From assembly GCF_030064675.1 (NCBI RefSeq), contig NZ_CP116413.1, positions 3,442,001 through 3,506,000 on the forward strand: a DNA stretch of 64,000 nucleotides, read 5' to 3'. This DNA is from Crossiella sp. CA-258035. GTDB lineage: Bacteria > Actinomycetota > Actinomycetes > Mycobacteriales > Pseudonocardiaceae. Of the stretch, positions 1-64,000 are shown in pieces (position 1 is the stretch's first letter; each line of letters starts with the position of its first letter). The translations under genes were made by a program, and so were the position numbers. The notes under the pieces were generated by a model. The model ran no database searches and had not been told where the DNA came from. It saw only the letters and a list, made by a program, of their open reading frames with translations.

Positions 1-472
1 GCACGCCGGTGTCGAGGATGTAGGCGGTCACGCCCGCGCCCTCGTTGGCGTAGGTGTACTTCTTGTCCAGCGGCAGCGCCTGCTGGTCGAGCCGGTCCAG
101 GCCCCACTCCGGGTTCAGCTGCTCCCCGGCCAGGCTGACCTTGCCGTCCTGCTCCACCGTGGCCACCCGCGGGTCCGCGGCCAGCCGCTTGGCCTGCTGC
201 TCGCTCAGCGAGACGGCGAAGCCGTTGAGGGTCTTGTCATACGTCGCGGTGACCTTGCCACCGAACCGGGAGGCCAGGTCCTGCGCGCCAACGGTGTTGT
301 CCTTCAGCGTGACGATGTAGCTGCCGGACACGGCGTTGGCGGTTCCCGCGTTGAGGATCTGACCTTCGGCAGGCGCGGCGAGGCCGGGCAGCGCCGAAGC
401 GACCAGGGCGAGCAGGGAGGTGCCGGCGATCAGCCCGGCGCCCACGACGGCCCTGCGTCGGTTTCGTGCCAT
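1..472 (-). CDS. Subtilisin-like S8 serine protease, N-terminal part (cut by window edge)
   Basis: Exported serine endopeptidase precursor; only the first ~157 residues are in the window. Reading from ATG at 472, residues 1-35 form a basic start plus a hydrophobic signal sequence. An inhibitor-I9-like propeptide follows (SYIVTLKD near residue 50, and a later segment containing [14 protein letters not shown]). The mature domain begins with [11 protein letters not shown] and ends at the edge inside AYILDTGV, where DTG holds the catalytic Asp of the Asp-His-Ser triad. His and Ser lie outside the window. The layout is that of proteinase-K-like extracellular proteases of actinomycetes. It is transcribed alone here, with an AT-rich leader upstream. 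The family call is secure; the substrate is unknown. Confidence 0.93.
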
Positions 473-646
473 TGAAAACTCCGTTCACTCCGCCGTGTAG
501 CCCTCACCACACGGAGTTGCGGCTGCAATTACAGGGGGCGACTACTCGCAGCCACTGGAACTAGCTTGGTTGACCCGAACGGAGTAAGCAAGGCAACGAA
601 AGTAGGTCACGTTACATAACAGTTCACATTATTTGTCACAATTTAA
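473..646. promoter_or_regulatory. AT-rich intergenic region upstream of the protease gene
   Basis: About 175 bases between the protease start and the end of the Lrp gene. The part from 590 to 650 is strikingly AT-rich for this genome and carries repeated TCAC or TCACA words (607-610, 624-628, 636-640), the last two 12 bases apart. It probably holds the protease promoter and an activator site. The protein that binds is not known; a PhoP-like site is only a guess. Confidence 0.3.
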
Positions 647-1144
647 CTAACCCAGGCCCGGGTGTGTGCCGGTGACCTCGTCGAACACCAGCCAGGTGCG
701 GGTGGAGCGGACCCCGAGCACCTCTTGGATCTTTTCCAGGACGATCTCCCGCAGGGCCTGGTTGTCGGGGGCACGCACTAGCACGAGCACGTCGAAGTCG
801 CCACCGACCAAGGTCAGGTGTTCCACGTACTGAATCGAGCGCAACTGCTCGGAGACCTCGCGCCACGAGGCCTGCTCGATGGTCACCACCACCATCGCGG
901 TGGTGCCCAGTCCGGCCCGCGCCGGATCGATCTTCGCGCCGAAGCCGGTGATCACCTTGTCGGCCACCAGGCGGTCGATCCGGGCGTAGGCGTTGGTGCG
1001 CGAGATGTGCAGCCGCTCGGCCAGTGTCCTGATCGAGATCCGGCCGTCCCTGGCCAGTAGCCGCAGGATCGAGCGGTCCACCTCGTCCAGTGCGGAGGCC
1101 ATCTGTCCGCCGGGTGCGCCAACGGTGCTGCTGTCGGTGGACAC
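647..1144 (-). CDS. Lrp/AsnC family transcriptional regulator (BkdR-like)
   Basis: DNA-binding regulator of the feast/famine family, ~165 residues. The N-terminal winged helix-turn-helix reads LDEVDRSILRLLARDGRISI, then a recognition helix with LAERLHISRTNAYARI. The C-terminal alpha/beta RAM ligand-binding domain covers roughly residues 75-160. The start at GTG 1144 is preferred because AAAGGCGG lies just before it; an in-frame GTG at 1159 is the alternative. The gene is divergent from the branched-chain keto acid dehydrogenase operon, the arrangement known for bkdR regulators. I infer that it controls that operon in response to a branched-chain amino acid or keto acid. The family is certain, the target inferred. 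Confidence 0.9.
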   Translation of the reverse strand: MSTDSSTVGAPGGQMASALDEVDRSILRLLARDGRISIRTLAERLHISRTNAYARIDRLVADKVITGFGAKIDPARAGLGTTAMVVVTIEQASWREVSEQLRSIQYVEHLTLVGGDFDVLVLVRAPDNQALREIVLEKIQEVLGVRSTRTWLVFDEVTGTHPGLG

Positions 1145-1273
1145 ATTGCCGCCTTTCACGTTTCAGGTGAGCCGTTCGTCTGCCCTTTTTGGCACATCTT
1201 GAGCCAGCCACCCGGTCGGGGCAACCATTTGAGGACGCCTGTCAGACAGGGACGTCCGACCAGGAGGTTCGCC

Positions 1274-2374
1274 GTGACCGAAGCTCCCGCGCGCCCTGAC
1301 GCGCTGCTGCCCTCCGTGACCCCGGTCCGGTTCCTCGCCGAGGACGGCAGTCCAGCCGACTACCGCAGCGGCTACCCCGAACCGCCCGTGGCCCTGCTCC
1401 GCGAGGCCTACCGGCGCATGATCATCGGCCGCCGGTTCGACACCCAGGCCACCGCCCTGACCAAACAGGGCCGCCTCGCCGTCTACCCCTCCAGCCGCGG
1501 CCAGGAGGCCTGCCAGATCGGCGCGGTGCTCGCCCTGCGCGAGACCGACTGGGTCTTCCCCACCTACCGCGAGTCCATGGCCCTGGTCGCCCGCGGCCTG
1601 GACCCGGTGGAGGTGCTCACCCTGCTGCGCGGGGACTGGCACTGCGGCTACGACCCCAAGGCCACCCACACCGCTCCCCAGTGCACCCCGCTGGCCACCC
1701 AGACCCTGCACGCCACCGGGCTGGCCTTCGCGGAGAAGCGGCAGGGCCGGGACACCGTGGTGCTCGCCTTCATCGGCGACGGCGCCACCAGCGAGGGCGA
1801 CTTCCACGAAGCGCTCAACTTCGCCGCGGTGTTCAACGCGCCGGTGATCTTCCTGGTGCAGAGCAACGGCTACGCCATCTCGGTGCCGTTGTCCAAGCAG
1901 AGCGCCGCGCCCGCCCTGTCCTACAAGGGCATCGGCTACGGCGTGCGCTCCGAACAGGTCGACGGCAACGACCCGGTGGCCATGCTCGCGGTGCTGCAGG
2001 CCGCGGTCGAGCACGCCCGCGGCGGCAACGGCCCCTTCCTGATCGAGGCGCACACCTACCGGATGGAGGCGCACACCAACGCCGACGACGCCACCCGGTA
2101 CCGCGAGGACGAGGAGGTCCAGCGCTGGCTGGGCCGCGATCCCATGGCCCGGCTGGAAAAGCACCTCCGCGGCATCGGCGCACTGTCCGAAGAGGACATC
2201 CAGAACTGGACCGCCGAAGCCGAGGCCAAGGCCGCCGACCTGCGCACCCGGATGAACGCCGAACCGGCCGTGGCGCCGATGGAGCTGTTCGAGCACGTCT
2301 TCGCCGAACCCACCAGCCAGCTCCGCGAGCAGCGCGACCTGCTGCGCGCCGAGCTCGACGCCGAGGAGCGCTGA
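1274..2374 (+). CDS. bkdA: Branched-chain 2-oxoacid dehydrogenase E1 alpha subunit
   Basis: Thiamine-diphosphate subunit of the branched-chain 2-oxoacid dehydrogenase. It decarboxylates the keto acids of Val, Leu and Ile and passes the acyl group to E2 lipoate. The 366-residue length fits the family. The TPP/Mg motif is seen as GDGATSEGDFHEALNF, and the substrate-side segment as FPTYRESMALVARG. The start at GTG 1274 is chosen because AGGAGG lies at 1262-1267; the frame stays open to 1199, but without homologous sequence. The stop is one base before the E1 beta start, so translation is coupled. First gene of the bkd operon. It supplies branched acyl-CoA for energy and for branched fatty acids. 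Confidence 0.95.
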   Translation: MTEAPARPDALLPSVTPVRFLAEDGSPADYRSGYPEPPVALLREAYRRMIIGRRFDTQATALTKQGRLAVYPSSRGQEACQIGAVLALRETDWVFPTYRESMALVARGLDPVEVLTLLRGDWHCGYDPKATHTAPQCTPLATQTLHATGLAFAEKRQGRDTVVLAFIGDGATSEGDFHEALNFAAVFNAPVIFLVQSNGYAISVPLSKQSAAPALSYKGIGYGVRSEQVDGNDPVAMLAVLQAAVEHARGGNGPFLIEAHTYRMEAHTNADDATRYREDEEVQRWLGRDPMARLEKHLRGIGALSEEDIQNWTAEAEAKAADLRTRMNAEPAVAPMELFEHVFAEPTSQLREQRDLLRAELDAEER

Positions 2375-2375
2375 G

Positions 2376-3386
2376 ATGCCGAACCTGTCCATGGCCCAGG
2401 CGCTGAACCAGGCATTGCGCGACGCGATCAAGGAAGACGAGCGGGTGGTGGTCTTCGGTGAGGACGTCGGCGCGCTCGGCGGCGTCTTCCGGATCACCGA
2501 CGGCATCACCCGCGACCTCGGCGAGGACCGCTGCTTCGACACCCCGCTCGCGGAGGCCGGGATCGTCGGATTGGCAGTGGGCATGGCCATGGGCGGGATG
2601 AAACCCGTGGTGGAGATGCAGTTCGACGCCTTCGCCTACCCCGCCTTCGAGCAGATCGCCTCGCACGTGGCCAAACTGCGCAACCGCACCCGCGGCGCGC
2701 TGTCCCTGCCCATGGTCATCCGGGTGCCCTACGCCGGCGGCATCGGCGGGGTGGAGCACCACTGCGACTCCAGCGAGGCCTACTACGCGCACACCCCCGG
2801 CCTGAAGGTGGTCACCCCGGCCACCGTCGCCGACGCCTACTCGCTGCTGCGCGAGGCCATCGACGACCCCGACCCGGTGGTCTTCCTGGAACCCAAGAAG
2901 CTCTACTGGGCCAAGGCCGACGTCGAACTGACCAGGGGCGAGCCCTTCGGCCGGGCCGCGATCCGCAGGCAGGGCAAGGACGTCACCCTCGTCGCCTACG
3001 GCCCGTCCACCCCGGTGGCCATGCAGGCCGCCGAGGCGGCGAAGGAAGAGGGCTGGGACGTGGAGGTCGTCGACCTGCGCAGCATCGTGCCCTTCGACGA
3101 CGAGACGGTGGCCGCCTCGGTCCGCCGCACCGGCCGCTGCGTGGTGGTGCAGGAGGCCCAGGGCTTCGCCGGGGTCGGCGCGGAGATCGCGGCCAGGGTG
3201 CAGGAACGCTGCTTCCACTCGCTGCACGCGCCCGTGCTGCGGGTCAGCGGCTTCGACATCCCGTACCCGCCGCCGATGCTGGAACACGCGCACCTGCCCG
3301 GCGTGGACCGCATCCTGGACACCCTGGACCGGTTGCAGCGCGACGACACCCCGGACCTGCGCTACGTGGCCGAGGTGGTCGCGTGA
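2376..3386 (+). CDS. bkdB: Branched-chain 2-oxoacid dehydrogenase E1 beta subunit
   Basis: Beta subunit of the alpha2-beta2 E1 component, 336 residues, a transketolase-like pyrimidine-binding domain followed by the C-terminal transketolase domain. Visible family segments are VVFGEDVGALGGVFRIT (residues ~24-40), the EMQFDAFAYPAFEQI region, IRVPYAGGIGGVEHHC, and AQGFAGVGAEIAARV in the C-terminal domain. It starts one base after the alpha-subunit stop and overlaps the E2 start by four bases (GTGA), so the three subunits should be made in fixed ratio. The choice of branched-chain rather than pyruvate dehydrogenase rests on sequence character, the Lrp neighbour and the PaaN partner. Confidence 0.95.
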   Translation: MPNLSMAQALNQALRDAIKEDERVVVFGEDVGALGGVFRITDGITRDLGEDRCFDTPLAEAGIVGLAVGMAMGGMKPVVEMQFDAFAYPAFEQIASHVAKLRNRTRGALSLPMVIRVPYAGGIGGVEHHCDSSEAYYAHTPGLKVVTPATVADAYSLLREAIDDPDPVVFLEPKKLYWAKADVELTRGEPFGRAAIRRQGKDVTLVAYGPSTPVAMQAAEAAKEEGWDVEVVDLRSIVPFDDETVAASVRRTGRCVVVQEAQGFAGVGAEIAARVQERCFHSLHAPVLRVSGFDIPYPPPMLEHAHLPGVDRILDTLDRLQRDDTPDLRYVAEVVA

Positions 3387-4675
3387 GCGAGCAGGTCTTC
3401 CGGCTGCCAGACCTCGGTGAAGGGCTGACCGAGGCGGAGGTGGTCAGCTGGCGGGTCGCGGTCGGCGACACGGTGACCGTGGACCAGGTCGTGGTCGAGG
3501 TGGAGACCGCCAAGGCCGCGGTGGAGGTGCCGATCCCGTTCGCGGGCACGGTGCTCACCCTGCACGGCGAGGCCGGCGCGGTGCTGGAGGTCGGCAAGCC
3601 GCTGATCACGGTCGCCGCCGAGGGCGCGCACGAGACCTACCGGACCGAGGAACGCGCGGGCGCCAAGGCCCCAGCGGGGAACGGCAAGGCCGCCGCGGGC
3701 TCGGGCAACGTGCTCATCGGCTACGGCACCAAGGAGGACAACGGTTCTCGCCGTCGCCGCCGTCGCCAGCCCGCCCCTGCCGTGGTCGCCGCCGTGCCTA
3801 CCCCCGAGCCCCAGCTCGCGCCCCGGGTGATCAACCCCCTGGTGCGCGGGCTGGCCAAACAGCACGACATCGACCTGTCCACCATCACCCCCAGCGGACC
3901 GGCCGGGATCGTGCTGCGCAAGGACGTCGAAGCCGTCATCGCCGCGGCCGCCAGCACCGCGGTGCCGCTGCCGGATGCCGGTGGCCCGGAACGGATCCCG
4001 TTGCGCGGCCTGCGCCGGGCGGTGGCGGACAAGCTCTCCCGCAGCCGCGCCGAGATCCCCGACGCCACCACCTGGGTCGACGCCGACGCCACCGAACTGC
4101 TGGCGGCCAAGAAGGCGGTCCAGGCCGCCTGCCCCGAGCAGAAGATCAGCCTGCTGGCCCTGTTCGGCCGGATCTGCGTGGCCGGGTTGAAGCGGTTCCC
4201 CGAGCTCAACTCCTCTGTGGACGGTCCAGCCAGGGAGATCCTGCGCTGGCCGCACGTCAACCTCGGCTTCGCCGCGCAGACCGACCGCGGCCTGGTGGTT
4301 CCGGTGGTGCGCAACGCAGATCAGCTCAGCACCGCCGAGCTGGCCGCGGCCATCGCCGCACTCACCGAACGCGCCCGCGACGGCGCGCTGGAGCCAGCCG
4401 ACCTCACCGGCGGCACCTTCACCCTGAACAACTACGGGGTGTTCGGCGTGGACGGCTCCACCCCGATCATCAACCACCCCGAGGCCGCCATGCTGGGCGT
4501 CGGCCGGATCATCGACCGGCCGTGGGCGGTGGACGGTCAGCTGGCCGTCCGAAAGATCACCCAGTTGTCCTTCACCTTCGACCACCGGGTGTGCGACGGT
4601 GGAGTGGCCGGTGGCTTCCTCCGCTTTGTCGCCGACGCGGTGGAGAACCCACTGGGCCTGCTCGCCAGACTGTGA
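3383..4675 (+). CDS. bkdC: Branched-chain 2-oxoacid dehydrogenase E2, dihydrolipoamide acyltransferase
   Basis: Core acyltransferase that moves the branched acyl group from E1 onto CoA, 430 residues. Domains in order: one lipoyl domain with the modified Lys44 in ETAKAAVEV; a flexible Ala/Pro/charged linker with an Arg-rich run near residue 120; the peripheral-subunit-binding domain around 147-185 (NPLVRGLAKQHDIDL); and the catalytic CAT-fold domain ending in HRVCDGG, with His401 and Asp405 as the active-site pair. GTG 3383 overlaps the E1 beta stop. No E3 dihydrolipoamide dehydrogenase gene is in the window, so a lipoamide dehydrogenase encoded elsewhere must serve the complex. Confidence 0.95.
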   Translation: MSEQVFRLPDLGEGLTEAEVVSWRVAVGDTVTVDQVVVEVETAKAAVEVPIPFAGTVLTLHGEAGAVLEVGKPLITVAAEGAHETYRTEERAGAKAPAGNGKAAAGSGNVLIGYGTKEDNGSRRRRRRQPAPAVVAAVPTPEPQLAPRVINPLVRGLAKQHDIDLSTITPSGPAGIVLRKDVEAVIAAAASTAVPLPDAGGPERIPLRGLRRAVADKLSRSRAEIPDATTWVDADATELLAAKKAVQAACPEQKISLLALFGRICVAGLKRFPELNSSVDGPAREILRWPHVNLGFAAQTDRGLVVPVVRNADQLSTAELAAAIAALTERARDGALEPADLTGGTFTLNNYGVFGVDGSTPIINHPEAAMLGVGRIIDRPWAVDGQLAVRKITQLSFTFDHRVCDGGVAGGFLRFVADAVENPLGLLARL

Positions 4676-4698
4676 TCAGCCAATTCCGAGGAGAGGGC

Positions 4699-6372
4699 AT
4701 GTCCGCGCAGGACTTCCACGCCAAGCACGCCGAGCAGCTCGACCACGCGGTCACCGCGATCGACGCCCGCGAGTACTGGTCGCCGTTCCCGGAGACCCCC
4801 AGCAAGTCGGTCTACGGCGAGGAGGCCGCGCCCGCGGGTGAGGCCGCGTTCCAGGCGCTGCTGGGCAGGGACTACCCCCTCGACCAGCCGGGCGTCATCG
4901 ACCACGTGGGCACCGAGACTTCGCCGTTCGGGCTGGAGCTGGGCATCCGCTACCCGCGCAGCGAGCCCGCCGAGCTGATCGCCGCGGCCAAGGCCGGGAT
5001 CACCGCGTGGCGGGACGCCGGACCGGCCCTGCGCGCCGGGGTGGCCATGGAGGTCCTGCACCGGATCAACGCGCGCAGCTTCGAGTTCGCGCACGCCGTG
5101 CAGCACACCACCGGCCAGGCCTTCGTGATGGCCTTCCAAGCCGGTGGCCCGCACGCCCAGGACCGCGCGCTGGAGGCCATCGCCTACGCCTACGCCGAGC
5201 AGGCCAGGCAGCCGCGCAGCGCCCGCTGGGCCAAGCCGCAGCGCAAGGGCGACCCGCTGGTGATGGACAAGACCTTCACCGTGGTGCCGCGCGGGGTGTC
5301 GCTGGTCATCGCCTGCAACACCTTCCCCACCTGGAACACCTACCCCGGCCTGTTCGCCAGCCTGGTCACCGGCAACCCGGTGATCGTCAAGCCGCACCCC
5401 GGCGCGGTGCTGCCGCTGGCGCTGACCGTGACCATCGCCCGCGAGGTGCTCACCGAGGCCGGGTTCGACCCGAACCTGGTGACCCTGGCGGTGGAGGCCC
5501 CCGGCCAGCCGATCGCGGCCGAGCTGGCCACCCACCCCGACGTGCGGATCGTGGACTTCACCGGCTCCACCGAGTTCGGCGACTGGCTGGAGGGCAACGC
5601 CCGCCAGGCCGTGGTCTACACCGAGAAGGCCGGCCTGAACACCGTCGTGGTCGACTCCACCGACGACTACAAGGGCTTGCTGCGCAACCTGTCCTTCTCC
5701 CTGTCCCTCTACAGTGGACAGATGTGCACCACCCCGCAGAACATCCTGCTGCCCGGCGGGGGAGTGCGCACCGAGGACGGCACCCGCAGCCCCGAGGAGT
5801 TCGCCGCCGACCTGGGCGCCGCGCTGGACAAGCTGCTCGGCGACCCGGCCCGCGCCGCGGGCACCCTCGGCGCGATCGTCAACGAGGGCGTCAAGCAGCG
5901 CCTGGCCGAGGCGGAGAACCTGGGCGCGGTCGCGCACGCCTCCACCCCGGTCGAGGACCCCGCCTACCCCGGCGCGACCATCCGCACCCCGCTGGTGGTG
6001 CGCCTGGACGCCAAGGACGAGGAGACTTACACCAAGGAGTGGTTCGGCCCGATCTCCTTCGTGATCAGCACCGACTCCACCGAGCACGCGCTGGAGATCT
6101 TCCGCTCCTCGGTGCGGGCCAAGGGCGCGCTGACCGCCTCGGTCTACTCCACCGACGCGGCCGTGATCGACGCGGCCCGCGCGGCGGCGCTCGATGCCGG
6201 TGTGCACCTGTCGGAGAACCTGACCGGCGGCGTGTTCGTCAACCAGAGCGCGGCCTTCAGCGACTTCCACGGCACCGGGGCCAACCCGGCGGCCACCGCC
6301 GCGCTGACCGACCCGGCCTACGTCACCGGCCGCTTCCACATCGTGCAGTCCCGGCGGCACGCGCCGGCCTGA
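4699..6372 (+). CDS. paaN: PaaN-like aldehyde dehydrogenase family protein
   Basis: NAD(P)-dependent aldehyde dehydrogenase superfamily enzyme, 557 residues, longer than ordinary ALDHs. The opening segments (EYWSPFPETPSKSVYG; YPLDQPGVIDHVGTETSPFG) resemble the PaaN group annotated in phenylacetate degradation. Cofactor-fold segments include CNTFPTWNTYPGLFASLV and VDFTGSTEFGDWL. The nucleophilic Cys is in SGQMCTTPQN, and Glu lies in YTEKAGLNTV. Start ATG 4699 follows a GGAGAGGG ribosome site. It lies 23 bases after bkdC, so it is probably in the same transcript. That suggests a CoA-linked aldehyde or acyl substrate connected to branched-chain or aromatic acid breakdown. No other paa genes are present, so the phenylacetate role is unproven. 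Confidence 0.82.
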   Translation: MSAQDFHAKHAEQLDHAVTAIDAREYWSPFPETPSKSVYGEEAAPAGEAAFQALLGRDYPLDQPGVIDHVGTETSPFGLELGIRYPRSEPAELIAAAKAGITAWRDAGPALRAGVAMEVLHRINARSFEFAHAVQHTTGQAFVMAFQAGGPHAQDRALEAIAYAYAEQARQPRSARWAKPQRKGDPLVMDKTFTVVPRGVSLVIACNTFPTWNTYPGLFASLVTGNPVIVKPHPGAVLPLALTVTIAREVLTEAGFDPNLVTLAVEAPGQPIAAELATHPDVRIVDFTGSTEFGDWLEGNARQAVVYTEKAGLNTVVVDSTDDYKGLLRNLSFSLSLYSGQMCTTPQNILLPGGGVRTEDGTRSPEEFAADLGAALDKLLGDPARAAGTLGAIVNEGVKQRLAEAENLGAVAHASTPVEDPAYPGATIRTPLVVRLDAKDEETYTKEWFGPISFVISTDSTEHALEIFRSSVRAKGALTASVYSTDAAVIDAARAAALDAGVHLSENLTGGVFVNQSAAFSDFHGTGANPAATAALTDPAYVTGRFHIVQSRRHAPA

Positions 6373-7579
6373 CCTTCCGCAGCAGGATCGGGGTCGCCAG
6401 GATCACCACTCCGGCGACCCCGACCGCGGTGCGCGCCCCGGCGAACCCGGCCAGCACACCCCAGGCCGCGGTCAGCGCCGCCACGGTGGCGTTGCTGGAG
6501 ATCGTCCACGCGGTCAGCACCCGCGCCACCAGCCCGGCCGGGATCTCGGCGAGCCGGTAGGCCACCAGCACCGGGTTGAACACGCCCATGCAGCCCACCA
6601 GCCCGAACTGCACCACCAGCACCAGCACGAGTCCGGTGAGTCCCGGCGTCACGAACACCAGCCACACCGGCCAGCACACCCGCAGCACGCCGGTCACCCA
6701 CAGCACGCGCTCCTGCCCGAACCGCGCCACCAGCCGGGGCGCGAGCCGGGCCCCGAGCAGTCCGCCGAGGCAGGGCACGGAGAACGCCAGCCCGTAGGCC
6801 CACAGCGAGAACCCCAGCTCCCGCACCATGAGCACCAGCATCAGCGGCGCGGTCGCCATGATCAGCCCGTTCACCAGCACCGTGTTGCCCAGCAGCGACC
6901 GCAGCCCCGGATGCCGCCAGATGTGCCGCCACCCGTCGAGCACCTCACCGGCCCTCGGCGCGCCCACCCGCTCCGGCGGCTGCTCCCGCCCACCGGCGGC
7001 CCGGATGCCCAGCGCGGAGAGCAGATAGCTCACCGCGTCGACCACCAGCACCACCATCGGACCGAAAACCCCGATCGCCGCGCCACCCAGCGGCGGCCCC
7101 AGCGCGGTGGCGGTCCACGAGGTCGCCTCCAGCCGCCCACTGGCCAGCACCAGGTCTTCCTTCCGCAGCAAGGACTTCAGCCAAGCCCCGCTGGCCGCCC
7201 GGTAGGCGATCTCGGCCGCCGCGACCACCACCGAGACCACCAGCAGCTGCGCGAAACCCAGCCACCCCAGCGCATACGCCACCGGCACGCTCAGCAGCGC
7301 CGCGCACCGGAGCAGGTCCATCCCGATCATCACCGGCCGCTTGCGCCGGAACTCCACCCACGGCCCCAGCGGGATCGCCACCACCGCCCCCACGGCCAGC
7401 CCCGCAGCGGCCAATGCGGACACCTCCGCCGTGCTCGCCTGCAACACGAGCATCGCGACCAGCGGAAAGGCGTTGAAGGCCAACCGGCTGCCGACCGCGC
7501 TGACCGTGTACGAAGCCCACAACCACCCGAACTCCCGCCCCAGTCGCACCCCGAGATCCAAGCGATCCGGGCGGTCCAC
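6323..7579 (-). CDS. MFS transporter (macrolide-efflux-like)
   Basis: Integral membrane transporter of ~418 residues with about 12 hydrophobic segments, in the enterobactin/macrolide exporter branch of the major facilitator superfamily. Marks include an N-terminal FGWLWASYTVSAVGSRLAF, then WVEFRRKRPVMIGMDLLRC in the loop between helices 2 and 3. GTG 7579 is preferred; an in-frame TTG at 7588 would add three residues. The 3' end overlaps the end of the convergent PaaN-like gene by 50 bases. A long inverted repeat lies immediately upstream. The transported compound is unknown; drug or metabolite export driven by protons is the family expectation. Confidence 0.85.
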   Translation of the reverse strand: MDRPDRLDLGVRLGREFGWLWASYTVSAVGSRLAFNAFPLVAMLVLQASTAEVSALAAAGLAVGAVVAIPLGPWVEFRRKRPVMIGMDLLRCAALLSVPVAYALGWLGFAQLLVVSVVVAAAEIAYRAASGAWLKSLLRKEDLVLASGRLEATSWTATALGPPLGGAAIGVFGPMVVLVVDAVSYLLSALGIRAAGGREQPPERVGAPRAGEVLDGWRHIWRHPGLRSLLGNTVLVNGLIMATAPLMLVLMVRELGFSLWAYGLAFSVPCLGGLLGARLAPRLVARFGQERVLWVTGVLRVCWPVWLVFVTPGLTGLVLVLVVQFGLVGCMGVFNPVLVAYRLAEIPAGLVARVLTAWTISSNATVAALTAAWGVLAGFAGARTAVGVAGVVILATPILLRKVRPARAAGTARCGSGR

Positions 7580-7580
7580 G

Positions 7581-7624
7581 GCAAACAACCGGCCGTCCCG
7601 GGGTCACAACGACCGGTTGTCTGC
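7581..7624. promoter_or_regulatory. 12-bp inverted repeat in front of the MFS gene
   Basis: Arms GCAAACAACCGG (7581-7592) and CCGGTTGTCTGC (7613-7624) are inverted copies with one mismatch, 20 bases apart. The left arm ends just before the GTG start of the MFS gene and the right arm lies behind the stop of the small membrane protein. It could be a repressor operator or a hairpin ending the upstream transcript. No T-run follows, and no regulator gene is adjacent. Confidence 0.4.
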
Positions 7625-7634
7625 CCTCAGGCGG

Positions 7635-7820
7635 CTACCTCCGCTGGGAGCGGCGCAGCCAGTACGCGAGCACCCCGACCGAGAACGCCGCGGCCGCCGC
7701 GAAAAGCGGCACGGCGAGCTCGGGCGGCAACAGTTTGCTGGCGAGCGCGAACGTGGTCACCGCCACGGCGGCCATGGCGCAGGCAGTGCTGTTCCGTTCC
7801 GCTTTCGACTTCTTGGCCAT
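7635..7820 (-). CDS. Small membrane protein, unknown function
   Basis: 61-residue protein starting MAKKSKAERN, with two hydrophobic stretches (about residues 13-28 and 35-53) and a basic tail RRSQRR. A two-helix membrane protein with both ends probably cytoplasmic is the simplest reading. It begins two bases after the stop of the exported protein gene upstream, so the two form an operon. I recognise no family. Its short length and basic ends recall small membrane partners of exported or antimicrobial proteins, but that is speculation. Confidence 0.6.
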   Translation of the reverse strand: MAKKSKAERNSTACAMAAVAVTTFALASKLLPPELAVPLFAAAAAFSVGVLAYWLRRSQRR

Positions 7821-7822
7821 CA

Positions 7823-8320
7823 CTAGCACGTCGCGGCAGCCGCGATGCCGGTCCCGAGGCCAAATCCGATCCTGACCGGCCCACCGAGCAGCGCACCGCC
7901 CACCGCCCCGGAAACCGTGGCCGCGGAGCCACACCAGAAACCGCCCCAGGTGAACCGGGGCATCACCCCGTCCTTGACGGTGAAGCTGAACCGGTCGGCC
8001 GCCAGCACGGCGAACTCCCCGGTCAGCTCGGTGCCGCCCAGCGCCAGCCGCGGGCCGACCACGTCGACCAGGCGGTCCGCACTGTCCCTGACCTGGAGTT
8101 GTCCGTCGGCGACGACCAAGCGGTTGGCCTTGCTGAAGGTGACCTGGAACTGCGCGGTCGGCCCCTCGGACTTGACCATCCGGAGCTGGTAGGTACCCGC
8201 GGTGGCCTCACCGGTGGGCGGCTGAACCGGTGCGGCGGCGGCGAAGCCGGGTGTCAGGACGATCGCCGCCGCGCCCAGGGTGATCGCGGCCAGTCGGGTG
8301 ATGGTGCGGGTTTTTGTCAT
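7823..8320 (-). CDS. Exported protein of unknown function
   Basis: 165 residues with a clear Sec signal peptide (MTKTRTITRL then a hydrophobic run ending AAAAPV near residue 31). The middle is polar and beta-rich. The end is a Gly/Ala-rich hydrophobic stretch containing WCGSAATVSGAVGG and a final ATC, giving two cysteines late in the protein. The Gly/Ala tail after a beta domain looks like a membrane-inserting or pore-like segment. ATG 8320 is preceded by AGGGGG. It is cotranscribed with the 61-residue membrane protein two bases downstream. No known family was recognised; a bacteriocin-like role is only a hypothesis. Confidence 0.65.
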   Translation of the reverse strand: MTKTRTITRLAAITLGAAAIVLTPGFAAAAPVQPPTGEATAGTYQLRMVKSEGPTAQFQVTFSKANRLVVADGQLQVRDSADRLVDVVGPRLALGGTELTGEFAVLAADRFSFTVKDGVMPRFTWGGFWCGSAATVSGAVGGALLGGPVRIGFGLGTGIAAAATC

Positions 8321-8432
8321 GAATCCCCCTTTTGGATAGCACTCAGGTTAAAGAGCGCCCAATGGGGGATGGCAGTCGAAAAGCTCACCGAATGACCGTG
8401 AGAATGTCATGCCGCGCGTTCTGGTGGGCTGA

Positions 8433-8912
8433 TCAGCCGCCGGTGCACAAGGCGTCGAGGCGCTCCAGGGTCTTGGTCATGCCGGGCAGCCAGACCTGGC
8501 CCTGGCCGACCTCGGCGCGGCGGTTCTCGGGCATGCCGGTGAGGTCGAAGATCTCGGTCACCACGGTGGCATCCGGGCCGTCGGGGCTCAGCTCGAAGAT
8601 CCACCGGTGGCCCCACGAGCTGCCCTGCTCCGGGTGGCCGTGACCGGCGACCGGAGCCCAGCCGATGCGCCGGTCCGGCTCGAAGACGACCACGTGGTTG
8701 TCCATCTCGTAGTCGCCGAGCTGCTTGAACCGCATCTTCATCGTGAAGACCTGCCCGGTGCCCGAGAGCGCCCCCTCGAACAGGGTCTCGCGGAGCATGC
8801 GGGAGGCGTCCATGTCCACGTGCCGTCGTGGTTCAGCCAGGACCCGGAAGATGTCGGCCGCCGGGGCGGCGATCCGTCGGGACACCGACACCTGCGTTGT
8901 TTCCTCGGTCAT
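8433..8912 (-). CDS. SRPBCC / polyketide-cyclase-like START-fold protein
   Basis: 159 residues in the helix-grip (START/Bet v1) fold. It begins VSVSRRIAAPAADIFRVLAEPRRH, the usual first strand and helix of the family, and has VVVFEPDRRIGWAP and WGHRWIFELSPDG in the central sheet. It ends with a long helix (LPGMTKTLERLDAL). ATG 8912 is chosen over an upstream in-frame ATG at 8942 because the homologous fold starts there. Proteins of this type bind small hydrophobic ligands or act as activator-like AHSA1 relatives. No substrate can be read from the sequence. It stands downstream of the damaged pentapeptide-repeat gene on the same strand. Confidence 0.82.
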   Translation of the reverse strand: MTEETTQVSVSRRIAAPAADIFRVLAEPRRHVDMDASRMLRETLFEGALSGTGQVFTMKMRFKQLGDYEMDNHVVVFEPDRRIGWAPVAGHGHPEQGSSWGHRWIFELSPDGPDATVVTEIFDLTGMPENRRAEVGQGQVWLPGMTKTLERLDALCTGG

Positions 8913-8953
8913 GATCTCGACCGTAGCGGCGGGGACCGACAATCAGGCCGTGC

Positions 8954-9850
8954 TCACCCCGTGGGCTGCGCCGGTTCCGTGACCAGCAGCCCCCCTCGTC
9001 CGCTGAGGCTTGCACGGCAAGACCGGCGGGCCAGGACCGGGTCATGTCCGCCGGCACGTCCAGCCGCAGGCGCACCCCGGTGAACGTGGCCTTTCCGGCG
9101 AATGTGCTCCCGTCAAAGCTGGCCACGTCACTGAAGATCGCCCGGCCGAACCTGGCCGTCGCGCCGACCACCACCCCGCTGAACGAGGCCAACTCGCGGA
9201 AGATCGCCCGACTGAACGTGGCGTTCCCGGCGAACTCGGTCCCGGTGAAGCTGGCCTCCCCGGTGAAGTCCGCCCGGTCGAACCGCGCGGTGCGCACGCG
9301 GCAGTCGGTCAGCGTGAAGTCGACGAGCGTGGCCGCGGTGAGGTCGAGGTCGATGTCCGGCCAGAACGCCTCGCCGGGGCTTCCCCTGCTCTTGCTCGGT
9401 CCCGTCCTCGGGCGGTGAGTAGGGCATCCGCAGGTAGGCGCACAGCACGTTGACGATGGTCTGCCGCTGACCGGGCGTGTTCTGCGCCAGCCGCTCCAGC
9501 GCGTACATCCCGCCGAGCCGCACCGCGGCGTTCTCCGACCCGAGCTGTTCCACCGCCTTGGTGTAGAGCTCGGTGACCCGCCGCTCGGCCGCATCCGCCT
9601 CGGTCGCCTCGGCCACCCGCTCCTGGTGCCGCATCGCGATCTCGGTCGTGCGCTGCCTGCGCGCGGCCAGCCACAGCGCGGCGGCCCCAGCGGTGCCGAC
9701 CACGATGGCGCCGGCGGTCTTGATCGCTTCCAGCCGGACCCGGTCGCCCTCGCCACCGCCGCCGAAGGCGAGCAGCAGGCCTGCCGCCGCGGCGGCCGCG
9801 ACCACGGTCAACCCGATCACGCACAGCAGGATGGCCCGCGTGGACAGCAC
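8954..9850 (-). pseudogene. Pentapeptide-repeat membrane protein with two apparent frameshifts
   Basis: From GTG 9850 the frame encodes two N-terminal transmembrane helices (residues ~5-30 and 46-62), then an amphipathic segment with YALERLAQNTPGQRQTIVN and CAYLRMPY. After about residue 155 that frame becomes Arg-rich nonsense, while the neighbouring frame gives GEAFWPDIDLDLTAATL and pentapeptide repeats (FDRADFTGEASFTGTEFAG). The switch matches one extra base in the G4 run at 9376-9379. A second switch at the C6 run 8990-8995 would give a normal ending, LLVTEPAQPTG and a stop at 8954. Both shifts sit in homopolymers, so base-call error is as likely as true decay. The family normally has membrane helices plus a right-handed quadrilateral beta-helix; its function is unknown. 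Confidence 0.75.
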
Positions 9851-9936
9851 CCGGTAGGCCGTGTTCCGCGCTCCATCCAGCCACTATCGCCGGGCACCCC
9901 GACCTGCCCGTATACCCGAGCGCCTAGGATGCGGGC

Positions 9937-10575
9937 GTGCACACGAACGACGCCCCTTCCGCGCTGGTCGACGACTTCGCCCTGCTCCTGCTCAACGAAC
10001 AGGGTCAGTTCGCCACCAGGCGCTCGGCCGATGGCCTGTTCGCGGTCGCCCTGTTGATCGAGCTGGCGCAGCTGGAGCGCCTGGAGCTCTTCGGCGAGGA
10101 CTTCCGGCTGTTCGTCACCGACAACTCCGAGACCGGGGTGGCGGCCCTGGACGAGGCGCTGGCGACGCTGGAGGAGAACCAGGGGTCGGTGCTCAAGGAG
10201 GCCATGGGCAAGCTCTCCATCGGGCAGCGGGACCGGGTGATGGGGCGGCTGGTGGCCGAGGGGGCGGTGACCGAGCACACCGAGCGGCGCAGGCTGTTCT
10301 TCACCAGCACCACCTGGCAGGTCAAGGACACCGCGCGGCGGGAGAAGATCCACGCCGACCTCAAGGCCGCGCTGTTCGGGGCCGAGGAGGTGGCCGAGCA
10401 GGACGAGGTGCTGATCTCGCTGCTGTCCGCGGCGGGGCTGGTGCAGCTGGTGGCCGGGCGCAGCAAGACCGCCAAGCGGATCGCGGGCGAGGTGGCCGAG
10501 CGGTACCCGGTGGCGGCCGAGGTGCTCCAGCAGGGTGTGCAGGGCGTGCCGGAGAGCATCATCCCGAACATCTGA
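9937..10575 (+). CDS. GPP34 / GOLPH3-like phosphoprotein family
   Basis: 212-residue protein of the GOLPH3/VPS74 (GPP34) family, which in eukaryotes binds phosphatidylinositol 4-phosphate on Golgi membranes and is widespread and uncharacterised in actinomycetes. Family marks are LVDDFALLLLNEQGQF at the start, GLFAVALLIELAQLERLEL, and the C-terminal helices with LISLLSAAGLVQLVAG. GTG 9937 is the only start that keeps the family N-terminus. It is divergent from the pentapeptide gene and followed 73 bases later by an MpaB-like gene. A peripheral membrane role is expected; the exact function in bacteria is unknown. Confidence 0.9.
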   Translation: MHTNDAPSALVDDFALLLLNEQGQFATRRSADGLFAVALLIELAQLERLELFGEDFRLFVTDNSETGVAALDEALATLEENQGSVLKEAMGKLSIGQRDRVMGRLVAEGAVTEHTERRRLFFTSTTWQVKDTARREKIHADLKAALFGAEEVAEQDEVLISLLSAAGLVQLVAGRSKTAKRIAGEVAERYPVAAEVLQQGVQGVPESIIPNI

Positions 10576-10648
10576 TCACTCGACCGGTGGGCGGTCACCG
10601 CTCGAATGGCGGCAGCGGCGGCGGGCCGGGCCGGGCGACGATCCACGC

Positions 10649-11770
10649 ATGGACCAGCGGTTTGTCGAGGAACTCAAGTACCAGGGCGATCCGCCGGCCG
10701 ACGCGGTGATCGCCGCGCTGGTGGCCGGGGGCGAGATCGGCCGGGTCAACTCGCTGCTGGCCGAGCTGCGCGCCAACGACGAGCCGATCCCGGAGCACCT
10801 GCCGCCGGTGGTGCGCGAGTTCCTGGTGGCCACCGACAACCCGCCGCCGTGGACCGACCTGGCCAGGGTCGCCCGGGCGCAGGAGTTCTTCCTCGACGAC
10901 GGCATGCACGTGGCCTCGGTGCTCTCCTTCGGCGCCATGGTCAACTGCTACGCCCAGCCCCGGCCGTCCAAGGTGCTCACCCTGACCCACCGGCTCAACC
11001 AGCCGCACCGCAGGCTGTCCGAGACCGCGCAGTTCGTGCTGAGCATGATGGCCCCGCACCCGTTCACCAGCGGCGGCTCGTTCGTGCCGGTGATCCAGAA
11101 GACCCGGCTGATCCACGCCGCGGTGCGCCACTTCATCTCGCGTTCGCCGGAATGGGACCACGAACGCGACGGGGTGCCGATCTGCCAGCAGGACCTGCTC
11201 GGCGCGCTGCTCATCTTCTCCGTGCAGGTGATCATCGGCATGCGCCGGATCGGCATCTCGGTCACCGAGCAGGAAGCTGAGGACTACTACCACGTGTGGC
11301 GGGTCGCCGGGCACCTGCTCGGCATCCGCACCGAGGCGATGCCGGCGACCCTGGCCGAGGCGGAGGCGCTCAACACCAGCCTGGTGGAGGCCAGCTACGG
11401 GCCGTCCGCGGAGGGCGCCGAGCTGACCGCCAACCTGCTGGCGCTGTACCGGAAACTCATGCCGGGCAAGGCTTTTGACGGCGTGGTGCCCGCGATGGTC
11501 CGGCAGGTGGTCAACCCCGAGGTCTCCGAATGGCTGGGGGTGCCCAAACAGCGCGGCTGGGGACGCCTGGTGGGCGCGGGGGTGCGGGTGATGCGGCGGC
11601 TGGAGCGGGCCGAGGACGAGAGCGAGCTGGCCAGGCGGGTGCTGGACCGGGCCGCGCGGCTGCTGCTCTCGGTCAACGTGCGGCAGCTGACCGACGGGCA
11701 GTCCACGGCGCTGACGATTCCCGAGGAGTTGCGCGAGAAGTGGACGGGGGAGCGAGGGGCCTCAGCCTGA
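10649..11770 (+). CDS. MpaB-like oxygenase family protein (DUF2236)
   Basis: 373 residues, all alpha-helical in character, of the family shared by rubber-oxygenase Lcp and fungal MpaB, which are b-type haem proteins. Segments typical of the family are FLDDGMHVASVLSFGAMV, the helix with LSETAQFVLSMM, and QKTRLIHAAVRHFI, whose Lys-Thr-Arg and His residues fall where haem contacts lie in Lcp. ATG 10649 (MDQRFVEEL) is taken as start; the open frame continues upstream through the GPP34 gene but is not homologous there. The substrate is unknown. The 3' end overlaps the convergent MarR gene by nine bases. Confidence 0.85.
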   Translation: MDQRFVEELKYQGDPPADAVIAALVAGGEIGRVNSLLAELRANDEPIPEHLPPVVREFLVATDNPPPWTDLARVARAQEFFLDDGMHVASVLSFGAMVNCYAQPRPSKVLTLTHRLNQPHRRLSETAQFVLSMMAPHPFTSGGSFVPVIQKTRLIHAAVRHFISRSPEWDHERDGVPICQQDLLGALLIFSVQVIIGMRRIGISVTEQEAEDYYHVWRVAGHLLGIRTEAMPATLAEAEALNTSLVEASYGPSAEGAELTANLLALYRKLMPGKAFDGVVPAMVRQVVNPEVSEWLGVPKQRGWGRLVGAGVRVMRRLERAEDESELARRVLDRAARLLLSVNVRQLTDGQSTALTIPEELREKWTGERGASA

Positions 11771-12208
11771 CCGGCTCGGCCGGTCCACCTGCTCGGCCAG
11801 GCGGCGCAGGTACTCCGCGAACCGCCGCCGGTCCGGCTCGGCCCAGTCCGCGGTCAGCTCGGCGAAGGCCTGCCGCTGCCAGTCCAGCGCGCCGGTCAGC
11901 AGCTCGCGGCCGGACTCGGTGAGCCTGGGCACCGTCCTTCGTCTGTCCACTTCGGACTCGACGCGTGCCAGGTAGCCCGCTGCGGTGGCGTCCCTGACCA
12001 ACCGGCTGGCTCCGGAGTGGTCCAGGCCCAGCCGGTGCGCGATCTCGCCGACGCTCGGCTCCGCGCCGGTGCTCTCCGCGCTGTGCACGGCTTCCAGGGT
12101 GTGCACGTGCTGCACCCGGCGTTGTTCGCCCGCGGCCAGCCCGGCCCAGCGCCGGGACCAGAACCGCACCAGCCGGAACAACGCCGGACCGCCGTCAGAG
12201 AGCGCCAT
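11762..12208 (-). CDS. MarR family transcriptional regulator
   Basis: 148-residue winged-helix regulator. The DNA-binding region reads VGEIAHRLGLDHSGASRLVRDATAAGYLARVES, followed by the wing with RRRTVPRLTESGRELL. Flanking helices supply the dimer interface. ATG 12208 is chosen; the frame is open upstream to 12244, but that would run through the likely operator. It diverges from the VOC protein gene 75 bases away, with two palindromic sites between them. Repression of both genes, relieved by a small phenolic or toxic ligand, is the standard MarR model and is inferred here. Confidence 0.9.
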   Translation of the reverse strand: MALSDGGPALFRLVRFWSRRWAGLAAGEQRRVQHVHTLEAVHSAESTGAEPSVGEIAHRLGLDHSGASRLVRDATAAGYLARVESEVDRRRTVPRLTESGRELLTGALDWQRQAFAELTADWAEPDRRRFAEYLRRLAEQVDRPSRSG

Positions 12209-12229
12209 ACCCAGCAGCTTGACACAAAC

Positions 12230-12265
12230 GCGTGCGAACCGCACTCTTATTGCGTGCGAAACGCA
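12230..12265. promoter_or_regulatory. Twin palindromic operators of the MarR/VOC divergent promoter
   Basis: Site 1 is GTGCGAACCGCAC (12232-12244), a palindrome with 5-base arms. Site 2 is TGCGTGCGAAACGCA (12251-12265), also with 5-base arms. The word GCGTGCGAA occurs at 12230 and again at 12252, exactly 22 bases apart, so both sites face the same side of the helix. The position between divergent MarR and VOC genes makes MarR the likely binder. Confidence 0.6.
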
Positions 12266-12282
12266 TGCATTTGGAGGGCTTC

Positions 12283-12651
12283 ATGACCATCACGCTCAAC
12301 CACCTGATCATCCCGGCCGCCGACCGCTGGGCCGGCGCCCGCTTCCTGGCCCGGCTCATCGGCGGCGAACCCGTTGCGGCAGGCCCGTTCGCGGCGCTGC
12401 GGGTCAACGACGACCTCACGGTGGACTTCGCCGACGACCAGCCGCTGGCCGCCGGGCACTACGCGTTCCTGGTCGACGACGCCCGCTTCGACGCGCTGCT
12501 GGCCGTGCTCGCCGCCGACCCGGACCTGGTCCACGGCTCCGGCCCGGAACACGGCTGGGACCGGCGCACCAACACCCTCGGCGGTGGCCGGGGGGTCTAC
12601 GTGCGCGACCCCGACGGCCATGCCTACGAGTTCTTCACCGCGGTGCCCTGA
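12283..12651 (+). CDS. VOC (glyoxalase/bleomycin-resistance fold) family protein
   Basis: 122 residues, one pair of beta-alpha-beta-beta-beta modules of the vicinal oxygen chelate superfamily. It opens TLNHLIIPAADRWAGARFLA, and ends GRGVYVRDPDGHAYEFFTA, where the His of DPDGHAYE and the final Glu are usual metal ligands. ATG 12283 follows GGAGGGCTTC. Members include glyoxalases, extradiol dioxygenases and antibiotic-binding proteins; the small single-domain form fits a dimer. Divergent placement next to MarR suggests inducible detoxification of a small organic compound. The stop lies two bases from the end of the convergent beta-helix gene. Confidence 0.85.
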   Translation: MTITLNHLIIPAADRWAGARFLARLIGGEPVAAGPFAALRVNDDLTVDFADDQPLAAGHYAFLVDDARFDALLAVLAADPDLVHGSGPEHGWDRRTNTLGGGRGVYVRDPDGHAYEFFTAVP

Positions 12652-12652
12652 C

Positions 12653-14611
12653 TCAGGACAGCCGCAGCTCCCGCCACACCGGGCTCGCGCCGCCGGTGAC
12701 GCACACCCAGGAGTGCACCGGGTTCGCCGCCGAGACCGCCGTGTTGACCCACACATCGCCGGGCGCGAACCCGCCACCGGTGGGCACGGCAGTGCCGAAA
12801 CCCTGTTGCTGCCAAGCATTCCCGGTCCGGGTCGCGGTGATCTCGGACTCCATCACCCGCACCCGGGAGCCGGTGCCGCCCGGCGCGTTGTTGGTGATCG
12901 GCACGCCGGCCCTGGGCACCGAGCCGTCCAGGGACCACTGGGTGTTCGCGCCCGCGATGTGCGCGTACTCGATGATCTCGCTCACCGGGAACGCCGGGTC
13001 GATGGCGATCACGTTGCCGGCGAGCACGAACCGCTGCCGGTCCGGGCCGGTGTGCTCGACCTGGAGGTAGCCGTTGACCCGGTTGCGGTGGTGCTCCGGG
13101 GCTGGGTTGGTGTGGAAGGTGTTGCCGGCGACCACGCAGTCGCCGAGCAGCTGCGCCGAGATCCGCAGCGCCTTGTTGTTGTAGGCGGGCTGGCGTCGCG
13201 TCGAGTTGGAGTGTCCACAGTCGACGAAGGTGTTGCCGTCGACCTGGAGCCCGCGCCACCGCCCGCCTTCGATGTAGAGCCCGGAGAACGCGCAGTCGTG
13301 CACCACGTTGCCGGTGATCCGCACGTTCTCGTACACCGCGTTCGCGGCGGTGGTCTTGTGGAAGGCGAAGGAGATCGCGCCGGCCCGCCGCTCCAGCTCG
13401 GTCAGGAACACGTAGTCCAGCGCCACGTACTCCAGCGGGTAGCGGATGGTGTTGCCCGCCACCAGCAGGTTGCGGAAACCGATGCTGGGCGCGCCCTCGT
13501 TGCCCTTCACCGCGAACACGCCGATGCCGCGCATGCCCTTCCCGGTGGCCACCCTGCCCTTGTACTCCTCCGCGCGCAGCGTGATGTGGTTGCCGGAGAC
13601 GGTCATGTCCTCAAAACCGACGGCGGTGGTGTGCGTGCCGTAGCGGTGCGACCAGATCAGGATGCCGTCCCTGCTGGTCTCGATCAGGTTGTCCTGGCAC
13701 AGGTGGCGGAAGGTGGTGCCGCCGTGCCGGGCGTTGCCGGTCAGGTTGACGCCGATCTGGAACTTCTCGATCAGGTTGCCCTGCACCAGGGTGTTCGAGG
13801 CGTGCGTCTCGATCGCGGTGCGCGGCGCCCGCTCCCAGGACGCGCCGTGGAACCTGTTGTGCCGCACGGTGAGCGAGGTGCAGGTGGCGTTGATGAAGGA
13901 GTGGTCGTCCTCGGGCGCGCCGGTGCGGTTGCTCGCTTCGGTCCACAGGCAGTCGTGCACCGCGACGCTGCCGGAGCCGGCCTCGCCGGGGAAGTACAGC
14001 GAGACCCGGGAGTCGGAGCGGTGGATGGTCAAGTGCCGCACGGTGATCCGGCCGAACCGCGGGGTGTAGGCGTAGGTGGAGACCGAGCTGACCAGCACCG
14101 GGGTCTTGCCCTCCGGCCCGGCCAGCACCGGCACCCGGTTGTGCTCGCTGTTGTGGTCGATGGCGAAGTCGGTGAAGCACACCAGGTCCGGGTCGACTGG
14201 ACCCTTGGCGAAGCCCAGCACCGACCCGTAGAGGTAGGGCTGGTCGCCGACCATGTCCGCGACCTTGAGCACCGAGGCCGGTCCGTCGCCGCGCACGATC
14301 AGGTTGCGGCAGGGCGGGATCCGCAGGATCGGGGCCTGCATCCAGACCCCGGGCACGGGCGCGACCAGGTAGATGCCGGCCGGGATGTGGAGCACGCAGT
14401 TGTCGGTGAGCTCGTCCAGCGCCTGCTGGATCAGCTCGGTGTTCTTGACCGGATCGCCGCCACCGGTCCGGCTGACCCCGATAGTGCCGAGGTCGATGAT
14501 CTTCGAGGGGGCCGGCGCCGCGGCCGCGATGCCTTGTCCGGTAAGGGCGCTGGCGGAGAGCGCGGCCAGGCCGGTGAGCGCGGCGCGGCGGGACGGGAGC
14601 CACTGGGTCAT
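12653..14611 (-). CDS. Tat-exported right-handed parallel beta-helix protein
   Basis: 652 residues. The N-terminus (TQWLPSRRAALTGLAALSAS) has the twin Arg of a Tat signal with a hydrophobic run and AAAAP cleavage zone near residue 33. The rest is a long succession of short beta turns: NTELIQQALDELTDNCVLHIPAG is the usual pectate-lyase-3-like opening, followed by many repeats of the NxIxGN/NTFxxC kind (NHITLRAEEY, VQGNLIEKFQIGVNL, VVAGNTFHTNPAP). ATG 14611 is picked because the signal peptide starts there. Polysaccharide lyase or glycoside hydrolase activity is usual for this fold, but no catalytic residues can be named. A FadR-type regulator gene lies 58 bases upstream on the same strand. Confidence 0.8.
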   Translation of the reverse strand: MTQWLPSRRAALTGLAALSASALTGQGIAAAAPAPSKIIDLGTIGVSRTGGGDPVKNTELIQQALDELTDNCVLHIPAGIYLVAPVPGVWMQAPILRIPPCRNLIVRGDGPASVLKVADMVGDQPYLYGSVLGFAKGPVDPDLVCFTDFAIDHNSEHNRVPVLAGPEGKTPVLVSSVSTYAYTPRFGRITVRHLTIHRSDSRVSLYFPGEAGSGSVAVHDCLWTEASNRTGAPEDDHSFINATCTSLTVRHNRFHGASWERAPRTAIETHASNTLVQGNLIEKFQIGVNLTGNARHGGTTFRHLCQDNLIETSRDGILIWSHRYGTHTTAVGFEDMTVSGNHITLRAEEYKGRVATGKGMRGIGVFAVKGNEGAPSIGFRNLLVAGNTIRYPLEYVALDYVFLTELERRAGAISFAFHKTTAANAVYENVRITGNVVHDCAFSGLYIEGGRWRGLQVDGNTFVDCGHSNSTRRQPAYNNKALRISAQLLGDCVVAGNTFHTNPAPEHHRNRVNGYLQVEHTGPDRQRFVLAGNVIAIDPAFPVSEIIEYAHIAGANTQWSLDGSVPRAGVPITNNAPGGTGSRVRVMESEITATRTGNAWQQQGFGTAVPTGGGFAPGDVWVNTAVSAANPVHSWVCVTGGASPVWRELRLS

Positions 14612-14669
14612 GCCGCGAGTCTGCCCGCGCCAGCACCGGATCCGGCTGACTTCGCTCCCTAACGGGCAG

Positions 14670-15374
14670 TCAATCGCGAGGTCGCTTGACGCGGTCCAGA
14701 TCCGCGCTCGACTTGTCCACCAGCGCGCGCATGGCCGCCTCGGCCGCCACCGGATCACCGGCGCGCACCGCCTCGTAGACCGCGCGGTGGCTGGGCACCG
14801 GATCGTCGGCCGGGTCCGCGCCGTGCACCAGGCGGTCCCGCGCGGCCAGGCCGATCGCGATCACCCGCTCGATCTGCACCAGGAAGTTGTTGTGCGTGGC
14901 CGACAACAGCGCCCGGTGGAAGGCCAGGTCGGCGGCCACCACCTCCTCGATGTCCGTGCCAGCGGCGGCCATCCGCTCCAGCGCGGCGGCCAGCGCCGCC
15001 ACCTCGATGCCGTTGGCCCGCCGCGCGGCCATCGCCGCGGCCGCCGGTTCCACCACCGCCCGCACCTCGGTCAGCTCGTCGAACAGGTCGGTGGCCGCGG
15101 TGGCCGAGGTCTGCCAGCGCATCACGTCGGTGTCCAGCATGTTCCACGAGCTGCGCGGCTGCACGAAGGTCCCGCGCTTCTGCCGCGCGTCGATCATCCC
15201 CTTGGCGGTGAGCACCTTCAGCGCCTCGCGCAGCGCGGTCAGGCTCACGTCCAGCTCGGCGCGCAACGCGGGCAGGTCCAGGGTCTCGCCCTCGGCCAGC
15301 TCGTTGGACAGGATGCGGCCGGCCAGCACCTCGACGGTCTGGCCGTGCACGCCGCGCGGGCGGTGCGTGGTCAT
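14670..15374 (-). CDS. GntR family regulator, FadR subfamily (FCD domain)
   Basis: 234-residue regulator. The N-terminal GntR winged helix covers residues ~8-72 (VEVLAGRILSNELAEGETLD, then LRAELDVSLTALREALKVLTAKGMI). The C-terminal all-helical FCD domain carries the metal/ligand site, with AADLAFHRALLSATHN and later PSHRAVYEAV supplying its His residues. ATG 15374. It precedes the beta-helix exoprotein gene by 58 bases and is probably its controller, sensing a sugar acid or similar carboxylate as FCD regulators do. That target is inferred from position. It could also act on the nearby aromatic catabolic genes. Confidence 0.9.
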   Translation of the reverse strand: MTTHRPRGVHGQTVEVLAGRILSNELAEGETLDLPALRAELDVSLTALREALKVLTAKGMIDARQKRGTFVQPRSSWNMLDTDVMRWQTSATAATDLFDELTEVRAVVEPAAAAMAARRANGIEVAALAAALERMAAAGTDIEEVVAADLAFHRALLSATHNNFLVQIERVIAIGLAARDRLVHGADPADDPVPSHRAVYEAVRAGDPVAAEAAMRALVDKSSADLDRVKRPRD

Positions 15375-15442
15375 GCGCGCACAGTAGTCGCCACCTCGGC
15401 CTCCAGTGGCTCGGTCCAGCAGGCCGCCGGCGCGGTGGGCAT

Positions 15443-15898
15443 TCAGTCCAACCCGACCAGCCTGAAGCACACCATCCCGTCCCGCGCGTCCCACGACTCG
15501 ACCTCGGTGAACCCCAGCCGCCGGTACAGCCCGATCGCCCCGGTCCGCCACCGCCACACCGACAGCCGCACCCCGGTCCCGGCGGCGGCCACCGCGGCCT
15601 CGGTCAGCTGCCGCGCCACCCCGCGTCCCCGCCAGGCCGGATCCACCCAGAGCCGCTTCAGCTCGGCGTCCGGGGTGAGCACCACACAACCCACCGGCTC
15701 CTCCGCGACGGCCAGCAGCACCAGGTCCGCGGCGAAGGCGGTGGCCGGGTCGAGGATCTCGCGGCGGTAGCGCTCGGGCAGGGCGGGGGCGTCCGGGACC
15801 GGGCTGCCCTTCTCCGCCTCGGTGGCCAGGTGGTAGCCGGTCAGCAGGCGGACCAGGGCCGGGAGCTGCGCCGGATCGGCGGGGGCCACGGTGATCAT
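15443..15898 (-). CDS. GNAT family N-acetyltransferase
   Basis: 151 residues. The acetyl-CoA-binding core is seen as LKRLWVDPAWRGRGVARQLTEAAV (motif A, with R/Q-x-x-G-x-A/R spacing), followed by VRLSVWRWRTGAIGLYRRLGFTEVE (motif B). The N-terminal half holds the acceptor-binding segments. ATG 15898 (MITVAPADP). The acceptor cannot be predicted: amino acids, small amines or protein N-termini are all used by close relatives. It stands 68 bases upstream of the GntR gene on the same strand; shared transcription is possible but there is no overlap. Confidence 0.88.
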   Translation of the reverse strand: MITVAPADPAQLPALVRLLTGYHLATEAEKGSPVPDAPALPERYRREILDPATAFAADLVLLAVAEEPVGCVVLTPDAELKRLWVDPAWRGRGVARQLTEAAVAAAGTGVRLSVWRWRTGAIGLYRRLGFTEVESWDARDGMVCFRLVGLD

Positions 15899-16027
15899 GC
15901 GGCCATTCCACTCCGGCCCAGCGCGCCGCCACCCGGTGCTGTGACCCAGCCCACAGCGTGTCGCCGATGAGTTCGGTGTCCGGCGCTCGTCCATGCTGGT
16001 GAAGGCGTCAACCAAGGAGAGAAGACC

Positions 16028-16777
16028 ATGACCACCACCGGCTACGCCCCGCTGTCCGACCTGGCCGTCTACTACGAGGTGCGCGGCGAGGGCCGCCCGC
16101 TGGTGCTGCTGCACGGCGGTGCCCTGACCATCGACCTGTGCTTCGGCCCGCTGCTGGGCGCGCTGGCCGAAGAACGCCAGGTGATCGCCATCGAGCTGCA
16201 GGGCCACGGCCACACCGCCGACCGCGACCGGCCCGGCACCATCGCCGAGTTCGCCGCCGACGTGGTGGGCGTGCTGGACCACCTGGGCGTCGAGCAGGCG
16301 GACCTGTTCGGCTTCAGCCTGGGCGGACTGGTCGCGGTGCAGGTCGCGCTGGCCCACCCCGCGCGGGCCGGGCGGGTGGTCGCGGCGGCCACCCACTTCC
16401 ACCCGGACGGGTACAAGCCGGAGATCACCGACCCGGCCCAGACCTCGGACCTGCTGCCCACCGAAGCCGACTTCGCCGCGATGGTGCAGGCCTACCGCGC
16501 GGTCGCGCCGGACCCGGACCACTTCGACAAGTTCATGGCCAACCTCCAGGTCACCGTGCACGGCTGGACCGGGTGGACGCCGGCGCAGCTCAGCTCGATC
16601 ACCGCGGAGACGCTGCTCATCCTGGGGGACAGGGACTTCATCAAGCTCTCGCACGCGGTGGAGTTCCACGACCACCTGGCCCAGGCGCACCTGGCGGTGC
16701 TGCCGCAGACCACGCACATGGACGTCATCCGCCGGACGGACCTGCTGCTGCCGATGATCGACCGGTTCCTGGGCTGA
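16028..16777 (+). CDS. Alpha/beta hydrolase
   Basis: 249-residue soluble hydrolase. The oxyanion-hole segment is LVLLHGGAL (residues ~26-34) and the nucleophile elbow is GFSLGG with the catalytic Ser near residue 98. The acid is probably Asp in LILGDRDF, and the catalytic His is in TTHMDVI near the end. ATG 16028 is preceded by AAGGAGAGAAG. Length and motifs fit esterases, haloperoxidase-like enzymes and meta-cleavage-product hydrolases. The aromatic catabolic genes start ~100 bases downstream on the other strand, so a role in that pathway is possible but not shown. Confidence 0.87.
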   Translation: MTTTGYAPLSDLAVYYEVRGEGRPLVLLHGGALTIDLCFGPLLGALAEERQVIAIELQGHGHTADRDRPGTIAEFAADVVGVLDHLGVEQADLFGFSLGGLVAVQVALAHPARAGRVVAAATHFHPDGYKPEITDPAQTSDLLPTEADFAAMVQAYRAVAPDPDHFDKFMANLQVTVHGWTGWTPAQLSSITAETLLILGDRDFIKLSHAVEFHDHLAQAHLAVLPQTTHMDVIRRTDLLLPMIDRFLG

Positions 16778-16871
16778 GCGGAGTCGGCCGCACGCCGAAC
16801 TTCTCGCTCATGAACCGCCAGAACAGCGGCACGGTCTCCGCAGGCTGGCAGTGGATCCGGTCGTCGTGGAC

Positions 16872-17717
16872 TTACCGCCGCGGCGGCCGGATTCCGCGGA
16901 ACTCCCAGTCCCCGCCCAGCGCGGTGGAGCGGACCTCCTCGGACTCGGTCGGCTGCGCGCCCACATCCGCCCGGACCGGCTCCGGGCCGCTGACGATCCG
17001 GTTGCGCAGCAGGCCGAGCCCCTCCACCTCGACCTCCACCACATCCCCGGGCTCGACCGGTCGGGAGTTGGCCGGGGTGCCGGTGAGCAGCACGTCGCCG
17101 GGGACCAGGGTGATGGTGCGGGCGAGGTCGGCGACCAGGTAGTGCATGTCCCAGCGCATCTCGTCGGTGTTGCCGTCCTGCACGACCGTGCCGTTGACCA
17201 GGGTGCGGATGCCCTTGCCGCGGAAGTCCCAGTCCGGGACCACGCCGGGGCCGAGCGGGGCGAGGGTGTCGGATCCCTTGACCCGCAACATGGATCCGGC
17301 GTCGGTGTCGCGGAAGTCGTGCAGGCCGTAGTCGTTGGCCACGGTGTACCCGGCGATGTGCGCGGGGGCCTGGGCGGGGGCGATGTTGCGGCAGGTGCGG
17401 CCGATCACCACCGCGATCTCGCCTTCGTAGTTGAGGAACCGGCAGCCTTCCGGGCGGACCACGTCGCCGCCGTGGGCGTTGAGCGCGGAGACCGGTTTGT
17501 GGAAGTAGGTCGGCGCGGGCGGCAGCGTGGTGCCGAACTCCTCCACCCGGCTGCGGTAGTTCAGGTGCACCGCGATGATCTTGCTGGGCAGCACGGGGGA
17601 CAGGTGGGCGGCCTGGTCCACGTGCACGGCGCGGCCGTCGCGGCAGACCAGCCGGTCGCCCACCCGGTGCACCTCGGTGACCACGCCGTCGAGCAGGATG
17701 CGCCGGAACTCCACCAC
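16872..17717 (-). CDS. hpaG: Fumarylacetoacetate-hydrolase family enzyme (HpaG-like isomerase/decarboxylase)
   Basis: 281 residues of the FAH fold. Metal ligands are visible in NYEGEIAVVIG (two Glu) and ANDYGLHD (Asp), and the Lys in LRVKGSDTLAPLGP is also conserved in the family. In 4-hydroxyphenylacetate breakdown such enzymes convert 5-oxopent-3-ene-1,2,5-tricarboxylate and isomerise 2-hydroxyhepta-2,4-dienedioate. GTG 17717 lies two bases after the hpaD stop; another GTG follows at 17714. Last gene of the hpaE-hpaD-hpaG operon. Members with other acylpyruvate substrates exist, so the specific role depends on the operon context. Confidence 0.85.
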   Translation of the reverse strand: MVEFRRILLDGVVTEVHRVGDRLVCRDGRAVHVDQAAHLSPVLPSKIIAVHLNYRSRVEEFGTTLPPAPTYFHKPVSALNAHGGDVVRPEGCRFLNYEGEIAVVIGRTCRNIAPAQAPAHIAGYTVANDYGLHDFRDTDAGSMLRVKGSDTLAPLGPGVVPDWDFRGKGIRTLVNGTVVQDGNTDEMRWDMHYLVADLARTITLVPGDVLLTGTPANSRPVEPGDVVEVEVEGLGLLRNRIVSGPEPVRADVGAQPTESEEVRSTALGGDWEFRGIRPPRR

Positions 17718-17719
17718 GG

Positions 17720-18607
17720 TCAGACCCCCTCGCCGGTCCAGCCGGTGGCCGGACGGTCGAACCAGATGTGCGCCTGCCCGGTGCCGATGGCGTTCTCGTA
17801 GGCGGAGAACAGCCGGCCCGGCGCGCTCCACCGGCGTTCGCCGAGTGCGCCCGCGAGCATCAGGTAGTGCGCGAAACCCGCCTCCGGCTTGAACTTCCGG
17901 AACTCCGGCATGGTGTCCAGCACCCTGGCGTGGTCGCCCGCGCCGAACCAGTCGATGCGCTCCAGGTCGGCCTTGGCCGCCTCCGGGGTGAAGATGTGCT
18001 CGACCCCGGCGGACTCGTGCGCGCGCAGTTCGCGCAGTGGCCAGAAGGTGTGCGAGAGCGCGCCCGAGGCCAGCAGCAGCACCTTGCGGTCGGTGGCGGC
18101 GATGCCGTCGGCCAGCGCCCGGCCCAGCCGCAGGTCGTCCTCCTCCTCGGCGGTCTGGCAGACGCCGATGGAGATCCAGCGCTTGCCGGGCACGCCGAGG
18201 TAGTGCCAGAGGTTGACCGTGGCATACATGATCGGCAGGTGGTGGTCGGCGATCGGGGTGATCCAGGTGCCCCTGGCCTCGCCGTGCGCGGCGATCGCGT
18301 GCGCCAGTTCGGGATCGCCGGGGAAGTCGTAGGGAATCCGGCACATGCCGCGGGGCAGCTCCTCGGAGGTGAACAGCCCGGCGCGGTGGTCCTGCGCGGT
18401 GACCACGAACTCCACCGTGGTCGCCCAGTGCGAGTCGAGCACCACCACGGTGTCGTAGTCCAGGGTGTCGAACACCTCGGCGCGCAGCCGCTGGAGCCCG
18501 GACACGAGTGTGGTGTCCTTGCCGTTGTTGAGCTCTCGCCGGACCCGCTCGTCGAGCATGATCGTCGGCACGTGCGAGAGCAGGCCCGCGCCCACCACCT
18601 CACCCAC
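17720..18607 (-). CDS. hpaD: 3,4-dihydroxyphenylacetate 2,3-dioxygenase (class III extradiol, LigB fold)
   Basis: Ring-opening Fe(II) dioxygenase that cleaves homoprotocatechuate to 5-carboxymethyl-2-hydroxymuconate semialdehyde. 295 residues of the LigB superfamily. The first metal His is in LLSHVPTI; the next segment is VVVLDSHWATTVEFVV, and later SGALSHTFWP carries the acid/base His. GTG 18607 overlaps the last base of the hpaE stop codon, so the genes are translationally coupled. The Fe ligand set (two His, one Glu) is typical of the family, and the choice of homoprotocatechuate over other catechols is supported by the HpaE and FAH neighbours. Confidence 0.9.
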   Translation of the reverse strand: MGEVVGAGLLSHVPTIMLDERVRRELNNGKDTTLVSGLQRLRAEVFDTLDYDTVVVLDSHWATTVEFVVTAQDHRAGLFTSEELPRGMCRIPYDFPGDPELAHAIAAHGEARGTWITPIADHHLPIMYATVNLWHYLGVPGKRWISIGVCQTAEEEDDLRLGRALADGIAATDRKVLLLASGALSHTFWPLRELRAHESAGVEHIFTPEAAKADLERIDWFGAGDHARVLDTMPEFRKFKPEAGFAHYLMLAGALGERRWSAPGRLFSAYENAIGTGQAHIWFDRPATGWTGEGV

Positions 18608-20064
18608 TACTTCCCCCAGCCCTTCGGCGCGAACACGGTGTTCTTCACATCGCAGAAGAAGTCGAAGCTCCAGTCGCCGCCCTCGCGCCCGATGCCGGAC
18701 TCCCGGCTGCCGCCGAAGGGCGCGCGCAGGTCGCGGACGAAGAAGCAGTTCACCCACACCGTCCCGGCGACCAGTTCGTGGGTGACCCGTTCGGCCCGTT
18801 CGGGGTCGCCGGTGACCACGGCGGCGGCCAGGCCGAAGCGGGTGTTGTTGGCCAGTGCCACCGCCTCGGCCTCGGTGCGGAAGCGTTGCAGGGTCAGCAC
18901 CGGGCCGAAGACCTCCTCGGTGAGGATCTCGCTGCCCGGCGCCGCGCCGGTGAGCAGGGTGGGCCGGTAGTACAGGCCGCCGAGGTCGGTGTTGGGGCCG
19001 CCGCCGAGCAGCGCGGTCGCCCCTTCCGCCAGTGCGCGCTGGACGAACCCGTCGATCCGGTCGAACTGGCGCTGGTGGATCTGCGGGCCGATGTCGGTCT
19101 CCGGCAGTCGCGGATCGCCTTGCCGGAGCTGGCCCGCCCTGGCCAGGAAGCGGTGCAGGAACTCATCGTGGATCTCCTCGGCGACCAGCAGCCGGACCGC
19201 GGACAGGCACACCTGGCCCGCGTTGTCGTACTGCCCGACCGCCAGTTCCACGGCCAGGTCCAGGTCGGCGTCGGCGAAGACCAGCAGCGGTGACTTGCCG
19301 CCCAGTTCCAGGGAGACCGGGGTCAGTCGCGCGGCGGCGTTGGCGGCGATGGTCCTGGCGGTGGGCACCGAGCCGGTGAAGCTGATCCGCCGCACGCCGG
19401 GATGCCGGGTCAGTGCCTCGCCCGCTTCCGCGCCCAGGCCCTGGACCAGGTTGAACACGCCGTCGGGCAGGCCGGCGTGCGCGGTGATGCCGGCGAGCAG
19501 GGAGGCGGTCAGCGGGGACCACTCGGCGGGTTTGTGCACCACGGTGTTCCCGGCGGCCAGCGCGGGCGCGATCTTCCAGGTGGCCAGCATCAGCGGCGCG
19601 TTCCACGGGGTGATCAGCGCGCACACCCCGGCAGGGTCCCAGCTGATCCGGTTGCGGTGGCCCCTGGTGTCCAGGTCGGGGCGGGGCAGGCCGTCGAGCA
19701 GCCAGTCGGCGAAGAACCGGAAGTTGTGCGCGGCCCTGGGGATCACGCTGTCGCGGTGCGAGCGCAGCAGCGCGCCGTTGTCCAGGGTCTCGGCGTGGGC
19801 CAGCTCGTCCAGGCGGGCCTCGATGCCGTCGGCGATGGCGTGCAGCAGCCGGGCGCGGTCCTCCCGTGCGGTCTTCGCCCAGGCCGGGAACGCCTGCTGG
19901 GCCGCGCTGACCGCCGCGTCGACCTCCGCCGCGCCGCCGCGGGCGAACTCGCCGAGCGGGGCGCCGTCGATGGGGGAGTGGTCGGTGAAGGTCGCCGCCG
20001 AGGCGAGCCTGCGGCCGCCGATCCAGTGTCCGGGGTCCACCGCGAGTCCGGCCTGCTGTGGCAT
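18607..20064 (-). CDS. hpaE: 5-carboxymethyl-2-hydroxymuconate semialdehyde dehydrogenase
   Basis: NAD-dependent aldehyde dehydrogenase of 485 residues that oxidises the ring-cleavage product made by HpaD. ALDH landmarks in order: ITPWNAPLMLATWKIAPALA, TGSVPTARTI, the general-base Glu in LELGGKSPL, the nucleophile Cys in NAGQVCLSAVR, and EEVFGPVLTLQRF. ATG 20064 is the first codon of the homologous region. It leads the operon, and the 16-bp palindrome at 20085-20100 lies 21 bases upstream, well placed for repression. ALDH relatives of similar length have other substrates; the HpaD neighbour fixes the assignment. Confidence 0.9.
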   Translation of the reverse strand: MPQQAGLAVDPGHWIGGRRLASAATFTDHSPIDGAPLGEFARGGAAEVDAAVSAAQQAFPAWAKTAREDRARLLHAIADGIEARLDELAHAETLDNGALLRSHRDSVIPRAAHNFRFFADWLLDGLPRPDLDTRGHRNRISWDPAGVCALITPWNAPLMLATWKIAPALAAGNTVVHKPAEWSPLTASLLAGITAHAGLPDGVFNLVQGLGAEAGEALTRHPGVRRISFTGSVPTARTIAANAAARLTPVSLELGGKSPLLVFADADLDLAVELAVGQYDNAGQVCLSAVRLLVAEEIHDEFLHRFLARAGQLRQGDPRLPETDIGPQIHQRQFDRIDGFVQRALAEGATALLGGGPNTDLGGLYYRPTLLTGAAPGSEILTEEVFGPVLTLQRFRTEAEAVALANNTRFGLAAAVVTGDPERAERVTHELVAGTVWVNCFFVRDLRAPFGGSRESGIGREGGDWSFDFFCDVKNTVFAPKGWGK

Positions 20065-20084
20065 TTCGCTGCCTCCCGGAATAT

Positions 20085-20100
20085 CGTTTGGGTCCAAACG
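20085..20100. promoter_or_regulatory. Shared 16-bp operator, copy 1 (hpaE / aldehyde dehydrogenase)
   Basis: CGTTTGGGTCCAAACG: 7-base perfect arms around a GT centre, placed between the divergent hpaE and aldehyde dehydrogenase starts. The exact reverse complement occurs at 22413-22428. It is very likely the site of one repressor controlling both promoters. The regulator gene is not identified; the FadR-type gene at 14670 is the nearest candidate. Confidence 0.75.
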
Positions 20101-20139
20101 GTACGGAGTGCGGCCGGATGGGTCAAGGGTGGAGGCGCG

Positions 20140-21618
20140 GTGCTGACTCGGGAGCAGTGGGTGGAGCGGGCCGGTGGGCTGCGGCATCCGGCCGGGGTGT
20201 TCCTCGGTGGCGACTTCGTGCCGGTGGCGGGCTCGCTGCCGGTGTTCTCGCCACGGGACGGCAGGCTGGTGGCCGAGGTCGGGGTGGCCGGAGAGTCCGA
20301 AGTGGACAGTGCGGTGACCGCGGCGCGGGCGGCCTTCCCGCGCTGGTCCGGACTCGCGCCCAGGGCTCGCGCGGCTTGTCTGTTCCGTCTGGCGGAACTC
20401 ATCGAGCGGGAGGCGGAGTCGCTGGCGCTGCTGATCTCGGTGGAGATGGGCAAGCCGATCAGCGACGCGCTGGGCGTCGAGGTGCCCGCGGTGGCCAGGA
20501 CCTTCCGCTGGTACGCCGAACTGGCCGGCAAGGAGCCCGGCGAGGTGGCCGACACCGACGCCTCGGCGCTGGCCCTGGTCACCCGCCGCCCCGCCGGGGT
20601 GGTGGCCGCGGTGACCCCGTGGAACTTCCCGCTGACCATGGCCGCCTGGAAGCTCGCCCCCGCGCTGGCCGCGGGCAACACGGTGCTGCTCAAACCGGCC
20701 GAGCAGTCCCCGCTGTCCGCGCTGCGCCTGGCCGGGCTGGTCGCCGAGGCCGGGTTCCCGGACGGCGTGGTCAGCGTGCTCAACGGGCCGGGCCCGCTCA
20801 CCGGGGCCGCGCTCGGCCTGCACCCCGGTGTGGACGTGCTGACCTTCACCGGTTCCACCGCGGTGGGCCGGGAGTTCCTGCGCCACGCGGCCGGGTCCAA
20901 CCTCAAGCGGGTGTGGCTGGAACTGGGCGGCAAGTCCCCGAACCTGATCTTCGCCGACGCGCCCGACCTGGACGCGGCGGCGGACGCGGCCGCTTGGTCG
21001 ATCTTCTTCAACGCAGGGCAGATGTGCACCGCCGGCTCCCGGCTGCTGGTGCAGCGCCCGGTCGCCGAGCGGGTGCTGGCCCGGATCCAGGCCCGCGCCG
21101 CCGACTTCGCCCCCGGCGACCCGCTCGACCCGGCGACCAGGATGGGTCCCTTGATCAGTGCCTGGCAACAGGGTCGCGTGCGGGCGCACGTGGCACAGGC
21201 GGTCAGCGAGGGTGCGGAGCTGCGGCTCGGCGGTGCACCGGTGGAGACCGGTTTGCGCGGACCGTACTTCGCGCCGACCGTGCTCACCGGGGTGCGGCCG
21301 GAGCAGCGGATCGCCCGCGAGGAGGTCTTCGGGCCGGTGCTATCGGTGCTGGTCTTCGACACCGAGGAGGAGGCGGTCCGGCTGGCCAACGACAGCGACT
21401 ACGGCCTGGCCGCGGCGGTGTGGACCGGGGATCTCGGGGTGGCGCACCGGGTCTCGCGGCGGCTGCGCGCGGGCACGGTCTGGGTGAACTGCTACGAAGA
21501 GGGGGACGAGAGCGTGCCCTTCGGCGGGATCGGGCTTTCCGGGCACGGCCGGGACAAGTCGCGGCACGCGCTGGAGAAGTTCACCGACCTGACCACGACC
21601 TGGATCAGCCTGCCGTGA
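20140..21618 (+). CDS. Aldehyde dehydrogenase, NAD(P)-dependent
   Basis: 492-residue ALDH superfamily enzyme. Visible landmarks: VTPWNFPLTMAAWKLAPALA, the FTGSTAVGREF loop, Glu in ELGGKSPNLIF, Cys in NAGQMCTAGSR, and EEVFGPVLSVLVF. GTG 20140 is preferred because GGGTGGAGG lies just upstream; the frame runs open to 19402 only as a shadow of hpaE. It diverges from hpaE across the shared operator, so it should be induced together with the homoprotocatechuate genes. A late step such as succinate semialdehyde oxidation, or oxidation of an aromatic aldehyde feeding the pathway, would fit. It overlaps the convergent decarboxylase-family gene by 14 bases. Confidence 0.88.
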   Translation: MLTREQWVERAGGLRHPAGVFLGGDFVPVAGSLPVFSPRDGRLVAEVGVAGESEVDSAVTAARAAFPRWSGLAPRARAACLFRLAELIEREAESLALLISVEMGKPISDALGVEVPAVARTFRWYAELAGKEPGEVADTDASALALVTRRPAGVVAAVTPWNFPLTMAAWKLAPALAAGNTVLLKPAEQSPLSALRLAGLVAEAGFPDGVVSVLNGPGPLTGAALGLHPGVDVLTFTGSTAVGREFLRHAAGSNLKRVWLELGGKSPNLIFADAPDLDAAADAAAWSIFFNAGQMCTAGSRLLVQRPVAERVLARIQARAADFAPGDPLDPATRMGPLISAWQQGRVRAHVAQAVSEGAELRLGGAPVETGLRGPYFAPTVLTGVRPEQRIAREEVFGPVLSVLVFDTEEEAVRLANDSDYGLAAAVWTGDLGVAHRVSRRLRAGTVWVNCYEEGDESVPFGGIGLSGHGRDKSRHALEKFTDLTTTWISLP

Positions 21619-22399
21619 CCCGCTCGGCCAGCACCGCGCCGCCGTCCCAGGTCACGCCGACCTGGCAGAAGTAGGCGTCCAGCGGCTCCTCGACGGTGAG
21701 GTCGGCCAGCTCCTCGGTGGGGGCGTCGAACAGGCGCAGCTCCGCCCTGCCGCGCCAGGGGTGCCCGGTCTCGACTGAGGCCGCGCCGGAGGAGATGAGC
21801 TGGGCCAGCGCGTCCGGGCCGCCGCGTTCGATGCCGGGCAGCCAGCGGTGGTGCGCCATCGGGTGGGCGTTGACAAAACCGTTGCGCGCAGCGGGTTCCA
21901 CCAGCTCCACCACCGCCTCGGCCAGTCGCCGGTCCGCTGCCGCCAGGGTCGCGCCGAAGCGGGCTCCCGGCTCGATCCGCGGGGCGGGGCCGTAGGGGTG
22001 TGGGCGGGTCTGGTGGATGCTGCCCAGCTTCTTCGGATAGCCCTGGTGCAGGCCGCGGGCGAGGGCGAAGTCCTTGTCCACCCAGATGTAGACGCACCGC
22101 GAGTAGACCCGGCCCTCGAACTCACAGCGCACCACCACAAAACACTCCTTGTACTGGCTGCGCACCGGGTCCAGCAGCTCGGCCCGACCGTCCGAACAGG
22201 ACTGCCAGTCGGCCCAGATCACCGCCACCGCACCGGGATCCTCGGGCGCGGGCCGCAGCGGCGGCGGGAGCAGGGCGGCCACCTTGGCCGGGTCGGTGCG
22301 GTACTCCACGGTGAGCAGGTCGCCGGAGTAGTGCCACGGGGGTGGTGGCACCAGCGCGGCCCGGCCGCTGGGGGTGCGCGGGTAGAGGAAGCCCTGCAT
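21605..22399 (-). CDS. Acetoacetate decarboxylase superfamily protein
   Basis: 264 residues of the acetoacetate decarboxylase-like fold. The opening region ([20 protein letters not shown]) and [20 protein letters not shown] are the usual start of these proteins. The segment [20 protein letters not shown] holds the paired Lys where the Schiff-base Lys and its neighbour lie in true acetoacetate decarboxylases. ATG 22399 lies 13 bases from the second operator copy, so it is probably in the same regulon as hpaE-D-G. Many members act as decarboxylases, aldolase-dehydratases or hydratases, so the reaction remains open; a role late in aromatic acid breakdown is inferred. Confidence 0.82.
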
Positions 22400-22412
22400 G
22401 CCCCAGTTATAA

Positions 22413-22428
22413 CGTTTGGACCCAAACG
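22413..22428. promoter_or_regulatory. Shared 16-bp operator, copy 2
   Basis: CGTTTGGACCCAAACG, the exact reverse complement of the copy at 20085-20100. It lies in the 54-base gap between the acetoacetate-decarboxylase-family gene and the carboxylesterase remnant, which are divergent. Two identical 16-mers within 2.4 kb, both at divergent promoters, argue strongly for one regulator. Confidence 0.75.
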
Positions 22429-22453
22429 ACACAACGGCTGGCAGAATGCGGAC

Positions 22454-23125
22454 ATGACCACGGTGTCGACCACCGCCGGCGCCGTGCGCGGCGTCCTGAC
22501 CAGCGGCGTCCGCCCGGCGGTCGCGCCCGGCCTGGCCGCGCTCCAGGACCCCGCGCCGAGCCGCCTGGTGCCCAAGGCGGTGCCCGGCTTCGGCGAGGAC
22601 TGCCTCACCGTCAACGTCTGGGCTCCGGCCGACGCCGAGGGCCTGCCCGTGCTGGTGTGGCTGCACGGCGGCCTGTTCCAGCTCGGCTCGGCCTCGGCCG
22701 CCTGCTACTCCGGCGCGCACCTGGCCCGCCGCGGCCTGGTCGTGGTCGGCGTGAACTACCGCCTCGGCGCGCTCGGCTACCTGCGCACCACCGCGGGCGA
22801 GGGCAACTTCGGCCTGCTGGACCAGCTCGCCGCGCTGGAGTGGGTGCGGGAGAACATCACCGCCTTCGGCGGCGACCCCGGCCAGGTCACCCTCGCCGGA
22901 CAGTCCGCTGGCGCCTAAGAAGCCTTCGCCGGGTCGCCGCTGCTGGCGGGCACGCCGGAGCAGCAGCGGGAGCTGGTGGAGGCGGCGCAGACCGAGTGGG
23001 TCCGGTTCGCCCGCACTGGTGACGCGGGCTGGCCCGGGTACACCCTTGACGAGCGACAGGTACTGGCCTTCGACCTGCCCAGCGAGCTGGTGCGGCTGGT
23101 TCCGCCCGCGGTGATCGGTCGCTGA
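22454..23125 (+). pseudogene. Type B carboxylesterase with a large internal deletion
   Basis: From ATG 22454 the frame encodes the N-terminal ~154 residues of a type B carboxylesterase: [46 protein letters not shown], and the nucleophile elbow AGQSAGA. A TAA stop follows directly at 22916. Beyond it the same frame continues with the family C-terminus (from 22919, SPLLAGTPEQQREL, then EWVRFARTGDAGWPGY) to a stop at 23123. Intact relatives have ~450-500 residues, so roughly 250 residues between elbow and tail are missing, including the Glu and His of the triad. It is dead as an enzyme. It once sat under the shared operator. Confidence 0.85.
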
Positions 23126-23203
23126 CCAGGTTTCTCGGGGATCGGCTGAACCTCCACCGTGCTCCGGCAGGTACTACGGGCAGCCGGACGACGAGGAGCG
23201 ACT

Positions 23204-23710
23204 GTGGTCATCCCAGGGTGGGAACGGGACTACGCCGAGTACTTCACCGCGCGTGCCCCCGCCCTGCGGCGACTGGCGTACGCGATGTGCGGGGACTGGC
23301 ACCTGGCCGAGGACCTGGTGCAGGCCACCTTCATCCGGCTGTACCGGTCCTGGCGGCGGATCCGGCGGGAGACCGTCGACGCCTACGCCCGCCGTGTGCT
23401 GGTCAACGTCTTCCTCAGCAGCACGCGCGGCAAGGGCCGGGAGCACAGCGTGGCCGACCCGCCGGAGCGGCCGGCCGCGCCGGTCCGGGACAGCGACACC
23501 CGGCTGGACCTGGCCGCCGCGCTGGCCGGTCTGCCGCCCCAGCAGCGGGCCATGGTGGTGCTGCGCTACCTGGAAGACCTGCCGATAGCCGAGGTCGCGA
23601 GGCTGCTCAAGGTGGCACAGGGCACGGTCAAGAGCCAGGCGGCGCGTGGGGTCGCCGCACTGCGGGCCCGGCTCGGCGAGGCCGCGCTGGCCGAGATGAC
23701 GGAGGAGTGA
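23204..23710 (+). CDS. SigE-family ECF RNA polymerase sigma factor
   Basis: 168-residue extracytoplasmic-function-type sigma factor. Region 2 covers residues ~15-80 (LRRLAYAMCGDWHLAEDLVQATFIRLY, with the core-binding and -10 recognition helices). Region 4 lies at ~105-160 (LAGLPPQQRAMVVLRYLEDL, then IAEVARLLKVAQGTVKSQAARG, the -35 helix-turn-helix). GTG 23204 is chosen because GAGGAG lies five bases before it. The four-base overlap with the downstream membrane-anchored gene suggests that gene encodes its regulator. The stimulus and regulon are unknown. Confidence 0.92.
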   Translation: MVIPGWERDYAEYFTARAPALRRLAYAMCGDWHLAEDLVQATFIRLYRSWRRIRRETVDAYARRVLVNVFLSSTRGKGREHSVADPPERPAAPVRDSDTRLDLAAALAGLPPQQRAMVVLRYLEDLPIAEVARLLKVAQGTVKSQAARGVAALRARLGEAALAEMTEE

Positions 23711-23715
23711 CGGAC

Positions 23716-24603
23716 GTGGAAGAGCGGACCCTGGGCGAGCAGTTGCGGGCCTACGTGCACACCGATGAGCCACCGCTGCGGCTGGACCTCCAGGAGACCC
23801 TGGCGGCCGGACGCCGGTCGCGGCGGCGCAGGCGGATCGGCACGGTGGCCGCGGCGGCGGCCGGGGTGGTGGTGATCGCGGTGGCTGCGGCGGTGCTGCC
23901 GGGTGATGGCCCGGCGCTCAGCCCAGCCGCCAGGTGCGGCAAACTTGAACAGAACCGGGAATCCACCATGCCACTCTGGCTGCCTCGGCACGAGGAGCCC
24001 CTGCGGAAACCGGCCGAGCCCAGCGAGCACGCAGTCAAGCGCCTGACCTGCGTGCTGCGCGAGGTGCTGCTGCCCGCCCTGCCCCACGGCGCGACCCTCG
24101 CCCGGCCCGAGAAGACCGGCAGCGGGCTCGTCCCGGCGGGAGCGGCGACCGAGGTGTGGGCGGTGGACCTGGACGGCGAGCCCCGCTACCAGCTCATGGT
24201 GGACGTGACCGACGCGAAGGGCACCGGTTCGGTCTCGGTGACCATCGGCCTGAGCACCAAGCGGAGCCTGGCGGAGAAGACGCGACTGTGCACGGATCTT
24301 GGGCAGTCCGCCGACCGGAACTGCTTGGTGCGCAAGGGGTCCAGGGGGGAGACGGTGATCGCGCTCAGCGGCAGCGGCCTGCACCCCGGGCAGATCATGC
24401 ACAGCGTCGACGTGCACCACGCGGGCACCAGCATCTCCCTGTTCGCCACCAACTTCTCCCACAACCCGAAGATGGTCGACGCACCGGAGGGGTCGGGCCG
24501 GATCGCGGACGCCGTGGTGGCACGGCCGGAGCCGCCGATCAGCCTGGAGGCGCTGACCACCGCCGCCACCACGCCCGAACTGGCCCTCTTCCCCACACCC
24601 TGA
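23716..24603 (+). CDS. Membrane-anchored protein coupled to the sigma factor (putative anti-sigma)
   Basis: 295 residues: a ~35-residue polar N-terminus, a basic stop-transfer-like stretch (RRSRRRRR), one transmembrane helix (about residues 43-62), then an extracytoplasmic domain of ~230 residues with several Cys (AARCGKL, LTCVLRE, TRLCTDL, RNCLVRK). GTG 23716 has GGAGGAG eight bases before it; GTG 23707, overlapping the sigma stop, is the alternative. No zinc-binding anti-sigma motif (HXXXCXXC) is present in the N-terminus. Placement behind a SigE-family gene is the reason for the anti-sigma suggestion. The external domain may be a sensor. Confidence 0.72.
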   Translation: MEERTLGEQLRAYVHTDEPPLRLDLQETLAAGRRSRRRRRIGTVAAAAAGVVVIAVAAAVLPGDGPALSPAARCGKLEQNRESTMPLWLPRHEEPLRKPAEPSEHAVKRLTCVLREVLLPALPHGATLARPEKTGSGLVPAGAATEVWAVDLDGEPRYQLMVDVTDAKGTGSVSVTIGLSTKRSLAEKTRLCTDLGQSADRNCLVRKGSRGETVIALSGSGLHPGQIMHSVDVHHAGTSISLFATNFSHNPKMVDAPEGSGRIADAVVARPEPPISLEALTTAATTPELALFPTP

Positions 24604-24643
24604 CCGAGCTCCGCCACTCCGGCCGCGCGGATACAGTGCCCTG

Positions 24644-25132
24644 ATGCCGGAACTGCAACTCCTCCACACCGATCACGCGCCCGCCGTGCTCGCCTTCGAG
24701 CTGGCGAACCGCGCCTACTTCGCCGCCTCCGTGCCCGACCGCGGCGACGACTACTTCGCCAACTTCGCCGAACGCCACCAGGCCCTGCTCGCCGAGCAGG
24801 AAGCCGGGATCTGCCGCTTCCACCTGCTGCTGGCCGAGGACGGCGAGGTGCTCGGCCGGATCAACCTGCTCGATCTGGCCGACGGCTCGGCCGAGCTGGG
24901 TTTCCGGATCGCGGAGAAGGCGGCGGGCCGTGGCCTGGCCACCAGCGCGGTGAACCAGATCTGCGCGCTGGCGGCCACGGACTACGGACTGACCTCCCTG
25001 AGGGCACGGGCGGCCGTGCACAACGCCGGGTCGCGGGCCGTGCTCACCAAGGCCGGGTTCACCGTCACCGGTGAGGTGGTGCTCAGCGGGTGTCCCGGGT
25101 TGCGGTTCGAGCGGGCGCTGGGCTCAGTCTGA
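24644..25132 (+). CDS. GNAT family acetyltransferase (RimJ/RimL-like)
   Basis: 162 residues. It opens MPELQLLHTDHAPAVLAFEL, with VPDRGDDYFANF as the RimJ/L-type second segment. The acetyl-CoA loop is seen in AELGFRIAEKAAGRGLATSAVNQI and the final motif in AAVHNAGSRAVLTKAGF. This type acetylates protein N-terminal residues or small amines and antibiotics; the target here is unknown. It stands alone on this strand and its last nine bases overlap the end of the convergent TerC gene. ATG 24644. Confidence 0.88.
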   Translation: MPELQLLHTDHAPAVLAFELANRAYFAASVPDRGDDYFANFAERHQALLAEQEAGICRFHLLLAEDGEVLGRINLLDLADGSAELGFRIAEKAAGRGLATSAVNQICALAATDYGLTSLRARAAVHNAGSRAVLTKAGFTVTGEVVLSGCPGLRFERALGSV

Positions 25133-26140
25133 GTCCTCCCGGTGCGCGCGCAGGGAACCGGCGTGCGCCTTGGCGGTGGGGTCGCGGCGGGTCTTGAGCA
25201 GGCTGGCCACGGTGACCACCACCAGCACCCCGATGATCACGGTGAGGCTGACCGCGGTGGAGATCTCCGGCACCCGCTCGTCGATGTCCACGTGCGCCCA
25301 GTGCAGCATCAGCTTCACGCCGATGAAGGCCAGGATCAGCGCCAGGCCGGTGGACAGGTACACCAGGCGGTCCAGCAGACCCTTGACCAGGAAGTACAGC
25401 GCGCGCAGGCCGAGCAGGGCGAAGGCGTTGGCGGTGAAGACGATGTAGGGCTGCTCGGTGACGCCGAAGACCGCGGGGATGGAGTCCAGCGCGAAGAGCA
25501 GGTCCACGCTGCCGATGGCCAGCAGCACCACGAACAGCGGGGTGGCCAGCCGCTTGCCGTCGACCTTGGTGAACAGCCTGCCGCCGACATAGGTGTCGGT
25601 GGTGGGGAACAGGCGGCGCGCGGTGCGCACCATGATGTTGTTCTCCACGTCCGGGTCCTCGTTGCGGTGCCGGAACAGCTGCACCGCGGTGAAGACCAGC
25701 AGCAGGCCGAAGATGAGGAACATGAAGGAGAACAGCGACAGCAGCGTGGCGCCCAGCGCGATGAAGATCGCGCGCATGATCAGCGCGAGCACGATGCCGA
25801 AGGTGAGCACCTTGTGCTGGTGCTCCTCCGGCACCGCGAAGGTGGTCATGATGATCACGAAGACGAACAGGTTGTCGACCGAGAGGCTCTTCTCCACGAT
25901 GTAGCCGGCGAAGTACTCGGTGCCGAACTGCCCGCCGTACTGCCAGGCGAACCACACGCCGAAGCCGATCGCGACCAGGATGTAGACCACCGACCAGGTG
26001 GTCGCCTCGCCGAAACCGACCTTGTGCGGGCGCACCGCGGCCAAGATGAGGTCGATCGCGAGCAGGGCGATGACCAGGCTGATGGTCACCGCCCAGGTGA
26101 AAACACTGATCTCCAGCATGTCCACAGTCAACCTGGTCAC
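25124..26140 (-). CDS. TerC/Alx family membrane protein
   Basis: 338-residue integral membrane protein with about nine hydrophobic segments. Family marks include ATTWSVVYILVAIGFGVWFAW and the acidic membrane motif SLSVDNLFVFVIIM, then the later FALDSIPAVFGVTEQPYIVF; the Asp residues in these helices are thought to carry metal ions. Alx/TerC proteins are linked to Mn efflux, pH response and tellurite resistance. GTG 26140 overlaps the stop of the sugar permease gene by four bases, so it is translationally coupled to the transporter operon; ATG 26119 is an alternative start. Why a metal-handling protein is attached to a sugar importer is unclear. Confidence 0.9.
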   Translation of the reverse strand: MTRLTVDMLEISVFTWAVTISLVIALLAIDLILAAVRPHKVGFGEATTWSVVYILVAIGFGVWFAWQYGGQFGTEYFAGYIVEKSLSVDNLFVFVIIMTTFAVPEEHQHKVLTFGIVLALIMRAIFIALGATLLSLFSFMFLIFGLLLVFTAVQLFRHRNEDPDVENNIMVRTARRLFPTTDTYVGGRLFTKVDGKRLATPLFVVLLAIGSVDLLFALDSIPAVFGVTEQPYIVFTANAFALLGLRALYFLVKGLLDRLVYLSTGLALILAFIGVKLMLHWAHVDIDERVPEISTAVSLTVIIGVLVVVTVASLLKTRRDPTAKAHAGSLRAHREDSD

Positions 26141-27144
26141 CGGGCCGCGATGGCGGACCGACCCGCCGGTGTGACCGCATCAGGTGCCCGTCGCGCGCCC
26201 GGCAGCACCCGCTGCACCACCACGAAGGCGAGCAGCAGCAGCCCGATCACGATCTTGGTCCACCAGGAGCTGAGCGTGCCCTGGAAGGAGATCAGGGTCT
26301 GGATCACGCCCAGCACCAGCACCCCGGCCAGCGATCCGGCCAGGTAGCCCGCGCCGCCGGTGAGCACGGTGCCGCCGATCACCACCGCCGCGATCGCGTC
26401 CAGCTCCATGCCCACCGCGTGCAGGCTGTAGCCGGAGAGCATGTACACGCTCAGCAGCAGCCCGCCGAGCGCGGAGCAGAACCCGCTGATCACGTATACG
26501 CCGACCTTGACCCGCCCGGCGGACAGGCCCATCAGCCGCGCGGATGCCTCACTGCCGCCGACCGCGTACACGGTGCGGCCGAAGCGGGTCAGGTGCAGCA
26601 CGTAGGCCGCCACCGCCGCGGTCAGCAGCGCGACCAGCACACCGTAGGTGATGTTGAGCCCGCCGAGGTCAAGGGTGGCGGTGGCCACCGCGCGGAACGC
26701 CGGGTCCTTGATCGGGATGGACTCCACGCTGATCACGAAGCACAGGCCGCGGGCCAGGAACATCCCGGCCAGGGTGACGATGAACGGCTGGATGTCGAAG
26801 TGGTGGATCACCAGCCCCATCAGCAGGCCCAGCACCGAGCCGATGGCCAGCACCGCGGCCACCACCACCGGCACCGGCCAGCCCGCCCGCAACCCGGTCG
26901 CGGTGACCATTGTGGACAGTGCCACCACCGAGCCGACCGACAGGTCGATGCCGCCGGTGAGGATGACGAAGGTCAGGCCGACCGCGAGCACCACGAGAAA
27001 GGCGTTGTCCACCAACAGGTTCAGCAGCACCTGGCCGCTGGCGAAACCCGGGTAGGCCACCGCGCCCACGCCGAAGACCAGTGCGAACAGGGTGTAGGTG
27101 ACCAGCACCGGCCGGAACCGGGCTGGCAGGAAGGTCTTGGTCAC
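26137..27144 (-). CDS. yjfF: Sugar ABC transporter permease, YjfF-like
   Basis: 335-residue permease of the ribose/galactofuranose class with ~9-10 membrane helices. Landmarks: AVGLTFVILTGGIDLSVGSV, the signature of RbsC-type permeases; GRTVYAVGGSEASARLMGL, the cytoplasmic coupling loop facing the ATPase; and LDAIAAVVIGGTVLTGGAGY. GTG 27144 overlaps the preceding permease stop (GTGA). It is the second of two different permeases, as in the E. coli ytfQRT-yjfF galactofuranose importer. The symbol is by similarity. In this arabinose island the natural sugar may be arabinofuranose or short arabino-oligomers. Confidence 0.88.
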   Translation of the reverse strand: MTKTFLPARFRPVLVTYTLFALVFGVGAVAYPGFASGQVLLNLLVDNAFLVVLAVGLTFVILTGGIDLSVGSVVALSTMVTATGLRAGWPVPVVVAAVLAIGSVLGLLMGLVIHHFDIQPFIVTLAGMFLARGLCFVISVESIPIKDPAFRAVATATLDLGGLNITYGVLVALLTAAVAAYVLHLTRFGRTVYAVGGSEASARLMGLSAGRVKVGVYVISGFCSALGGLLLSVYMLSGYSLHAVGMELDAIAAVVIGGTVLTGGAGYLAGSLAGVLVLGVIQTLISFQGTLSSWWTKIVIGLLLLAFVVVQRVLPGARRAPDAVTPAGRSAIAAR

Positions 27145-28154
27145 GGCGTGGCCGCCTTCGTGGTCTCGGCACGGGCCGGCGCCAGGCGGCGCAGCAGCGC
27201 GCGGGCCTTCGGCGCCTGGGCCAGGCACACGCAGATCACCACGATCGCCTTGAGCACCAGGGTGACCTCCGGGGCGACGCCGACCGTGTGGATGGTCGTG
27301 GTCAAGGTCTGGATGATCAGCGCGCCGAGCACGGTCCCGGCCAAGGAGTAGCGGCCGCCGGCCAGCGAGGTGCCGCCGATGACCACGGCCAGGATCGCGT
27401 CCATCTCGATCCACAGCCCGGCGTTGTTGGCATCCGCCGCGCTCACGTTCGAGCTGATCATCAGCCCGGCCACGCCCGCGCACAGCGCGGCGAAGACGTA
27501 GCAGGTCCAGATGATCCGGCGGGAGCGCACCCCGGCCAGCCTGCTCGCCTCCGGGTTCACCCCGACCGACTCGATCAGCAGGCCGAGCGCGGTCCGCCTG
27601 GTCAGCAGCGCGATCGCGGCCACCGCGGCGCCGCTGATCAGGATCGACACCGGCAGCACCAGGTGACCGGCGCCGACCGCCCGGTAGGCGCTGTTGTCCA
27701 CGGTGACGATCTGTCCCTCGGTGAGCAGCATGGCCAGGCCGCGGCCCGCGGTCATCAGCACCAGCGTGGCGATGATCGGCTGGATGCCCAGCGCGGCCAC
27801 CAGGAACCCGTTCCACAGGCCCAGCACCAGGCACAGGCCCAGCGCCAGCGCGATCGCGGTGACCGCGGTGCCCGCACCGCCGGGATCGGCCGAGCCGGCC
27901 AGGTGCGTGCAGGCCACCGCGCCCGCGATGGCGGCCACCGCGCCGACGGAGAGGTCCACCCCGCGGGTGGCGATGACCAGGGTCATGCCCAGCGCGACCA
28001 GCAGGGTGGGCGCGCCGTTGTTGAGGACGTCGACCAGGCTGCCGTAGAGGTGCCCGTCCTGGAAGCGCAGCGCGAAGAACGCGGGCGCCAGCACCAGGTT
28101 GAGCGCCAGCAGCGCGCCCAGGGCCAGCAGCGGCCACCACAGCCGGGACTTCAC
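27141..28154 (-). CDS. ytfT: Sugar ABC transporter permease, YtfT-like
   Basis: 337 residues, ~9-10 membrane helices. It has VALGMTLVIATRGVDLSVGAV near residue 60 and the coupling segment with GLLIESVGVNPEASRLAGV, and ends AETTKAATP. GTG 28154 overlaps the ATPase stop by four bases, and its own stop overlaps the next permease start, so all three membrane-complex genes are translationally coupled. Two non-identical permeases would form the heterodimeric pore. Assignment to the YtfT type rests on gene order and on the partner SBP's close resemblance to YtfQ. Confidence 0.87.
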   Translation of the reverse strand: MKSRLWWPLLALGALLALNLVLAPAFFALRFQDGHLYGSLVDVLNNGAPTLLVALGMTLVIATRGVDLSVGAVAAIAGAVACTHLAGSADPGGAGTAVTAIALALGLCLVLGLWNGFLVAALGIQPIIATLVLMTAGRGLAMLLTEGQIVTVDNSAYRAVGAGHLVLPVSILISGAAVAAIALLTRRTALGLLIESVGVNPEASRLAGVRSRRIIWTCYVFAALCAGVAGLMISSNVSAADANNAGLWIEMDAILAVVIGGTSLAGGRYSLAGTVLGALIIQTLTTTIHTVGVAPEVTLVLKAIVVICVCLAQAPKARALLRRLAPARAETTKAATP

Positions 28155-29695
28155 GAGACCGCCCTCTCCGTCACCGTTCCGCTGGCGATCAGCTCGACCA
28201 CCTCGTCCACGCTGGCGCTCGCGCCGTCCAGCTCGGCGACCTTGTGCCGGTCGCGCAGCACCACCACCCGGTCGGCGATCCGGACCACCTCTTCCAGTTC
28301 CGCGGAGATGAACAGCACCGCCATGCCCTCCGCGGCCAGGTCGGTGACCAGCTGCTGGATCTGGGCCTTGGCGCCGATGTCGATGCCGCGGGTCGGCTCG
28401 TCCAGGATCAGCAGCCGGGGCTTGGTCACCAGCCAGCGGGCCAGCAGCACCTTCTGCTGGTTGCCGCCGGAGAGCGAGCCCACCGGCGCCTCCGGGTTGG
28501 CCGGCCGGATGTCCAGTGCGGCAAGGTATTTGGCCACCAGCTCGTCCTGGGTGCGGCGGGGCAGCGGCCGGGCCCAGCCGCGGGCGGCCTGGCTGGCCAG
28601 CACCAGGTTCTCCCGCACGCTGAGGTCGGCCACCAGGCCCTCGCCCTTGCGGTCCTCCGAGCAGAAGCCGATCCCGGCCGCGATCGCGCCGCGCGGCCCG
28701 CGCGCCCGCAGCGGCCTGCCCTCGACCAGCAGCCTGCCGGAGTCGGCGCGGTCGGCCCCGGCCAGCAGCCTGGCCAGCTCGGTGCGGCCGGAGCCCAGCA
28801 GCCCGGCCAGCCCGACGATCTCCCCGGCGCGGATCTCCAGGTCGAACGGCGCGATCGCGCCCCGGCGGCCGAGGCCCTCGGCGCGCAGCAGCACCGGCGC
28901 GGCCGGGCGTTCCTGGTGCGCGGCCCGCTCGATCTCGGCCAGGGTGCCCAGCTCACGGCCGAGCATCGCGCCGACCAGCGACCGCCGGTCCAGCTCCGCG
29001 GTGCGGTACTCGCCGACCAGGCAACCGTTGCGCAGCACGGTCATCCGGTCGGCGATGGCGTAGACCTGGTCCAGGAAGTGCGAGACGAACAGGATCGCCA
29101 CGCCCTCGGCGCGGAGCACCCGGATGATCCGGAACAGCTCCGCCACCTCCTCGGTGTCCAGGCTGGAGGTCGGCTCGTCCAGCACCAGCACCCGGCAGTC
29201 CACCGCGATCGCCCTGGTGATCGCGACCAGCTGCCGCACCGCGATCGGGTGCACGTGCAGCGCGGAGGCCGGGTCGATGTCCAGCCCGATCCGCGCCAGC
29301 AGCCCGGCGGCCTTGGCGCGCATGGCTTTGCCGTCGATCCGGCCGAACCTGCGCGGTTCCCGGCCGAGCAGGATGTTCTCCGCCACGGTGAGGTTGGGGC
29401 ACAGGTTCACCTCCTGGTACACCGTGCTGATCCCGGCCTGCTGGGCCTGTCCCGGCGTGGCGAACTCGACCACCTCGCCGTGCAACCGCACCACGCCGGC
29501 GTCCGCGGTGTGCACCCCGGTGAGGGTCTTGATCAGGGTGGACTTGCCCGCGCCGTTCTCGCCCATCAGCGCGTGCACCTCGCCGGGGAACAGCCGGAAG
29601 TCGACCTCCTGCAGCGCCTTGACCCCCGGGAAGGACAGGGAGATCCCGCGCATGTCGACGACCGGCTCGGCGGCGGGTGTCGGGGACTCGGTCAT
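28151..29695 (-). CDS. ytfR: Sugar ABC transporter ATP-binding protein, YtfR-like (two nucleotide-binding domains)
   Basis: 514 residues with two ABC domains, as in RbsA/YtfR/XylG. Domain 1: Walker [11 protein letters not shown]-loop region TVYQEVNLCPNL, Walker B VLVLDEPTSSLD. The usual LSGGQ signature is replaced by a degenerate LHVHPIAVRQLVAI segment, as is normal in domain 1 of this class. Domain 2: Walker-A-like GLLGSGRTE (degenerate), signature [12 protein letters not shown], Walker [16 protein letters not shown] 29695. It powers the importer with the two coupled permeases and the lipoprotein SBP encoded just upstream. Confidence 0.93.
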   Translation of the reverse strand: MTESPTPAAEPVVDMRGISLSFPGVKALQEVDFRLFPGEVHALMGENGAGKSTLIKTLTGVHTADAGVVRLHGEVVEFATPGQAQQAGISTVYQEVNLCPNLTVAENILLGREPRRFGRIDGKAMRAKAAGLLARIGLDIDPASALHVHPIAVRQLVAITRAIAVDCRVLVLDEPTSSLDTEEVAELFRIIRVLRAEGVAILFVSHFLDQVYAIADRMTVLRNGCLVGEYRTAELDRRSLVGAMLGRELGTLAEIERAAHQERPAAPVLLRAEGLGRRGAIAPFDLEIRAGEIVGLAGLLGSGRTELARLLAGADRADSGRLLVEGRPLRARGPRGAIAAGIGFCSEDRKGEGLVADLSVRENLVLASQAARGWARPLPRRTQDELVAKYLAALDIRPANPEAPVGSLSGGNQQKVLLARWLVTKPRLLILDEPTRGIDIGAKAQIQQLVTDLAAEGMAVLFISAELEEVVRIADRVVVLRDRHKVAELDGASASVDEVVELIASGTVTERAVS

Positions 29696-29724
29696 GGATC
29701 GGCCTTCGTCGTCCGGCTCCTGGG

Positions 29725-30684
29725 TCAGTACTGGCGGGTCGGCAGCGCGGCCTTGGCCTGCTCGCTGGTGAAGGTGCCCTCCTCGGTGACCACCCGCGGC
29801 GGCACCTGCTCACCGGCCAGCACCTTCTTGGTCAGCTCCATCAACTGCTTGCCCAGCAACGGGTTGCACTCCACGATGAAGTTGATCTCACCGTTGGCCA
29901 GCGCCTGCATGCCGTCCCGGACCGCGTCCACGGTGATGATCCGGATGTCCTTGCCCGGCGTCTTGCCGGCGGCCTTGATCGCCTCGATCGCGCCCAGCCC
30001 CATGTCGTCGTTGTGCGCGTACACCACGTCGATCTTGGGGGTGGACTTCAGGAACGCCTCCATCACCTGCTTGCCGCCGGAGCGGGTGAAGTCACCGGTC
30101 TGCGAGGCCACCACCTTGACCTCCGGCCGGGCGGCGATCTTCTCCTCGAAGCCCTTCTTGCGGTCGATCGCGGGCGCCGCGCCGGTGGTGCCCTGGAGCT
30201 CGACCACGTTCACCGGGCCCTGGGAGTTGGTCAGCAGCCAGTCCGCGGCCTTGCGGCCCTCCTCGACGAAGTCCGAGCCGAGGAAGGTGCGGTAGAGCGA
30301 GGTGTCCTCGGAGTCGATCGCCCGGTCGGTCAGGATCACCGGGATGTTGGCCCGCTTGGCCTCCAGCAGCACGGTGTCCCAGCCGGTCTCCACCACCGGG
30401 CTGAAGGCGATCACGCTGACCTTCTGCTGGATGTAGGAGCGGATCGCCTTGATCTGGTTCTCCTGCTTCTGCTGCGCGTCGGAGAACTTCAGCTCGATGC
30501 CCGCGGCCTTGGCCGCCTCCTGGATCGACTTGGTGTTGGCGGTGCGCCAACCGCTTTCGGCGCCCACCTGGGCGAAGCCCATGGTGATCGCGCCACCCGG
30601 ACCGGCGGGCGGCTGGCCACCGGCACAGGCGGCGAGTGCGCTCAACAGGACCACGCTGGCGGCGGTCGTGATCTTCTTCAGCAC
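29725..30684 (-). CDS. ytfQ: Sugar-binding lipoprotein of ABC transporter, YtfQ-like
   Basis: 319-residue type I periplasmic binding protein tethered as a lipoprotein: the signal ends LLSALAACAGG, with the lipobox Cys near residue 20. The mature part closely follows E. coli YtfQ, the galactofuranose binder: ITMGFAQVGAESGWRTANT, SDAQQKQENQIKAIRSYIQQ, VVELQGTTGAAPAIDRKKGF, VYAHNDDMGLGAIEAIKAAG. GTG 30684 has GGAGG five bases before it. First gene of the leftward transporter operon. A palindromic operator lies 36 bases upstream, matching the sites before the arabinan hydrolases and araB, so arabinose control is likely. Confidence 0.92.
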   Translation of the reverse strand: MLKKITTAASVVLLSALAACAGGQPPAGPGGAITMGFAQVGAESGWRTANTKSIQEAAKAAGIELKFSDAQQKQENQIKAIRSYIQQKVSVIAFSPVVETGWDTVLLEAKRANIPVILTDRAIDSEDTSLYRTFLGSDFVEEGRKAADWLLTNSQGPVNVVELQGTTGAAPAIDRKKGFEEKIAARPEVKVVASQTGDFTRSGGKQVMEAFLKSTPKIDVVYAHNDDMGLGAIEAIKAAGKTPGKDIRIITVDAVRDGMQALANGEINFIVECNPLLGKQLMELTKKVLAGEQVPPRVVTEEGTFTSEQAKAALPTRQY

Positions 30685-30720
30685 GGATTCCTCCGATGGA
30701 GCGGTTGGTGGGCCACAAGA

Positions 30721-30732
30721 GTGAGCGCTCAC
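30721..30732. promoter_or_regulatory. LacI-type operator, site 1 (transporter operon)
   Basis: GTGAGCGCTCAC, a perfect 12-bp palindrome upstream of the leftward binding-protein gene. On that strand it lies in the spacer of a possible promoter (TTGACG at 30746-30741, CACTCT at 30723-30718). It belongs to the same family as the sites at 30800, 35810 and 37235. Confidence 0.7.
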
Positions 30733-30773
30733 AACTTTCTCGTCAAGCCGCCGGTAACGGGAATGTCGCGGCG

Positions 30774-30802
30774 TTGACACCTCTTCGAGCCCTGGTTATG
30801 TT
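30774..30802 (+). promoter_or_regulatory. Sigma-70-type promoter of the glycosidase operon
   Basis: TTGACA (30774-30779), 17 bases, TATGTT (30797-30802). The -35 is perfect and the -10 matches four of six. The LacI-type site at 30800-30811 overlaps the -10, a repressing position. The first gene starts at 30857. Confidence 0.6.
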
Positions 30803-30811
30803 AGCGCTCAC
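30800..30811. promoter_or_regulatory. LacI-type operator, site 2 (glycosidase operon)
   Basis: GTTAGCGCTCAC, one base off a perfect palindrome, overlapping the -10 of the rightward promoter. It shares the AGCGCT core with site 1 and resembles GTTATCGCTAAC and its reverse complement before lacI and araB. Confidence 0.65.
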
Positions 30812-30856
30812 TTTTGTGACCCGGAGCACCTTCCCCTTCGAGACGGAAGCACGGTC

Positions 30857-32254
30857 ATGCCGGTAACCCCTGCTCGCTCCCGCCCCCTGCTCACCACCCT
30901 GGCGCTCACCCTCGCGCTGGCCGCCGCACCAGCCGCGCAGGCCATGCCGGTGGACCAGACCCTCGCCGGACCCGCCCTCGCCGGGCAACCGGCGGACACC
31001 GACCCCGCGTTCGCCGTGGCCCCCGCCGCCGGCCACGGCGACGCGGCCCTGGCCGCCGCGGCCGACGCGCTGACCGTCTGGGACGCCCACGACCTGCGCG
31101 GCAACATCACCCTGCCGACCGAGTCCGCGGGCGCCACCGTGTCCTGGCACTCCAACCGCCGCAACGTGATCACCGAGACCGGCGAGCTGACCCGCCCGCC
31201 GCACGGCGCGGCCCCGGCCACCGCCACCCTCACCGCCACCGTCCGCCTCGGCGGCCGCCAGGTGAAGCGCCGCTTCGACGTCACCGCCCGCCCGCTGCCC
31301 GCCAAGGCCACCTACGAGGGCTACCTGTTCGGCTACTTCACCGGCGAGGGCACCGCCACCGGCGAGCAGGTCTACCTCGCGGCCAGCCGCGGCAACGACG
31401 CGCTGCGCTGGGACGAGCTCAACCGCGGCAAGCCGGTGCTGACCTCCGACAAGGGCGACAAGGGCGTGCGGGACCCGTTCATCATCCGCTCGCCGGAGGG
31501 CGACAAGTTCTACCTGATCGCCACCGACCTGCGGATCCACGGCAACGGCAACTGGGACGCCGCGCAGCGCCACGGCAGCAAGCACATCGAGGTGTGGGAG
31601 TCCACCGACCTGGTGCACTGGTCCGCGCAGCGGCACGTGCGCGTCTCACCGGACACCGCGGGCAACACCTGGGCCCCCGAGGCCTACTACGACACCTCCA
31701 TCGGCGCGTACGTGGTGTTCTGGGCGTCCAAGATCTACGCCGCCAATGACCCGCAGCACACCGGCAACACGCACAACCGGATGCTCTACGCCACCACCCG
31801 CGACTTCCGCACCTTCAGCCAGCCCAAGGTGTGGGTGGACCCCGGCTACTCGGTCATCGACTCCACCGTGATCAAGGACGGCAACACCTACTACCGCTTC
31901 ACCAAGGACGAGCGGAACAACTCCTCCAGCACCCCGTGCAGCAAGTTCATCCTGGCGGAGAAGTCGGCGAACCTGCGCGCCACCAAGTACGACTTCCTCG
32001 CCGACTGCATCGGCAAGGGCGCGATCAGCCAGGGCGAGGGTCCGACGGTGTTCAAGTCCAACACCGAGCGCAAGTGGTACCTGTTCATCGACGAGTTCGG
32101 CGGACGCGGCTACATCCCGTTCGAGACAACGGATCTCGCCTCCGGCCGCTGGACCCCCTCCGCGAGCCACGCGCTGCCGCGCAGCCCCCGCCACGGCACC
32201 GTGCTGCCGATCACCAAGGCCGAGCTCGACCGCGTCCGCGCGGCTTTCCCCTGA
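30857..32254 (+). CDS. Exported GH43-like glycosidase with N-terminal Ig-like domain
   Basis: 465 residues. A Sec signal peptide ends near AAPAAQAM. Residues ~60-145 form a small beta domain of the atrophied bacterial Ig type (NITLPTESAGATVSWHSNRR, then TATLTATVRLGG). The catalytic five-bladed propeller follows: general-base Asp206 in GVRDPFII, a middle Asp in VIDSTVIKDG, and a candidate acid Glu394 in SQGEGPTVF. Such enzymes release arabinose or cleave arabinan; the exact linkage cannot be read. First gene of the operon with the GH51 and GH43 enzymes, under the promoter at 30774. Confidence 0.87.
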   Translation: MPVTPARSRPLLTTLALTLALAAAPAAQAMPVDQTLAGPALAGQPADTDPAFAVAPAAGHGDAALAAAADALTVWDAHDLRGNITLPTESAGATVSWHSNRRNVITETGELTRPPHGAAPATATLTATVRLGGRQVKRRFDVTARPLPAKATYEGYLFGYFTGEGTATGEQVYLAASRGNDALRWDELNRGKPVLTSDKGDKGVRDPFIIRSPEGDKFYLIATDLRIHGNGNWDAAQRHGSKHIEVWESTDLVHWSAQRHVRVSPDTAGNTWAPEAYYDTSIGAYVVFWASKIYAANDPQHTGNTHNRMLYATTRDFRTFSQPKVWVDPGYSVIDSTVIKDGNTYYRFTKDERNNSSSTPCSKFILAEKSANLRATKYDFLADCIGKGAISQGEGPTVFKSNTERKWYLFIDEFGGRGYIPFETTDLASGRWTPSASHALPRSPRHGTVLPITKAELDRVRAAFP

Positions 32255-32270
32255 CCCCACAGGAGATCGC

Positions 32271-34754
32271 GTGTCCCGCTTGTTGCTCTGCGCCGCGCTC
32301 GCGGCGAGTCTGCTGGTGGCCCTGCCCGCTGCGGGCGCGGCCGCCGACACCGACTACACCCTGACCATCGACCCGGCGGGCAAGGGCCCGGCCATCGACG
32401 ACTCCATGTACGGCGTCTTCTTCGAGGACATCAACCGCGCCGCCGACGGTGGCCTGTACGCCGAGCTGGTGCAGAACCGCTCCTTCGAGTACGACAGGGC
32501 CGACACCGCCGCCTACACCGGCCTGACCTCCTGGTCGCCCACCGGTGGCGTGGCCGAGGTGGCCGACGACGCCGGGCGGCTGAACGAGCGCAACCGCCGC
32601 TACCTCAAGCTCCGCCTGCCCGGTGGGGTGGTGAACTCCGGCTACAACACCGGGATCGCGGTGCGCGAGGGCCAGTCCTACGACTTCTCGGTCTGGGCGC
32701 GCACCGACGTCGCCGCCGGGACCCCGCTGTCGGTCGCGCTGACCGACCCGGCGGGCCAGGACCTGGCCGCACCGCTGCGGATCCACGTCCGCGGCGACGG
32801 CTGGACCAAGTACACCGGCAGCTTCCGCGCCCGCACCACCAGCAGCACCGGCCGGTTGCGGGTCACCGGCGGGGGAGCGGGCACGCTGCGGCTGGACATG
32901 GTGTCGCTGCTGCCCAGGGACACCTACAAGAACCACGGCCTGCGCCGCGACCTGGCCGAGAAGATCGCCGCGCTCAAACCGGGCTTCGTCCGCTTCCCGG
33001 GCGGCTGCCTGGTCAACACCGGCAGCCACTACGGCTACGAGGCGCCGAACTACGAGCGCCGCCGGTCCTACCAGTGGAAGGACACCATCGGCCCGGTCGA
33101 GCAGCGGGCCACCAACTGGAACTTCTGGGGCTACAACCAGTCCTACGGCCTCGGCTACTTCGAGTACTTCCAGTTCGCCGAGGACATCGGCGCGATGCCG
33201 CTGCCGGTGGTGCCCGCGCTGGTCACCGGCTGCGGCCAGAACCAGGCCACCAAGGACCCGGAGCTGCTGCGGCGGCACATCCAGGACACCCTGGACCTGA
33301 TCGAGTTCGCCAACGGTCCCGCCACCTCCACCTGGGGCCGCAAGCGCGCCGAGATGGGCCACCCGGCGCCGTTCCGGCTCACCCACCTCGCGGTCGGCAA
33401 CGAGGAGAACCTGCCGGAGGAGTACTTCGCCCACTTCACCGAGTTCCGCAAGGCCATCACGGCCAAGCACCCGGAGATCACGGTGGTCGGCAACTCCGGT
33501 CCCGACGACACCGGCGCCACCTTCGACCGGCTCTGGCAGCTCAACCGCCAGGCCGGGGTGGCGATGGTGGACGAGCACTACTACAACAGCCCCAGCTGGT
33601 TCCTGGAGAACAACCAGCGCTACGACAGCTATGACCGCAAGGGCCCCAAGGTCTTCCTCGGCGAGTACGCCTCCCAGGACAACCGGTGGCGCAACTCCCT
33701 GGCCGAGGCCGCGTTCATGACCGGCCTGGAGCGCAACGCCGACGTGGTCAAGCTCGCCTCCTACGCGCCGTTGCTGGCCAACGAGGACGTGGTGCAGTGG
33801 CGGCCGGACCTGATCTGGTTCAACAACCACGCTTCCTGGGGATCGACCAGCTACGAGACGCAGAAGCTGTTCATGACCAACGTGGGCGACCACGTGGTGC
33901 CCAGCACGGCATCCGCCACACCGTCCACAATGGAGCCGATCAGCGGCGCGATCGGCCTGTCCACCTGGGCCACCGCGGCGAGCTACGACGACGTGCGGGT
34001 GACCGCGGCCGATGGCCGAACCCTGTTCACCGAGGACTTCTCCGGCACCGACGCCCGCTGGGCCAAAGTCGCCGGGCGCGGTAACTGGGCGGTGCGCGAC
34101 GGCGCCTACGTCCAGTCCGACGCCACCGCGGAGAACACCCTGGTGACCGCGGGCGATCCGGCCTGGCGGGACTACACGCTCAACCTCAAGGCCACCAAGC
34201 AGTCCGGCAAGGAGGGCTTCCTGGTCGCCTTCGGCGTCAAGGACACCGGCAACCTCTACTGGTGGAACCTCGGCGGCTGGGACAACACCCGCTCCGCGGT
34301 GGAGAAGACCGAGTCCGGCGGCAAGAGCACGCTGCTGGAGAAGGACACCAGGATCGAGACCGGCCGCACCTACGACCTGCGGGTGGAGGTCCGCGGCAGG
34401 CACGTCGCGCTCTTCCTGGACGGTCAGCGGTGGGGCGAGTTCACCGACGACCGCAAGGCGGAGCCGTTCCGCCAGGTGGTCACCAGGGACCTCGCCACCG
34501 GGGAACTGATCGTCAAGGTGGTCAACGCCCAGGCGGACGCGGCGCGGGTGCGGCTGGACCTGGGGCGCGACACCCAGGTCCAGCCCATCGCACGGGCCAC
34601 CACCCTGCAGGGCAGCCCCGAGGACCTCAACACCCAGGCCGGTCAGCCGATCCGGCCACGCACCTCGCAGGTGCGGGTGTCCAACTCCTTCACCCACACC
34701 TTCCCGCCGCACTCGATCACCTTCCTGCGCATCAAGGATCGGAGCCGCCCGTGA
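32271..34754 (+). CDS. Exported alpha-L-arabinofuranosidase, GH51
   Basis: 827 residues, much longer than intracellular GH51 enzymes (~500). A signal peptide ends near AAGAAAD. The opening YGVFFEDINRAADGG is typical of exo-acting GH51 enzymes. A carbohydrate-binding-like beta domain (~residues 90-215) is followed by the (beta/alpha)8 barrel with acid/base Glu378 in VGNEEN and nucleophile Glu465 in LGEYAS. A LamG/DUF1080-like insert (LFTEDFSGTDARWAKV) precedes the C-terminal beta domain ending HSITFLRIKD. GTG 32271 follows AGGAGATCGC. It removes terminal arabinofuranose from arabinan or arabinoxylan. Its stop overlaps the next gene by four bases. Confidence 0.93.
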   Translation: MSRLLLCAALAASLLVALPAAGAAADTDYTLTIDPAGKGPAIDDSMYGVFFEDINRAADGGLYAELVQNRSFEYDRADTAAYTGLTSWSPTGGVAEVADDAGRLNERNRRYLKLRLPGGVVNSGYNTGIAVREGQSYDFSVWARTDVAAGTPLSVALTDPAGQDLAAPLRIHVRGDGWTKYTGSFRARTTSSTGRLRVTGGGAGTLRLDMVSLLPRDTYKNHGLRRDLAEKIAALKPGFVRFPGGCLVNTGSHYGYEAPNYERRRSYQWKDTIGPVEQRATNWNFWGYNQSYGLGYFEYFQFAEDIGAMPLPVVPALVTGCGQNQATKDPELLRRHIQDTLDLIEFANGPATSTWGRKRAEMGHPAPFRLTHLAVGNEENLPEEYFAHFTEFRKAITAKHPEITVVGNSGPDDTGATFDRLWQLNRQAGVAMVDEHYYNSPSWFLENNQRYDSYDRKGPKVFLGEYASQDNRWRNSLAEAAFMTGLERNADVVKLASYAPLLANEDVVQWRPDLIWFNNHASWGSTSYETQKLFMTNVGDHVVPSTASATPSTMEPISGAIGLSTWATAASYDDVRVTAADGRTLFTEDFSGTDARWAKVAGRGNWAVRDGAYVQSDATAENTLVTAGDPAWRDYTLNLKATKQSGKEGFLVAFGVKDTGNLYWWNLGGWDNTRSAVEKTESGGKSTLLEKDTRIETGRTYDLRVEVRGRHVALFLDGQRWGEFTDDRKAEPFRQVVTRDLATGELIVKVVNAQADAARVRLDLGRDTQVQPIARATTLQGSPEDLNTQAGQPIRPRTSQVRVSNSFTHTFPPHSITFLRIKDRSRP

Positions 34755-35773
34755 CCGCCTTCGACCGACGTTCCCTGCTGCGTGCGGGCGGTGTGCTCGC
34801 CGCCGCGAGCGCCCTCCCGCTGGCCGCCGCCGCACCGGCCAGCCAGCCGCTGATCCGCCAGCGGGCCGACCCGTTCATCACCCTGCCGGTCGGCGGCCGG
34901 TACTACTTCACCGGCTCGGTGCCCGAGTACGACCGGATCATCATCCGCGGTGCGTCCACTGTGGAGGGTCTGGGCGCGGCGGCGGAGACGGTGATCTGGC
35001 GGCGTCCGGCCTCGGGCCGGATGGGCGGGCACATCTGGGCGCCGGAACTGCACCGGGTCGGCGGGAAGTGGTACGTCTACTTCGCCGCGGGCGACTCCGA
35101 CGAGCCGTTCCGCATCCGCACCTACGTGCTGGAGTCCGCCGCCGCCGACCCGCGCGCGGCCGGCTGGGTGCTGCGCGGCCAGGTGCAGACCGCCTGGGAC
35201 ACCTTCACCCTGGACGCGACCACCTTCGCCCACCGCGGCAAGCGGTACTTCCTGTGGGCGCAGAGCGAACCCGGCATCGCCACCAACAGCAACCTCTACA
35301 TCGCCGAGATGGCCTCGCCGCTGGCATTGCGCGGCACACCGGTGCGCATCGCGGTGCCGACGGAGTCCTGGGAGACCCAGGGCTTCAAGGTCAACGAGGG
35401 CCCCGCGGTGCTCGTCCGCAACGGCCGGGTGTTCGTCACCTTCTCCGCCAGCGCCACCGACGCCCGCTACTGCATGGGCCTGCTCACCGCCAAGGCCGAT
35501 GCGAACCTGGTCGACCCGCGCTCCTGGGTGAAGTCGCCCGGCCCGGTGTTCAGCAGCAACGCGGGCACCAGCCAGTACGGGCCAGGCCACAACTCGTTCA
35601 CCACGGTCGGCGGCGCGGACGTGCTGGTCTACCACGCCAGGGACTACCGGGACATCACCGGCGACCCGCTGTTCGACCCCAACCGGCACACCAGGGTGAA
35701 GAGGCTGCGCTGGAAGGCCGACGGCAGCCCGGACTTCGGGGTGCCCAACGGCGGTGCGAGCCCGCTGAACTAG
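34751..35773 (+). CDS. Tat-exported GH43 family glycosidase
   Basis: 340 residues. The start DRRSLLRAGGVLAAASALPL has twin Arg and a hydrophobic run, a Tat signal, unlike the Sec signals of the two genes before it. The GH43 propeller opens with Asp40 in QRADPFITL (general base), then GHIWAPELHRVGGKWYVYFA, Asp in TLDATTF (pKa modulator) and Glu216 in KVNEGPAVLV (acid). It resembles exo-acting alpha-L-arabinofuranosidases. GTG 34751 overlaps the GH51 stop. Third enzyme of the extracellular arabinan set; a folded-protein export route suggests a cofactor or fast folding. Confidence 0.9.
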   Translation: MTAFDRRSLLRAGGVLAAASALPLAAAAPASQPLIRQRADPFITLPVGGRYYFTGSVPEYDRIIIRGASTVEGLGAAAETVIWRRPASGRMGGHIWAPELHRVGGKWYVYFAAGDSDEPFRIRTYVLESAAADPRAAGWVLRGQVQTAWDTFTLDATTFAHRGKRYFLWAQSEPGIATNSNLYIAEMASPLALRGTPVRIAVPTESWETQGFKVNEGPAVLVRNGRVFVTFSASATDARYCMGLLTAKADANLVDPRSWVKSPGPVFSSNAGTSQYGPGHNSFTTVGGADVLVYHARDYRDITGDPLFDPNRHTRVKRLRWKADGSPDFGVPNGGASPLN

Positions 35774-35809
35774 TGGAGAATGGGTGTGTCAGCGTCGGGT
35801 CCGGTGGGT

Positions 35810-35821
35810 GTTATCGCTAAC
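35810..35821. promoter_or_regulatory. LacI-type operator, site 3 (lacI gene)
   Basis: GTTATCGCTAAC, 35 bases before the LacI regulator start. Its exact reverse complement GTTAGCGATAAC is site 4 before araB. The position suggests autoregulation. Confidence 0.75.
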
Positions 35822-35856
35822 ATCGGACGCCGAAGGTCGAGGATCGGAGATCGTCT

Positions 35857-36870
35857 GTGGACAGCAGGGCCACCCGTGACCCCGCGATGACCGATGTCGC
35901 CCGGCTCGCCGGGGTCTCGCACCAGACGGTGTCGCGGGTGCTCAACGACCACCCCAACGTGCGCGAGCAGACCAGGCTGCGGGTGCGCGCCGCGATCAAG
36001 GAGCTGGGCTACCGGCCCAACCGGGCGGCGCGTGCCCTGGTCACCGGGAAGTCCCAGCTCATCGGCGTGGTCACGCAGAACTCGACGCTCTACGGCCCGG
36101 CCTCGCTGCTGTCCGCCTTCGAGGAGGCGGCGGGCGAGGCCGGGTTCGCGGTCAGCGTGGGCCGGGTCCGGGTGCTGGACCGGGAGTCGATCGCCGCGGC
36201 GGTGGAACGGCACCGCGACCAGCGGGTGGCCGGCATCGTGGTCATCGCGCCCACCGCCTCGGCCAGCGACGCCCTAGCCGACATCCCGGCTGGGGTCCCG
36301 CTGGTCACCGTGGACGGCGACCCGGACCGCCCCACCCCCCTGGTCACCGTGGACCAGGCGGCAGGAGCCTTCGCCGCGACCAAGCACCTGCTCGACGTGG
36401 GCCACAAGACGGTTTGGCACGTCTCCGGCCCCGCGGACTGGTTCGACGCCGCGGGCCGGGTGAGCGGCTGGCAGCGGGCGCTGGACCTGGCAGGCGCGGA
36501 GGTGCCGCCGGTGCTGCCCGCGGACTGGAGCGCGGCGGCCGGGTACCAGGCCGGGCAGATGCTGGCCAGGATGCCGGAGGTGACAGCGGTGTTCGCGGCC
36601 AACGACCACCTGGCGCTGGGCGTGCTGCGCGCGATGAGCGAGCGGGGCAGGCGGGTGCCGTGGGAGGTCAGCGTGGTCGGCTTCGACGACGTGCCCGAGG
36701 CCGCGTACTTCATCCCGCCGCTGACCACGGTGCGACCGGACTTCGCGGCGGTGGCGCGGGAGACGCTGGGGCTGTTGCTGGCCCAGGTCAGCGAGGGGGA
36801 GACGGCGGAACCGTGCCGGACCATCGCGCCTGACCTGGTGGTGCGAGAGAGCGTCGCGCCGCCCGCCTGA
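35857..36870 (+). CDS. LacI family regulator of arabinose/arabinan genes
   Basis: 337 residues. The LacI helix-turn-helix and hinge read MTDVARLAGVSHQTVSRVLN, then ELGYRPNRAARALVTGKS; the rest is a periplasmic-binding-protein-like effector domain (QLIGVVTQNSTLYGPAS, VFAANDHLALGVLRAM, VSVVGFDDVPEAAYF). GTG 35857 has GGAG about 9-12 bases upstream. It stands between the arabinan hydrolase operon and araBDA. Palindromes of one family occur before the YtfQ-like gene, before the hydrolases, before itself and before araB. I infer that it represses all four units and is released by arabinose or an arabino-oligosaccharide. Confidence 0.92.
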   Translation: MDSRATRDPAMTDVARLAGVSHQTVSRVLNDHPNVREQTRLRVRAAIKELGYRPNRAARALVTGKSQLIGVVTQNSTLYGPASLLSAFEEAAGEAGFAVSVGRVRVLDRESIAAAVERHRDQRVAGIVVIAPTASASDALADIPAGVPLVTVDGDPDRPTPLVTVDQAAGAFAATKHLLDVGHKTVWHVSGPADWFDAAGRVSGWQRALDLAGAEVPPVLPADWSAAAGYQAGQMLARMPEVTAVFAANDHLALGVLRAMSERGRRVPWEVSVVGFDDVPEAAYFIPPLTTVRPDFAAVARETLGLLLAQVSEGETAEPCRTIAPDLVVRESVAPPA

Positions 36871-36899
36871 GTCGCAGCGGGCCGGGTGCCCGCGGAAGC

Positions 36900-37086
36900 A
36901 ACCCACCGCCGTGTTGGCCGTTGTCGTACACGGTATTGGCCGAACTGGTACGCCCATCGGTCAACGGCACCCCCCACAATGGCCAACGCACCGCCCATAG
37001 CGGCCAACACACCGTCCCATAACGGCCAACACGCCGTAGATAACGGCCAACACGGCGTACGGCAACGGCCAACACGGCGGTGGGTT
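36900..37086. repeat. Repeat block with 24-bp perfect inverted ends and ~22-bp periodic GGCCAAC units
   Basis: The ends, 36900-36923 and 37063-37086, are perfect 24-base inverted copies, and pairing continues inward with mismatches. Inside, GGCCAAC occurs at 36981, 37002, 37024, 37045 and 37068 (steps of 21, 22, 21, 23), and its complement GTTGGCC or ATTGGCC at 36913 and 36935 (step 22). The block lies in the 385-base gap between lacI and araB, which holds no gene. It could fold into a long hairpin (BIME- or MITE-like) or present an array of binding sites on one helix face. Confidence 0.85.
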
Positions 37087-37220
37087 TCGGCTGGGCTTCG
37101 CGGGTCCGTATCGGGCGCGTTGCGTGCCGTTGCGTGGCCGGGACGGCTCGCGGGCCGGCTGCGGATTCGTGCTGCCATGTGCACGTTCACCAGGAGCTGG
37201 CGAAGCTGGTATTCGCAGGC

Positions 37221-37249
37221 TTGACGGGTCAAATGTTAGCGATAACAAT
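37221..37249 (+). promoter_or_regulatory. Putative araB promoter, leaderless
   Basis: TTGACG (37221-37226), 17 bases, AACAAT (37244-37249). Seven bases further is the araB GTG at 37256, and there is no Shine-Dalgarno sequence, so transcription may start on the start codon. The LacI-type operator covers the space between the two boxes. Confidence 0.5.
37235..37246. promoter_or_regulatory. LacI-type operator, site 4 (araB)
   Basis: GTTAGCGATAAC, exact reverse complement of site 3 at 35810-35821. It ends ten bases before the araB start, within the promoter, where a bound repressor would block RNA polymerase. Confidence 0.75.
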
Positions 37250-37255
37250 CGCGGT

Positions 37256-38938
37256 GTGACTGAGCTGCCAACCGATCCCGGCGCGTGTGTCGTGGGCGTC
37301 GACTTCGGCACGTTGTCCGGGCGGGCCGTGGTGGTGCGGGTGCGGGACGGGGCCGAGCTGGGTTCCGCGGTGCACGAGTACCGGCACGGGGTGCTGGATG
37401 ACGTGCTGCCGCGCACCGGGCGGGCGCTGCCGCCGGACTGGGCGTTGCAGGTGCCCGCCGACTACGTCGAGGTGTTGCGGACCGCGGTGCCCGAGGCGGT
37501 GCGACTGTCCGGTGTGGACAGTGAGCGGATCATCGGCATCGGGACCGACTTCACCGCCTGCACCATGGTTCCGGTCACCGCCGACGGGACGCCGTTGTGC
37601 GAGCTGCCGGAGTTCGCCGAAGAGCCGCACGCCTACGTGAAGCTGTGGCGGCACCACGCGGCCCAGCCGCAGGCCGACCGGATCAACGAGGTGGCCCGGC
37701 AGCGTGCGGAGAGCTGGCTGCCGCGCTACGGCGGGCTGATCTCCTCGGAGTGGGAGTTCGCCAAGGGGCTTCAGCTGCTGGAGGAGGCTCCCGCCGTCTA
37801 CTCGGCCATGGCGCACTGGGTGGAAGCCGCGGACTGGATCGTCTGGCAGCTCACCGGGAGCTACACGCGCAACGCGTGCACCGCCGGGTACAAGGGGATC
37901 CACCAGGACGGGGCCTACCCGGACCGGGAGTTCCTGACGGCGCTGAACCCTGCCTTCGCCGGGTTCGTCGAGGACAAGCTCGCGCATCCGCTCTCCGCGC
38001 TCGGGGAGCGGGCGGGTGGGCTCAGCGCGCAGGCGGCGGCGTGGACCGGGTTGCGGCAGGGGATCGCGGTCTCCGTTGGCAACGTGGACGCGCACGTGAC
38101 CGCGCCCGCGGCACAGGCCGTGGAGCCGGGGCAGATGGTGGCGATCATGGGGACCTCCACCTGTCACGTGATGAACGGAGCCGTGCTGCGCGCGGTGCCC
38201 GGCATGTGCGGGGTGGTCGACGGCGGGATCGTGCCGGGGCTGTGGGGCTACGAGGCCGGGCAGAGCGGGGTAGGCGACATCTTCGCCTGGTTCACCCGAA
38301 CCCAGGTGCCGCCGGAGTACCACGAGCGGGCCCGCGAACGCAGCATCTCCGTGCACGAGCTGCTGACCGAACTGGCCGCGGCGCAGGCCGTCGGCGAGCA
38401 CGGGCTGGTCGCGTTGGACTGGCACAGCGGCAACCGGTCGGTGCTGGTCGACCACGAGCTCTCCGGCGTGGTGGTCGGGCAGACCCTGGCCACCCGGCCC
38501 GAGGACGTCTACCGCGCGCTGCTGGAGGCCACCGCCTTCGGCACCAGGACCATCATCGACACCTTCGCCGAGGCGGGAGTGCCGGTCACCGAGCTGGTCG
38601 TGGCGGGCGGGTTGCTGCGCAACGAGCTGCTGATGCGGATCTACGCCGATGTGACCGGGCTGCCGCTGTCGGTCAGCGGTTCGGCCCAGGGACCCGCGCT
38701 CGGCTCGGCGCTGCACGCCGCGGTGGCCGCCGGCGCGTACCCGGACATCAGGGCGGCCGCGGCGGCCATGGGGTCGGTGCGCCGGGGCGTCTACCAGCCG
38801 GATCCGGCCAATGTCGAGGTCTACCAACAGTTGTACCGCGAGTACCGGCAGCTGCACGACTACTTCGGCCGCGGCGCCAACGAGGTCATGCACCGGTTGC
38901 GCGCCCACCGCCGCGCCGCGCTGGAGAGGAAGGGCTAG
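37256..38938 (+). CDS. araB: L-ribulokinase
   Basis: FGGY-family sugar kinase, 560 residues (E. coli AraB is 566), which phosphorylates L-ribulose at C5 with ATP. N-terminal lobe: VVGVDFGTLSGRAVVVRV. Other marks: IGIGTDFTACTMVPV, the AraB-type EEPHAYVKLWRHHAAQPQA, MGTSTCHVMNG, and LVVAGGLLRNELLMRIYAD in the C-terminal ATPase lobe. GTG 37256 is chosen from the family start; it has no ribosome-binding site and may be leaderless. First gene of araB-araD-araA and the ChvE-type transporter; araD follows directly, sharing almost no spacer. Confidence 0.96.
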   Translation: MTELPTDPGACVVGVDFGTLSGRAVVVRVRDGAELGSAVHEYRHGVLDDVLPRTGRALPPDWALQVPADYVEVLRTAVPEAVRLSGVDSERIIGIGTDFTACTMVPVTADGTPLCELPEFAEEPHAYVKLWRHHAAQPQADRINEVARQRAESWLPRYGGLISSEWEFAKGLQLLEEAPAVYSAMAHWVEAADWIVWQLTGSYTRNACTAGYKGIHQDGAYPDREFLTALNPAFAGFVEDKLAHPLSALGERAGGLSAQAAAWTGLRQGIAVSVGNVDAHVTAPAAQAVEPGQMVAIMGTSTCHVMNGAVLRAVPGMCGVVDGGIVPGLWGYEAGQSGVGDIFAWFTRTQVPPEYHERARERSISVHELLTELAAAQAVGEHGLVALDWHSGNRSVLVDHELSGVVVGQTLATRPEDVYRALLEATAFGTRTIIDTFAEAGVPVTELVVAGGLLRNELLMRIYADVTGLPLSVSGSAQGPALGSALHAAVAAGAYPDIRAAAAAMGSVRRGVYQPDPANVEVYQQLYREYRQLHDYFGRGANEVMHRLRAHRRAALERKG

Positions 38939-39592
38939 ATGTCGGTCACCGCCGAACTGCGCCGCACCGTCGCCGAACTGCACCGTGAGCTGACCCGCTA
39001 CGAGCTGGTCAGCTGGACCGCGGGCAACATCTCCGCGCGGGTGCCCGGCCACGACCTGATGGTGATCAAACCGTCGGGGGTTTCCTACGACGAGCTGTCC
39101 CCGGACGCCATGGTCGTCACCGACCTGCGCGGCAACCTGGTGGAGGGCGAGCTGGCCCCGTCCTCGGACACCGCCGCGCATGCCTATGTCTACCGGCACC
39201 TGCCCGAGATCGGCGGGGTGGTGCACACCCACTCGCCGTACGCCACCGCATGGGCCGCGCGCGGCGAGCCGATCCCGTGCGTGCTCACCATGATCGCCGA
39301 TGAGTTCGGCGGCGAGATCCCGGTCGGGCCGTTCGCGCTCATCGGCGACGACTCGATCGGGCGCGGCATCGTGGACACCTTGCGCGCCAGCCGGTCTCCT
39401 GCGGTGCTCATGCGCAACCACGGCCCGTTCACCGTGGGCGCGGACGCCCGCGCTGCGGTCAAGGCCGCGGTGCTGGTGGAGGACGTGGCCCGCACCGTGC
39501 ACTTCGCCAGGCAGCTCGGTTCGCCGGAATCCCTTGCCCAGCAAGACATCGACAGCTTGTACGAGCGCTACCAGAACGTATACGGGCAGTGA
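38939..39592 (+). CDS. araD: L-ribulose-5-phosphate 4-epimerase
   Basis: 217-residue class II aldolase-fold epimerase; Zn-dependent conversion of L-ribulose 5-phosphate to D-xylulose 5-phosphate. Zn ligands are the two His of [12 protein letters not shown] and the His in [11 protein letters not shown]. Phosphate contacts lie in [11 protein letters not shown] and [11 protein letters not shown], and the catalytic Asp region is in [16 protein letters not shown] 38939 begins one base after the araB stop. The last two bases of its stop overlap an upstream alternative start of araA; the real araA start is 18 bases downstream. Confidence 0.95.
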
Positions 39593-39609
39593 GCCCGCGA
39601 GGAGTGACG

Positions 39610-41118
39610 ATGCCGGTCGCGGCCAAGCCCCAAGTCTGGTTCCTCACGGGCAGCCAGCACCTCTACGGGCCGGAGACGCTGGCGCAGGTCGCCGCGCAGT
39701 CCCAGTGGATCCAGCGGATGCTCACCGAGTCCGGCAGGCTCTCGGTGGAGGTCATCTGGCGTCCGGTGCTCACCGACGCCGGGGCGATCCGGGCGGTGCT
39801 GCACGAGGCCAACGGCGATCCGGCCTGTGTCGGGGTGATCGCCTGGATGCACACCTTCTCCCCGGCCAAGATGTGGATCTCCGGCCTGGACCTGCTGCGG
39901 AAACCGTTGCTGCACCTGCACACCCAGCTCAACGAGGCGCTGCCGTGGGCGACCATCGACATGGACTTCATGAACCTCAACCAGGCCGCGCACGGTGACC
40001 GCGAGTTCGGTTTCGCCCAGACCAGGATCGGGCTGGCCCGCAAGACCGTGGCGGGCCACGTGCGCGAGCCGCACGTGATCGAGCGGATCGACGGCTGGGC
40101 CCGCGCCGCGACCGGGGCGCAGCACCTGCGCAACCTGCGGCTGGCGCGGTTCGGCGACAACATGCGCGATGTCGCGGTGACCGAGGGCGACAAGGTCGAG
40201 GCGGAGCTGAAGCTCGGCGTCTCGGTGAACACCTACGGCGTCAACGACCTGGTCGAGCTGGTGGCCGAGGCGAGCGAGGCGGAAGTCGACCTGCTGGTCG
40301 CCGAGTACGCCGAGACCTACCGGCTGGCACCGGAACTGGGGCGGGACGGGGCGCGGCACGAGTCGCTGCGCTACGCCGCCCGGATCGAGTGCGGGCTGCG
40401 CCGGTTCCTGGTGGAGGGCGGCTTCGGCGCGTTCACCACCAACTTCGAGGACCTCGGCGGACTCCGCCAGCTGCCGGGCCTGGCCGTGCAGCGGCTGATG
40501 GCCGACGGCTACGGCTTCGGCGGCGAGGGCGACTGGAAGACCTCGGCGCTGCTGGCCGCGGTGAAGGCGATGGGCGAGGGCACCGGGCGCGGCACCTCGT
40601 TCATGGAGGACTACACCTACCACTTCGGGCCGGGTGAGCCGAAGATCCTGGGCGCGCACATGCTGGAGGTGTGCCCGAGCATCGCCGCGCGGCAGCCCTC
40701 CTGTGAGATCCACCCGCTGGGCATCGGCGGCCGGGAGGACCCGGTGCGGCTGGTCTTCGACGCCGAGCCCGGCGCCGCGGTGGTCATCGGCCTGGCCGAC
40801 CTCGGCGACCGGTTCCGGTTGACCGCCAACGAGGTCCAGGTGGTGCCGCCGGACGAGCCGCTGCCGAACCTGCCGGTGGCGCGCGCGGTGTGGCAGCCCG
40901 CGCCCTCGCTGTCGACCTCCGCGGAGTGCTGGCTCACCGCGGGCGGGCCGCACCACACCGTGCTCACCCAGGCCGTCGGCGCCGAGCCGCTGCGCGACCT
41001 GGCGCGGATCCTCGACGTCGAGCTGGCGCTCATCGACGAGCGAACCACCACCGATGAGTTCACCGACCGGCTGCGCTGGAACCAGGCCTACCACCGGCTC
41101 GCGCAGGGCCTGCGCTGA
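39610..41118 (+). CDS. araA: L-arabinose isomerase
   Basis: 502 residues (E. coli 500), Mn-dependent isomerisation of L-arabinose to L-ribulose. Family segments: [16 protein letters not shown] at the start, [54 protein letters not shown] and [10 protein letters not shown], where the two active-site Glu lie, then [10 protein letters not shown] and GGPHHTV with metal-binding His. ATG 39610 has GAGGAG at the right distance; GTG 39589 overlapping the araD stop is a weaker choice. It completes the standard arabinose pathway with AraB and AraD. Confidence 0.97.
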
Positions 41119-41134
41119 GAATCAGGGAGGAACA

Positions 41135-42220
41135 ATGAGGTTTCCACGATCCGCGGCCCTGGTCGCGTTGCTGGCCACGCTCACCGCCTGCGGCTCCTCG
41201 GTCAAGACCGTCGACCAGCAGGGCGCCTCCGCTGAGGGCGCGCTGGTCGGTGTGACCATGCCGACCAAGTCCTCCGAGCGCTGGATCCACGACGGCGACA
41301 ACATCCGCAAAGCCCTGGAGGCGCAGGGTTTCCGGGTCGACCTGCAGTACGCGGAGAACGACATCCCGACCCAGGCCAACCAGCTGGAGAACCAGATCAC
41401 CAAGGGCGCCAAGGCGTTGATCGTGGCCTCCATCGACGGCACCGCGCTCAGCTCGCAGCTGCAACAGGCCGCGGCCGCCAAGATCCCGGTCATCGCCTAC
41501 GACCGGCTGATCCGCAACAGCCCCGCGGTGGACTACTACGCCACCTTCGACAACTTCCGGGTCGGCGTGGAACAGGCCAACTCGCTGCTGGCCGGGCTGA
41601 AGGCGCGCGGCGCGGGGCCGTACTCGGTGGAGCTGTTCGGCGGTTCGCCGGATGACAACAACGCCCCGTACTTCTTCAACGGCGCCATGTCCGTGCTCCA
41701 GCCGCTGATCGACGCGGGCACCCTGGTGGTGCGCAGCGGCCAGCGCGACTTCGGCACGGTGGCGATCCTGCGCTGGGAACCGGCCACCGCGCAGCGCCGG
41801 ATGGAGGACATCCTCACCAAGACCTACACCGGGTCCAGAGTGGACGGTGTGCTCTCGCCGTACGACGGGCTGTCCATCGGCATCCTGTCCGCGCTCAAGA
41901 GCAACGGCTACGGCAGCGCGGACCGGCCCTACCCGGTGGTCACCGGGCAGGACGCCGAGGTGGCCTCGGTAAAGTCGATCATCGCGGGGGAGCAGTACTC
42001 CACCGTGCAGAAGGACACCAGGGAGCTGGCCAAGGTGGCCGCGAACATGGCGGGCGCGGCGCTGCAGGGCCGCAAGCCCGAGGTGAACAACGAGAAGGAC
42101 TACCACAACGGCGTCAAGGTGGTGCCCTCCTTTCTGCTCCAGCCGGTCGCGGTGGACAAGGACAACTACCGCAAGGTGCTGCTGGACTCCGGCTACTACA
42201 CCGAGGGCCAGCTGAAGTAA
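41135..42220 (+). CDS. chvE: Multiple-sugar-binding lipoprotein, ChvE family
   Basis: 361-residue type I binding protein with lipoprotein signal ([12 protein letters not shown]; lipobox Cys near residue 19). Segments typical of ChvE/XylF-like binders: [55 protein letters not shown], and [22 protein letters not shown] 41135 follows GGGAGGAACA. The next two genes are its ATPase and permease, and the three follow araA by 16 bases, so L-arabinose or related pentoses are the expected ligands. The symbol is by family similarity; ligand specificity is not readable. Confidence 0.88.
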
Positions 42221-42222
42221 CG

Positions 42223-43761
42223 ATGACCGAGCACATCCTGCGGATGCGGGGCATCACCAAGACCTTCGGCCCGGTCACCGCACTGGACGGCGTGACGTTG
42301 TCGGTGCGGCGCGGGGAGATCCACGCGATCTGCGGGGAGAACGGCGCTGGCAAGTCCACGCTGATGAAGGTGCTCTCCGGGGTGTACCCGCACGGCTCCT
42401 ACACCGGCGAGATCGACTTCGACGGCGCGCCCTGTGCCTTCGCCGGGATCGCCGAGAGCGAGGCGCGCGGCATCGTCATCGTGCACCAGGAGCTCGCGCT
42501 CTGCCCCGAGCTGTCCATCGCGGAGAACCTGTTCCTGGGCAACGAGATCGCCACCCGCGGCTGGATCGACTGGAACCGGGTCAACCACGACGCGGCCGCG
42601 CTGCTGGCGCGGGTGGGCCTGCGGGAGAACCCGGTGACGCCGGTGCGCGAGATCGGCATCGGCAAGCAGCAGCTGGTGGAGATCGCCAAGGCGCTGGCCA
42701 AGGACGTGCGGCTGCTCATCCTGGACGAGCCCACCGCGGCGCTCAACGACGAGGACTCCGCGCACCTGCTGGAGCTGCTGCGCGAGCTGCGCGGGCAGGG
42801 CGTCACCTCGGTGATCATCTCGCACAAGCTCAACGAGATCACCGCGATCGCCGACTCGATCACCATCATCCGGGACGGCCGCACCGTGCAGAGCATGGAC
42901 GTGCACGCCGAGGAGGTGAGCGAGGACCGGATCATCGCGGGCATGGTCGGCCGCGACCTGACCCACCGGTTCCCGCCGCGCACCCCGCGGATCGGCGCGG
43001 AGGTGCTGCGCATCGAGGACTGGACCGTGCACGACCCGGCCCGGCCGGAGCGCGCCGTGCTCCAGGACGTCTCGCTGTCGGTGCGGCGCGGGGAGATCGT
43101 CGGGCTGGCCGGGCTGATGGGCGCGGGCCGCACCGAGCTGGCCATGAGCGTGTTCGGCCGGTCCTGGGGCACCGGCTTCGCCGGGCGGATCTTCAAGGAC
43201 GGCAAGGAGATCGCGCCACGCTCGGTGCGCGCGGCCATCCGGCACGGCATCGCCTACGTCAGCGAGGACCGCAAGCGCTACGGCCTCAACCTGATCGAGG
43301 ACATCCGGCGCAACATCTCCGCGGCCGGGCTGGGCAGGCTGTCCCGGCGCGGCTGGGTGCGGGAGGGCGAGGAGTTCGGCGTGGCCAAGGGATACCTGCG
43401 TGAGCTGGGCATCCGGGCGCCCGGCGTGCTCACCCCGGCGGGCGCGCTCAGCGGCGGCAACCAGCAGAAGGTGGTGCTGGCCAAGTGGATGTTCACCGAG
43501 CCGGACCTGCTGATCCTGGACGAGCCCACCCGCGGCATCGACGTCGGCGCGAAGTACGAGATCTACGGCATCGTCAACCAGCTCGCCGAGCGCGGCGCCG
43601 GCGTGCTGGTCATCTCCTCGGAGCTGCCGGAGCTGCTCGGTCTGTGCGACCGGGTGTACGCGCTGGCCGAAGGCCGGATCACCGGTGAGGTGAGCAGGGC
43701 GGAAGCCACCCAGGAACGCCTCATGCGGCACATGACCCAGGGACAGGAGCGGAACCGTTGA
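42223..43761 (+). CDS. gguA: Sugar ABC transporter ATP-binding protein, GguA/MmsA-like
   Basis: 512 residues with two ABC domains. Domain 1: Walker [30 protein letters not shown], Walker [14 protein letters not shown], with the degenerate signature [15 protein letters not shown]. Domain 2: [10 protein letters not shown] as a degenerate P-loop, the signature [15 protein letters not shown], Walker [17 protein letters not shown] 42223 lies two bases after the binding-protein stop, and the permease TTG start overlaps its own stop, so all three are coupled. It energises import by the ChvE-type system. Confidence 0.93.
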
Positions 43762-44960
43762 GCACCAAGGCAGAACTCCCGCCACGCCGCCGGTTCCGGC
43801 TCAACCCCAGGCAAAGCGGCATCTACGTGGCCTTCGCGCTGATCGTGCTGCTGTTCACCGCGCTGACCGGCGGCACCCTGCTGGAGCCGCAGAACATCTC
43901 CAACATCATCGTGCAGAACTCCTACGTGCTCATCCTCGCCGTGGGCATGATCCTGGTGATCATCGCCGGGCACATCGACCTGTCCGCGGGCTCGGTGGTC
44001 GCGCTGACCGGGGCGCTGTGCGCGGTGCTGACCGTGCAGCTGGGCCTGCCGTGGCCGCTGGCGGTGCTGGTCACGCTGGTGGCGGGCGGGGTGATCGGGG
44101 CTTGGCACGGCTACTGGATCGCCTACTTCGGCATCCCGGCCTTCATCGTCACCCTGGGCGGCATGCTGGTCTTCCGCGCGCTCACCCTGAGCGTGCTGGG
44201 CAACCAGGGCATCGGCCCGTTCCCAGAGCCGATCCGCACGCTGTCCAACGGTTTCCTGGACGGCTACCTCGGCAACATCGGCCTCGGCCCGCTCGGCGGC
44301 GCGGACCTGCTGAGCCTGCTGATCGGCCTGGCCGTGGTGGCCGGCATCGCGCTGACCCAGTGGCGGGCCCGGCGCGGGCGGGCGGGGTACGGGCAGGAGA
44401 TCGACCCGATGCCGGTGTTCGTGGCCAAGATCGCCGCGGCCGGACTGCTGGTGCTCGCCGTGGTGGTGCAGCTGGCCCGCTTCCGCAACCTGCCCTGGGT
44501 GCTGGTGCTGCTGGCCGCGCTGGTGTGGGGTTACTCGGTGCTGGCCGGACGCTCGGTGTTCGGGCGGCGGATCTACGCCATCGGCGGCAACCTGCAGGCG
44601 GCCACCCTGTCCGGGGTGAACGTCCGCGCGGTCACCTTCTGGGTGTTCGTGAACATGGGCGTGCTGGCCGCGCTGGCCGGGGTGGTCTTCGCCGGGCGGC
44701 TCAACCAGGCCGGCCCCACCGCGGGCGCCTCCTTCGAGCTGGACGCGATCGCGGCGGCCTTCATCGGCGGCGCGGCGGTGCAGGGCGGGGTCGGCAAGGT
44801 GGTCGGCGCGGTGACCGGCGGCCTGATCATGGCGGTGATCAACAACGGCATGTCCCTGATCGGCGCGCCCAGCGAGCGGGTGATGCTGGTCAAGGGCCTG
44901 GTGCTGCTGGCGGCGGTCGCCTACGACGTGTTCACCAAACGGCGCGCCGGCGCGCGCTGA
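43758..44960 (+). CDS. gguB: Sugar ABC transporter permease, GguB/MmsB-like
   Basis: 400-residue permease, longer than RbsC types because of an extra pair of helices and loops around residues 180-240, as is typical of XylH/GguB. Landmarks: [40 protein letters not shown], the coupling loop [20 protein letters not shown], and [20 protein letters not shown]. The start is TTG 43758, whose last two bases are in the ATPase stop (TTGA). Only one permease gene is present, so the pore should be a homodimer, in contrast to the YtfT/YjfF pair on the other side of the island. Confidence 0.92.
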
Positions 44961-44972
44961 CGCGGTGCAAGG

Positions 44973-44990
44973 CCGGCCGGGGGCGGCCGG
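44973..44990 (+). terminator. Hairpin after the arabinose operon
   Basis: CCGGCCG (44973-44979), four G, CGGCCGG (44984-44990): a perfect 7-bp GC stem 12 bases behind the permease stop, without a T-run, as is usual for actinomycete terminators. Confidence 0.6.
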
Positions 44991-45078
44991 TTGCTGCCAG
45001 TGGTGTGTCACGCCGGCCCCGGATGAGGTCGACTTGTTCCGCGCGCCGACGACCACACGATCAACCGAGGAGGAGCGG

Positions 45079-45534
45079 ATGGACCACTCCATTGGGCAGG
45101 CTCAGCGGCGTCGGCCGAGCCGCGTTCCGTTCGCCACGACTGTGACCTTCGCGCTCCTACTCGGCTTGGTCGCGCTGCTGGCCGCTTCGGGCTTGTTCGG
45201 CCTGACAGGTGCCCAGGCAAGCACCGTTGGCCTCGTGCTGAGGACCGGGCTCGCCATCGATGGCGGGTGCTGCCTGGTCGGCGCGGGGCTGCTGGTGCTG
45301 TCGCGGCCGGCGGGGTGGGTTCTGACCGCGGTGGGCGGCGGTCTCGCCCTTGCCCTTCCCATGCTGGTCTTCCCGGCCGTGGTGGCGGCTCCGGCGGAGT
45401 TGGCCGCCGGCATCCGGCAGGCCGACGGTCTGCCGGTGCTGCTGGTGATGATCCTGTTCGGCCTGGTGACGATGGTGCAGAGCCTGCGCCGTGGCACTCG
45501 TGAGGCCATCGTCCAGCGTCGCGCCCGGCCGTGA
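45079..45534 (+). CDS. Small integral membrane protein, unknown function
   Basis: 151 residues with four hydrophobic segments (about 22-42, 52-72, 78-103 and 112-130) and a basic C-terminus (RRGTREAIVQRRARP). The start ATG 45079 (MDHSIGQ) follows GAGGAGGAGC. The frame is open upstream to 44965, but that part runs through the terminator hairpin and is not protein-like. No family recognised. Four short helices and charged ends suggest a small membrane-modulating protein. It sits alone between the arabinose operon and a convergent DUF1360 gene. Confidence 0.65.
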   Translation: MDHSIGQAQRRRPSRVPFATTVTFALLLGLVALLAASGLFGLTGAQASTVGLVLRTGLAIDGGCCLVGAGLLVLSRPAGWVLTAVGGGLALALPMLVFPAVVAAPAELAAGIRQADGLPVLLVMILFGLVTMVQSLRRGTREAIVQRRARP

Positions 45535-45547
45535 CCAGTGAGCCAGC

Positions 45548-46072
45548 TCAGTCCTCGGTGGCCTGGTCCGCCGCGGTCCAGGCGTACTGGAGGTAGTCCG
45601 ACACACTGAGCACGGCCAGCACCGAGGACCCCAGCCGCGCCGCCCTGGGCGCGAACAGGTAGGTGGCGACCGCGCCTCCCGCGATCCACATGCCGATGCA
45701 GAACGGGCAGGTCAGCAGTTCGCCGATGGCTCTGCGCACACCGCGGCCGCGCGGCTTCTCCGGGACCTCCGCATTGTCCTCGGCCTCCGCGCAGGTGGTG
45801 AACGGCGCCCGCAGGAAGCCGGTCACCTTCTCCTTGCTGATGATCCGGGACGCCTTGTGGGTGGCGACACCCAGCAGCACCAGGTCACCCGTCGGGATGC
45901 GCTCGGGCACCCGCCCGGAGCGGTGCGCCACCGCCGCCACCGCGGCCGCACCGGTCAGGAAGGTCGCCGTGAGGACCAGCCGGCCGCCCATCGCGGTGGC
46001 CTTCCCCTCATCGGTGCGCAGCGGCGTGACCTTGCCGGTGACCGCCCGCGGTGTGTGTTCACCCATCGTCAT
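45548..46072 (-). CDS. DUF1360 family membrane protein
   Basis: 174 residues. The family core is visible as VLLGVATHKASRIISKEKVTGFLRAPFTT, then LTCPFCIGMWIAGGAVA, with the paired Cys of CPFC in a membrane-proximal loop, and a final hydrophobic helix. An N-terminal helix lies at about 30-48. ATG 46072 or 46066. Members occur in sporulating Gram-positives and actinomycetes and may be spore- or envelope-linked; the function is unknown. It ends 13 bases from the convergent small membrane protein gene. Confidence 0.83.
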   Translation of the reverse strand: MTMGEHTPRAVTGKVTPLRTDEGKATAMGGRLVLTATFLTGAAAVAAVAHRSGRVPERIPTGDLVLLGVATHKASRIISKEKVTGFLRAPFTTCAEAEDNAEVPEKPRGRGVRRAIGELLTCPFCIGMWIAGGAVATYLFAPRAARLGSSVLAVLSVSDYLQYAWTAADQATED

Positions 46073-46417
46073 CTGCCGTCCCGATCAATCGACTCGCCAT
46101 GCCGCCAGGTTGCCCTCGCATCGAGCAGGCAAACTGGTGCCTCCGGGGCAGATCCCATGCCTAGGAGTTGATCGGGCCGGTCGGTCGCCAGATCCGGGCG
46201 AGCTGCCCGCTGATCAGGAACGCGCCTTCCAGCACTCCCCGGCCCACGCTGCCTAGGGAGCCTGCCTATCGGCGGCAGTGGGCTCGGTTGATCAGGTGAA
46301 TCCAGCCGCCGTTGACTGATGGTCACCTCGAGCGGTGCCACGCTGGGCCGCACCAGGCGGGGGACACACAACGTCGTCGACATGGTCATCGACGTTGCGA
46401 GGCAGGGAGGGGAGTCG
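46073..46417. other. Intergenic region without a recognised gene
   Basis: 345 bases between the DUF1360 gene and the small protein gene at 46418. It should hold the promoters of both. The word CTGCCTA occurs twice about 14 bases apart near 46248-46268. An upstream in-frame extension of the next gene (from 46319) is possible but lacks a ribosome site. Nothing else seen. Confidence 0.4.
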
Positions 46418-46924
46418 ATGGTCGGGAAAGAGGTTGGCGCCCCGGTCGAGCGGACGCCGGAGGAGGTGGTGGACCTGGCGCACTCCGTGGTGGCGACACG
46501 CTTCGCCGGTGAGCTGGAGGCCTTCGACGACATCGTCCTGGACTACCGGAGGGATCCCGAGGGCACCGTGCGCGGTGTGCGGCTGCACGCGCCGGTGGGT
46601 ATCGGGGTCGAGCTCGCGGCGATGACGCCTTATGTGCTCTCCGCGGCAGCTCTGGTCGGTGGTGTGCTGGTTGAGAAGGCAACAGGTGGTGTCTACGACT
46701 CGGTCCGGGACTGGTTGACACGGGCCTGGGCCCGGCGGCGGGGCAAGGACTCCGCCGGGCCGGCGCCCCAGATCGATGACGCCGAGGCCGGGCGGGTCAC
46801 CGTGATGATCACGATCCACCTGACCGGTGCCGGTGCGGACGAAGTGACGGCGGGGGAGATCGCCAGGTACGTGGTGGATGGATTGGTGACAGGTAAGCAC
46901 GAATCATCCGGCGGTTCCGGGTGA
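46418..46924 (+). CDS. Small protein coupled to a membrane peptidase, unknown function
   Basis: 168 residues from ATG 46418, chosen because GGGAGGGGAG lies just before it. The N-terminal ~60 residues are charged and helical (PEEVVDLAHSVVATRFAGEL), followed by a hydrophobic stretch (residues ~65-85, ELAAMTPYVLSAAALVGGVL) that may lie in or on the membrane. The C-terminal beta-rich piece reads VTVMITIHLTGAGADEVTAG. No family recognised. Its stop overlaps the start of the M48 peptidase gene (GTGA), so the two are made together, and it may be a partner, substrate or inhibitor of the protease. Confidence 0.6.
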   Translation: MVGKEVGAPVERTPEEVVDLAHSVVATRFAGELEAFDDIVLDYRRDPEGTVRGVRLHAPVGIGVELAAMTPYVLSAAALVGGVLVEKATGGVYDSVRDWLTRAWARRRGKDSAGPAPQIDDAEAGRVTVMITIHLTGAGADEVTAGEIARYVVDGLVTGKHESSGGSG

Positions 46925-48888
46925 CCGCAGCTTCTCCGGTCCTGGCCGGGGCCTCGACCTCGGGACTCGCGATCGGGACGACCCGCGCCCGCTACGCGCT
47001 GCTGATCGCGGTGCCGATCATTTTGGCGACCTACGCCGGGAGCCTGCTGCACAACGGGGTGTTCCGCCTCCAACGGATCGAGACGCTGAAGAGGTGCTAC
47101 GCCGAGGCGGTGGCGAGCGCACCGGCGGACGTGCTTGCCAGGGGGGTGCGGCTGGGCCTGTGCAACCTGCCCGGCGAGGTGGCGAGGGTGTCTAGTTCGG
47201 CCGTCGTCGGAGTGGTGGTCGCAGCGCTGGGGCTGGTGCTGCTGCGGCGGCTGCCGGTGCGGTTGTACCGGCGGACGGGACGGGTGCGCCGGGCCGGAGA
47301 ACGGTGGCAGCGGGCCGCCGCCGACGCCGTGCACTCGATGGGCGGGGCCGTCGTCCCGGAGGTGGTCTTCGCCTCGGCGTGCCGGGAGGCGTTCACCGTG
47401 CGCATCGGCGGCAGACCCCGGGTTGTGTTGCCCAACGGTGTGCTCGCCCTGCCGGCCGACGAGGCCGAGGCACTGCTGCGGCACGAGTGCGCCCACGTCG
47501 TGGCGGGTGACGTCGGCCGGGTCTGGTTGACCCGCGGTCTCTGGTGGGCCACGCCGGCGGTGCTGGTGTTGCCGCTGGTGTTCGCGGTGGTGCTGTGGGC
47601 CAGTGGCAGGCCGTTCACCACGGATGTCTGGACCGCGTTCAACCGCGACTACCTGATCCGCTCGGTGGCGCTGCTGGCACTGGTCTGGCTGGTGTCGCGT
47701 GGGCTGCTCCGCGCCCGTGAGCACGAGGCGGACCTGGTCTCGTCTGCGAACTCGGGCCCTTCCGCGCTGCGGGCACTGCTGTCCCGGCAGCGGCCGGGGC
47801 GGGGCGGGCGTATCCGGGAACTGCTGTCCCTGCACCCGTCGTCATCGCGTCGCCTCGCGGTTCTCGACCGGGGCCGGACCACCGAGCACGCCCGCGGCGT
47901 CGAGGGGTTCGCCTTCGGAGCGCTGGCCACCGCCCTGCTCCTGGTCGGCGCCCTCCACTTCAACCCGTTGTTCGCCGGTATCGGGAACCCGGTGCTGTCC
48001 TACAACCTCTCCGTGCTGGCCACCGCGCTGCTACCCGGTGTCCTGCTCGGCTACGCGTGGGGAACGACGGTCTGGCAGTCGGCCGATGACCGGCGACCGT
48101 GGCAGCGCCGTGTGCTGGACGCACTCGGCCTGCCGGTCGGCGTGCTGGTCGGCTTGCTGCTCGCGCTCACCGAACAAGGTTCGTTCTGGCATGACGAAGC
48201 GGCGTTGGAGACGTGGGTCGTCATCTCGGTGGTGCTCACCGGAGCCGCCGCCCTGTGCGCCGCGATTGCGACGCTGCACCGTCGAGGTGGCCCGACCGCG
48301 TGGATCGGCGGGCTGATCGCGGTCTTGTTCACCGGCGCCGTCATCCCCGCCCAGACCGCGGCGCTTCTCCTGCGCAATGGCGGGGTGGAGGTGTTCACCG
48401 CCCAGCTGACCCTGTCGCCGCCGTGGGTGCTGCTGGCCGGTCAGTGCGCCGCGGCGGCCGTCGTGTGGTGGTGGAGCAGGGGGCACCGGCGTCTTCTGCT
48501 GGTGGTCACCGGCGTGACCACCGCGGTGGTGGTGGCCGCGCGGCTGCTGCTGGCCGAACCGTTGAGCCAGGCCAACGCCTACGACCAGTCGCAGACCGAA
48601 GTCTTGATCGCCGCCGGAGCGGGTGTGGTTGTGGTGCTGCCCCTGGTCGCGCTCCGCGGGCGAACCGGTCTCGCGCTTGGGATCGCCGCCTCCTGGACCA
48701 CCACGCTGCTGATCTGCGCCGCGCTCATCACGAGGTATGAGCAGCCCCTGGAAGTAGTTTACTACTACGCCGTTCCCTCGCTCAGCCTTCTCGCCGCTGC
48801 GTTGCTGGTCTTGGCGGTGGTGACCATCCCGTTGCGCGGCCACGTCACGCCCCCGGGCAGCCGCGGTGCGGGCTTCCCCGTCACATGA
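46921..48888 (+). CDS. Multi-spanning membrane metallopeptidase, M48/M56-like
   Basis: 655 residues. One N-terminal membrane helix (~27-47) and another (~95-115) precede the catalytic domain, with the zinc motif HECAH at residues 188-192 and the third ligand in EHEAD around 267-271. About ten further hydrophobic segments fill residues 340-640, far more than in HtpX (four helices). GTG 46921 overlaps the upstream stop. Such peptidases cut membrane or membrane-associated proteins in quality control or signalling. The long helical C-terminus has no recognised family. It forms a two-gene unit with the 168-residue protein. Confidence 0.82.
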   Translation: MTAASPVLAGASTSGLAIGTTRARYALLIAVPIILATYAGSLLHNGVFRLQRIETLKRCYAEAVASAPADVLARGVRLGLCNLPGEVARVSSSAVVGVVVAALGLVLLRRLPVRLYRRTGRVRRAGERWQRAAADAVHSMGGAVVPEVVFASACREAFTVRIGGRPRVVLPNGVLALPADEAEALLRHECAHVVAGDVGRVWLTRGLWWATPAVLVLPLVFAVVLWASGRPFTTDVWTAFNRDYLIRSVALLALVWLVSRGLLRAREHEADLVSSANSGPSALRALLSRQRPGRGGRIRELLSLHPSSSRRLAVLDRGRTTEHARGVEGFAFGALATALLLVGALHFNPLFAGIGNPVLSYNLSVLATALLPGVLLGYAWGTTVWQSADDRRPWQRRVLDALGLPVGVLVGLLLALTEQGSFWHDEAALETWVVISVVLTGAAALCAAIATLHRRGGPTAWIGGLIAVLFTGAVIPAQTAALLLRNGGVEVFTAQLTLSPPWVLLAGQCAAAAVVWWWSRGHRRLLLVVTGVTTAVVVAARLLLAEPLSQANAYDQSQTEVLIAAGAGVVVVLPLVALRGRTGLALGIAASWTTTLLICAALITRYEQPLEVVYYYAVPSLSLLAAALLVLAVVTIPLRGHVTPPGSRGAGFPVT

Positions 48889-48921
48889 GCTTTTCGGTCA
48901 GCCTCTGACCGCGCCGCATGA

Positions 48922-49185
48922 GGAAGCCACTCGGACTGCCCAGGCCCGGGCACCGAGACCCGCGCGGCGGCGGTGCGGCCGTGGGTGCTGCGCGCCGATA
49001 TCGGCTACGACCTCGAATGGGACATCGAGGGCTACTAGGAGGTCTACGGCCAGCAGATGCCTGGCGAGGGCACCGTCCCGCTGCCGCACTGGAATGTGCC
49101 CCGCGGCGATGAGCGACCCGGCCAACGAGCTGGAGCGGCTGCGCCGAACTGGGAGGCGGGGCTGGCCGACATGGGGTGCCGGTGA
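48922..49185 (+). pseudogene. Degraded reading frame, unrecognised
   Basis: One frame reads protein-like on both sides of a TAG at 49036-49038: before it VLRADIGYDLEWDIEGY, after it EVYGQQMPGEGTVPLPHWNV, and it ends NWEAGLADMGCR with a stop at 49183. The composition (balanced Asp, Glu, Tyr, Trp, Gly) is coding-like, unlike the other frames. There is no start codon upstream within the frame. I read it as the remnant of a gene with a nonsense mutation. The family is not recognised. Confidence 0.4.
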
Positions 49186-49303
49186 GGAACTGTCACCTGG
49201 TGCACGGGATGCCTGTCAGGGCAGGTCAAGGTCGATGTCCCGGTCGCCGCCTGCGCGCCGATGTCACGCGCTCGGAGGTGCACCGACAGCCGGATTGCAG
49301 TCG

Positions 49304-49341
49304 GTGATTCCACCCGATACCCCCGTGTCGGGTGGAATCAC
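49304..49341. terminator. 14-bp perfect hairpin
   Basis: GTGATTCCACCCGA (49304-49317), a 10-base loop, TCGGGTGGAATCAC (49328-49341). It lies 90 bases beyond the end of the leftward exported-protein gene and ~450 beyond the M48 gene, and could stop transcripts from both directions. Confidence 0.65.
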
Positions 49342-49430
49342 GCGGTCGAAGGCCGCGGGCTCGTGGGCACTGCGCTGGTCACGAACAGCCACGGCCGCAG
49401 TCGATCACGGCCGGGAGATGCCGTGCTCGA

Positions 49431-49928
49431 TCATTGGGTGGCGTGGAAGCGGGCGACCCAGATGGTGTGGTAGGTCATGGCCTGGCAGCGGATGTCGGTG
49501 TCGGCTTTGAGTTTCACGGCGTCGATCATTTTGTAGGGGTGGTTGGTTTCGTGTTTTGCCAGGGTGGGCAGGTGGGGATCGGCGCCGACGGTGGATAGTT
49601 CGATCTGGTCGTGGCAGTAGGGCTTGTCGGCGGGATTGGTGACGGTGTCGATCACGACGTCACCGGCGGAGATGGGCTGCAGTGTGGCCTTTGCGTTGGC
49701 GTGCGGGTTGGACAGTGTGAGCGTGATGTAGGCCTTTTCGCCGGGCAGCAGGACACCGATTTGCGTGCCGACAACTGTGGCGTGAGTGAGGGACTGGGGC
49801 GAGCCGGCCGCGCCGTTCGCGATGGTGTTCTGGACGAACACGGCGATCGCGAGAGCGCTGAGGGCCACTACTGTGCCTAGGGCAGCGGGGGAAAGTAGTA
49901 CGGGTTTGCCTTTCATTTTGCTACGCAT
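49431..49928 (-). CDS. Exported or membrane-anchored protein, duplicate B
   Basis: 165 residues. A short basic start (RSKMKGKP) and one hydrophobic helix (~14-34) act as signal or anchor. The rest is beta-rich: IGVLLPGEKAYITLTLSNPHAN, GDVVIDTVTNPADKPYCHDQ, and the end DTDIRCQAMTYHTIWVARF, giving a Cys pair that may form a disulfide. ATG 49928 follows AGGGGAAAG. It is ~60% similar to the next gene upstream, with a 41-base stretch of identical DNA at the 3' end, so the pair arose by tandem duplication. The Ig-like strand pattern recalls surface or fibre subunits, but no family is recognised. Confidence 0.7.
   Translation of the reverse strand: MRSKMKGKPVLLSPAALGTVVALSALAIAVFVQNTIANGAAGSPQSLTHATVVGTQIGVLLPGEKAYITLTLSNPHANAKATLQPISAGDVVIDTVTNPADKPYCHDQIELSTVGADPHLPTLAKHETNHPYKMIDAVKLKADTDIRCQAMTYHTIWVARFHATQ
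49463..49503. repeat. 41-bp direct repeat, copy 1 of 2
   Basis: Identical over 41 bases to 49990-50030. It encodes the C-terminal DTDIRCQAMTYHT segment in both duplicated exported-protein genes. Such identity at synonymous sites points to recent duplication or gene conversion. Confidence 0.85.
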
Positions 49929-49957
49929 GGTCTTTCCCCTGTAAGTCGCGCACTGCT

Positions 49958-50452
49958 CTAGCGGACGGCCTGGAACTGGGCGGTCCAGGTGGTGTGGTAG
50001 GTCATGGCCTGGCAGCGGATGTCGGTGTCGTCCTTGAGCTTCACGGCGTCGGTCAGTTTGTAGGGGAAGTTGGCTTCGCTGACCGCGAGCGTCGGCAGGA
50101 GCGGGTCCGCGCCGGCGGTGGACAGTTCGAGCTGGCTTTGGCAGTAGGGCTTGTCGGCGATGTTCGCGACGGTGTCGATCACGACCTCGCCCGGGGTGAC
50201 GGACAGCAGTTTGATCTTCACGTTGGCGTTGGGGTTGGACAGGGTGAGGGTTACGTACCCTTTTTCGCCGGGCAGTAGGGTGCCGGTCTGCGCGCCGGTC
50301 ACGGTGGCGGGGGTCATCGCCTCAGCCGAGCCTGACACGCTGCCGGTGGTGCTGTCCTGGACGAACGCGGCAAGGGCGAAACTGGCCAGCCCCAGGATCG
50401 TGCCGATCGCAGCGACGACGATGACGGGCTTGGCTTTCCTGTTGATATGCAT
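49958..50452 (-). CDS. Exported or membrane-anchored protein, duplicate A
   Basis: 164 residues: MHINRKAKPVIVV, a hydrophobic helix (~8-30), then a beta-rich domain with TGTLLPGEKGYVTLTLSNPN, GEVVIDTVANIADKPYCQSQ and DTDIRCQAMTYHTTWTAQF. ATG 50452 is chosen over ATG 50458 because AAGGAG lies seven bases before it and only one base before the other. Its partner is 29 bases downstream. The conserved Pro-Gly-Glu-Lys turn and two cysteines mark a shared fold. Probably exported and surface-associated; unknown family. Confidence 0.72.
   Translation of the reverse strand: MHINRKAKPVIVVAAIGTILGLASFALAAFVQDSTTGSVSGSAEAMTPATVTGAQTGTLLPGEKGYVTLTLSNPNANVKIKLLSVTPGEVVIDTVANIADKPYCQSQLELSTAGADPLLPTLAVSEANFPYKLTDAVKLKDDTDIRCQAMTYHTTWTAQFQAVR
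49990..50030. repeat. 41-bp direct repeat, copy 2 of 2
   Basis: Second copy of the repeat at 49463-49503, in the same relative position within duplicate A. Confidence 0.85.
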
Positions 50453-50558
50453 GGCCATTCTCCTTGGGTTGGGTGGAAGGTCGCGGTCGGGACCGCGGAA
50501 CTGTGGGTGAGCCTCGCCGGGCGTGCCTCTGGCGGCGCAAGGGCCGCGGACGCGGTGG

Positions 50559-50966
50559 TCACGAAGGAATCGCCGGTGCCGGCTCACTCGGGCTGGGCGG
50601 CTCATGGTCGGGTGCGGTGCCGGTCACCGCGGGTGTGCTCCAGGTCGTTGCGGGAGCAGGTGAGGTCGTCCCGGGAGCCTCAGGCGTGGTGGGTGCGACC
50701 GGCTCGACCGGCGTCGGGGCCGGGGGTGGTGTCGTGGTGTGGACAGCCACGGTCGTGGCCGGTATTGCGGTGGTGGACGACGTCACTGCCGTGGTGGACC
50801 GCGGGGGTGCCCAAGTGCCGGTCGTGCCGTCGATCGAGACGGTCCACGTCGTGGTCATGCCGAGCCCGGCTGCCGCCGCGCTGGTCACCGGGCCCGCACT
50901 GCCGAACCCGACCACGAGGATCATGGCTGCTGTGACCGTGGTGCGCCGGCCGGTGATGGCCTTCAC
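50559..50966 (-). CDS. Exported Thr/Pro-rich protein
   Basis: 135 residues from GTG 50966 (VKAITGRRTTV). A signal sequence with a hydrophobic run ends near TSAAAAG. A short segment (LGMTTTWTVSIDGTTGTW) leads into ~85 residues made largely of Thr, Pro, Ala and Ser (HTTTPPPAPTPVEPVAPTTP). Such low-complexity tails span the cell wall and are often O-mannosylated in actinomycetes. It is on the same strand as the duplicated exported proteins, 106 bases upstream of them. The frame continues upstream to 51098, but no ribosome site supports that. Function unknown; cell-wall linker or surface protein likely. Confidence 0.55.
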   Translation of the reverse strand: MKAITGRRTTVTAAMILVVGFGSAGPVTSAAAAGLGMTTTWTVSIDGTTGTWAPPRSTTAVTSSTTAIPATTVAVHTTTPPPAPTPVEPVAPTTPEAPGTTSPAPATTWSTPAVTGTAPDHEPPSPSEPAPAIPS

Positions 50967-51582
50967 AGCGTGCCCTTTGGGAGTGTTCCGCCATGCGCGG
51001 ATCGAGCACTGTGGGCTCACAACTTTTCCCCTGACCCGAATTTGAGCGTGGCGGGACATTCGCCTGTACAAATTCCCGATACTGCGAAGCTGTCTCACAC
51101 TGACGCTAGTGTTACTGACCCGTTCGGGTCATTCGTGACCTTAGTGACCTACGCAGCGTTACCGGCCTGGCCGCGCGTCGTAACTCGAGGCGGTCACGGC
51201 CTGGGTCTCCCTGTCGGCCAATCTCCGCTCTGGTGCTTCGAATTCGGGGTAGTACGCGCCGGAGGAAATAGTGAGTGGTGGTGTGTGCTGTATGTGGGTG
51301 GTTCGTGTCCGTCACAATGGCGGTGCCTGGTGGCGGGCAGTGACGTTCGGGCGTCTGTTTTGTGGGTTTGGGTGGGGATTGTGCTCGCGTGGGGGTGACT
51401 GGCGTGGGTGTGTCTTGTCAGCTCTGGTGAGGGGGCGAAGGCTGCGGTGTTGAGGGTGTTGGTTTGTTCCGGTGCCCTCTGTGTGCGGCACCGGGCAGTG
51501 ACCCCAGACCCCGGTCACCACACCACCCCCGCAGGTCCGTGGCGTTGGTCCCGGACCCCGTGCAACGGGTGGAAGGTTGATC
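50967..51582. promoter_or_regulatory. Intergenic region between divergent exported-protein genes
   Basis: 616 bases without a convincing gene. It contains the palindrome TGACCCGTTCGGGTCA (51116-51131, 7-base arms) followed by two GTGACC words, a plausible operator. From ~51240 on the top strand is markedly G/T-rich. It must carry promoters for the leftward Thr/Pro-rich and duplicate genes and the rightward Gly-rich gene. Confidence 0.45.
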
Positions 51583-52908
51583 ATGAGGTCGACAACACGA
51601 ATGACCACTGCAGGTCGGGCCGGTCGGGCCCTGATCGGATTGGGCACCGCGGCCGGGTTCGCGCTCCTGGCTCCGGCTCAGGCCTGGGCACTGCCGCCGG
51701 GGTGCACCCAAAGCGGCGCCAACTTCACCTGCACCGCGGGGATTCCCGCCGGGCAGGTCCTGGACGGTACCGCCGTAGCCAACGTCATCACCATCACCGG
51801 CGGTGCGGTGAACGGCACCATCAACGGCCTGGCTGGCAACGACACGATCAGAGTCACCGGCGTCGCCGGCGCCGCGGGCGCCAACGGTCCGCCGGGGGCC
51901 AACGGCACCGTGGGCACTCCCGCGGGCAGTGCCGGTGGCAACGGCGGAGCCGGCAGCGTCGGCGGTTCCGGGGTGGGCAGCACCGGCATCATCGACGGCG
52001 GTGCCGGCGTGGACTCCATCATCGTTCTGGCGGGTGCCGGCGGCAACGGCGGCAGCGGCGGCCAGGGCGGGATCGGACTGGCCAGCGGCGCTGGAGGCGC
52101 CGGAGGTAACGGTGGCGTCGGCGGGATCGGCGGCGTGGGCAACGCCGGGACGATCACCGGTGGCGCCGGCAACGACACCGTCACTCTCACCGCCGGCCGG
52201 GGCGGCAACGGCGGCCTCGGTGGCCTGGGTGGCAACAGCGGCAACGTCGCTGGCGGCGCTGGCGCTGGCGGCATCGGCGGAGCCGGTGCGGCTGGAGGTG
52301 TCGGCAATTCCGGGAACTTCAACGGCGACCTGGTCGACGCGGGCCTGGACAACGTCACCGCCAACGGTGGTGCCGGCGGGACCGGTGCGGCCGGTGGCAA
52401 CGGTGGCTGCGGTCACGGCGGCGGCGCCGGTGGCGTCGGCGGTGCAGGCGGTGCCGGCGGTAACGGCAATGCCGGGACCATCAGCGGCGGGGCCGGTGTC
52501 GACACTCTCAAGGCCAACGGCGGGCTCGGCGGCAATGGTGGCGTCGGCGGCAAGGGCGGCAACGGCAAGTCCGCCGTCCAGCCCGGCGGCAACGGCGGTG
52601 TAGCCGGTGCTGGTGGTGCCGGCGGCATCGGTAACGCCGGAACCCTGACCGGTGGAACCGGCGTGGACAGCATCACCGCCACGGGCGGCAAGGGCGGCAA
52701 CGGCGCCGTCGGCGGCAACGGCGGCACCGGCTGCAGCGCTTTCGGTGGTCCTGGAGGCCTCGGAGGCGCCGCGGGTGCCGGTGGTCTGGGTAACTCCGGA
52801 ACCATCAACGACGGCGCAGACACCATCTCCACCCCCTCCGGCGCCAACGGCCTGGCCGGCGGCAACGGCATCGCCGGAATCAACAACGGCGGCATCTGCA
52901 CCTGCTGA
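51583..52908 (+). CDS. Exported Gly-rich repeat protein mixing RTX-like and PGRS-like segments
   Basis: 441 residues. Signal peptide: RSTTRMTTAGRAGRALIGLG with a hydrophobic run ending AQAWALP. After a short Cys-containing segment (GCTQSGANFTCTAG), six or so units of ~55-65 residues follow. Each begins with an RTX-like strand such as NAGTITGGAGNDTVTL, IIDGGAGVDSIIVL, or NAGTISGGAGVDTLKA, and continues with a run of GGxGGNGG. The protein ends NNGGICTC. ATG 51583 has GGAAGG upstream. The GGxGxDxx elements are those of Ca-binding parallel beta-rolls; the Gly-Asn runs resemble mycobacterial PE_PGRS. Probably a Ca-stabilised extracellular or surface protein. A perfect hairpin lies behind it. Confidence 0.82.
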   Translation: MRSTTRMTTAGRAGRALIGLGTAAGFALLAPAQAWALPPGCTQSGANFTCTAGIPAGQVLDGTAVANVITITGGAVNGTINGLAGNDTIRVTGVAGAAGANGPPGANGTVGTPAGSAGGNGGAGSVGGSGVGSTGIIDGGAGVDSIIVLAGAGGNGGSGGQGGIGLASGAGGAGGNGGVGGIGGVGNAGTITGGAGNDTVTLTAGRGGNGGLGGLGGNSGNVAGGAGAGGIGGAGAAGGVGNSGNFNGDLVDAGLDNVTANGGAGGTGAAGGNGGCGHGGGAGGVGGAGGAGGNGNAGTISGGAGVDTLKANGGLGGNGGVGGKGGNGKSAVQPGGNGGVAGAGGAGGIGNAGTLTGGTGVDSITATGGKGGNGAVGGNGGTGCSAFGGPGGLGGAAGAGGLGNSGTINDGADTISTPSGANGLAGGNGIAGINNGGICTC

Positions 52909-52958
52909 CCGCACCCGCGTTCGCCAAGTACGGCACGAGCGAACGCGCGACAACAACT

Positions 52959-52997
52959 CCGGCCCGCCACGCGAGAACCCCTCACGCGGCGGGCCGG
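52959..52997 (+). terminator. Hairpin after the Gly-rich protein gene
   Basis: CCGGCCCGCC (52959-52968) pairs perfectly with GGCGGGCCGG (52988-52997), a 10-bp GC stem 50 bases after the stop. Confidence 0.65.
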
Positions 52998-53038
52998 AAC
53001 ACCTACCTCACAACATCAACCCGCCGGAGTACTCATCC

Positions 53039-53980
53039 TCGCCTTGGCGCGGGGGCCGCGGCTACTACGGCGGCGTGCTGGCGCTCATCGGTCACGACGA
53101 GGCCGGGCAGCAGTGCATGGACTCCGCCATCGTGATCCGCACCGCCGAAATCGACCGGGCCGGCCGGGTGGAGATCGGTGTCGGCGCGACGCTGGTGCGC
53201 CACTCCGACCCGCTGTCGGAGGCAGCCGAGACCCACGTCAAACTCGCCACCTTGCTCTCGGCGCTGAAGGAACGCGCGGTGCGCTGGCGGGACCACCCCG
53301 ACGTGCAGGCGGCGCTGGACCGGCGCAACACGCGGATCGGCGCGTTCTGGTTCGCCGAACGCGACACCGGGCCGCGCCGAGACAGCCGACTCGCCGGCAA
53401 GCGAGCGCTGGTGATCGACGCCGAGGACACCTTCACCGCCATGATCGCGCACCTGTTGCGCTCGCTCGGGCTGGAGGTGGTGCTCCGCCGCTTCGACGAG
53501 GAGAACTCGACCGAGTACTACGACGTCGTGGTGCTCGGCCCGGGGCCCGGCAACCCAGGGGGCCACACGCATCCGAAGATCGCGCGGCTGGCCGAGGCGG
53601 TGCGGTCGCTACTGAGCAGAGGCCAGCTGTTCCTCGCGGTGTGCCTGAGCCACTAGGTGCTCCGCGGCGTGCTGGGGCTCGAACTCCACCAGCGCGAGGT
53701 GCCGAACCAGGGTGTGCAGCGTGAGATCGAGCTGTTCGGGGACCACGAGGTCGTCGGGTTCTACAACACCTTCGCCGCCCGCAGCACCGATGACCGCGTG
53801 GAGCACCCGGAGGCAGGTCTGGTCGAGATCAGCCGCGACCCACTGACCGGCGAGGTGAACGCCCTGCGCGGTGCCCGGTTCGCCTCGATGCAGTTCCACG
53901 CCGAGTCCGTGCTGACACTCGACGGCCCGGCCACCCTGCACCGGCTGCTCGACACCATGCTCCGCGTGCCCGAGGTGTAA
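53039..53980 (+). pseudogene. phzE: PhzE-like ADIC/anthranilate synthase, truncated and with a nonsense codon
   Basis: Only the C-terminal part of a TrpE-TrpG fusion of the PhzE type is left. It begins inside the chorismate-binding domain (GRGYYGGVLALIGHD, MDSAIVIRTAEID, VGATLVRHSDPLSEAAETH), with ~350 residues and the start missing. A linker leads to the class I glutamine amidotransferase (RLAGKRALVIDAEDTF, VVVLGPGPGNPG, nucleophile region FLAVCLSH). TAG at 53654 replaces the Gln codon that normally follows this His. The frame then continues to the triad His-Glu in MQFHAESVLTL and a stop at 53978. PhzE makes 2-amino-2-deoxyisochorismate for phenazines. It cannot work here. Confidence 0.85.
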
Positions 53981-54291
53981 TGCCCGTGAAGGCCGTGATC
54001 GCCTGGTGGGACCGCGACGCCGTCCCCACGCTCGACATCCCCGCGCTCCGCGAGTCACTGCTGGCTGAGGGCGCCAATGCCTGGGCCGCGGTGTCGGGCC
54101 TGGTCACCAAGTTCTGGATCTCCGACGGTGCCAGGTGGGGCGCGGTCATGGTGTTCGAGTCCGCGGAGGCCGCCCGGCAGAGCCTGTCGCCGAACCGGGC
54201 GGCCGAGCTGATCGGCCATCCGGCAACCGTCCGCCACGCCTTCGACGTCGAGGCTTTCGTGACACCACAAGGGAAACCAGCATGGCAGTGA
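53980..54291 (+). CDS. Small monooxygenase-like (YdhR/ABM-fold) protein
   Basis: 103 residues, apparently intact. VKAVIAWWDRDAVPTLDIPALR and TKFWISDGARWGAVMVFESAEAARQSL have the strand-helix-strand order and aromatic positions of small dimeric alpha/beta-barrel proteins annotated as putative monooxygenases (YdhR type). The ATG overlaps the last base of the PhzE remnant's stop, so the gene was once coupled to it. Relatives occur in biosynthetic clusters as small tailoring or auxiliary proteins. Survival of an open frame between two dead genes may be chance or selection. No catalytic residue can be assigned. Confidence 0.6.
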   Translation: MPVKAVIAWWDRDAVPTLDIPALRESLLAEGANAWAAVSGLVTKFWISDGARWGAVMVFESAEAARQSLSPNRAAELIGHPATVRHAFDVEAFVTPQGKPAWQ

Positions 54292-54434
54292 ACGTTGTGC
54301 ACACCGAGGCCGGCCCCGAGTTCAGCACGCCGCCGGCGGACCCGATCCCGTTGCTGCGCCGCAGGAGCGAGCTGGCGGCCGAACGTGGCGTCCACGAACC
54401 AAACGGCGTGCCGGTGCCCGCTGAGGGAGTGTGA
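54282..54434 (+). pseudogene. PhzG-like oxidase stub
   Basis: A 50-codon frame whose middle, TPPADPIPLLRRRSELAAERGVHEPNG in shortened form, follows the N-terminus of pyridoxamine-phosphate-oxidase-like PhzG proteins (a conserved DP-x-x-LL-R stretch, then GV-x-EPN). It stops before any flavin-binding residue of a normal ~210-residue enzyme. It overlaps the preceding gene by ten bases. With the PhzE remnant upstream, I read it as the broken end of a phenazine operon. The similarity is short, so this call is tentative. A perfect hairpin follows. Confidence 0.45.
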
Positions 54435-54448
54435 AAGCCTAGCGCGGA

Positions 54449-54477
54449 CGGTTGGACGGTTGCTTACCGTCCAACCG
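54449..54477 (+). terminator. 12-bp perfect hairpin after the phz remnants
   Basis: CGGTTGGACGGT (54449-54460), loop TGCTT, ACCGTCCAACCG (54466-54477). Strong stem directly behind the stub, probably the terminator of the former operon. Confidence 0.75.
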
Positions 54478-54992
54478 CCCTTGCGGAACCTCGTGGGTTG
54501 AGGTGGGCGAGATTGACCACACGGTTGCGCCGCGCGTTGGGACGGCCCGCGTTCGCCGGTTGTTCGAAACCTCACGTGCCGGGTCCGCAGGCTGGGCCTG
54601 GTGAACTCTGGATGCGAGCCGAGCACCACAGTGCGCCGTCGTGCCGAATGGGCCGGTTCGGCCCATTCGTCCCGTGGGCCGTTGGGCCCTTTGCGGGCGG
54701 CGCGGCCGGGAGCAGCGCGACACCTGCACCCAGGCACCGGGCGAGTCGTTGGGTGGCCGGGTGTGGTCACGGGGCAGGTGGTCCTGCGCCCGGCGCTGGG
54801 TGCGTTAGCTGGTGTCAGGTCCCGCGGCACGGTGCCGTGGGCGCGTACCTCGACAGTTCCATAGCGGTCCAGTCCATTCGCTCCGGGCCAGGGGAGCGGC
54901 CATGATCTTCGCTGAAGGTGGTGGAATCCCCTGGCGGCCGCACGAGGCGGCCAGGGGCCGTTGCCGATGTGCCCTGGCGCGCCAGGGCGTTG
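54478..54992. promoter_or_regulatory. Intergenic region before the Crp/Fnr gene, with CCTGGC palindromes
   Basis: 515 bases with no convincing gene. The right part carries two related sites: CCCCTGGC (54928-54935) and GCCAGGGG (54950-54957), 14 bases apart, and the 18-bp perfect palindrome GCCCTGGCGCGCCAGGGC (54971-54988). The rest, 54478-54920, shows nothing I recognise. Confidence 0.6.
54971..54988. promoter_or_regulatory. 18-bp palindromic operator before the Crp/Fnr gene
   Basis: GCCCTGGCGCGCCAGGGC, perfect on both halves, ending four bases before the ATG at 54993. Its core CTGGCGCGCCAG is repeated exactly at 59283-59294, before the AAA+/VWA pair. Placement at the start codon fits autorepression, perhaps on a leaderless or very short-leader transcript. 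Confidence 0.75.
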
Positions 54993-55721
54993 ATGCGAAA
55001 CGACGATGTTGTGCAGCCCGGCGAGCCGGGCTCCGGTTGGCGGCGTTCCCCGCTGTTCAGTCATCTGTCGCCGGAGCAAGCAGAGGCGTTGCGGCAGCGG
55101 ATGCGGCTCGAGGTGTTCGAGCCGCGTCGGCGGCTGTTCGCCCAGGGCGAGGCCGGTGATCGGGTTTATGTGGTGGACAAGGGCGCGGTGAAGATCAGCC
55201 TTGAACGGGACGGGCAGTCCGCGCTGGCGCAGGTGGTGCTGGGGCCGGGCGATGTCGTTGGCCTGTATCCGTCGCTGGGTCCCGGTCCGCGCGATTCTAC
55301 TGCGGTCGCGGCCTCGGAGGTGGTCACCGCGAGCATCCTGTGTGCGGAGCTGGAGCAGTGTCACCAGGAGCGGGCGGCGATCAACTTCGGTCTGGCGCAG
55401 CAGTTGTGCCAGCGGCTGTTCGAGTTCGACGTCCAGCGGGTGGATCTGCTGATGCTGGACACGGCGGGCAGGCTGGCCAAGTTGCTGGTTCAGTTGGCCC
55501 GGCGGTTCGGCGCGGCGGAGAACGGCACGATCCGGGTCCAGCTGGCGCTGAGCCAGAAGGAGCTCGGTGAGCTGATCGGTGTCAGCCGGGACACGGCCGG
55601 GGCCCGGTTGCGGGAGTTCGCCGAGCGGGGCTGGATCGCCAAGGCGCCGGGAGTCCTGCACATCCTCGCGCCGGAAGAACTGGCAAGGCGGGCGGGTCCG
55701 TCCAAGTCCATAGTGGACTGA
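54993..55721 (+). CDS. Crp/Fnr family transcriptional regulator
   Basis: 242 residues. The N-terminal cyclic-nucleotide-binding-type beta roll covers ~20-130 (RRSPLFSHLSPEQAEALRQR, RRRLFAQGEAGDRVYVVDKG), a long dimerisation helix follows, and the C-terminal winged helix has LALSQKELGELIGVSRDTAG as recognition segment. ATG 54993 is taken as the start because homologous sequence begins there; an open extension to 54918 would translate the operator. The usual cAMP phosphate-cassette residues (GE-x6-RSA) are not evident, so the ligand may be something else. I infer that it binds the CTGGCGCGCCAG sites before itself and the AAA+ gene. Confidence 0.9.
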   Translation: MRNDDVVQPGEPGSGWRRSPLFSHLSPEQAEALRQRMRLEVFEPRRRLFAQGEAGDRVYVVDKGAVKISLERDGQSALAQVVLGPGDVVGLYPSLGPGPRDSTAVAASEVVTASILCAELEQCHQERAAINFGLAQQLCQRLFEFDVQRVDLLMLDTAGRLAKLLVQLARRFGAAENGTIRVQLALSQKELGELIGVSRDTAGARLREFAERGWIAKAPGVLHILAPEELARRAGPSKSIVD

Positions 55722-55878
55722 CGGGCTGGACCGCGTCGCGTTGCTGGGGCGCCGGGGCTCATTGGGGCTCCGGCGTTCCACCCCGGAGTGTGGGTGGGTG
55801 TTGCCGAGCGCCTGGTGGGGCACCCGGCAACACTGCGGAGTGATGTGCTCCACGCGTACCCGATCGTTCACGTCTCGC

Positions 55879-57795
55879 CTATGCGTGCAGTTGCTTTTCG
55901 ATGGCGTGCTGGAGGAGGCCGGGGAGTTGTGGTGTGCGGTCGGCGGGCAGGATCAACGTGTTCGGCGTGAGCTGTCGTAGTTCGGCGGCGTCGACGGAGC
56001 CGAGCCCAATGGCGATGGTGATGATGTCCCCGGGTGCGGCGGTAAGGCGTTGCTGGGTGTGCTGGCGATCGGCGTCGCCGAGCACGGCGTCGGTCAGGAT
56101 CGCCAGCATTCTCCGATCTCGGTGTCCGGGGCGGTGGTTGTCCAGTTGGGACAGTCCCCAGGCGACTGCGGGTGCCACGGCGGTTCCGCCGCAGACGCTT
56201 TGGGCCAGGGTGAGCAGTTGTTCTGCCCGGTCGGTGGAGAGGGTGTCGTCGAAGCCGCGGATGGTGAGCACTTCGTCGGTGAAACCCGCGAGTGCCAGGT
56301 CGGCGTGTCTGCCCAGTGCGTCGATGGCGCGGAGCAGGCCCGCCGTGGTGATGTGGCAGGCCTTGGCGGGTGCCGGGGCGTGGGAGAGCATCGATCCGGA
56401 GCAGTCCACGACCAGGGCGAGGGCGAGGCGGTTGCGGCCTTGGCCCATCCGGTGGTCCAGCCAGATGTTCGGATCGCGTTCGCCGCCGTGGGCTGCTTGA
56501 ACGTAGACGCGGGTGGCCTGGTGGTGTAGGTCCAGGCGCGAGCCTGAGGTGTGTGGTCGTTGGCGCCGGGCGGAGCCGGTCAGCAACGGGCGGAGCACCG
56601 TCTCCAGTTGGGTGGCCAGGGGTGGGATGAGTTGGGTGTCCCCTGTGACGTTGTCGTGGAAGTGCGCTCTGGGTTGGTGTGGGAACCATTCGGCGGGCAG
56701 TAGTTCCCGTTTCGCCAGAGTGTCCTCGGTCAGCGCGGCTGCGGGATGGTTGCGGCGGGCTTGTTGGGCGGCTTGTTCGGCCTCGGCTTGGGCTTCTTGC
56801 TGGTGTTGTTCCCAGTCGGCCTCGGCTTGTTCGCGCAGCGGGGAGTCGGTGATTTCCTGGACGGCGTCTTCTGGGGTCCAGGAGTTGCCTTCCTGCTGCT
56901 GGCTGTCGTGGGTTCCGGTGCAGCCTCGTGGATCGGGGACCTGGCTGAGCGCGTCGTGCAGCTGTTGGTCGAAGTCGGTGTGGTCGGGGGGTTGGTCTTG
57001 TTCGTCCTGCCAGTGAAAGGGGTTGTGCGCGTCGGCGGCTTCGGTGGTGTCGGGGTGCTCGGCGTCGACGATCGCGGTGTTGGCGGTGTCGGGTGTTGAG
57101 TTGTCGTCGGCGGGGGTTGGTGGTGGTTGGTGCCGGGTCCAGCCGCGCAGCAGGTCGAGGAGACGGTCGAGGAGGTCGGTTTCGGTGTGCCAGTTGTAGT
57201 TGCGGGCCTCGATCATGATGGCCAGCACTTGGGGCCACAGTTGGGCGTAGAGCGGGTGGGTGGGGGCTTGCACGGTGGTGCCGTCGGATTGCCGGAGCCT
57301 GCCGCAGCGCAGCATGGCCAGTCCCCAGTTGAGTACGCGGAGTGCGTTGTGGTGGGGGAGTTCGGCGGGTTCGAGGTCGGCTGGTGGGATGAGGGGTTCG
57401 TCCAGTACGCGGTAGGCGATGTCGCGGTTGAGGGGCCAGTGGGCCAGGGTGCGCAGGACGGGGGAGTGGTCGATGCGGATGTCGGCGAGGATGTTGGCCA
57501 CCAGGCCGCGCAGGGTGTTGGCGGGGTGGGCGCGGTAGCCGCGGACCATTTCCCAGGCGTGCATGGCCTCGTGGCCGGCGAGGTAGGAGATCAGCTGGTA
57601 CTTCAGCGGCTGGGTCAGGGGTGGCCACAGCTGGCCGAAGTGTGCGGTGGCGAGTTCGTTGGTGGTGGGGAAGTGGACGTGGAGTCCGGCGTCGTCGTGG
57701 CCGGTGGCGGGTTGTGCTCCGGGGGTGATGAAGAGGGCGTGGCCGGGCACGAGGGCGCGGAAGGTCTGGCGCACGATGCGGTCGTAGGCGCTCAT
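55879..57795 (-). CDS. VWA-domain protein with N-terminal HEXXH metallopeptidase-like domain
   Basis: 638 residues. The N-terminal ~130 residues contain LISYLAGHEAMHAWEMVRGY, a zinc-type HEXXH at 75-79, followed by LVANILADIRIDHSP, resembling the N|LEDxRI segment of CobT/DUF2201-like proteins. An acidic, Gln/Glu-rich central region (~200-380) is probably a linker with coiled coil (REQAEADWEQHQQEAQAEAE). The C-terminal von Willebrand A domain has the MIDAS DCSGS at 464-468 and LAILTDAVLGDAD. Its ATG overlaps the AAA+ gene stop, so the two are made together. MoxR/VWA pairs act as metal-chelatase-like or protein-remodelling machines; the peptidase-like domain suggests processing of a target. Confidence 0.83.
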   Translation of the reverse strand: MSAYDRIVRQTFRALVPGHALFITPGAQPATGHDDAGLHVHFPTTNELATAHFGQLWPPLTQPLKYQLISYLAGHEAMHAWEMVRGYRAHPANTLRGLVANILADIRIDHSPVLRTLAHWPLNRDIAYRVLDEPLIPPADLEPAELPHHNALRVLNWGLAMLRCGRLRQSDGTTVQAPTHPLYAQLWPQVLAIMIEARNYNWHTETDLLDRLLDLLRGWTRHQPPPTPADDNSTPDTANTAIVDAEHPDTTEAADAHNPFHWQDEQDQPPDHTDFDQQLHDALSQVPDPRGCTGTHDSQQQEGNSWTPEDAVQEITDSPLREQAEADWEQHQQEAQAEAEQAAQQARRNHPAAALTEDTLAKRELLPAEWFPHQPRAHFHDNVTGDTQLIPPLATQLETVLRPLLTGSARRQRPHTSGSRLDLHHQATRVYVQAAHGGERDPNIWLDHRMGQGRNRLALALVVDCSGSMLSHAPAPAKACHITTAGLLRAIDALGRHADLALAGFTDEVLTIRGFDDTLSTDRAEQLLTLAQSVCGGTAVAPAVAWGLSQLDNHRPGHRDRRMLAILTDAVLGDADRQHTQQRLTAAPGDIITIAIGLGSVDAAELRQLTPNTLILPADRTPQLPGLLQHAIEKQLHA

Positions 57796-59273
57796 GCCAG
57801 CTTTCCTCCGTAGCTGGGGAAGGCTTCGGTGTACTGCTCGTCGGTGAGGCCGTCGGGGAAGGGCAGTGCGGAGATCAGGGGAGTGCCCCAGCCGCGCAGG
57901 GTGTGCACGGAGGAGAGGGTGTGCAGGGCGAGGGTGGGGTCGCGGAGCAGTTTGCCGGCGAAGACCTCCACGGCGATCTGGTTGTGTGACTGACCGATGA
58001 CGAAGCGGGTCATGGCTTCGCGGGCAGCCCTGGTGCCCCAGCTGTAGCGCGCGGAGAGCATCGGGTCGCGGTTGAGCAGCGCGATGGTGTAGGTCAGCAA
58101 GTTGGCGAAGGTGGTGATGTCGGTGATGGTGGAGGCTCGGTCGGCTGGGTTGATCTGTCCGCAAACGATGCGCTTGTCCAGTACCGAGATTCCGGTGTGG
58201 ACGGCGTCCTGGATCAGGGCGTTGGTGCCGAGTTCGCGGACGCTGACGACGTGCCAGCGGTCGAGCCATTTTCCGGCCCAGGCGACGCTGGGCCGGTTGG
58301 TGGTCACCGCGATCAGGGCCTCGGGGTGGATCGGGACGTCGACGGTGCCGCCTTCGACGGGGTAGACCGCGCGGAACCTGGTGGCCGAGGGGTTGAGCAG
58401 TGGTTCGAGTTCGTCGAGGACGTCCAGGCGATCTTCCCAGCGGTGCAGGTCCTCCAGCACGATCACGCAGGGGTGTTGCACGGCTTGGACGAACAGGCTG
58501 TGTTCCAGTCTGGTGGCGCCGTTGTGGAGGCCGATGGTGAACGGTTTGGCTTGGTCGGGGCTGGTGATGGGCAGGTGTGGCACCTTGCGGTCGGCGGCGA
58601 TCTTGGCCAGGCTGGCGGACTTGCCGGTTCCGGGTGGTCCGGCGAGCAGGAACACCGTCCTGCCGATCCAGCTGAGGTTGGTGATCTGCTGGCAGGCCGC
58701 TTCGTTGACGACCGCGCCGCGCAGGCTGCCGGGATCGGGTACCAGTGCGGCGAGTTCTGGGGTGGCTGGTGGGGTGGTGGCCGGTTCGAAGGGCAGTGCG
58801 AGTGGGGTCAGTGCGGATTTGGCTGGTTCCCAGCTTCGGGTGTTGCTGGTGAAGATGAAGGTTTCGCCGATGTCGCTGCCGGGCACGTCGGTGTCCGGTA
58901 CGAGTTCGGTGTCGTTGAGGTTGAGTGCGGCCATGACCAGGGCGCCTGCCTTGCCGGGCAGGGTGGTTGCGGCTTCGATGAGTGACCAGTGGTGCCGGCA
59001 CGGTTGGGTGTCGCATTGGCCGCAGGCCCGGTCTGGTCCGGTGGGTTGGGGGATGGAGATGAGCCTGACGATGTGCACGGCGCCCTTTGCGGGTTCGGAG
59101 AGTTCGATGCGCACCTTGGTGAGTTGCCGGGTGATGTGGTCCTGGATGAAGGCGGCGTTGAGGGTGACCACGGTGCTCGCCTCGCCGGTCAGCAGTACGG
59201 CGTGGGCGCCGTCGAGGTTGGCCCAGAGGGCCTGGGCGTCCTGACGGCGTTTGCTCATTGTCGTTCCGGCCAT
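57792..59273 (-). CDS. MoxR/CobS-like AAA+ ATPase with N-terminal Cys/His cluster
   Basis: 493 residues. The N-terminal ~200 residues are not ATPase: they carry C84-x2-C87-x4-C92-x-H94 (ACGQCDTQPCRHHW), close to a SWIM-type zinc finger. The AAA+ domain follows with Walker A GPPGTGKS at 212-219, Walker B VIVLEDLHRW near 270, and sensor-1-like ALIAVTTNRPS. The C-terminus ends in a helical lid. ATG 59273 follows GGGAAAAACC. It is the first gene of a coupled pair with the VWA protein. MoxR-VWA operons often include a separate SWIM protein; here the finger appears fused to the ATPase. Substrate unknown. Confidence 0.85.
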   Translation of the reverse strand: MAGTTMSKRRQDAQALWANLDGAHAVLLTGEASTVVTLNAAFIQDHITRQLTKVRIELSEPAKGAVHIVRLISIPQPTGPDRACGQCDTQPCRHHWSLIEAATTLPGKAGALVMAALNLNDTELVPDTDVPGSDIGETFIFTSNTRSWEPAKSALTPLALPFEPATTPPATPELAALVPDPGSLRGAVVNEAACQQITNLSWIGRTVFLLAGPPGTGKSASLAKIAADRKVPHLPITSPDQAKPFTIGLHNGATRLEHSLFVQAVQHPCVIVLEDLHRWEDRLDVLDELEPLLNPSATRFRAVYPVEGGTVDVPIHPEALIAVTTNRPSVAWAGKWLDRWHVVSVRELGTNALIQDAVHTGISVLDKRIVCGQINPADRASTITDITTFANLLTYTIALLNRDPMLSARYSWGTRAAREAMTRFVIGQSHNQIAVEVFAGKLLRDPTLALHTLSSVHTLRGWGTPLISALPFPDGLTDEQYTEAFPSYGGKLA

Positions 59274-59280
59274 GGTTTTT

Positions 59281-59297
59281 CCCTGGCGCGCCAGAGG
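59281..59297. promoter_or_regulatory. Palindromic operator before the AAA+/VWA pair
   Basis: CCCTGGCGCGCCAGAGG; the core CTGGCGCGCCAG (59283-59294) is identical to that in front of the Crp/Fnr gene. Extra half sites GCCAGGG (59310-59316) and CCCCTGGC (59352-59359) lie further into the same divergent gap. Confidence 0.75.
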
Positions 59298-59495
59298 CCC
59301 GGGTGGGTCGCCAGGGAGTTGTCACCACCTTTGTCGCAGGTTGGTGGGCGCCCCCTGGCGTGGGGCGTGGTGATCGGGTTGCGCTGTGGAGCTGTCAAGG
59401 TGCGTGTCTGCGGGAGGTCCGCGGACGCGTTGGGAGCTAACGCGGTCGGGCCGCTGTGGCCGCGTTGTGCTGTGGGCGCCCGACTGTGCAGGGGT

Positions 59496-60098
59496 ATGAG
59501 GCTGCGACGAGGGTCCGGGCGGGATCCGCATCAGGAGTTGCTCGACTACATCGACCGGATGGAACCCGGTTGGCAGGAGCGGGTCGGCGCGGTGCTGCAG
59601 GCGACCCTGCCGGGTGAGCGGGTGTGCGGTTATTGGCTGCGCACGGCCACGGTGGAGGACGCCGAGGCGGGGAAGGCGGGCACCTTGGATCTGGTGGTGG
59701 CCAGCGTGAGCGTGTTGGCGCACTTGCAGTTTCTGGCCCTGCCCAGTCCTCGGGGGTGGCGGCTGGTGACCCGGACTCAGGTGTGGCCGTTGGCCCGGGT
59801 GCGTTCGGTGGCCACGGAGACCTTGTCTGCCGGGGCAGGGGGGCAGGAGGGGTTGCTGGTGCAGATCTGGCCGCCGGAGGCTGAGTGGGAGGTGGAGCTG
59901 AATCCGGCGGGGGAGTCGCCGGTGGATGGGTCGCAGGCTGGGCGGATGTTGGGCGCGGTGCGGGGATCGGTGTTGCGGATCGTGGTGGAGCCGGTGGAGG
60001 AGGAGGTCGCGATCGCGCGGCGGGATCGTCAGCGTGCCGAACGTGGCTTGTTGGTGACCTTGGCCAAGGCGATCCACAGTGGACTGTCGGGCGAGTAG
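59496..60098 (+). CDS. Unknown protein divergent from the AAA+ ATPase gene
   Basis: 200 residues from ATG 59496 (MRLRRGSGRDPHQELLDYID), preceded by AGGGG. Mixed alpha/beta with a Trp-rich beta core: GERVCGYWLRTATVEDAEAG, LQFLALPSPRGWRLVTRTQV, LLVQIWPPEAEWEVELNP. The end is a basic helix (IARRDRQRAERGLLVTLAKA). There are no membrane segments or signal peptide, so it is probably cytoplasmic. The frame is open far upstream, but only as a shadow of the ATPase gene. It shares the divergent gap holding CTGGC sites and is probably in the same regulon. Family not recognised. Confidence 0.65.
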   Translation: MRLRRGSGRDPHQELLDYIDRMEPGWQERVGAVLQATLPGERVCGYWLRTATVEDAEAGKAGTLDLVVASVSVLAHLQFLALPSPRGWRLVTRTQVWPLARVRSVATETLSAGAGGQEGLLVQIWPPEAEWEVELNPAGESPVDGSQAGRMLGAVRGSVLRIVVEPVEEEVAIARRDRQRAERGLLVTLAKAIHSGLSGE

Positions 60099-60161
60099 GG
60101 CGGGGCTCGTCGCCTGCGTGTGGACGGGCGGCAGGCGACGAGCGCCGTGGTGCGGGTGGGG

Positions 60162-61799
60162 TCATCGGGCCAGGGACTGGCCGTTCGTGTTCGGTGTCAG
60201 CCGAGGGGGCGTCCAGTTCTTGAGTGCCGGGTCCAGGGGTACCCATCGGTCCTGGCTGGGTTCCAGGGTCCCGTCGGGGCGGAGTACGGCTGGTGGGGCG
60301 AGCACGTAGGGCGGTGTGGTCCACACGTGTTCCCGGGGTGTGGGGTGTGCTGCCACGGTGGCGGGCGGTGAGGTCTCGGCGAGGTGGAAGGTGCCGTTGT
60401 GGAAGCGCAGCGGGAACTCCGCGCTGGCCACTGATCGGCCGGAGACGCGCAGCACCGCTTCCTCGGGTGGGTTGGCCCGCCCGTCGGGGTCGCGGGCGAG
60501 CATGAGGTAGACCGTGGCGGTCTCGAAGGTCGAGCGGGCCCCGTTGATCTCAGTCGGTGAGGGTGGGTCCAGCGGGGGCCGGTGGATCTTGCCGGTGCGC
60601 TGGTCCACGGTGATCTTGGATGGTGGTTCGCGGCGGGCGTTGACCTGTTCGCAGACCACGACGTTGCAGTGCAGTCCGGCCAGTTCGCCGAAGCGGTGGG
60701 CGTCCAGGCCGACCCAGCCGGGGTTGAAGATCCGCATGGAGGTGTCCAGGCCGCGGACGAGCTCCTCGCAGGTGGCGAAGTCGTTGGCGGCGGCCAGCAT
60801 TGAGGTCAGGTAGTCGATGACGATCCCGGCGAACCAGCAGTCGGCCACCGCGAGGTGGTGGCGGTGGGCCCAGTGCAGGTTGGCTGCGGCGAAGGTGCGC
60901 AGCTCGTTCTTCATCGCGCGCAGCCGGGCGGGCGGATCGCCGCCGACGCGGGCGAAGAACTCCTTGCCGAACAGCAGCAGCCTCGGCCGTCCGTGCGGTG
61001 TGGGTTGCCGCAGCGGGCTGTCCGGCTGCTGGTAGTCCTGGAGCATGGCCAGCAGTTCGGCGCGGGTCAGCTCGGTGCAGAACACCAGTTGTTGGGCTTC
61101 CGGGCGGGTGTGGGCGGCGGAGGCGCAGATCCGGCTGATCCACCACCCGGCCAGTCTGGTCTTGCCGACCTTGGTCTTGGCGCCCAGCAGCACGAGCTCA
61201 TCGCGCCAGTCGGCGCGGTGGTGCAGCAGGGCGTCCAGCCGCGGGTGCACGGCCAGGCCGGAGCCGGTGGAGAGTTCGGCCAGCTCGGCGGTGAGCACCT
61301 CCGGGGTGTGCTCGGTGTAGGGGTTGATGTTGTCCACGGGGTCGTCGCCGGTGCTCATCAGTTCGCCGAGCTTGACGACCTGCTCTCCGGCTTGGTCGTG
61401 CTCGCCGTTGCGGTAGGCGTGGCGGGCGGTGGCGAAGGTCGCCTCGATCTGGCGTTCGCGCCAGCGGGCGTGGATCGCGCGGGCCAGCAGCGCCACTTCC
61501 TCAGCGACGGTGGGCAGCAGCGGGTGCAGCTGGTTGGCTTCCCGGTCCCACCAGGCCAGGGCACGGTCCAGGGCCGGGTGCAGGTCGGTCTCGACGGTGT
61601 AGCGGATCCCGAGTCCGGTCAGCTGCGGTCGGGTGTCGCGGATGGCGCGGAGCTGGTCGAAGAGGGCACCGAGCTCGAGGTCGATGAACTCCTCGGCGCC
61701 GGTGGAGATCACCGTGGTGTGTCCTTCGGCGAGGGCGGGTTCGCGGACCAGGCAGGCCACCAGAGCCAGTTCGTCCTGCTGTCCGGTGCAATCGGGCAC
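60162..61799 (-). CDS. DnaB/RecA-like replicative-helicase-type ATPase
   Basis: 545 residues. An N-terminal helical part (DELALVACLVREPALAEG) looks like the DnaB N-domain. The RecA-fold domain has a P-loop VLLGAKTKVGKTRL (Walker A around 206-214), a second segment QQLVFCTELTRAELLAMLQ, a Walker-B-like FAGIVIDYLTSMLAA, and CNVVVCEQVNARREP matching the DnaB motif after Walker B. GTG 61799 is preferred because GGAGG lies six bases upstream; the frame runs open to 62573 as shadow. No primase, initiator or integrase gene adjoins it here. It may be an element-encoded helicase or a RadA/DnaB-type motor used in defence. Confidence 0.72.
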   Translation of the reverse strand: MPDCTGQQDELALVACLVREPALAEGHTTVISTGAEEFIDLELGALFDQLRAIRDTRPQLTGLGIRYTVETDLHPALDRALAWWDREANQLHPLLPTVAEEVALLARAIHARWRERQIEATFATARHAYRNGEHDQAGEQVVKLGELMSTGDDPVDNINPYTEHTPEVLTAELAELSTGSGLAVHPRLDALLHHRADWRDELVLLGAKTKVGKTRLAGWWISRICASAAHTRPEAQQLVFCTELTRAELLAMLQDYQQPDSPLRQPTPHGRPRLLLFGKEFFARVGGDPPARLRAMKNELRTFAAANLHWAHRHHLAVADCWFAGIVIDYLTSMLAAANDFATCEELVRGLDTSMRIFNPGWVGLDAHRFGELAGLHCNVVVCEQVNARREPPSKITVDQRTGKIHRPPLDPPSPTEINGARSTFETATVYLMLARDPDGRANPPEEAVLRVSGRSVASAEFPLRFHNGTFHLAETSPPATVAAHPTPREHVWTTPPYVLAPPAVLRPDGTLEPSQDRWVPLDPALKNWTPPRLTPNTNGQSLAR

Positions 61800-61854
61800 C
61801 TCGTACCTCCGAGGGTGTGGCGGTAGGCGAGCGGTTGCTCGTGCCCGGCTCGAT

Positions 61855-61903
61855 GTAACGCGCGAGCACCGCGGTGGCCGCCGCCGTGGCCGCGCCGCGT
61901 TAC
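61855..61903. promoter_or_regulatory. Inverted repeat in the divergent gap before the DnaB-like gene
   Basis: GTAACGCG (61855-61862) and CGCGTTAC (61896-61903) are perfect 8-base inverted arms 33 bases apart, between the leftward DnaB-like gene and the rightward gene at 62004. Possible paired operator half sites. Confidence 0.4.
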
Positions 61904-62003
61904 CTGCGGTTGGTCCGAACAGGGACGCCCGGTGGCCACTGGCGCCGGGGTTGTTCTGGCGCTGCGCACCGGCTCGTCCCCGAGTTGAGAGGAGGTCACG
62001 GCG

Positions 62004-62615
62004 ATGGTGGGTAATCTTGCTTCCTGGGCGCACCCGGGAACGATCATCGGCGTCGAACCGCGAGCCGACGGCAAATCGCACGGCAACCACTGGCTGGCCG
62101 ACGACGGTGCCGACACCCCCTGGCATTGGGTCGGCTGCAATCCGGTGCACGGCACCTACCACCACGGCGCGCACTGGGCGCTGCCAGTGGCGGAGCTGCC
62201 CGCAGCGGAGGTGGTGAACAGCCGCTACCACGCGTTCTTCCTGCTGTGGGGCAGGCCGGAGCTGCGGGCCGGCGAACCCTTGACCGACAGCGACATCGCC
62301 ACAGTGGAGGCTGCGCTGGAGGTCATGGCCCAGCGGGCGCTGGTGCGGCTGGACCCCAAGGATGAGCTGCGGGTGCCGGTGCTGGATGTGTTGTTCCGGG
62401 CACAGGCCGATGGGGTGTGCTCGTGGGTGAGCGCCCGCGACGGCGATCTCGGGCACGAGCCGGTGCGCCAGCCCGCGGCGCTTGCCGGTGTGCGGCAGCG
62501 GCTGGCTGACCCGCGGGTGCTGGCGCGCTGGGCGCATCGGGACGGGATCGCCTGGGGCCGTCCGGCCCTGCACCTGCCCGTACCTGCCTGGCTGGTTACC
62601 GCTGGGAGGCCGTGA
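62004..62615 (+). CDS. Unknown protein upstream of the window-end gene
   Basis: 203 residues, soluble. ATG 62004 follows GAGAGGAGG. It opens with SWAHPGTIIGVEPRADGKSH, then HWLADDGADTPWHWVGCN and VHGTYHHGAHWALPVAELP: many His and Trp in the first 70 residues. The second half is helical, with ATVEAALEVMAQRALVRLD. The His/Trp-rich start could bind metal or nucleic acid, but I recognise no family. The next gene's ATG overlaps its stop by one base (TGATG), so the two are coupled. It diverges from the DnaB-like gene. Confidence 0.7.
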   Translation: MVGNLASWAHPGTIIGVEPRADGKSHGNHWLADDGADTPWHWVGCNPVHGTYHHGAHWALPVAELPAAEVVNSRYHAFFLLWGRPELRAGEPLTDSDIATVEAALEVMAQRALVRLDPKDELRVPVLDVLFRAQADGVCSWVSARDGDLGHEPVRQPAALAGVRQRLADPRVLARWAHRDGIAWGRPALHLPVPAWLVTAGRP

Positions 62616-64000
62616 TGGGTGCGGTGTCTGTTGTGGACAGTCCAGAGCTGGACCTGTTCGGCGATCCGGTCGAGCAGGCCCAGGAGCTGCTGTACTACCT
62701 GGACGGCGCTCTGGTGCCGCTGCGGGTGCGCCGTGATGATCTGCTGCGCTGCCTCAGCGACGACCTGGAGCAGCTGGAGCGCCTGGAAGTGGCGATGGCG
62801 GTCACGGCCAGGCAGTTGCGGCCATCCACCGCGCTACCCGGATCGGCTGACGGGCCGCGGCGGCGAGCGGTGAACCAGGTGCTGGAGAACCTGGCCGCCA
62901 CCACCGCGGTGTTGTTCCGCCTGCACACCCTGGTGCACACCCAGCGCGGCAACACCGCGGTGCTGGCCGCCGCGGCGGCGGCGCACCAGGTGCTGCACGG
63001 TCGCCTCGGCTGCGACCGGACGGATCCGCTGGCCTTCACCGGGCCGCCGCTGGGGCTGCCCGCGCGGTTGCCGCTGCTGTTCGCCGCGTTGACCACGCTG
63101 CGGGAGTCCGCGGCCAACCTCGCGGCCGGTCGCGGCCACGGCGGGACCGCCCAGGAGGTGTTCGAGCAGGATCTCCGGCGGCTGCGGCGCTGGGCTGAGC
63201 ACGACCCGCAGTTGCGGGCACCGGACCAGCTGGAGCCGGTGCCGGGCGCTCCTGACCGGCTCCACCAGGTCCGGTGGGCGCCGCGGCCTGCCACACCCCG
63301 GCTGAGCGAGCACGTGGAGGAGGTCTGCGACTACGAGACGTTGAGCGCCGAGCAGCTGACCCTGATTCACCGCATGCTCCGCACCGGCCAGGGACCTGTG
63401 CACACCGCGGGCGTGGCCAGCACCCATCGGCGGCGCCTGGAGGGACGGGATGCGGTGATCTCGGCCGCCCGGTTCGGCATCTGGGTCCAGCAGAGCTTAC
63501 TCGCCGGCCGCGTGGACACCTGGATCAGCGAGGCACTCGGGCTGGCGGAGTCCGAGGCGAGGGATCCGAAACGGGTGCAGGAGCAGATCCGCCGCCAGGT
63601 CGTGGCCGGTGGCGAGCTGCGCAAGCTGAGCAGCTCGGCGCGGGCGAGGGCACTGCGCATCGACTCCGCCTGGCTGGATCCGGGCTTCAGCGGTGTGCCG
63701 CCGGATGCGGTCCGGCTCTTCGCCGCCCTCTACAGCCCGGTGGTGGGCGGCTGGTACCAGATCGTCCGCGGTGACGTGCACGACTTACTCGGTCTGACCC
63801 CGATGCGGCAGGTGCACTACGCGGCCCTGATCGGGCACCTCGCCGACGGCGGCACGCTGTCGGATTTCGCCAGCCTGCAGGGAAGGCGGTACCGGGACGT
63901 GCTGTTGGCCTGGCAGGAGATGGTCGACTACGCCGGGGAGCTCAACCAGCTCGCCGAACTGACCGCGACCGCGATCGGCGGCCTGCCTCGCCGCCTGGTC
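62615..64000 (+). CDS. Large unknown protein, truncated by window end
   Basis: At least 462 residues, open to the edge. It starts GAVSVVDSPELDLFGDPVEQ. The protein is almost all helical and rich in Leu, Arg and Glu (DDLLRCLSDDLEQLERLEVA; VEEVCDYETLSAEQLTLIHR), with no signal peptide or membrane helix. Two regions look like repeated helical bundles (residues ~30-190 and ~220-460). A small insertion motif DPKRVQEQIRRQVVAGGEL lies near residue 310. The ATG overlaps the stop of the preceding gene. No family recognised; possibly a scaffold or nucleic-acid-binding partner of the neighbouring ATPases. Confidence 0.7.
   Translation, partial: MGAVSVVDSPELDLFGDPVEQAQELLYYLDGALVPLRVRRDDLLRCLSDDLEQLERLEVAMAVTARQLRPSTALPGSADGPRRRAVNQVLENLAATTAVLFRLHTLVHTQRGNTAVLAAAAAAHQVLHGRLGCDRTDPLAFTGPPLGLPARLPLLFAALTTLRESAANLAAGRGHGGTAQEVFEQDLRRLRRWAEHDPQLRAPDQLEPVPGAPDRLHQVRWAPRPATPRLSEHVEEVCDYETLSAEQLTLIHRMLRTGQGPVHTAGVASTHRRRLEGRDAVISAARFGIWVQQSLLAGRVDTWISEALGLAESEARDPKRVQEQIRRQVVAGGELRKLSSSARARALRIDSAWLDPGFSGVPPDAVRLFAALYSPVVGGWYQIVRGDVHDLLGLTPMRQVHYAALIGHLADGGTLSDFASLQGRRYRDVLLAWQEMVDYAGELNQLAELTATAIGGLPRRLV

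Follow-up and report, generated by a model that had tools for sequence, protein, structure and literature searches.

Ternary MoxR-vWA conflict systems have a VMAP, iSTAND, FtsH or beta-propeller protein as their third component. Conflict systems of the MoxR-vWA kind are reported from actinobacteria in passages of PMC7159879, and passages of PMC7824862 describe group 2.2 jumbo phages with a MoxR AAA+ ATPase whose vWA partner is fused to an N-terminal metallopeptidase, a pair for which a role in virion assembly is proposed. For MoxR/VWA pairs on phages and plasmids, the literature passages found propose roles and name no proven target, except for the archaeal ATV pair, which is cited for tail assembly. 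AICEs are described, in passages of PMC3218068, with features that include a RepSA, RepAM or Prim-Pol replication protein. Here, we describe a cluster of seven genes at the end of a 64,000-nucleotide stretch of the Crossiella sp. CA-258035 genome (the window), together with its copies in other Crossiella genomes. As judged from sequence, the cluster very probably forms the left-hand portion of a replication module that belongs to a family of large integrative mobile elements in Crossiella, and open-licence papers on this genus yielded no description of such elements.

The initial annotation had named a Crp/Fnr gene, a coupled AAA+/VWA pair, a DnaB/RecA-like ATPase and three unrecognised proteins, and all seven genes were found. 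The Crp/Fnr-type regulator (54918..55721, plus strand; longest frame, with a later start at 55101 possible) has Pfam matches to cNMP_binding (E=2.8e-14) and HTH_Crp_2 (E=3.7e-13) and is convergent with the gene for a VWA protein (55879..57795, minus strand) that has an N-terminal zincin-like HEAxH region and a C-terminal MIDAS VWA domain (PF00092, E=2.3e-5). Upstream of the latter lies the gene for a MoxR/dynein-like AAA+ ATPase (57792..59273, minus strand, start at 59273 or 59258; AAA_5, E=7.2e-7) with an N-terminal zinc-finger-like Cys/His motif, and divergent from it is a gene for a 200-aa protein (59496..60098, plus strand). The gene for a DnaB-like helicase (60162..61799, minus strand), so named from phrog_19 and its motifs, is divergent from that for a 203-aa core protein (62004..62615, plus strand), which has a tblastn match in all seven other copies and no family match in Pfam or PHROG. 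A large helical core protein (plus strand, from 62612 or 62633 to 64579; 655 or 648 aa), present in all eight copies, runs past the window, which stops at 64000. None of the 200-aa, 203-aa and helical neighbours has a Pfam match above the cut-off. Downstream of the window are genes for a 141-aa protein, a sigma-like protein (241 aa), a family-A DNA polymerase (PolA) and a primase. Two divergent promoter regions had also been proposed; there are indeed two divergent intergenic regions (AAA/200-aa and DnaB/203-aa), but the Crp and VWA genes converge, and a search of 55500-62700 for a sigma-70-type promoter pattern, a weak test in an actinomycete host, returned none.

The block occurs in eight copies in all five Crossiella genomes searched, one or two per genome, with the genes for the VWA, AAA, DnaB-like, helical, 141-aa, 241-aa sigma-like and PolA proteins in the same order and orientation in every copy; the primase gene is found in seven, and the contig of the eighth ends before the primase position. 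Across the AAA, VWA, DnaB-like and helical proteins pairwise identity ranges from 29 to 98%, and the AAA identities correlate with those of the VWA (r=0.92), helical (0.90), DnaB-like (0.88) and PolA (0.76) proteins (n=8 copies, Mantel p<=0.008), and therefore the parts travel together. The idea of a conserved unit thus holds for this order, but not for the Crp and 200-aa genes, which are not core because the former adjoins the VWA gene in 5/8 copies and the latter is present in 4/8. A check of whether the order is kept in other actinomycetes had been proposed; it is kept in all eight Crossiella copies, but in none of the genomes searched outside Crossiella. The DnaB-like protein matches 0/385 other genomes of the family and the AAA+ profile 0/395 other genomes of the phylum, and a scan of genome contigs, which gave three loci, fewer than the known copies, is no proof of absence elsewhere. 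Matches to the AAA+ protein in 129 other genomes of the order were short, mostly 69 residues in the Walker A region, and were taken as FtsH-type, not as relatives. For these comparisons, 38 element proteins were mapped by tblastn onto seven regions and genes were re-called on eight regions with a simple caller, with start codons and small genes approximate; regions G451 and G450 contig 39 end near contig or fetched ends, and genes missing from them may lie beyond.

PolA matches DNA_pol_A (E=1.5e-18) and Pol I structures (E=1.3e-9), and HDEF is present in all eight core polymerases, a simple motif-A pattern in only four; a polymerase relative in Nonomuraea and Embleya (33-35% identity) is without synteny to the element. 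The primase is of the CHC2/Toprim type (phrog_47, E=4.2e-18), with the DxD-type pattern HDxDDAG in 3/7 copies. For the DnaB-like protein the assignment comes from a weak profile match to phrog_19 (DnaB-like replicative helicase, E=5.7e-4) and from motifs: Walker A GA(K/R)TKVGKT, DYLTSM and EQVNARR are present in 8/8 copies and a fourth motif pattern in 7/8, and these RecA-type motifs stand in what we take to be the DnaB order. Neither Pfam (at E<=0.1) nor a PDB profile search gave a match for this protein, and its hhalign alignment to the host DnaB covers 62 columns only (prob 59). We use the label DnaB-like and not DnaB because PF03796 (DnaB_C) matches the host DnaB, not the element's protein. 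The helical protein gave a mostly helical AF2 model (pLDDT 75.7) with no Foldseek match at E<=0.001 (best E 0.092); its best VIA-align score (Z 8.8) is in a range common for helical models, and a fold inference from it was dropped. Also dropped was a by-eye reading of a conserved 448-aa protein as a sliding clamp, for which Pfam, PHROGs, NCBIfam and PDB gave no match. Neither an origin of replication nor an initiator came to light in the element. XRE, HxlR and WhiB-region proteins and a weak SSB have scattered matches outside the Crossiella element.

These neighbours bear on the earlier proposal of a defence or stress module, which the results do not favour: PADLOC at E<=0.01 gave no match to the VWA, AAA+, DnaB-like and helical proteins, and the genes downstream are a polymerase and a primase, replication enzymes that neighbour the pair in 8/8 copies. 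A MoxR-vWA ternary conflict system or other defence module could draw on the presence of such systems in actinobacteria, on a weak bpMoxR match (E=0.032), on CRISPR-like genes (by eye) in one element and on a Wadjet operon that adjoins the window's copy (PADLOC), but the VWA protein has no variable effector domain, its N-terminal HEAxH region being constant in the seven aligned copies, and we regard this explanation as highly improbable.

The AAA+ and VWA genes had been called coupled, and this stands: the end of the AAA gene overlaps the beginning of the VWA gene by 4 bp in seven copies and by 1 bp in the remaining one, and because of this overlap translational coupling is likely. In the AAA+ protein, three Cys and two His of the zinc-finger-like motif are invariant in the seven aligned copies, spaced as CxxC in six and CxxxC in one. 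In the VWA protein, H82, E83, A84 and H86 and D471, S473, S475, T545 and D576 are invariant (7/7 aligned), as is ADxRxD downstream of HEAxH, with the fold comparison spanning residues 402-645 only. That part compares with the midasin MIDAS domain (Z 21.2, rmsd 3.3, 216 aligned) and the NorD VWA domain (Z 18.8, rmsd 2.6, 189 aligned), and is a VWA fold of the midasin/NorD kind, which works with AAA+ rings. As in NorQ/NorD and midasin, the VWA fold has an AAA+ partner; unlike them, the Crossiella pair has a zincin-like N-terminal region and a mobile-element context. With NorD among the nearest folds, and MoxR- and CobS-type AAA+ genes on many phages and plasmids (query, the pB6464 AAA+), the pair might instead metallate or mature a redox or metal enzyme in the manner of NorQ/NorD or CobS/CobT, its linkage to replication reflecting a shared backbone only. 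We consider this unlikely: nothing in the core block was recognised as a conserved metalloenzyme gene, and among the constant neighbours it is the DnaB-like gene with its partners that lies closest.

That the genes might be part of an integrated element, as the initial annotation allowed, is borne out by two copies bounded by tRNA-gene repeats, one by 46-bp exact tRNA-Val repeats 153 kb apart and the other by 39-bp exact tRNA-Asn repeats 138 kb apart; in both copies the VWA/Crp end carries a small xis-like gene as well as an integrase (both by eye). Shared content in other copies spans about 61 to 141 kb. A search of five copies without defined ends, the window's included and G451 (a 92.7-kb contig) left out, gave no convincing att repeat (best direct repeats 15-22 bp). 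ParA and a HerA-like ATPase (NF033849) are encoded in 7/8 copies, the contig of the eighth being short, and ParB in 6/8. The HerA-like protein scores 1089 bits inside the element of the window's genome and 1112 bits in another copy, against a curated cut-off of 650; its family is named only "serine-rich protein", a name that gives no function. In the window's own copy ParB was not found, ParA has lost its Walker A motif and no convincing att site or integrase was found; this copy looks decayed.

Like AICEs, the elements have an actinomycete host, an integrase (by eye) and, in 2/8 copies, tRNA-gene repeats. Unlike AICEs, they measure 138-153 kb, encode a helicase, primase, polymerase, ParA/ParB and HerA-like ATPase, and have no FtsK/SpoIIIE Tra protein in their intervals (PF01580, one model, with matches elsewhere in 5/5 genomes), and the AICE class was rejected on this last point. 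A MobA/VirD2-type relaxase (PF03432) was found in 0/5 genomes. The prophage class was rejected likewise: the terminase TerL (phrog_2, one model) has no match in any element interval, matching in 1/5 genomes on another contig, and the portal family phrog_104 appears as a fragment of 119 of 550 positions in 1/8 copies, its other matches lying elsewhere in the genomes. This fragment was missed by ten-protein scans and placed by the phrog_104 search. PHROGs and Pfam scans covered 100 proteins from two elements, chosen from 193 (ten proteins crossing stretch borders left out) of which most others had a name by then; the families covered are the first 25 out of 65 in one scan and the first 25 out of 56 in the other, so structural genes could still be present.

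The jumbo-phage comparison raises the possibility that the pair is a virion-assembly chaperone and the element a phage or decayed phage. As in the jumbo phages and the viral contig L099, a MoxR-type AAA+ gene adjoins that of a MIDAS-bearing VWA protein with an N-terminal metallopeptidase-like region, and the L099 pair aligns with that of Crossiella by hhalign (prob 96.8 for the AAA protein, 93.6 for the VWA domain), its VWA protein carrying HEAGH (by eye). The phage-like RecT, YqaJ, DpdA and SSB-like genes of the element and the portal fragment point the same way, as do PHROG matches of an NlpC/P60 protein (tail families, phrog_329 at E 1e-26 among them, and one head family), of a SecA-like protein (phrog_32805, function blank there, E 7e-134) and of the HerA-like protein (phrog_7035, E 4e-6). 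However, besides the TerL and portal results, the NlpC/P60 matches are limited to a common C-terminal hydrolase domain also named by NCBIfam, a tblastn search of the phage collection gave no match to the HerA-like protein, and the ParA/ParB, SecA-like and HerA-like genes suit a plasmid-like backbone. The Crossiella pair differs from the phage pairs in that its AAA+ protein bears the N-terminal Cys/His motif, its neighbours invariably include DnaB-like, PolA and primase genes, and the element around it is integrative and yielded no full virion gene. The single AAA+ and single DnaB-like proteins found no relative among viral contigs. A virion-assembly role therefore seems quite improbable to us.

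Another comparison is with the clostridial megaplasmids pRUMAL01 and pB6464, which encode an NF033849 HerA-like protein (E 4e-117 and 2e-114 to the Crossiella profile) preceded by a run of similarly sized genes and followed by a ParA2-like gene, and which carry close by genes of their own for a DNA polymerase, a primase-like protein and an SSB; in pB6464 an AAA+ gene also adjoins a HEAFH-VWA gene. Unlike the Crossiella element, both are circular plasmids of 420-436 kb with DnaE, not PolA, and with Tad-type secretion genes. Among their small genes only one, in pRUMAL01, gave a profile match, and the likeness between the clostridial and Crossiella AAA+/VWA pairs is weak.

Taken together, an element replication module with the AAA+/zincin-VWA pair as constant companion is, in our judgement, the probable explanation. 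Because the linkage to replication genes is strict, a replication-linked role for the pair suggests itself, and that it acts on the replisome is a tentative reading of gene arrangement, since synteny alone does not prove contact. The sequences themselves show the gene content, the synteny, two pairs of integration repeats and, with the exceptions given above, conserved catalytic motifs; from these we infer autonomous replication, a remodelling step and its target, proteolysis and regulation. The integrase would excise the element, which would then be copied by the helicase, primase and polymerase that it encodes and be partitioned by ParA/ParB; the HerA-like ATPase might move it. The VWA MIDAS domain would target the AAA+ ring to a replisome protein, with the DnaB-like helicase or the helical protein as first candidate, which the ring would remodel, load or unload; the zincin domain, for its part, might cleave a target, and the Crp/Fnr and sigma-like genes might set the timing of remodelling.

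A further step, which we put forward as doubtful, would make these elements a distinct integrative class, neither AICE, relaxase-type ICE nor prophage, each bringing a replisome of its own whose helicase is loaded or recycled by the MoxR/zincin-VWA pair, with a HerA-type DNA translocase, related to proteins of the clostridial megaplasmids, moving the element from cell to cell. If this is true, phage pairs credited with virion assembly would be replication factors too. The eight Crossiella copies, down to about 30% identity, fix the set of partners and provide a minimal block in which to ask whether the pair acts on a helicase or a polymerase.

Gene calls and Pfam searches confirmed all seven genes of the initial annotation and their positions (Crp/Fnr, zincin-VWA, AAA+, 200-aa, DnaB-like, 203-aa and large helical), and extending the sequence downstream of the window, as had been proposed, completed the helical gene, which ends at 64579 (window numbering, continued here along the same contig), and then ran into replication genes. 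Directly after the helical gene come genes for a 141-aa protein, a sigma-like protein of 241 aa (Sigma70_r2, E=3.1e-4, under the Pfam cut-off), a 247-aa protein, a DNA polymerase of family A (DNA_pol_A, E=1.5e-18; Pol I structures, E=1.3e-9) and a primase (CHC2 and Toprim just under cut-off; phrog_47, E=4.2e-18). At ~71-73 kb (L004, a stretch read downstream, 18125-19830), a PAPS-reductase-like gene lies beside DpdA (E=2.4e-59), and their sequences suggest that the two are likely a 7-deazaguanine DNA modification cassette; in the element of a second Crossiella genome (G449) these genes also adjoin a second helical gene. Farther downstream are WhiB and YqaJ genes (YqaJ, E=4.6e-20), a RecT gene (phrog_148, E=6.2e-52) and, read by eye, an SSB-like gene. 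Just left of the element, 51577-52908 encodes a 443-aa glycine-rich repeat protein, and an amidotransferase-like gene at 53075-53980 was read by eye as two adjoining frames of 193 and 107 aa and may be a broken gene on the element's left edge.

DNA stretches around all eight DnaB-like matches, from five Crossiella genomes, were compared. All eight carry the VWA, AAA+, DnaB-like, helical, 141-aa, sigma-like and polymerase genes in a single order and a single set of orientations, except that three copies have surplus paralogues of the polymerase or helical gene. The expectation that gene order would be kept elsewhere holds, within Crossiella, for VWA, AAA+, DnaB-like and helical genes (8/8), but not for Crp, which adjoins VWA in 5/8, or for the 200-aa gene, found in 4/8. 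The 203-aa protein has a tblastn match in all seven other copies (7/8 overall were found by a simple gene caller), and the primase gene is present in seven, the contig of the eighth stopping before it. The overlap between AAA+ and VWA measures 4 bp in seven copies and 1 bp in one. The AAA+-to-DnaB-like spacing ranges from 0.7 to 15 kb because other genes are inserted in some copies; in genome G451 the helical gene lies ~31 kb from the 141-aa gene. Measured against the AAA+ identity matrix, the correlation of the other matrices is 0.92 for VWA, 0.90 for helical, 0.88 for DnaB, 0.86 for sigma-like, 0.85 for HerA, 0.76 for PolA and Prim, 0.75 for p141 and 0.63 for ParA (n=7 or 8, p≤0.011 for all). 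HDEF is kept in all eight core polymerases, four of which match a simple motif-A pattern, and the primases show an EGxxD-type pattern (7/7) and HDxDDAG (3/7); some of these motif failures may reflect pattern strictness. Three tandem PolA-like genes lie in one G449 element (7053043-7058637), two lacking HDEF and all failing the simple motif-A pattern.

A second block, present in 7/8 copies, includes ParA and a ~1256-aa HerA-like ATPase (NF033849, 1112 bits), whose Walker A GSTGRGKT is invariant across six aligned copies, as well as several small membrane proteins recognised by eye. ParB occurs in 6/8 copies, and ParA2, a sigma-like protein, SecA-like and NlpC/P60 proteins in a different six. 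The G449 copy (153 kb) is bounded by a 46-bp exact repeat of the 3' part of tRNA-Val (7039274-7039319 and 7192376-7192421), and that on contig 40 of genome G450 (138 kb) by a 39-bp tRNA-Asn repeat (157533-157571 and 295833-295871), with an additional 37-bp repeat at 163021 giving an alternative size of 133 kb. In both, an integrase gene and a small xis-like gene lie in the stretch from the tRNA to the VWA/Crp side, and in G451 an integrase-like gene adjoins Crp (all by eye). A further integrase-like gene immediately outside the right G449 repeat means that a second element may lie in tandem. No convincing att repeats were found for the window's copy and four others, where the best direct repeats are 15-22 bp. 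The window's copy extends over ~55-196 kb and looks decayed, since ParB was not found in its gene calls and its ParA is without Walker A (by eye). Just past its right end is a Wadjet type I operon (JetA, E 9e-140, JetB, JetC, called without its N-terminal part, and JetD; contig positions 3639637-3646445, or 197637-204445; stretch L102). The G449 element (stretches L086-L087 and L089) has CRISPR type I-E-like genes between the primase and YqaJ/RecT block (by eye), a lanthipeptide-type cluster in the same interval (Lant_dehydr, LANC_like and PCMT among the matches listed) and more cas-like genes ahead of HerA. DUF4192 (PF13830) recurs in 6 of 100 proteins scanned from two elements, among the matches listed.

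Neither TerL nor FtsK_SpoIIIE was found inside the element intervals, nor a PF03432 relaxase in the five Crossiella genomes. The portal family is represented by a single 119-position fragment in one copy, and matches of the NlpC/P60 protein to PHROG tail families and one head family are confined to its C-terminal hydrolase domain.

The DnaB-like protein matches 5 of 390 family genomes, all Crossiella, and none of the other 385 (E≤1e-5); the AAA+ profile hits one of 396 genomes in the phylum, the window's own (E≤1e-12), scanning the species-genome collection by pattern returned three loci, every one Crossiella, and tblastn of the AAA+ protein against plasmid and phage collections gave no match. 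NF033849 was found in 1/296 genomes of the phylum, again the window's own, and in the plasmid collection on two clostridial megaplasmids, pB6464 (L119, 19896-38622) and pRUMAL01 (L118). There, as in the Crossiella element, the gene is preceded by a run of similarly sized genes, among which only one profile match was obtained, in pRUMAL01 (c14, E 1e-4); after it come a ParA2-like gene (E 4e-12 and 4e-17) and Tad-type genes, and genes for DNA polymerase III alpha, primase-like and SSB proteins lie upstream. In pB6464 a MoxR-like AAA+ gene adjoins a HEAFH-VWA gene ~11 kb downstream, and the two resemble the Crossiella pair weakly (hhalign probabilities 36 and 12).

Residues C84, C87, C92, H94, H95 and much of Walker A in AAA+, and HEAxH followed by ADxRxD and the MIDAS residues D471, S473, S475, T545 and D576 in VWA, are kept in all seven aligned copies. 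Although the AF2 model of VWA is poor overall (pLDDT 61), its residues 402-645 superpose on the midasin MIDAS domain (Z 21.2, rmsd 3.3 over 216 aligned positions) and on the VWA domain of NorD (Z 18.8, rmsd 2.6 over 189). In midasin the MIDAS domain has an AAA+ partner. NorD VWA is likewise reported to function with an AAA+ partner, NorQ. In jumbo phages an AAA+ is paired with a vWA protein that bears an N-terminal metallopeptidase, and this pair has been proposed to act in virion assembly (PMC7824862). The pair on a viral contig (L099) matches that of Crossiella with hhalign probabilities of 96.8 (AAA+) and 93.6 (VWA), and reading 15.5 of its 51 kb by eye revealed no DnaB-like gene, so distant relatives of the pair seem to exist without this gene; in all eight close copies the pair and the DnaB-like gene occur together. 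The main rival reading is that the pair inserts metal or acts as a general chaperone of the backbone. As the pair stays next to helicase, polymerase and primase genes and the searches turned up no full virion gene, our best guess from gene content is that it would have a replication-linked remodelling role.
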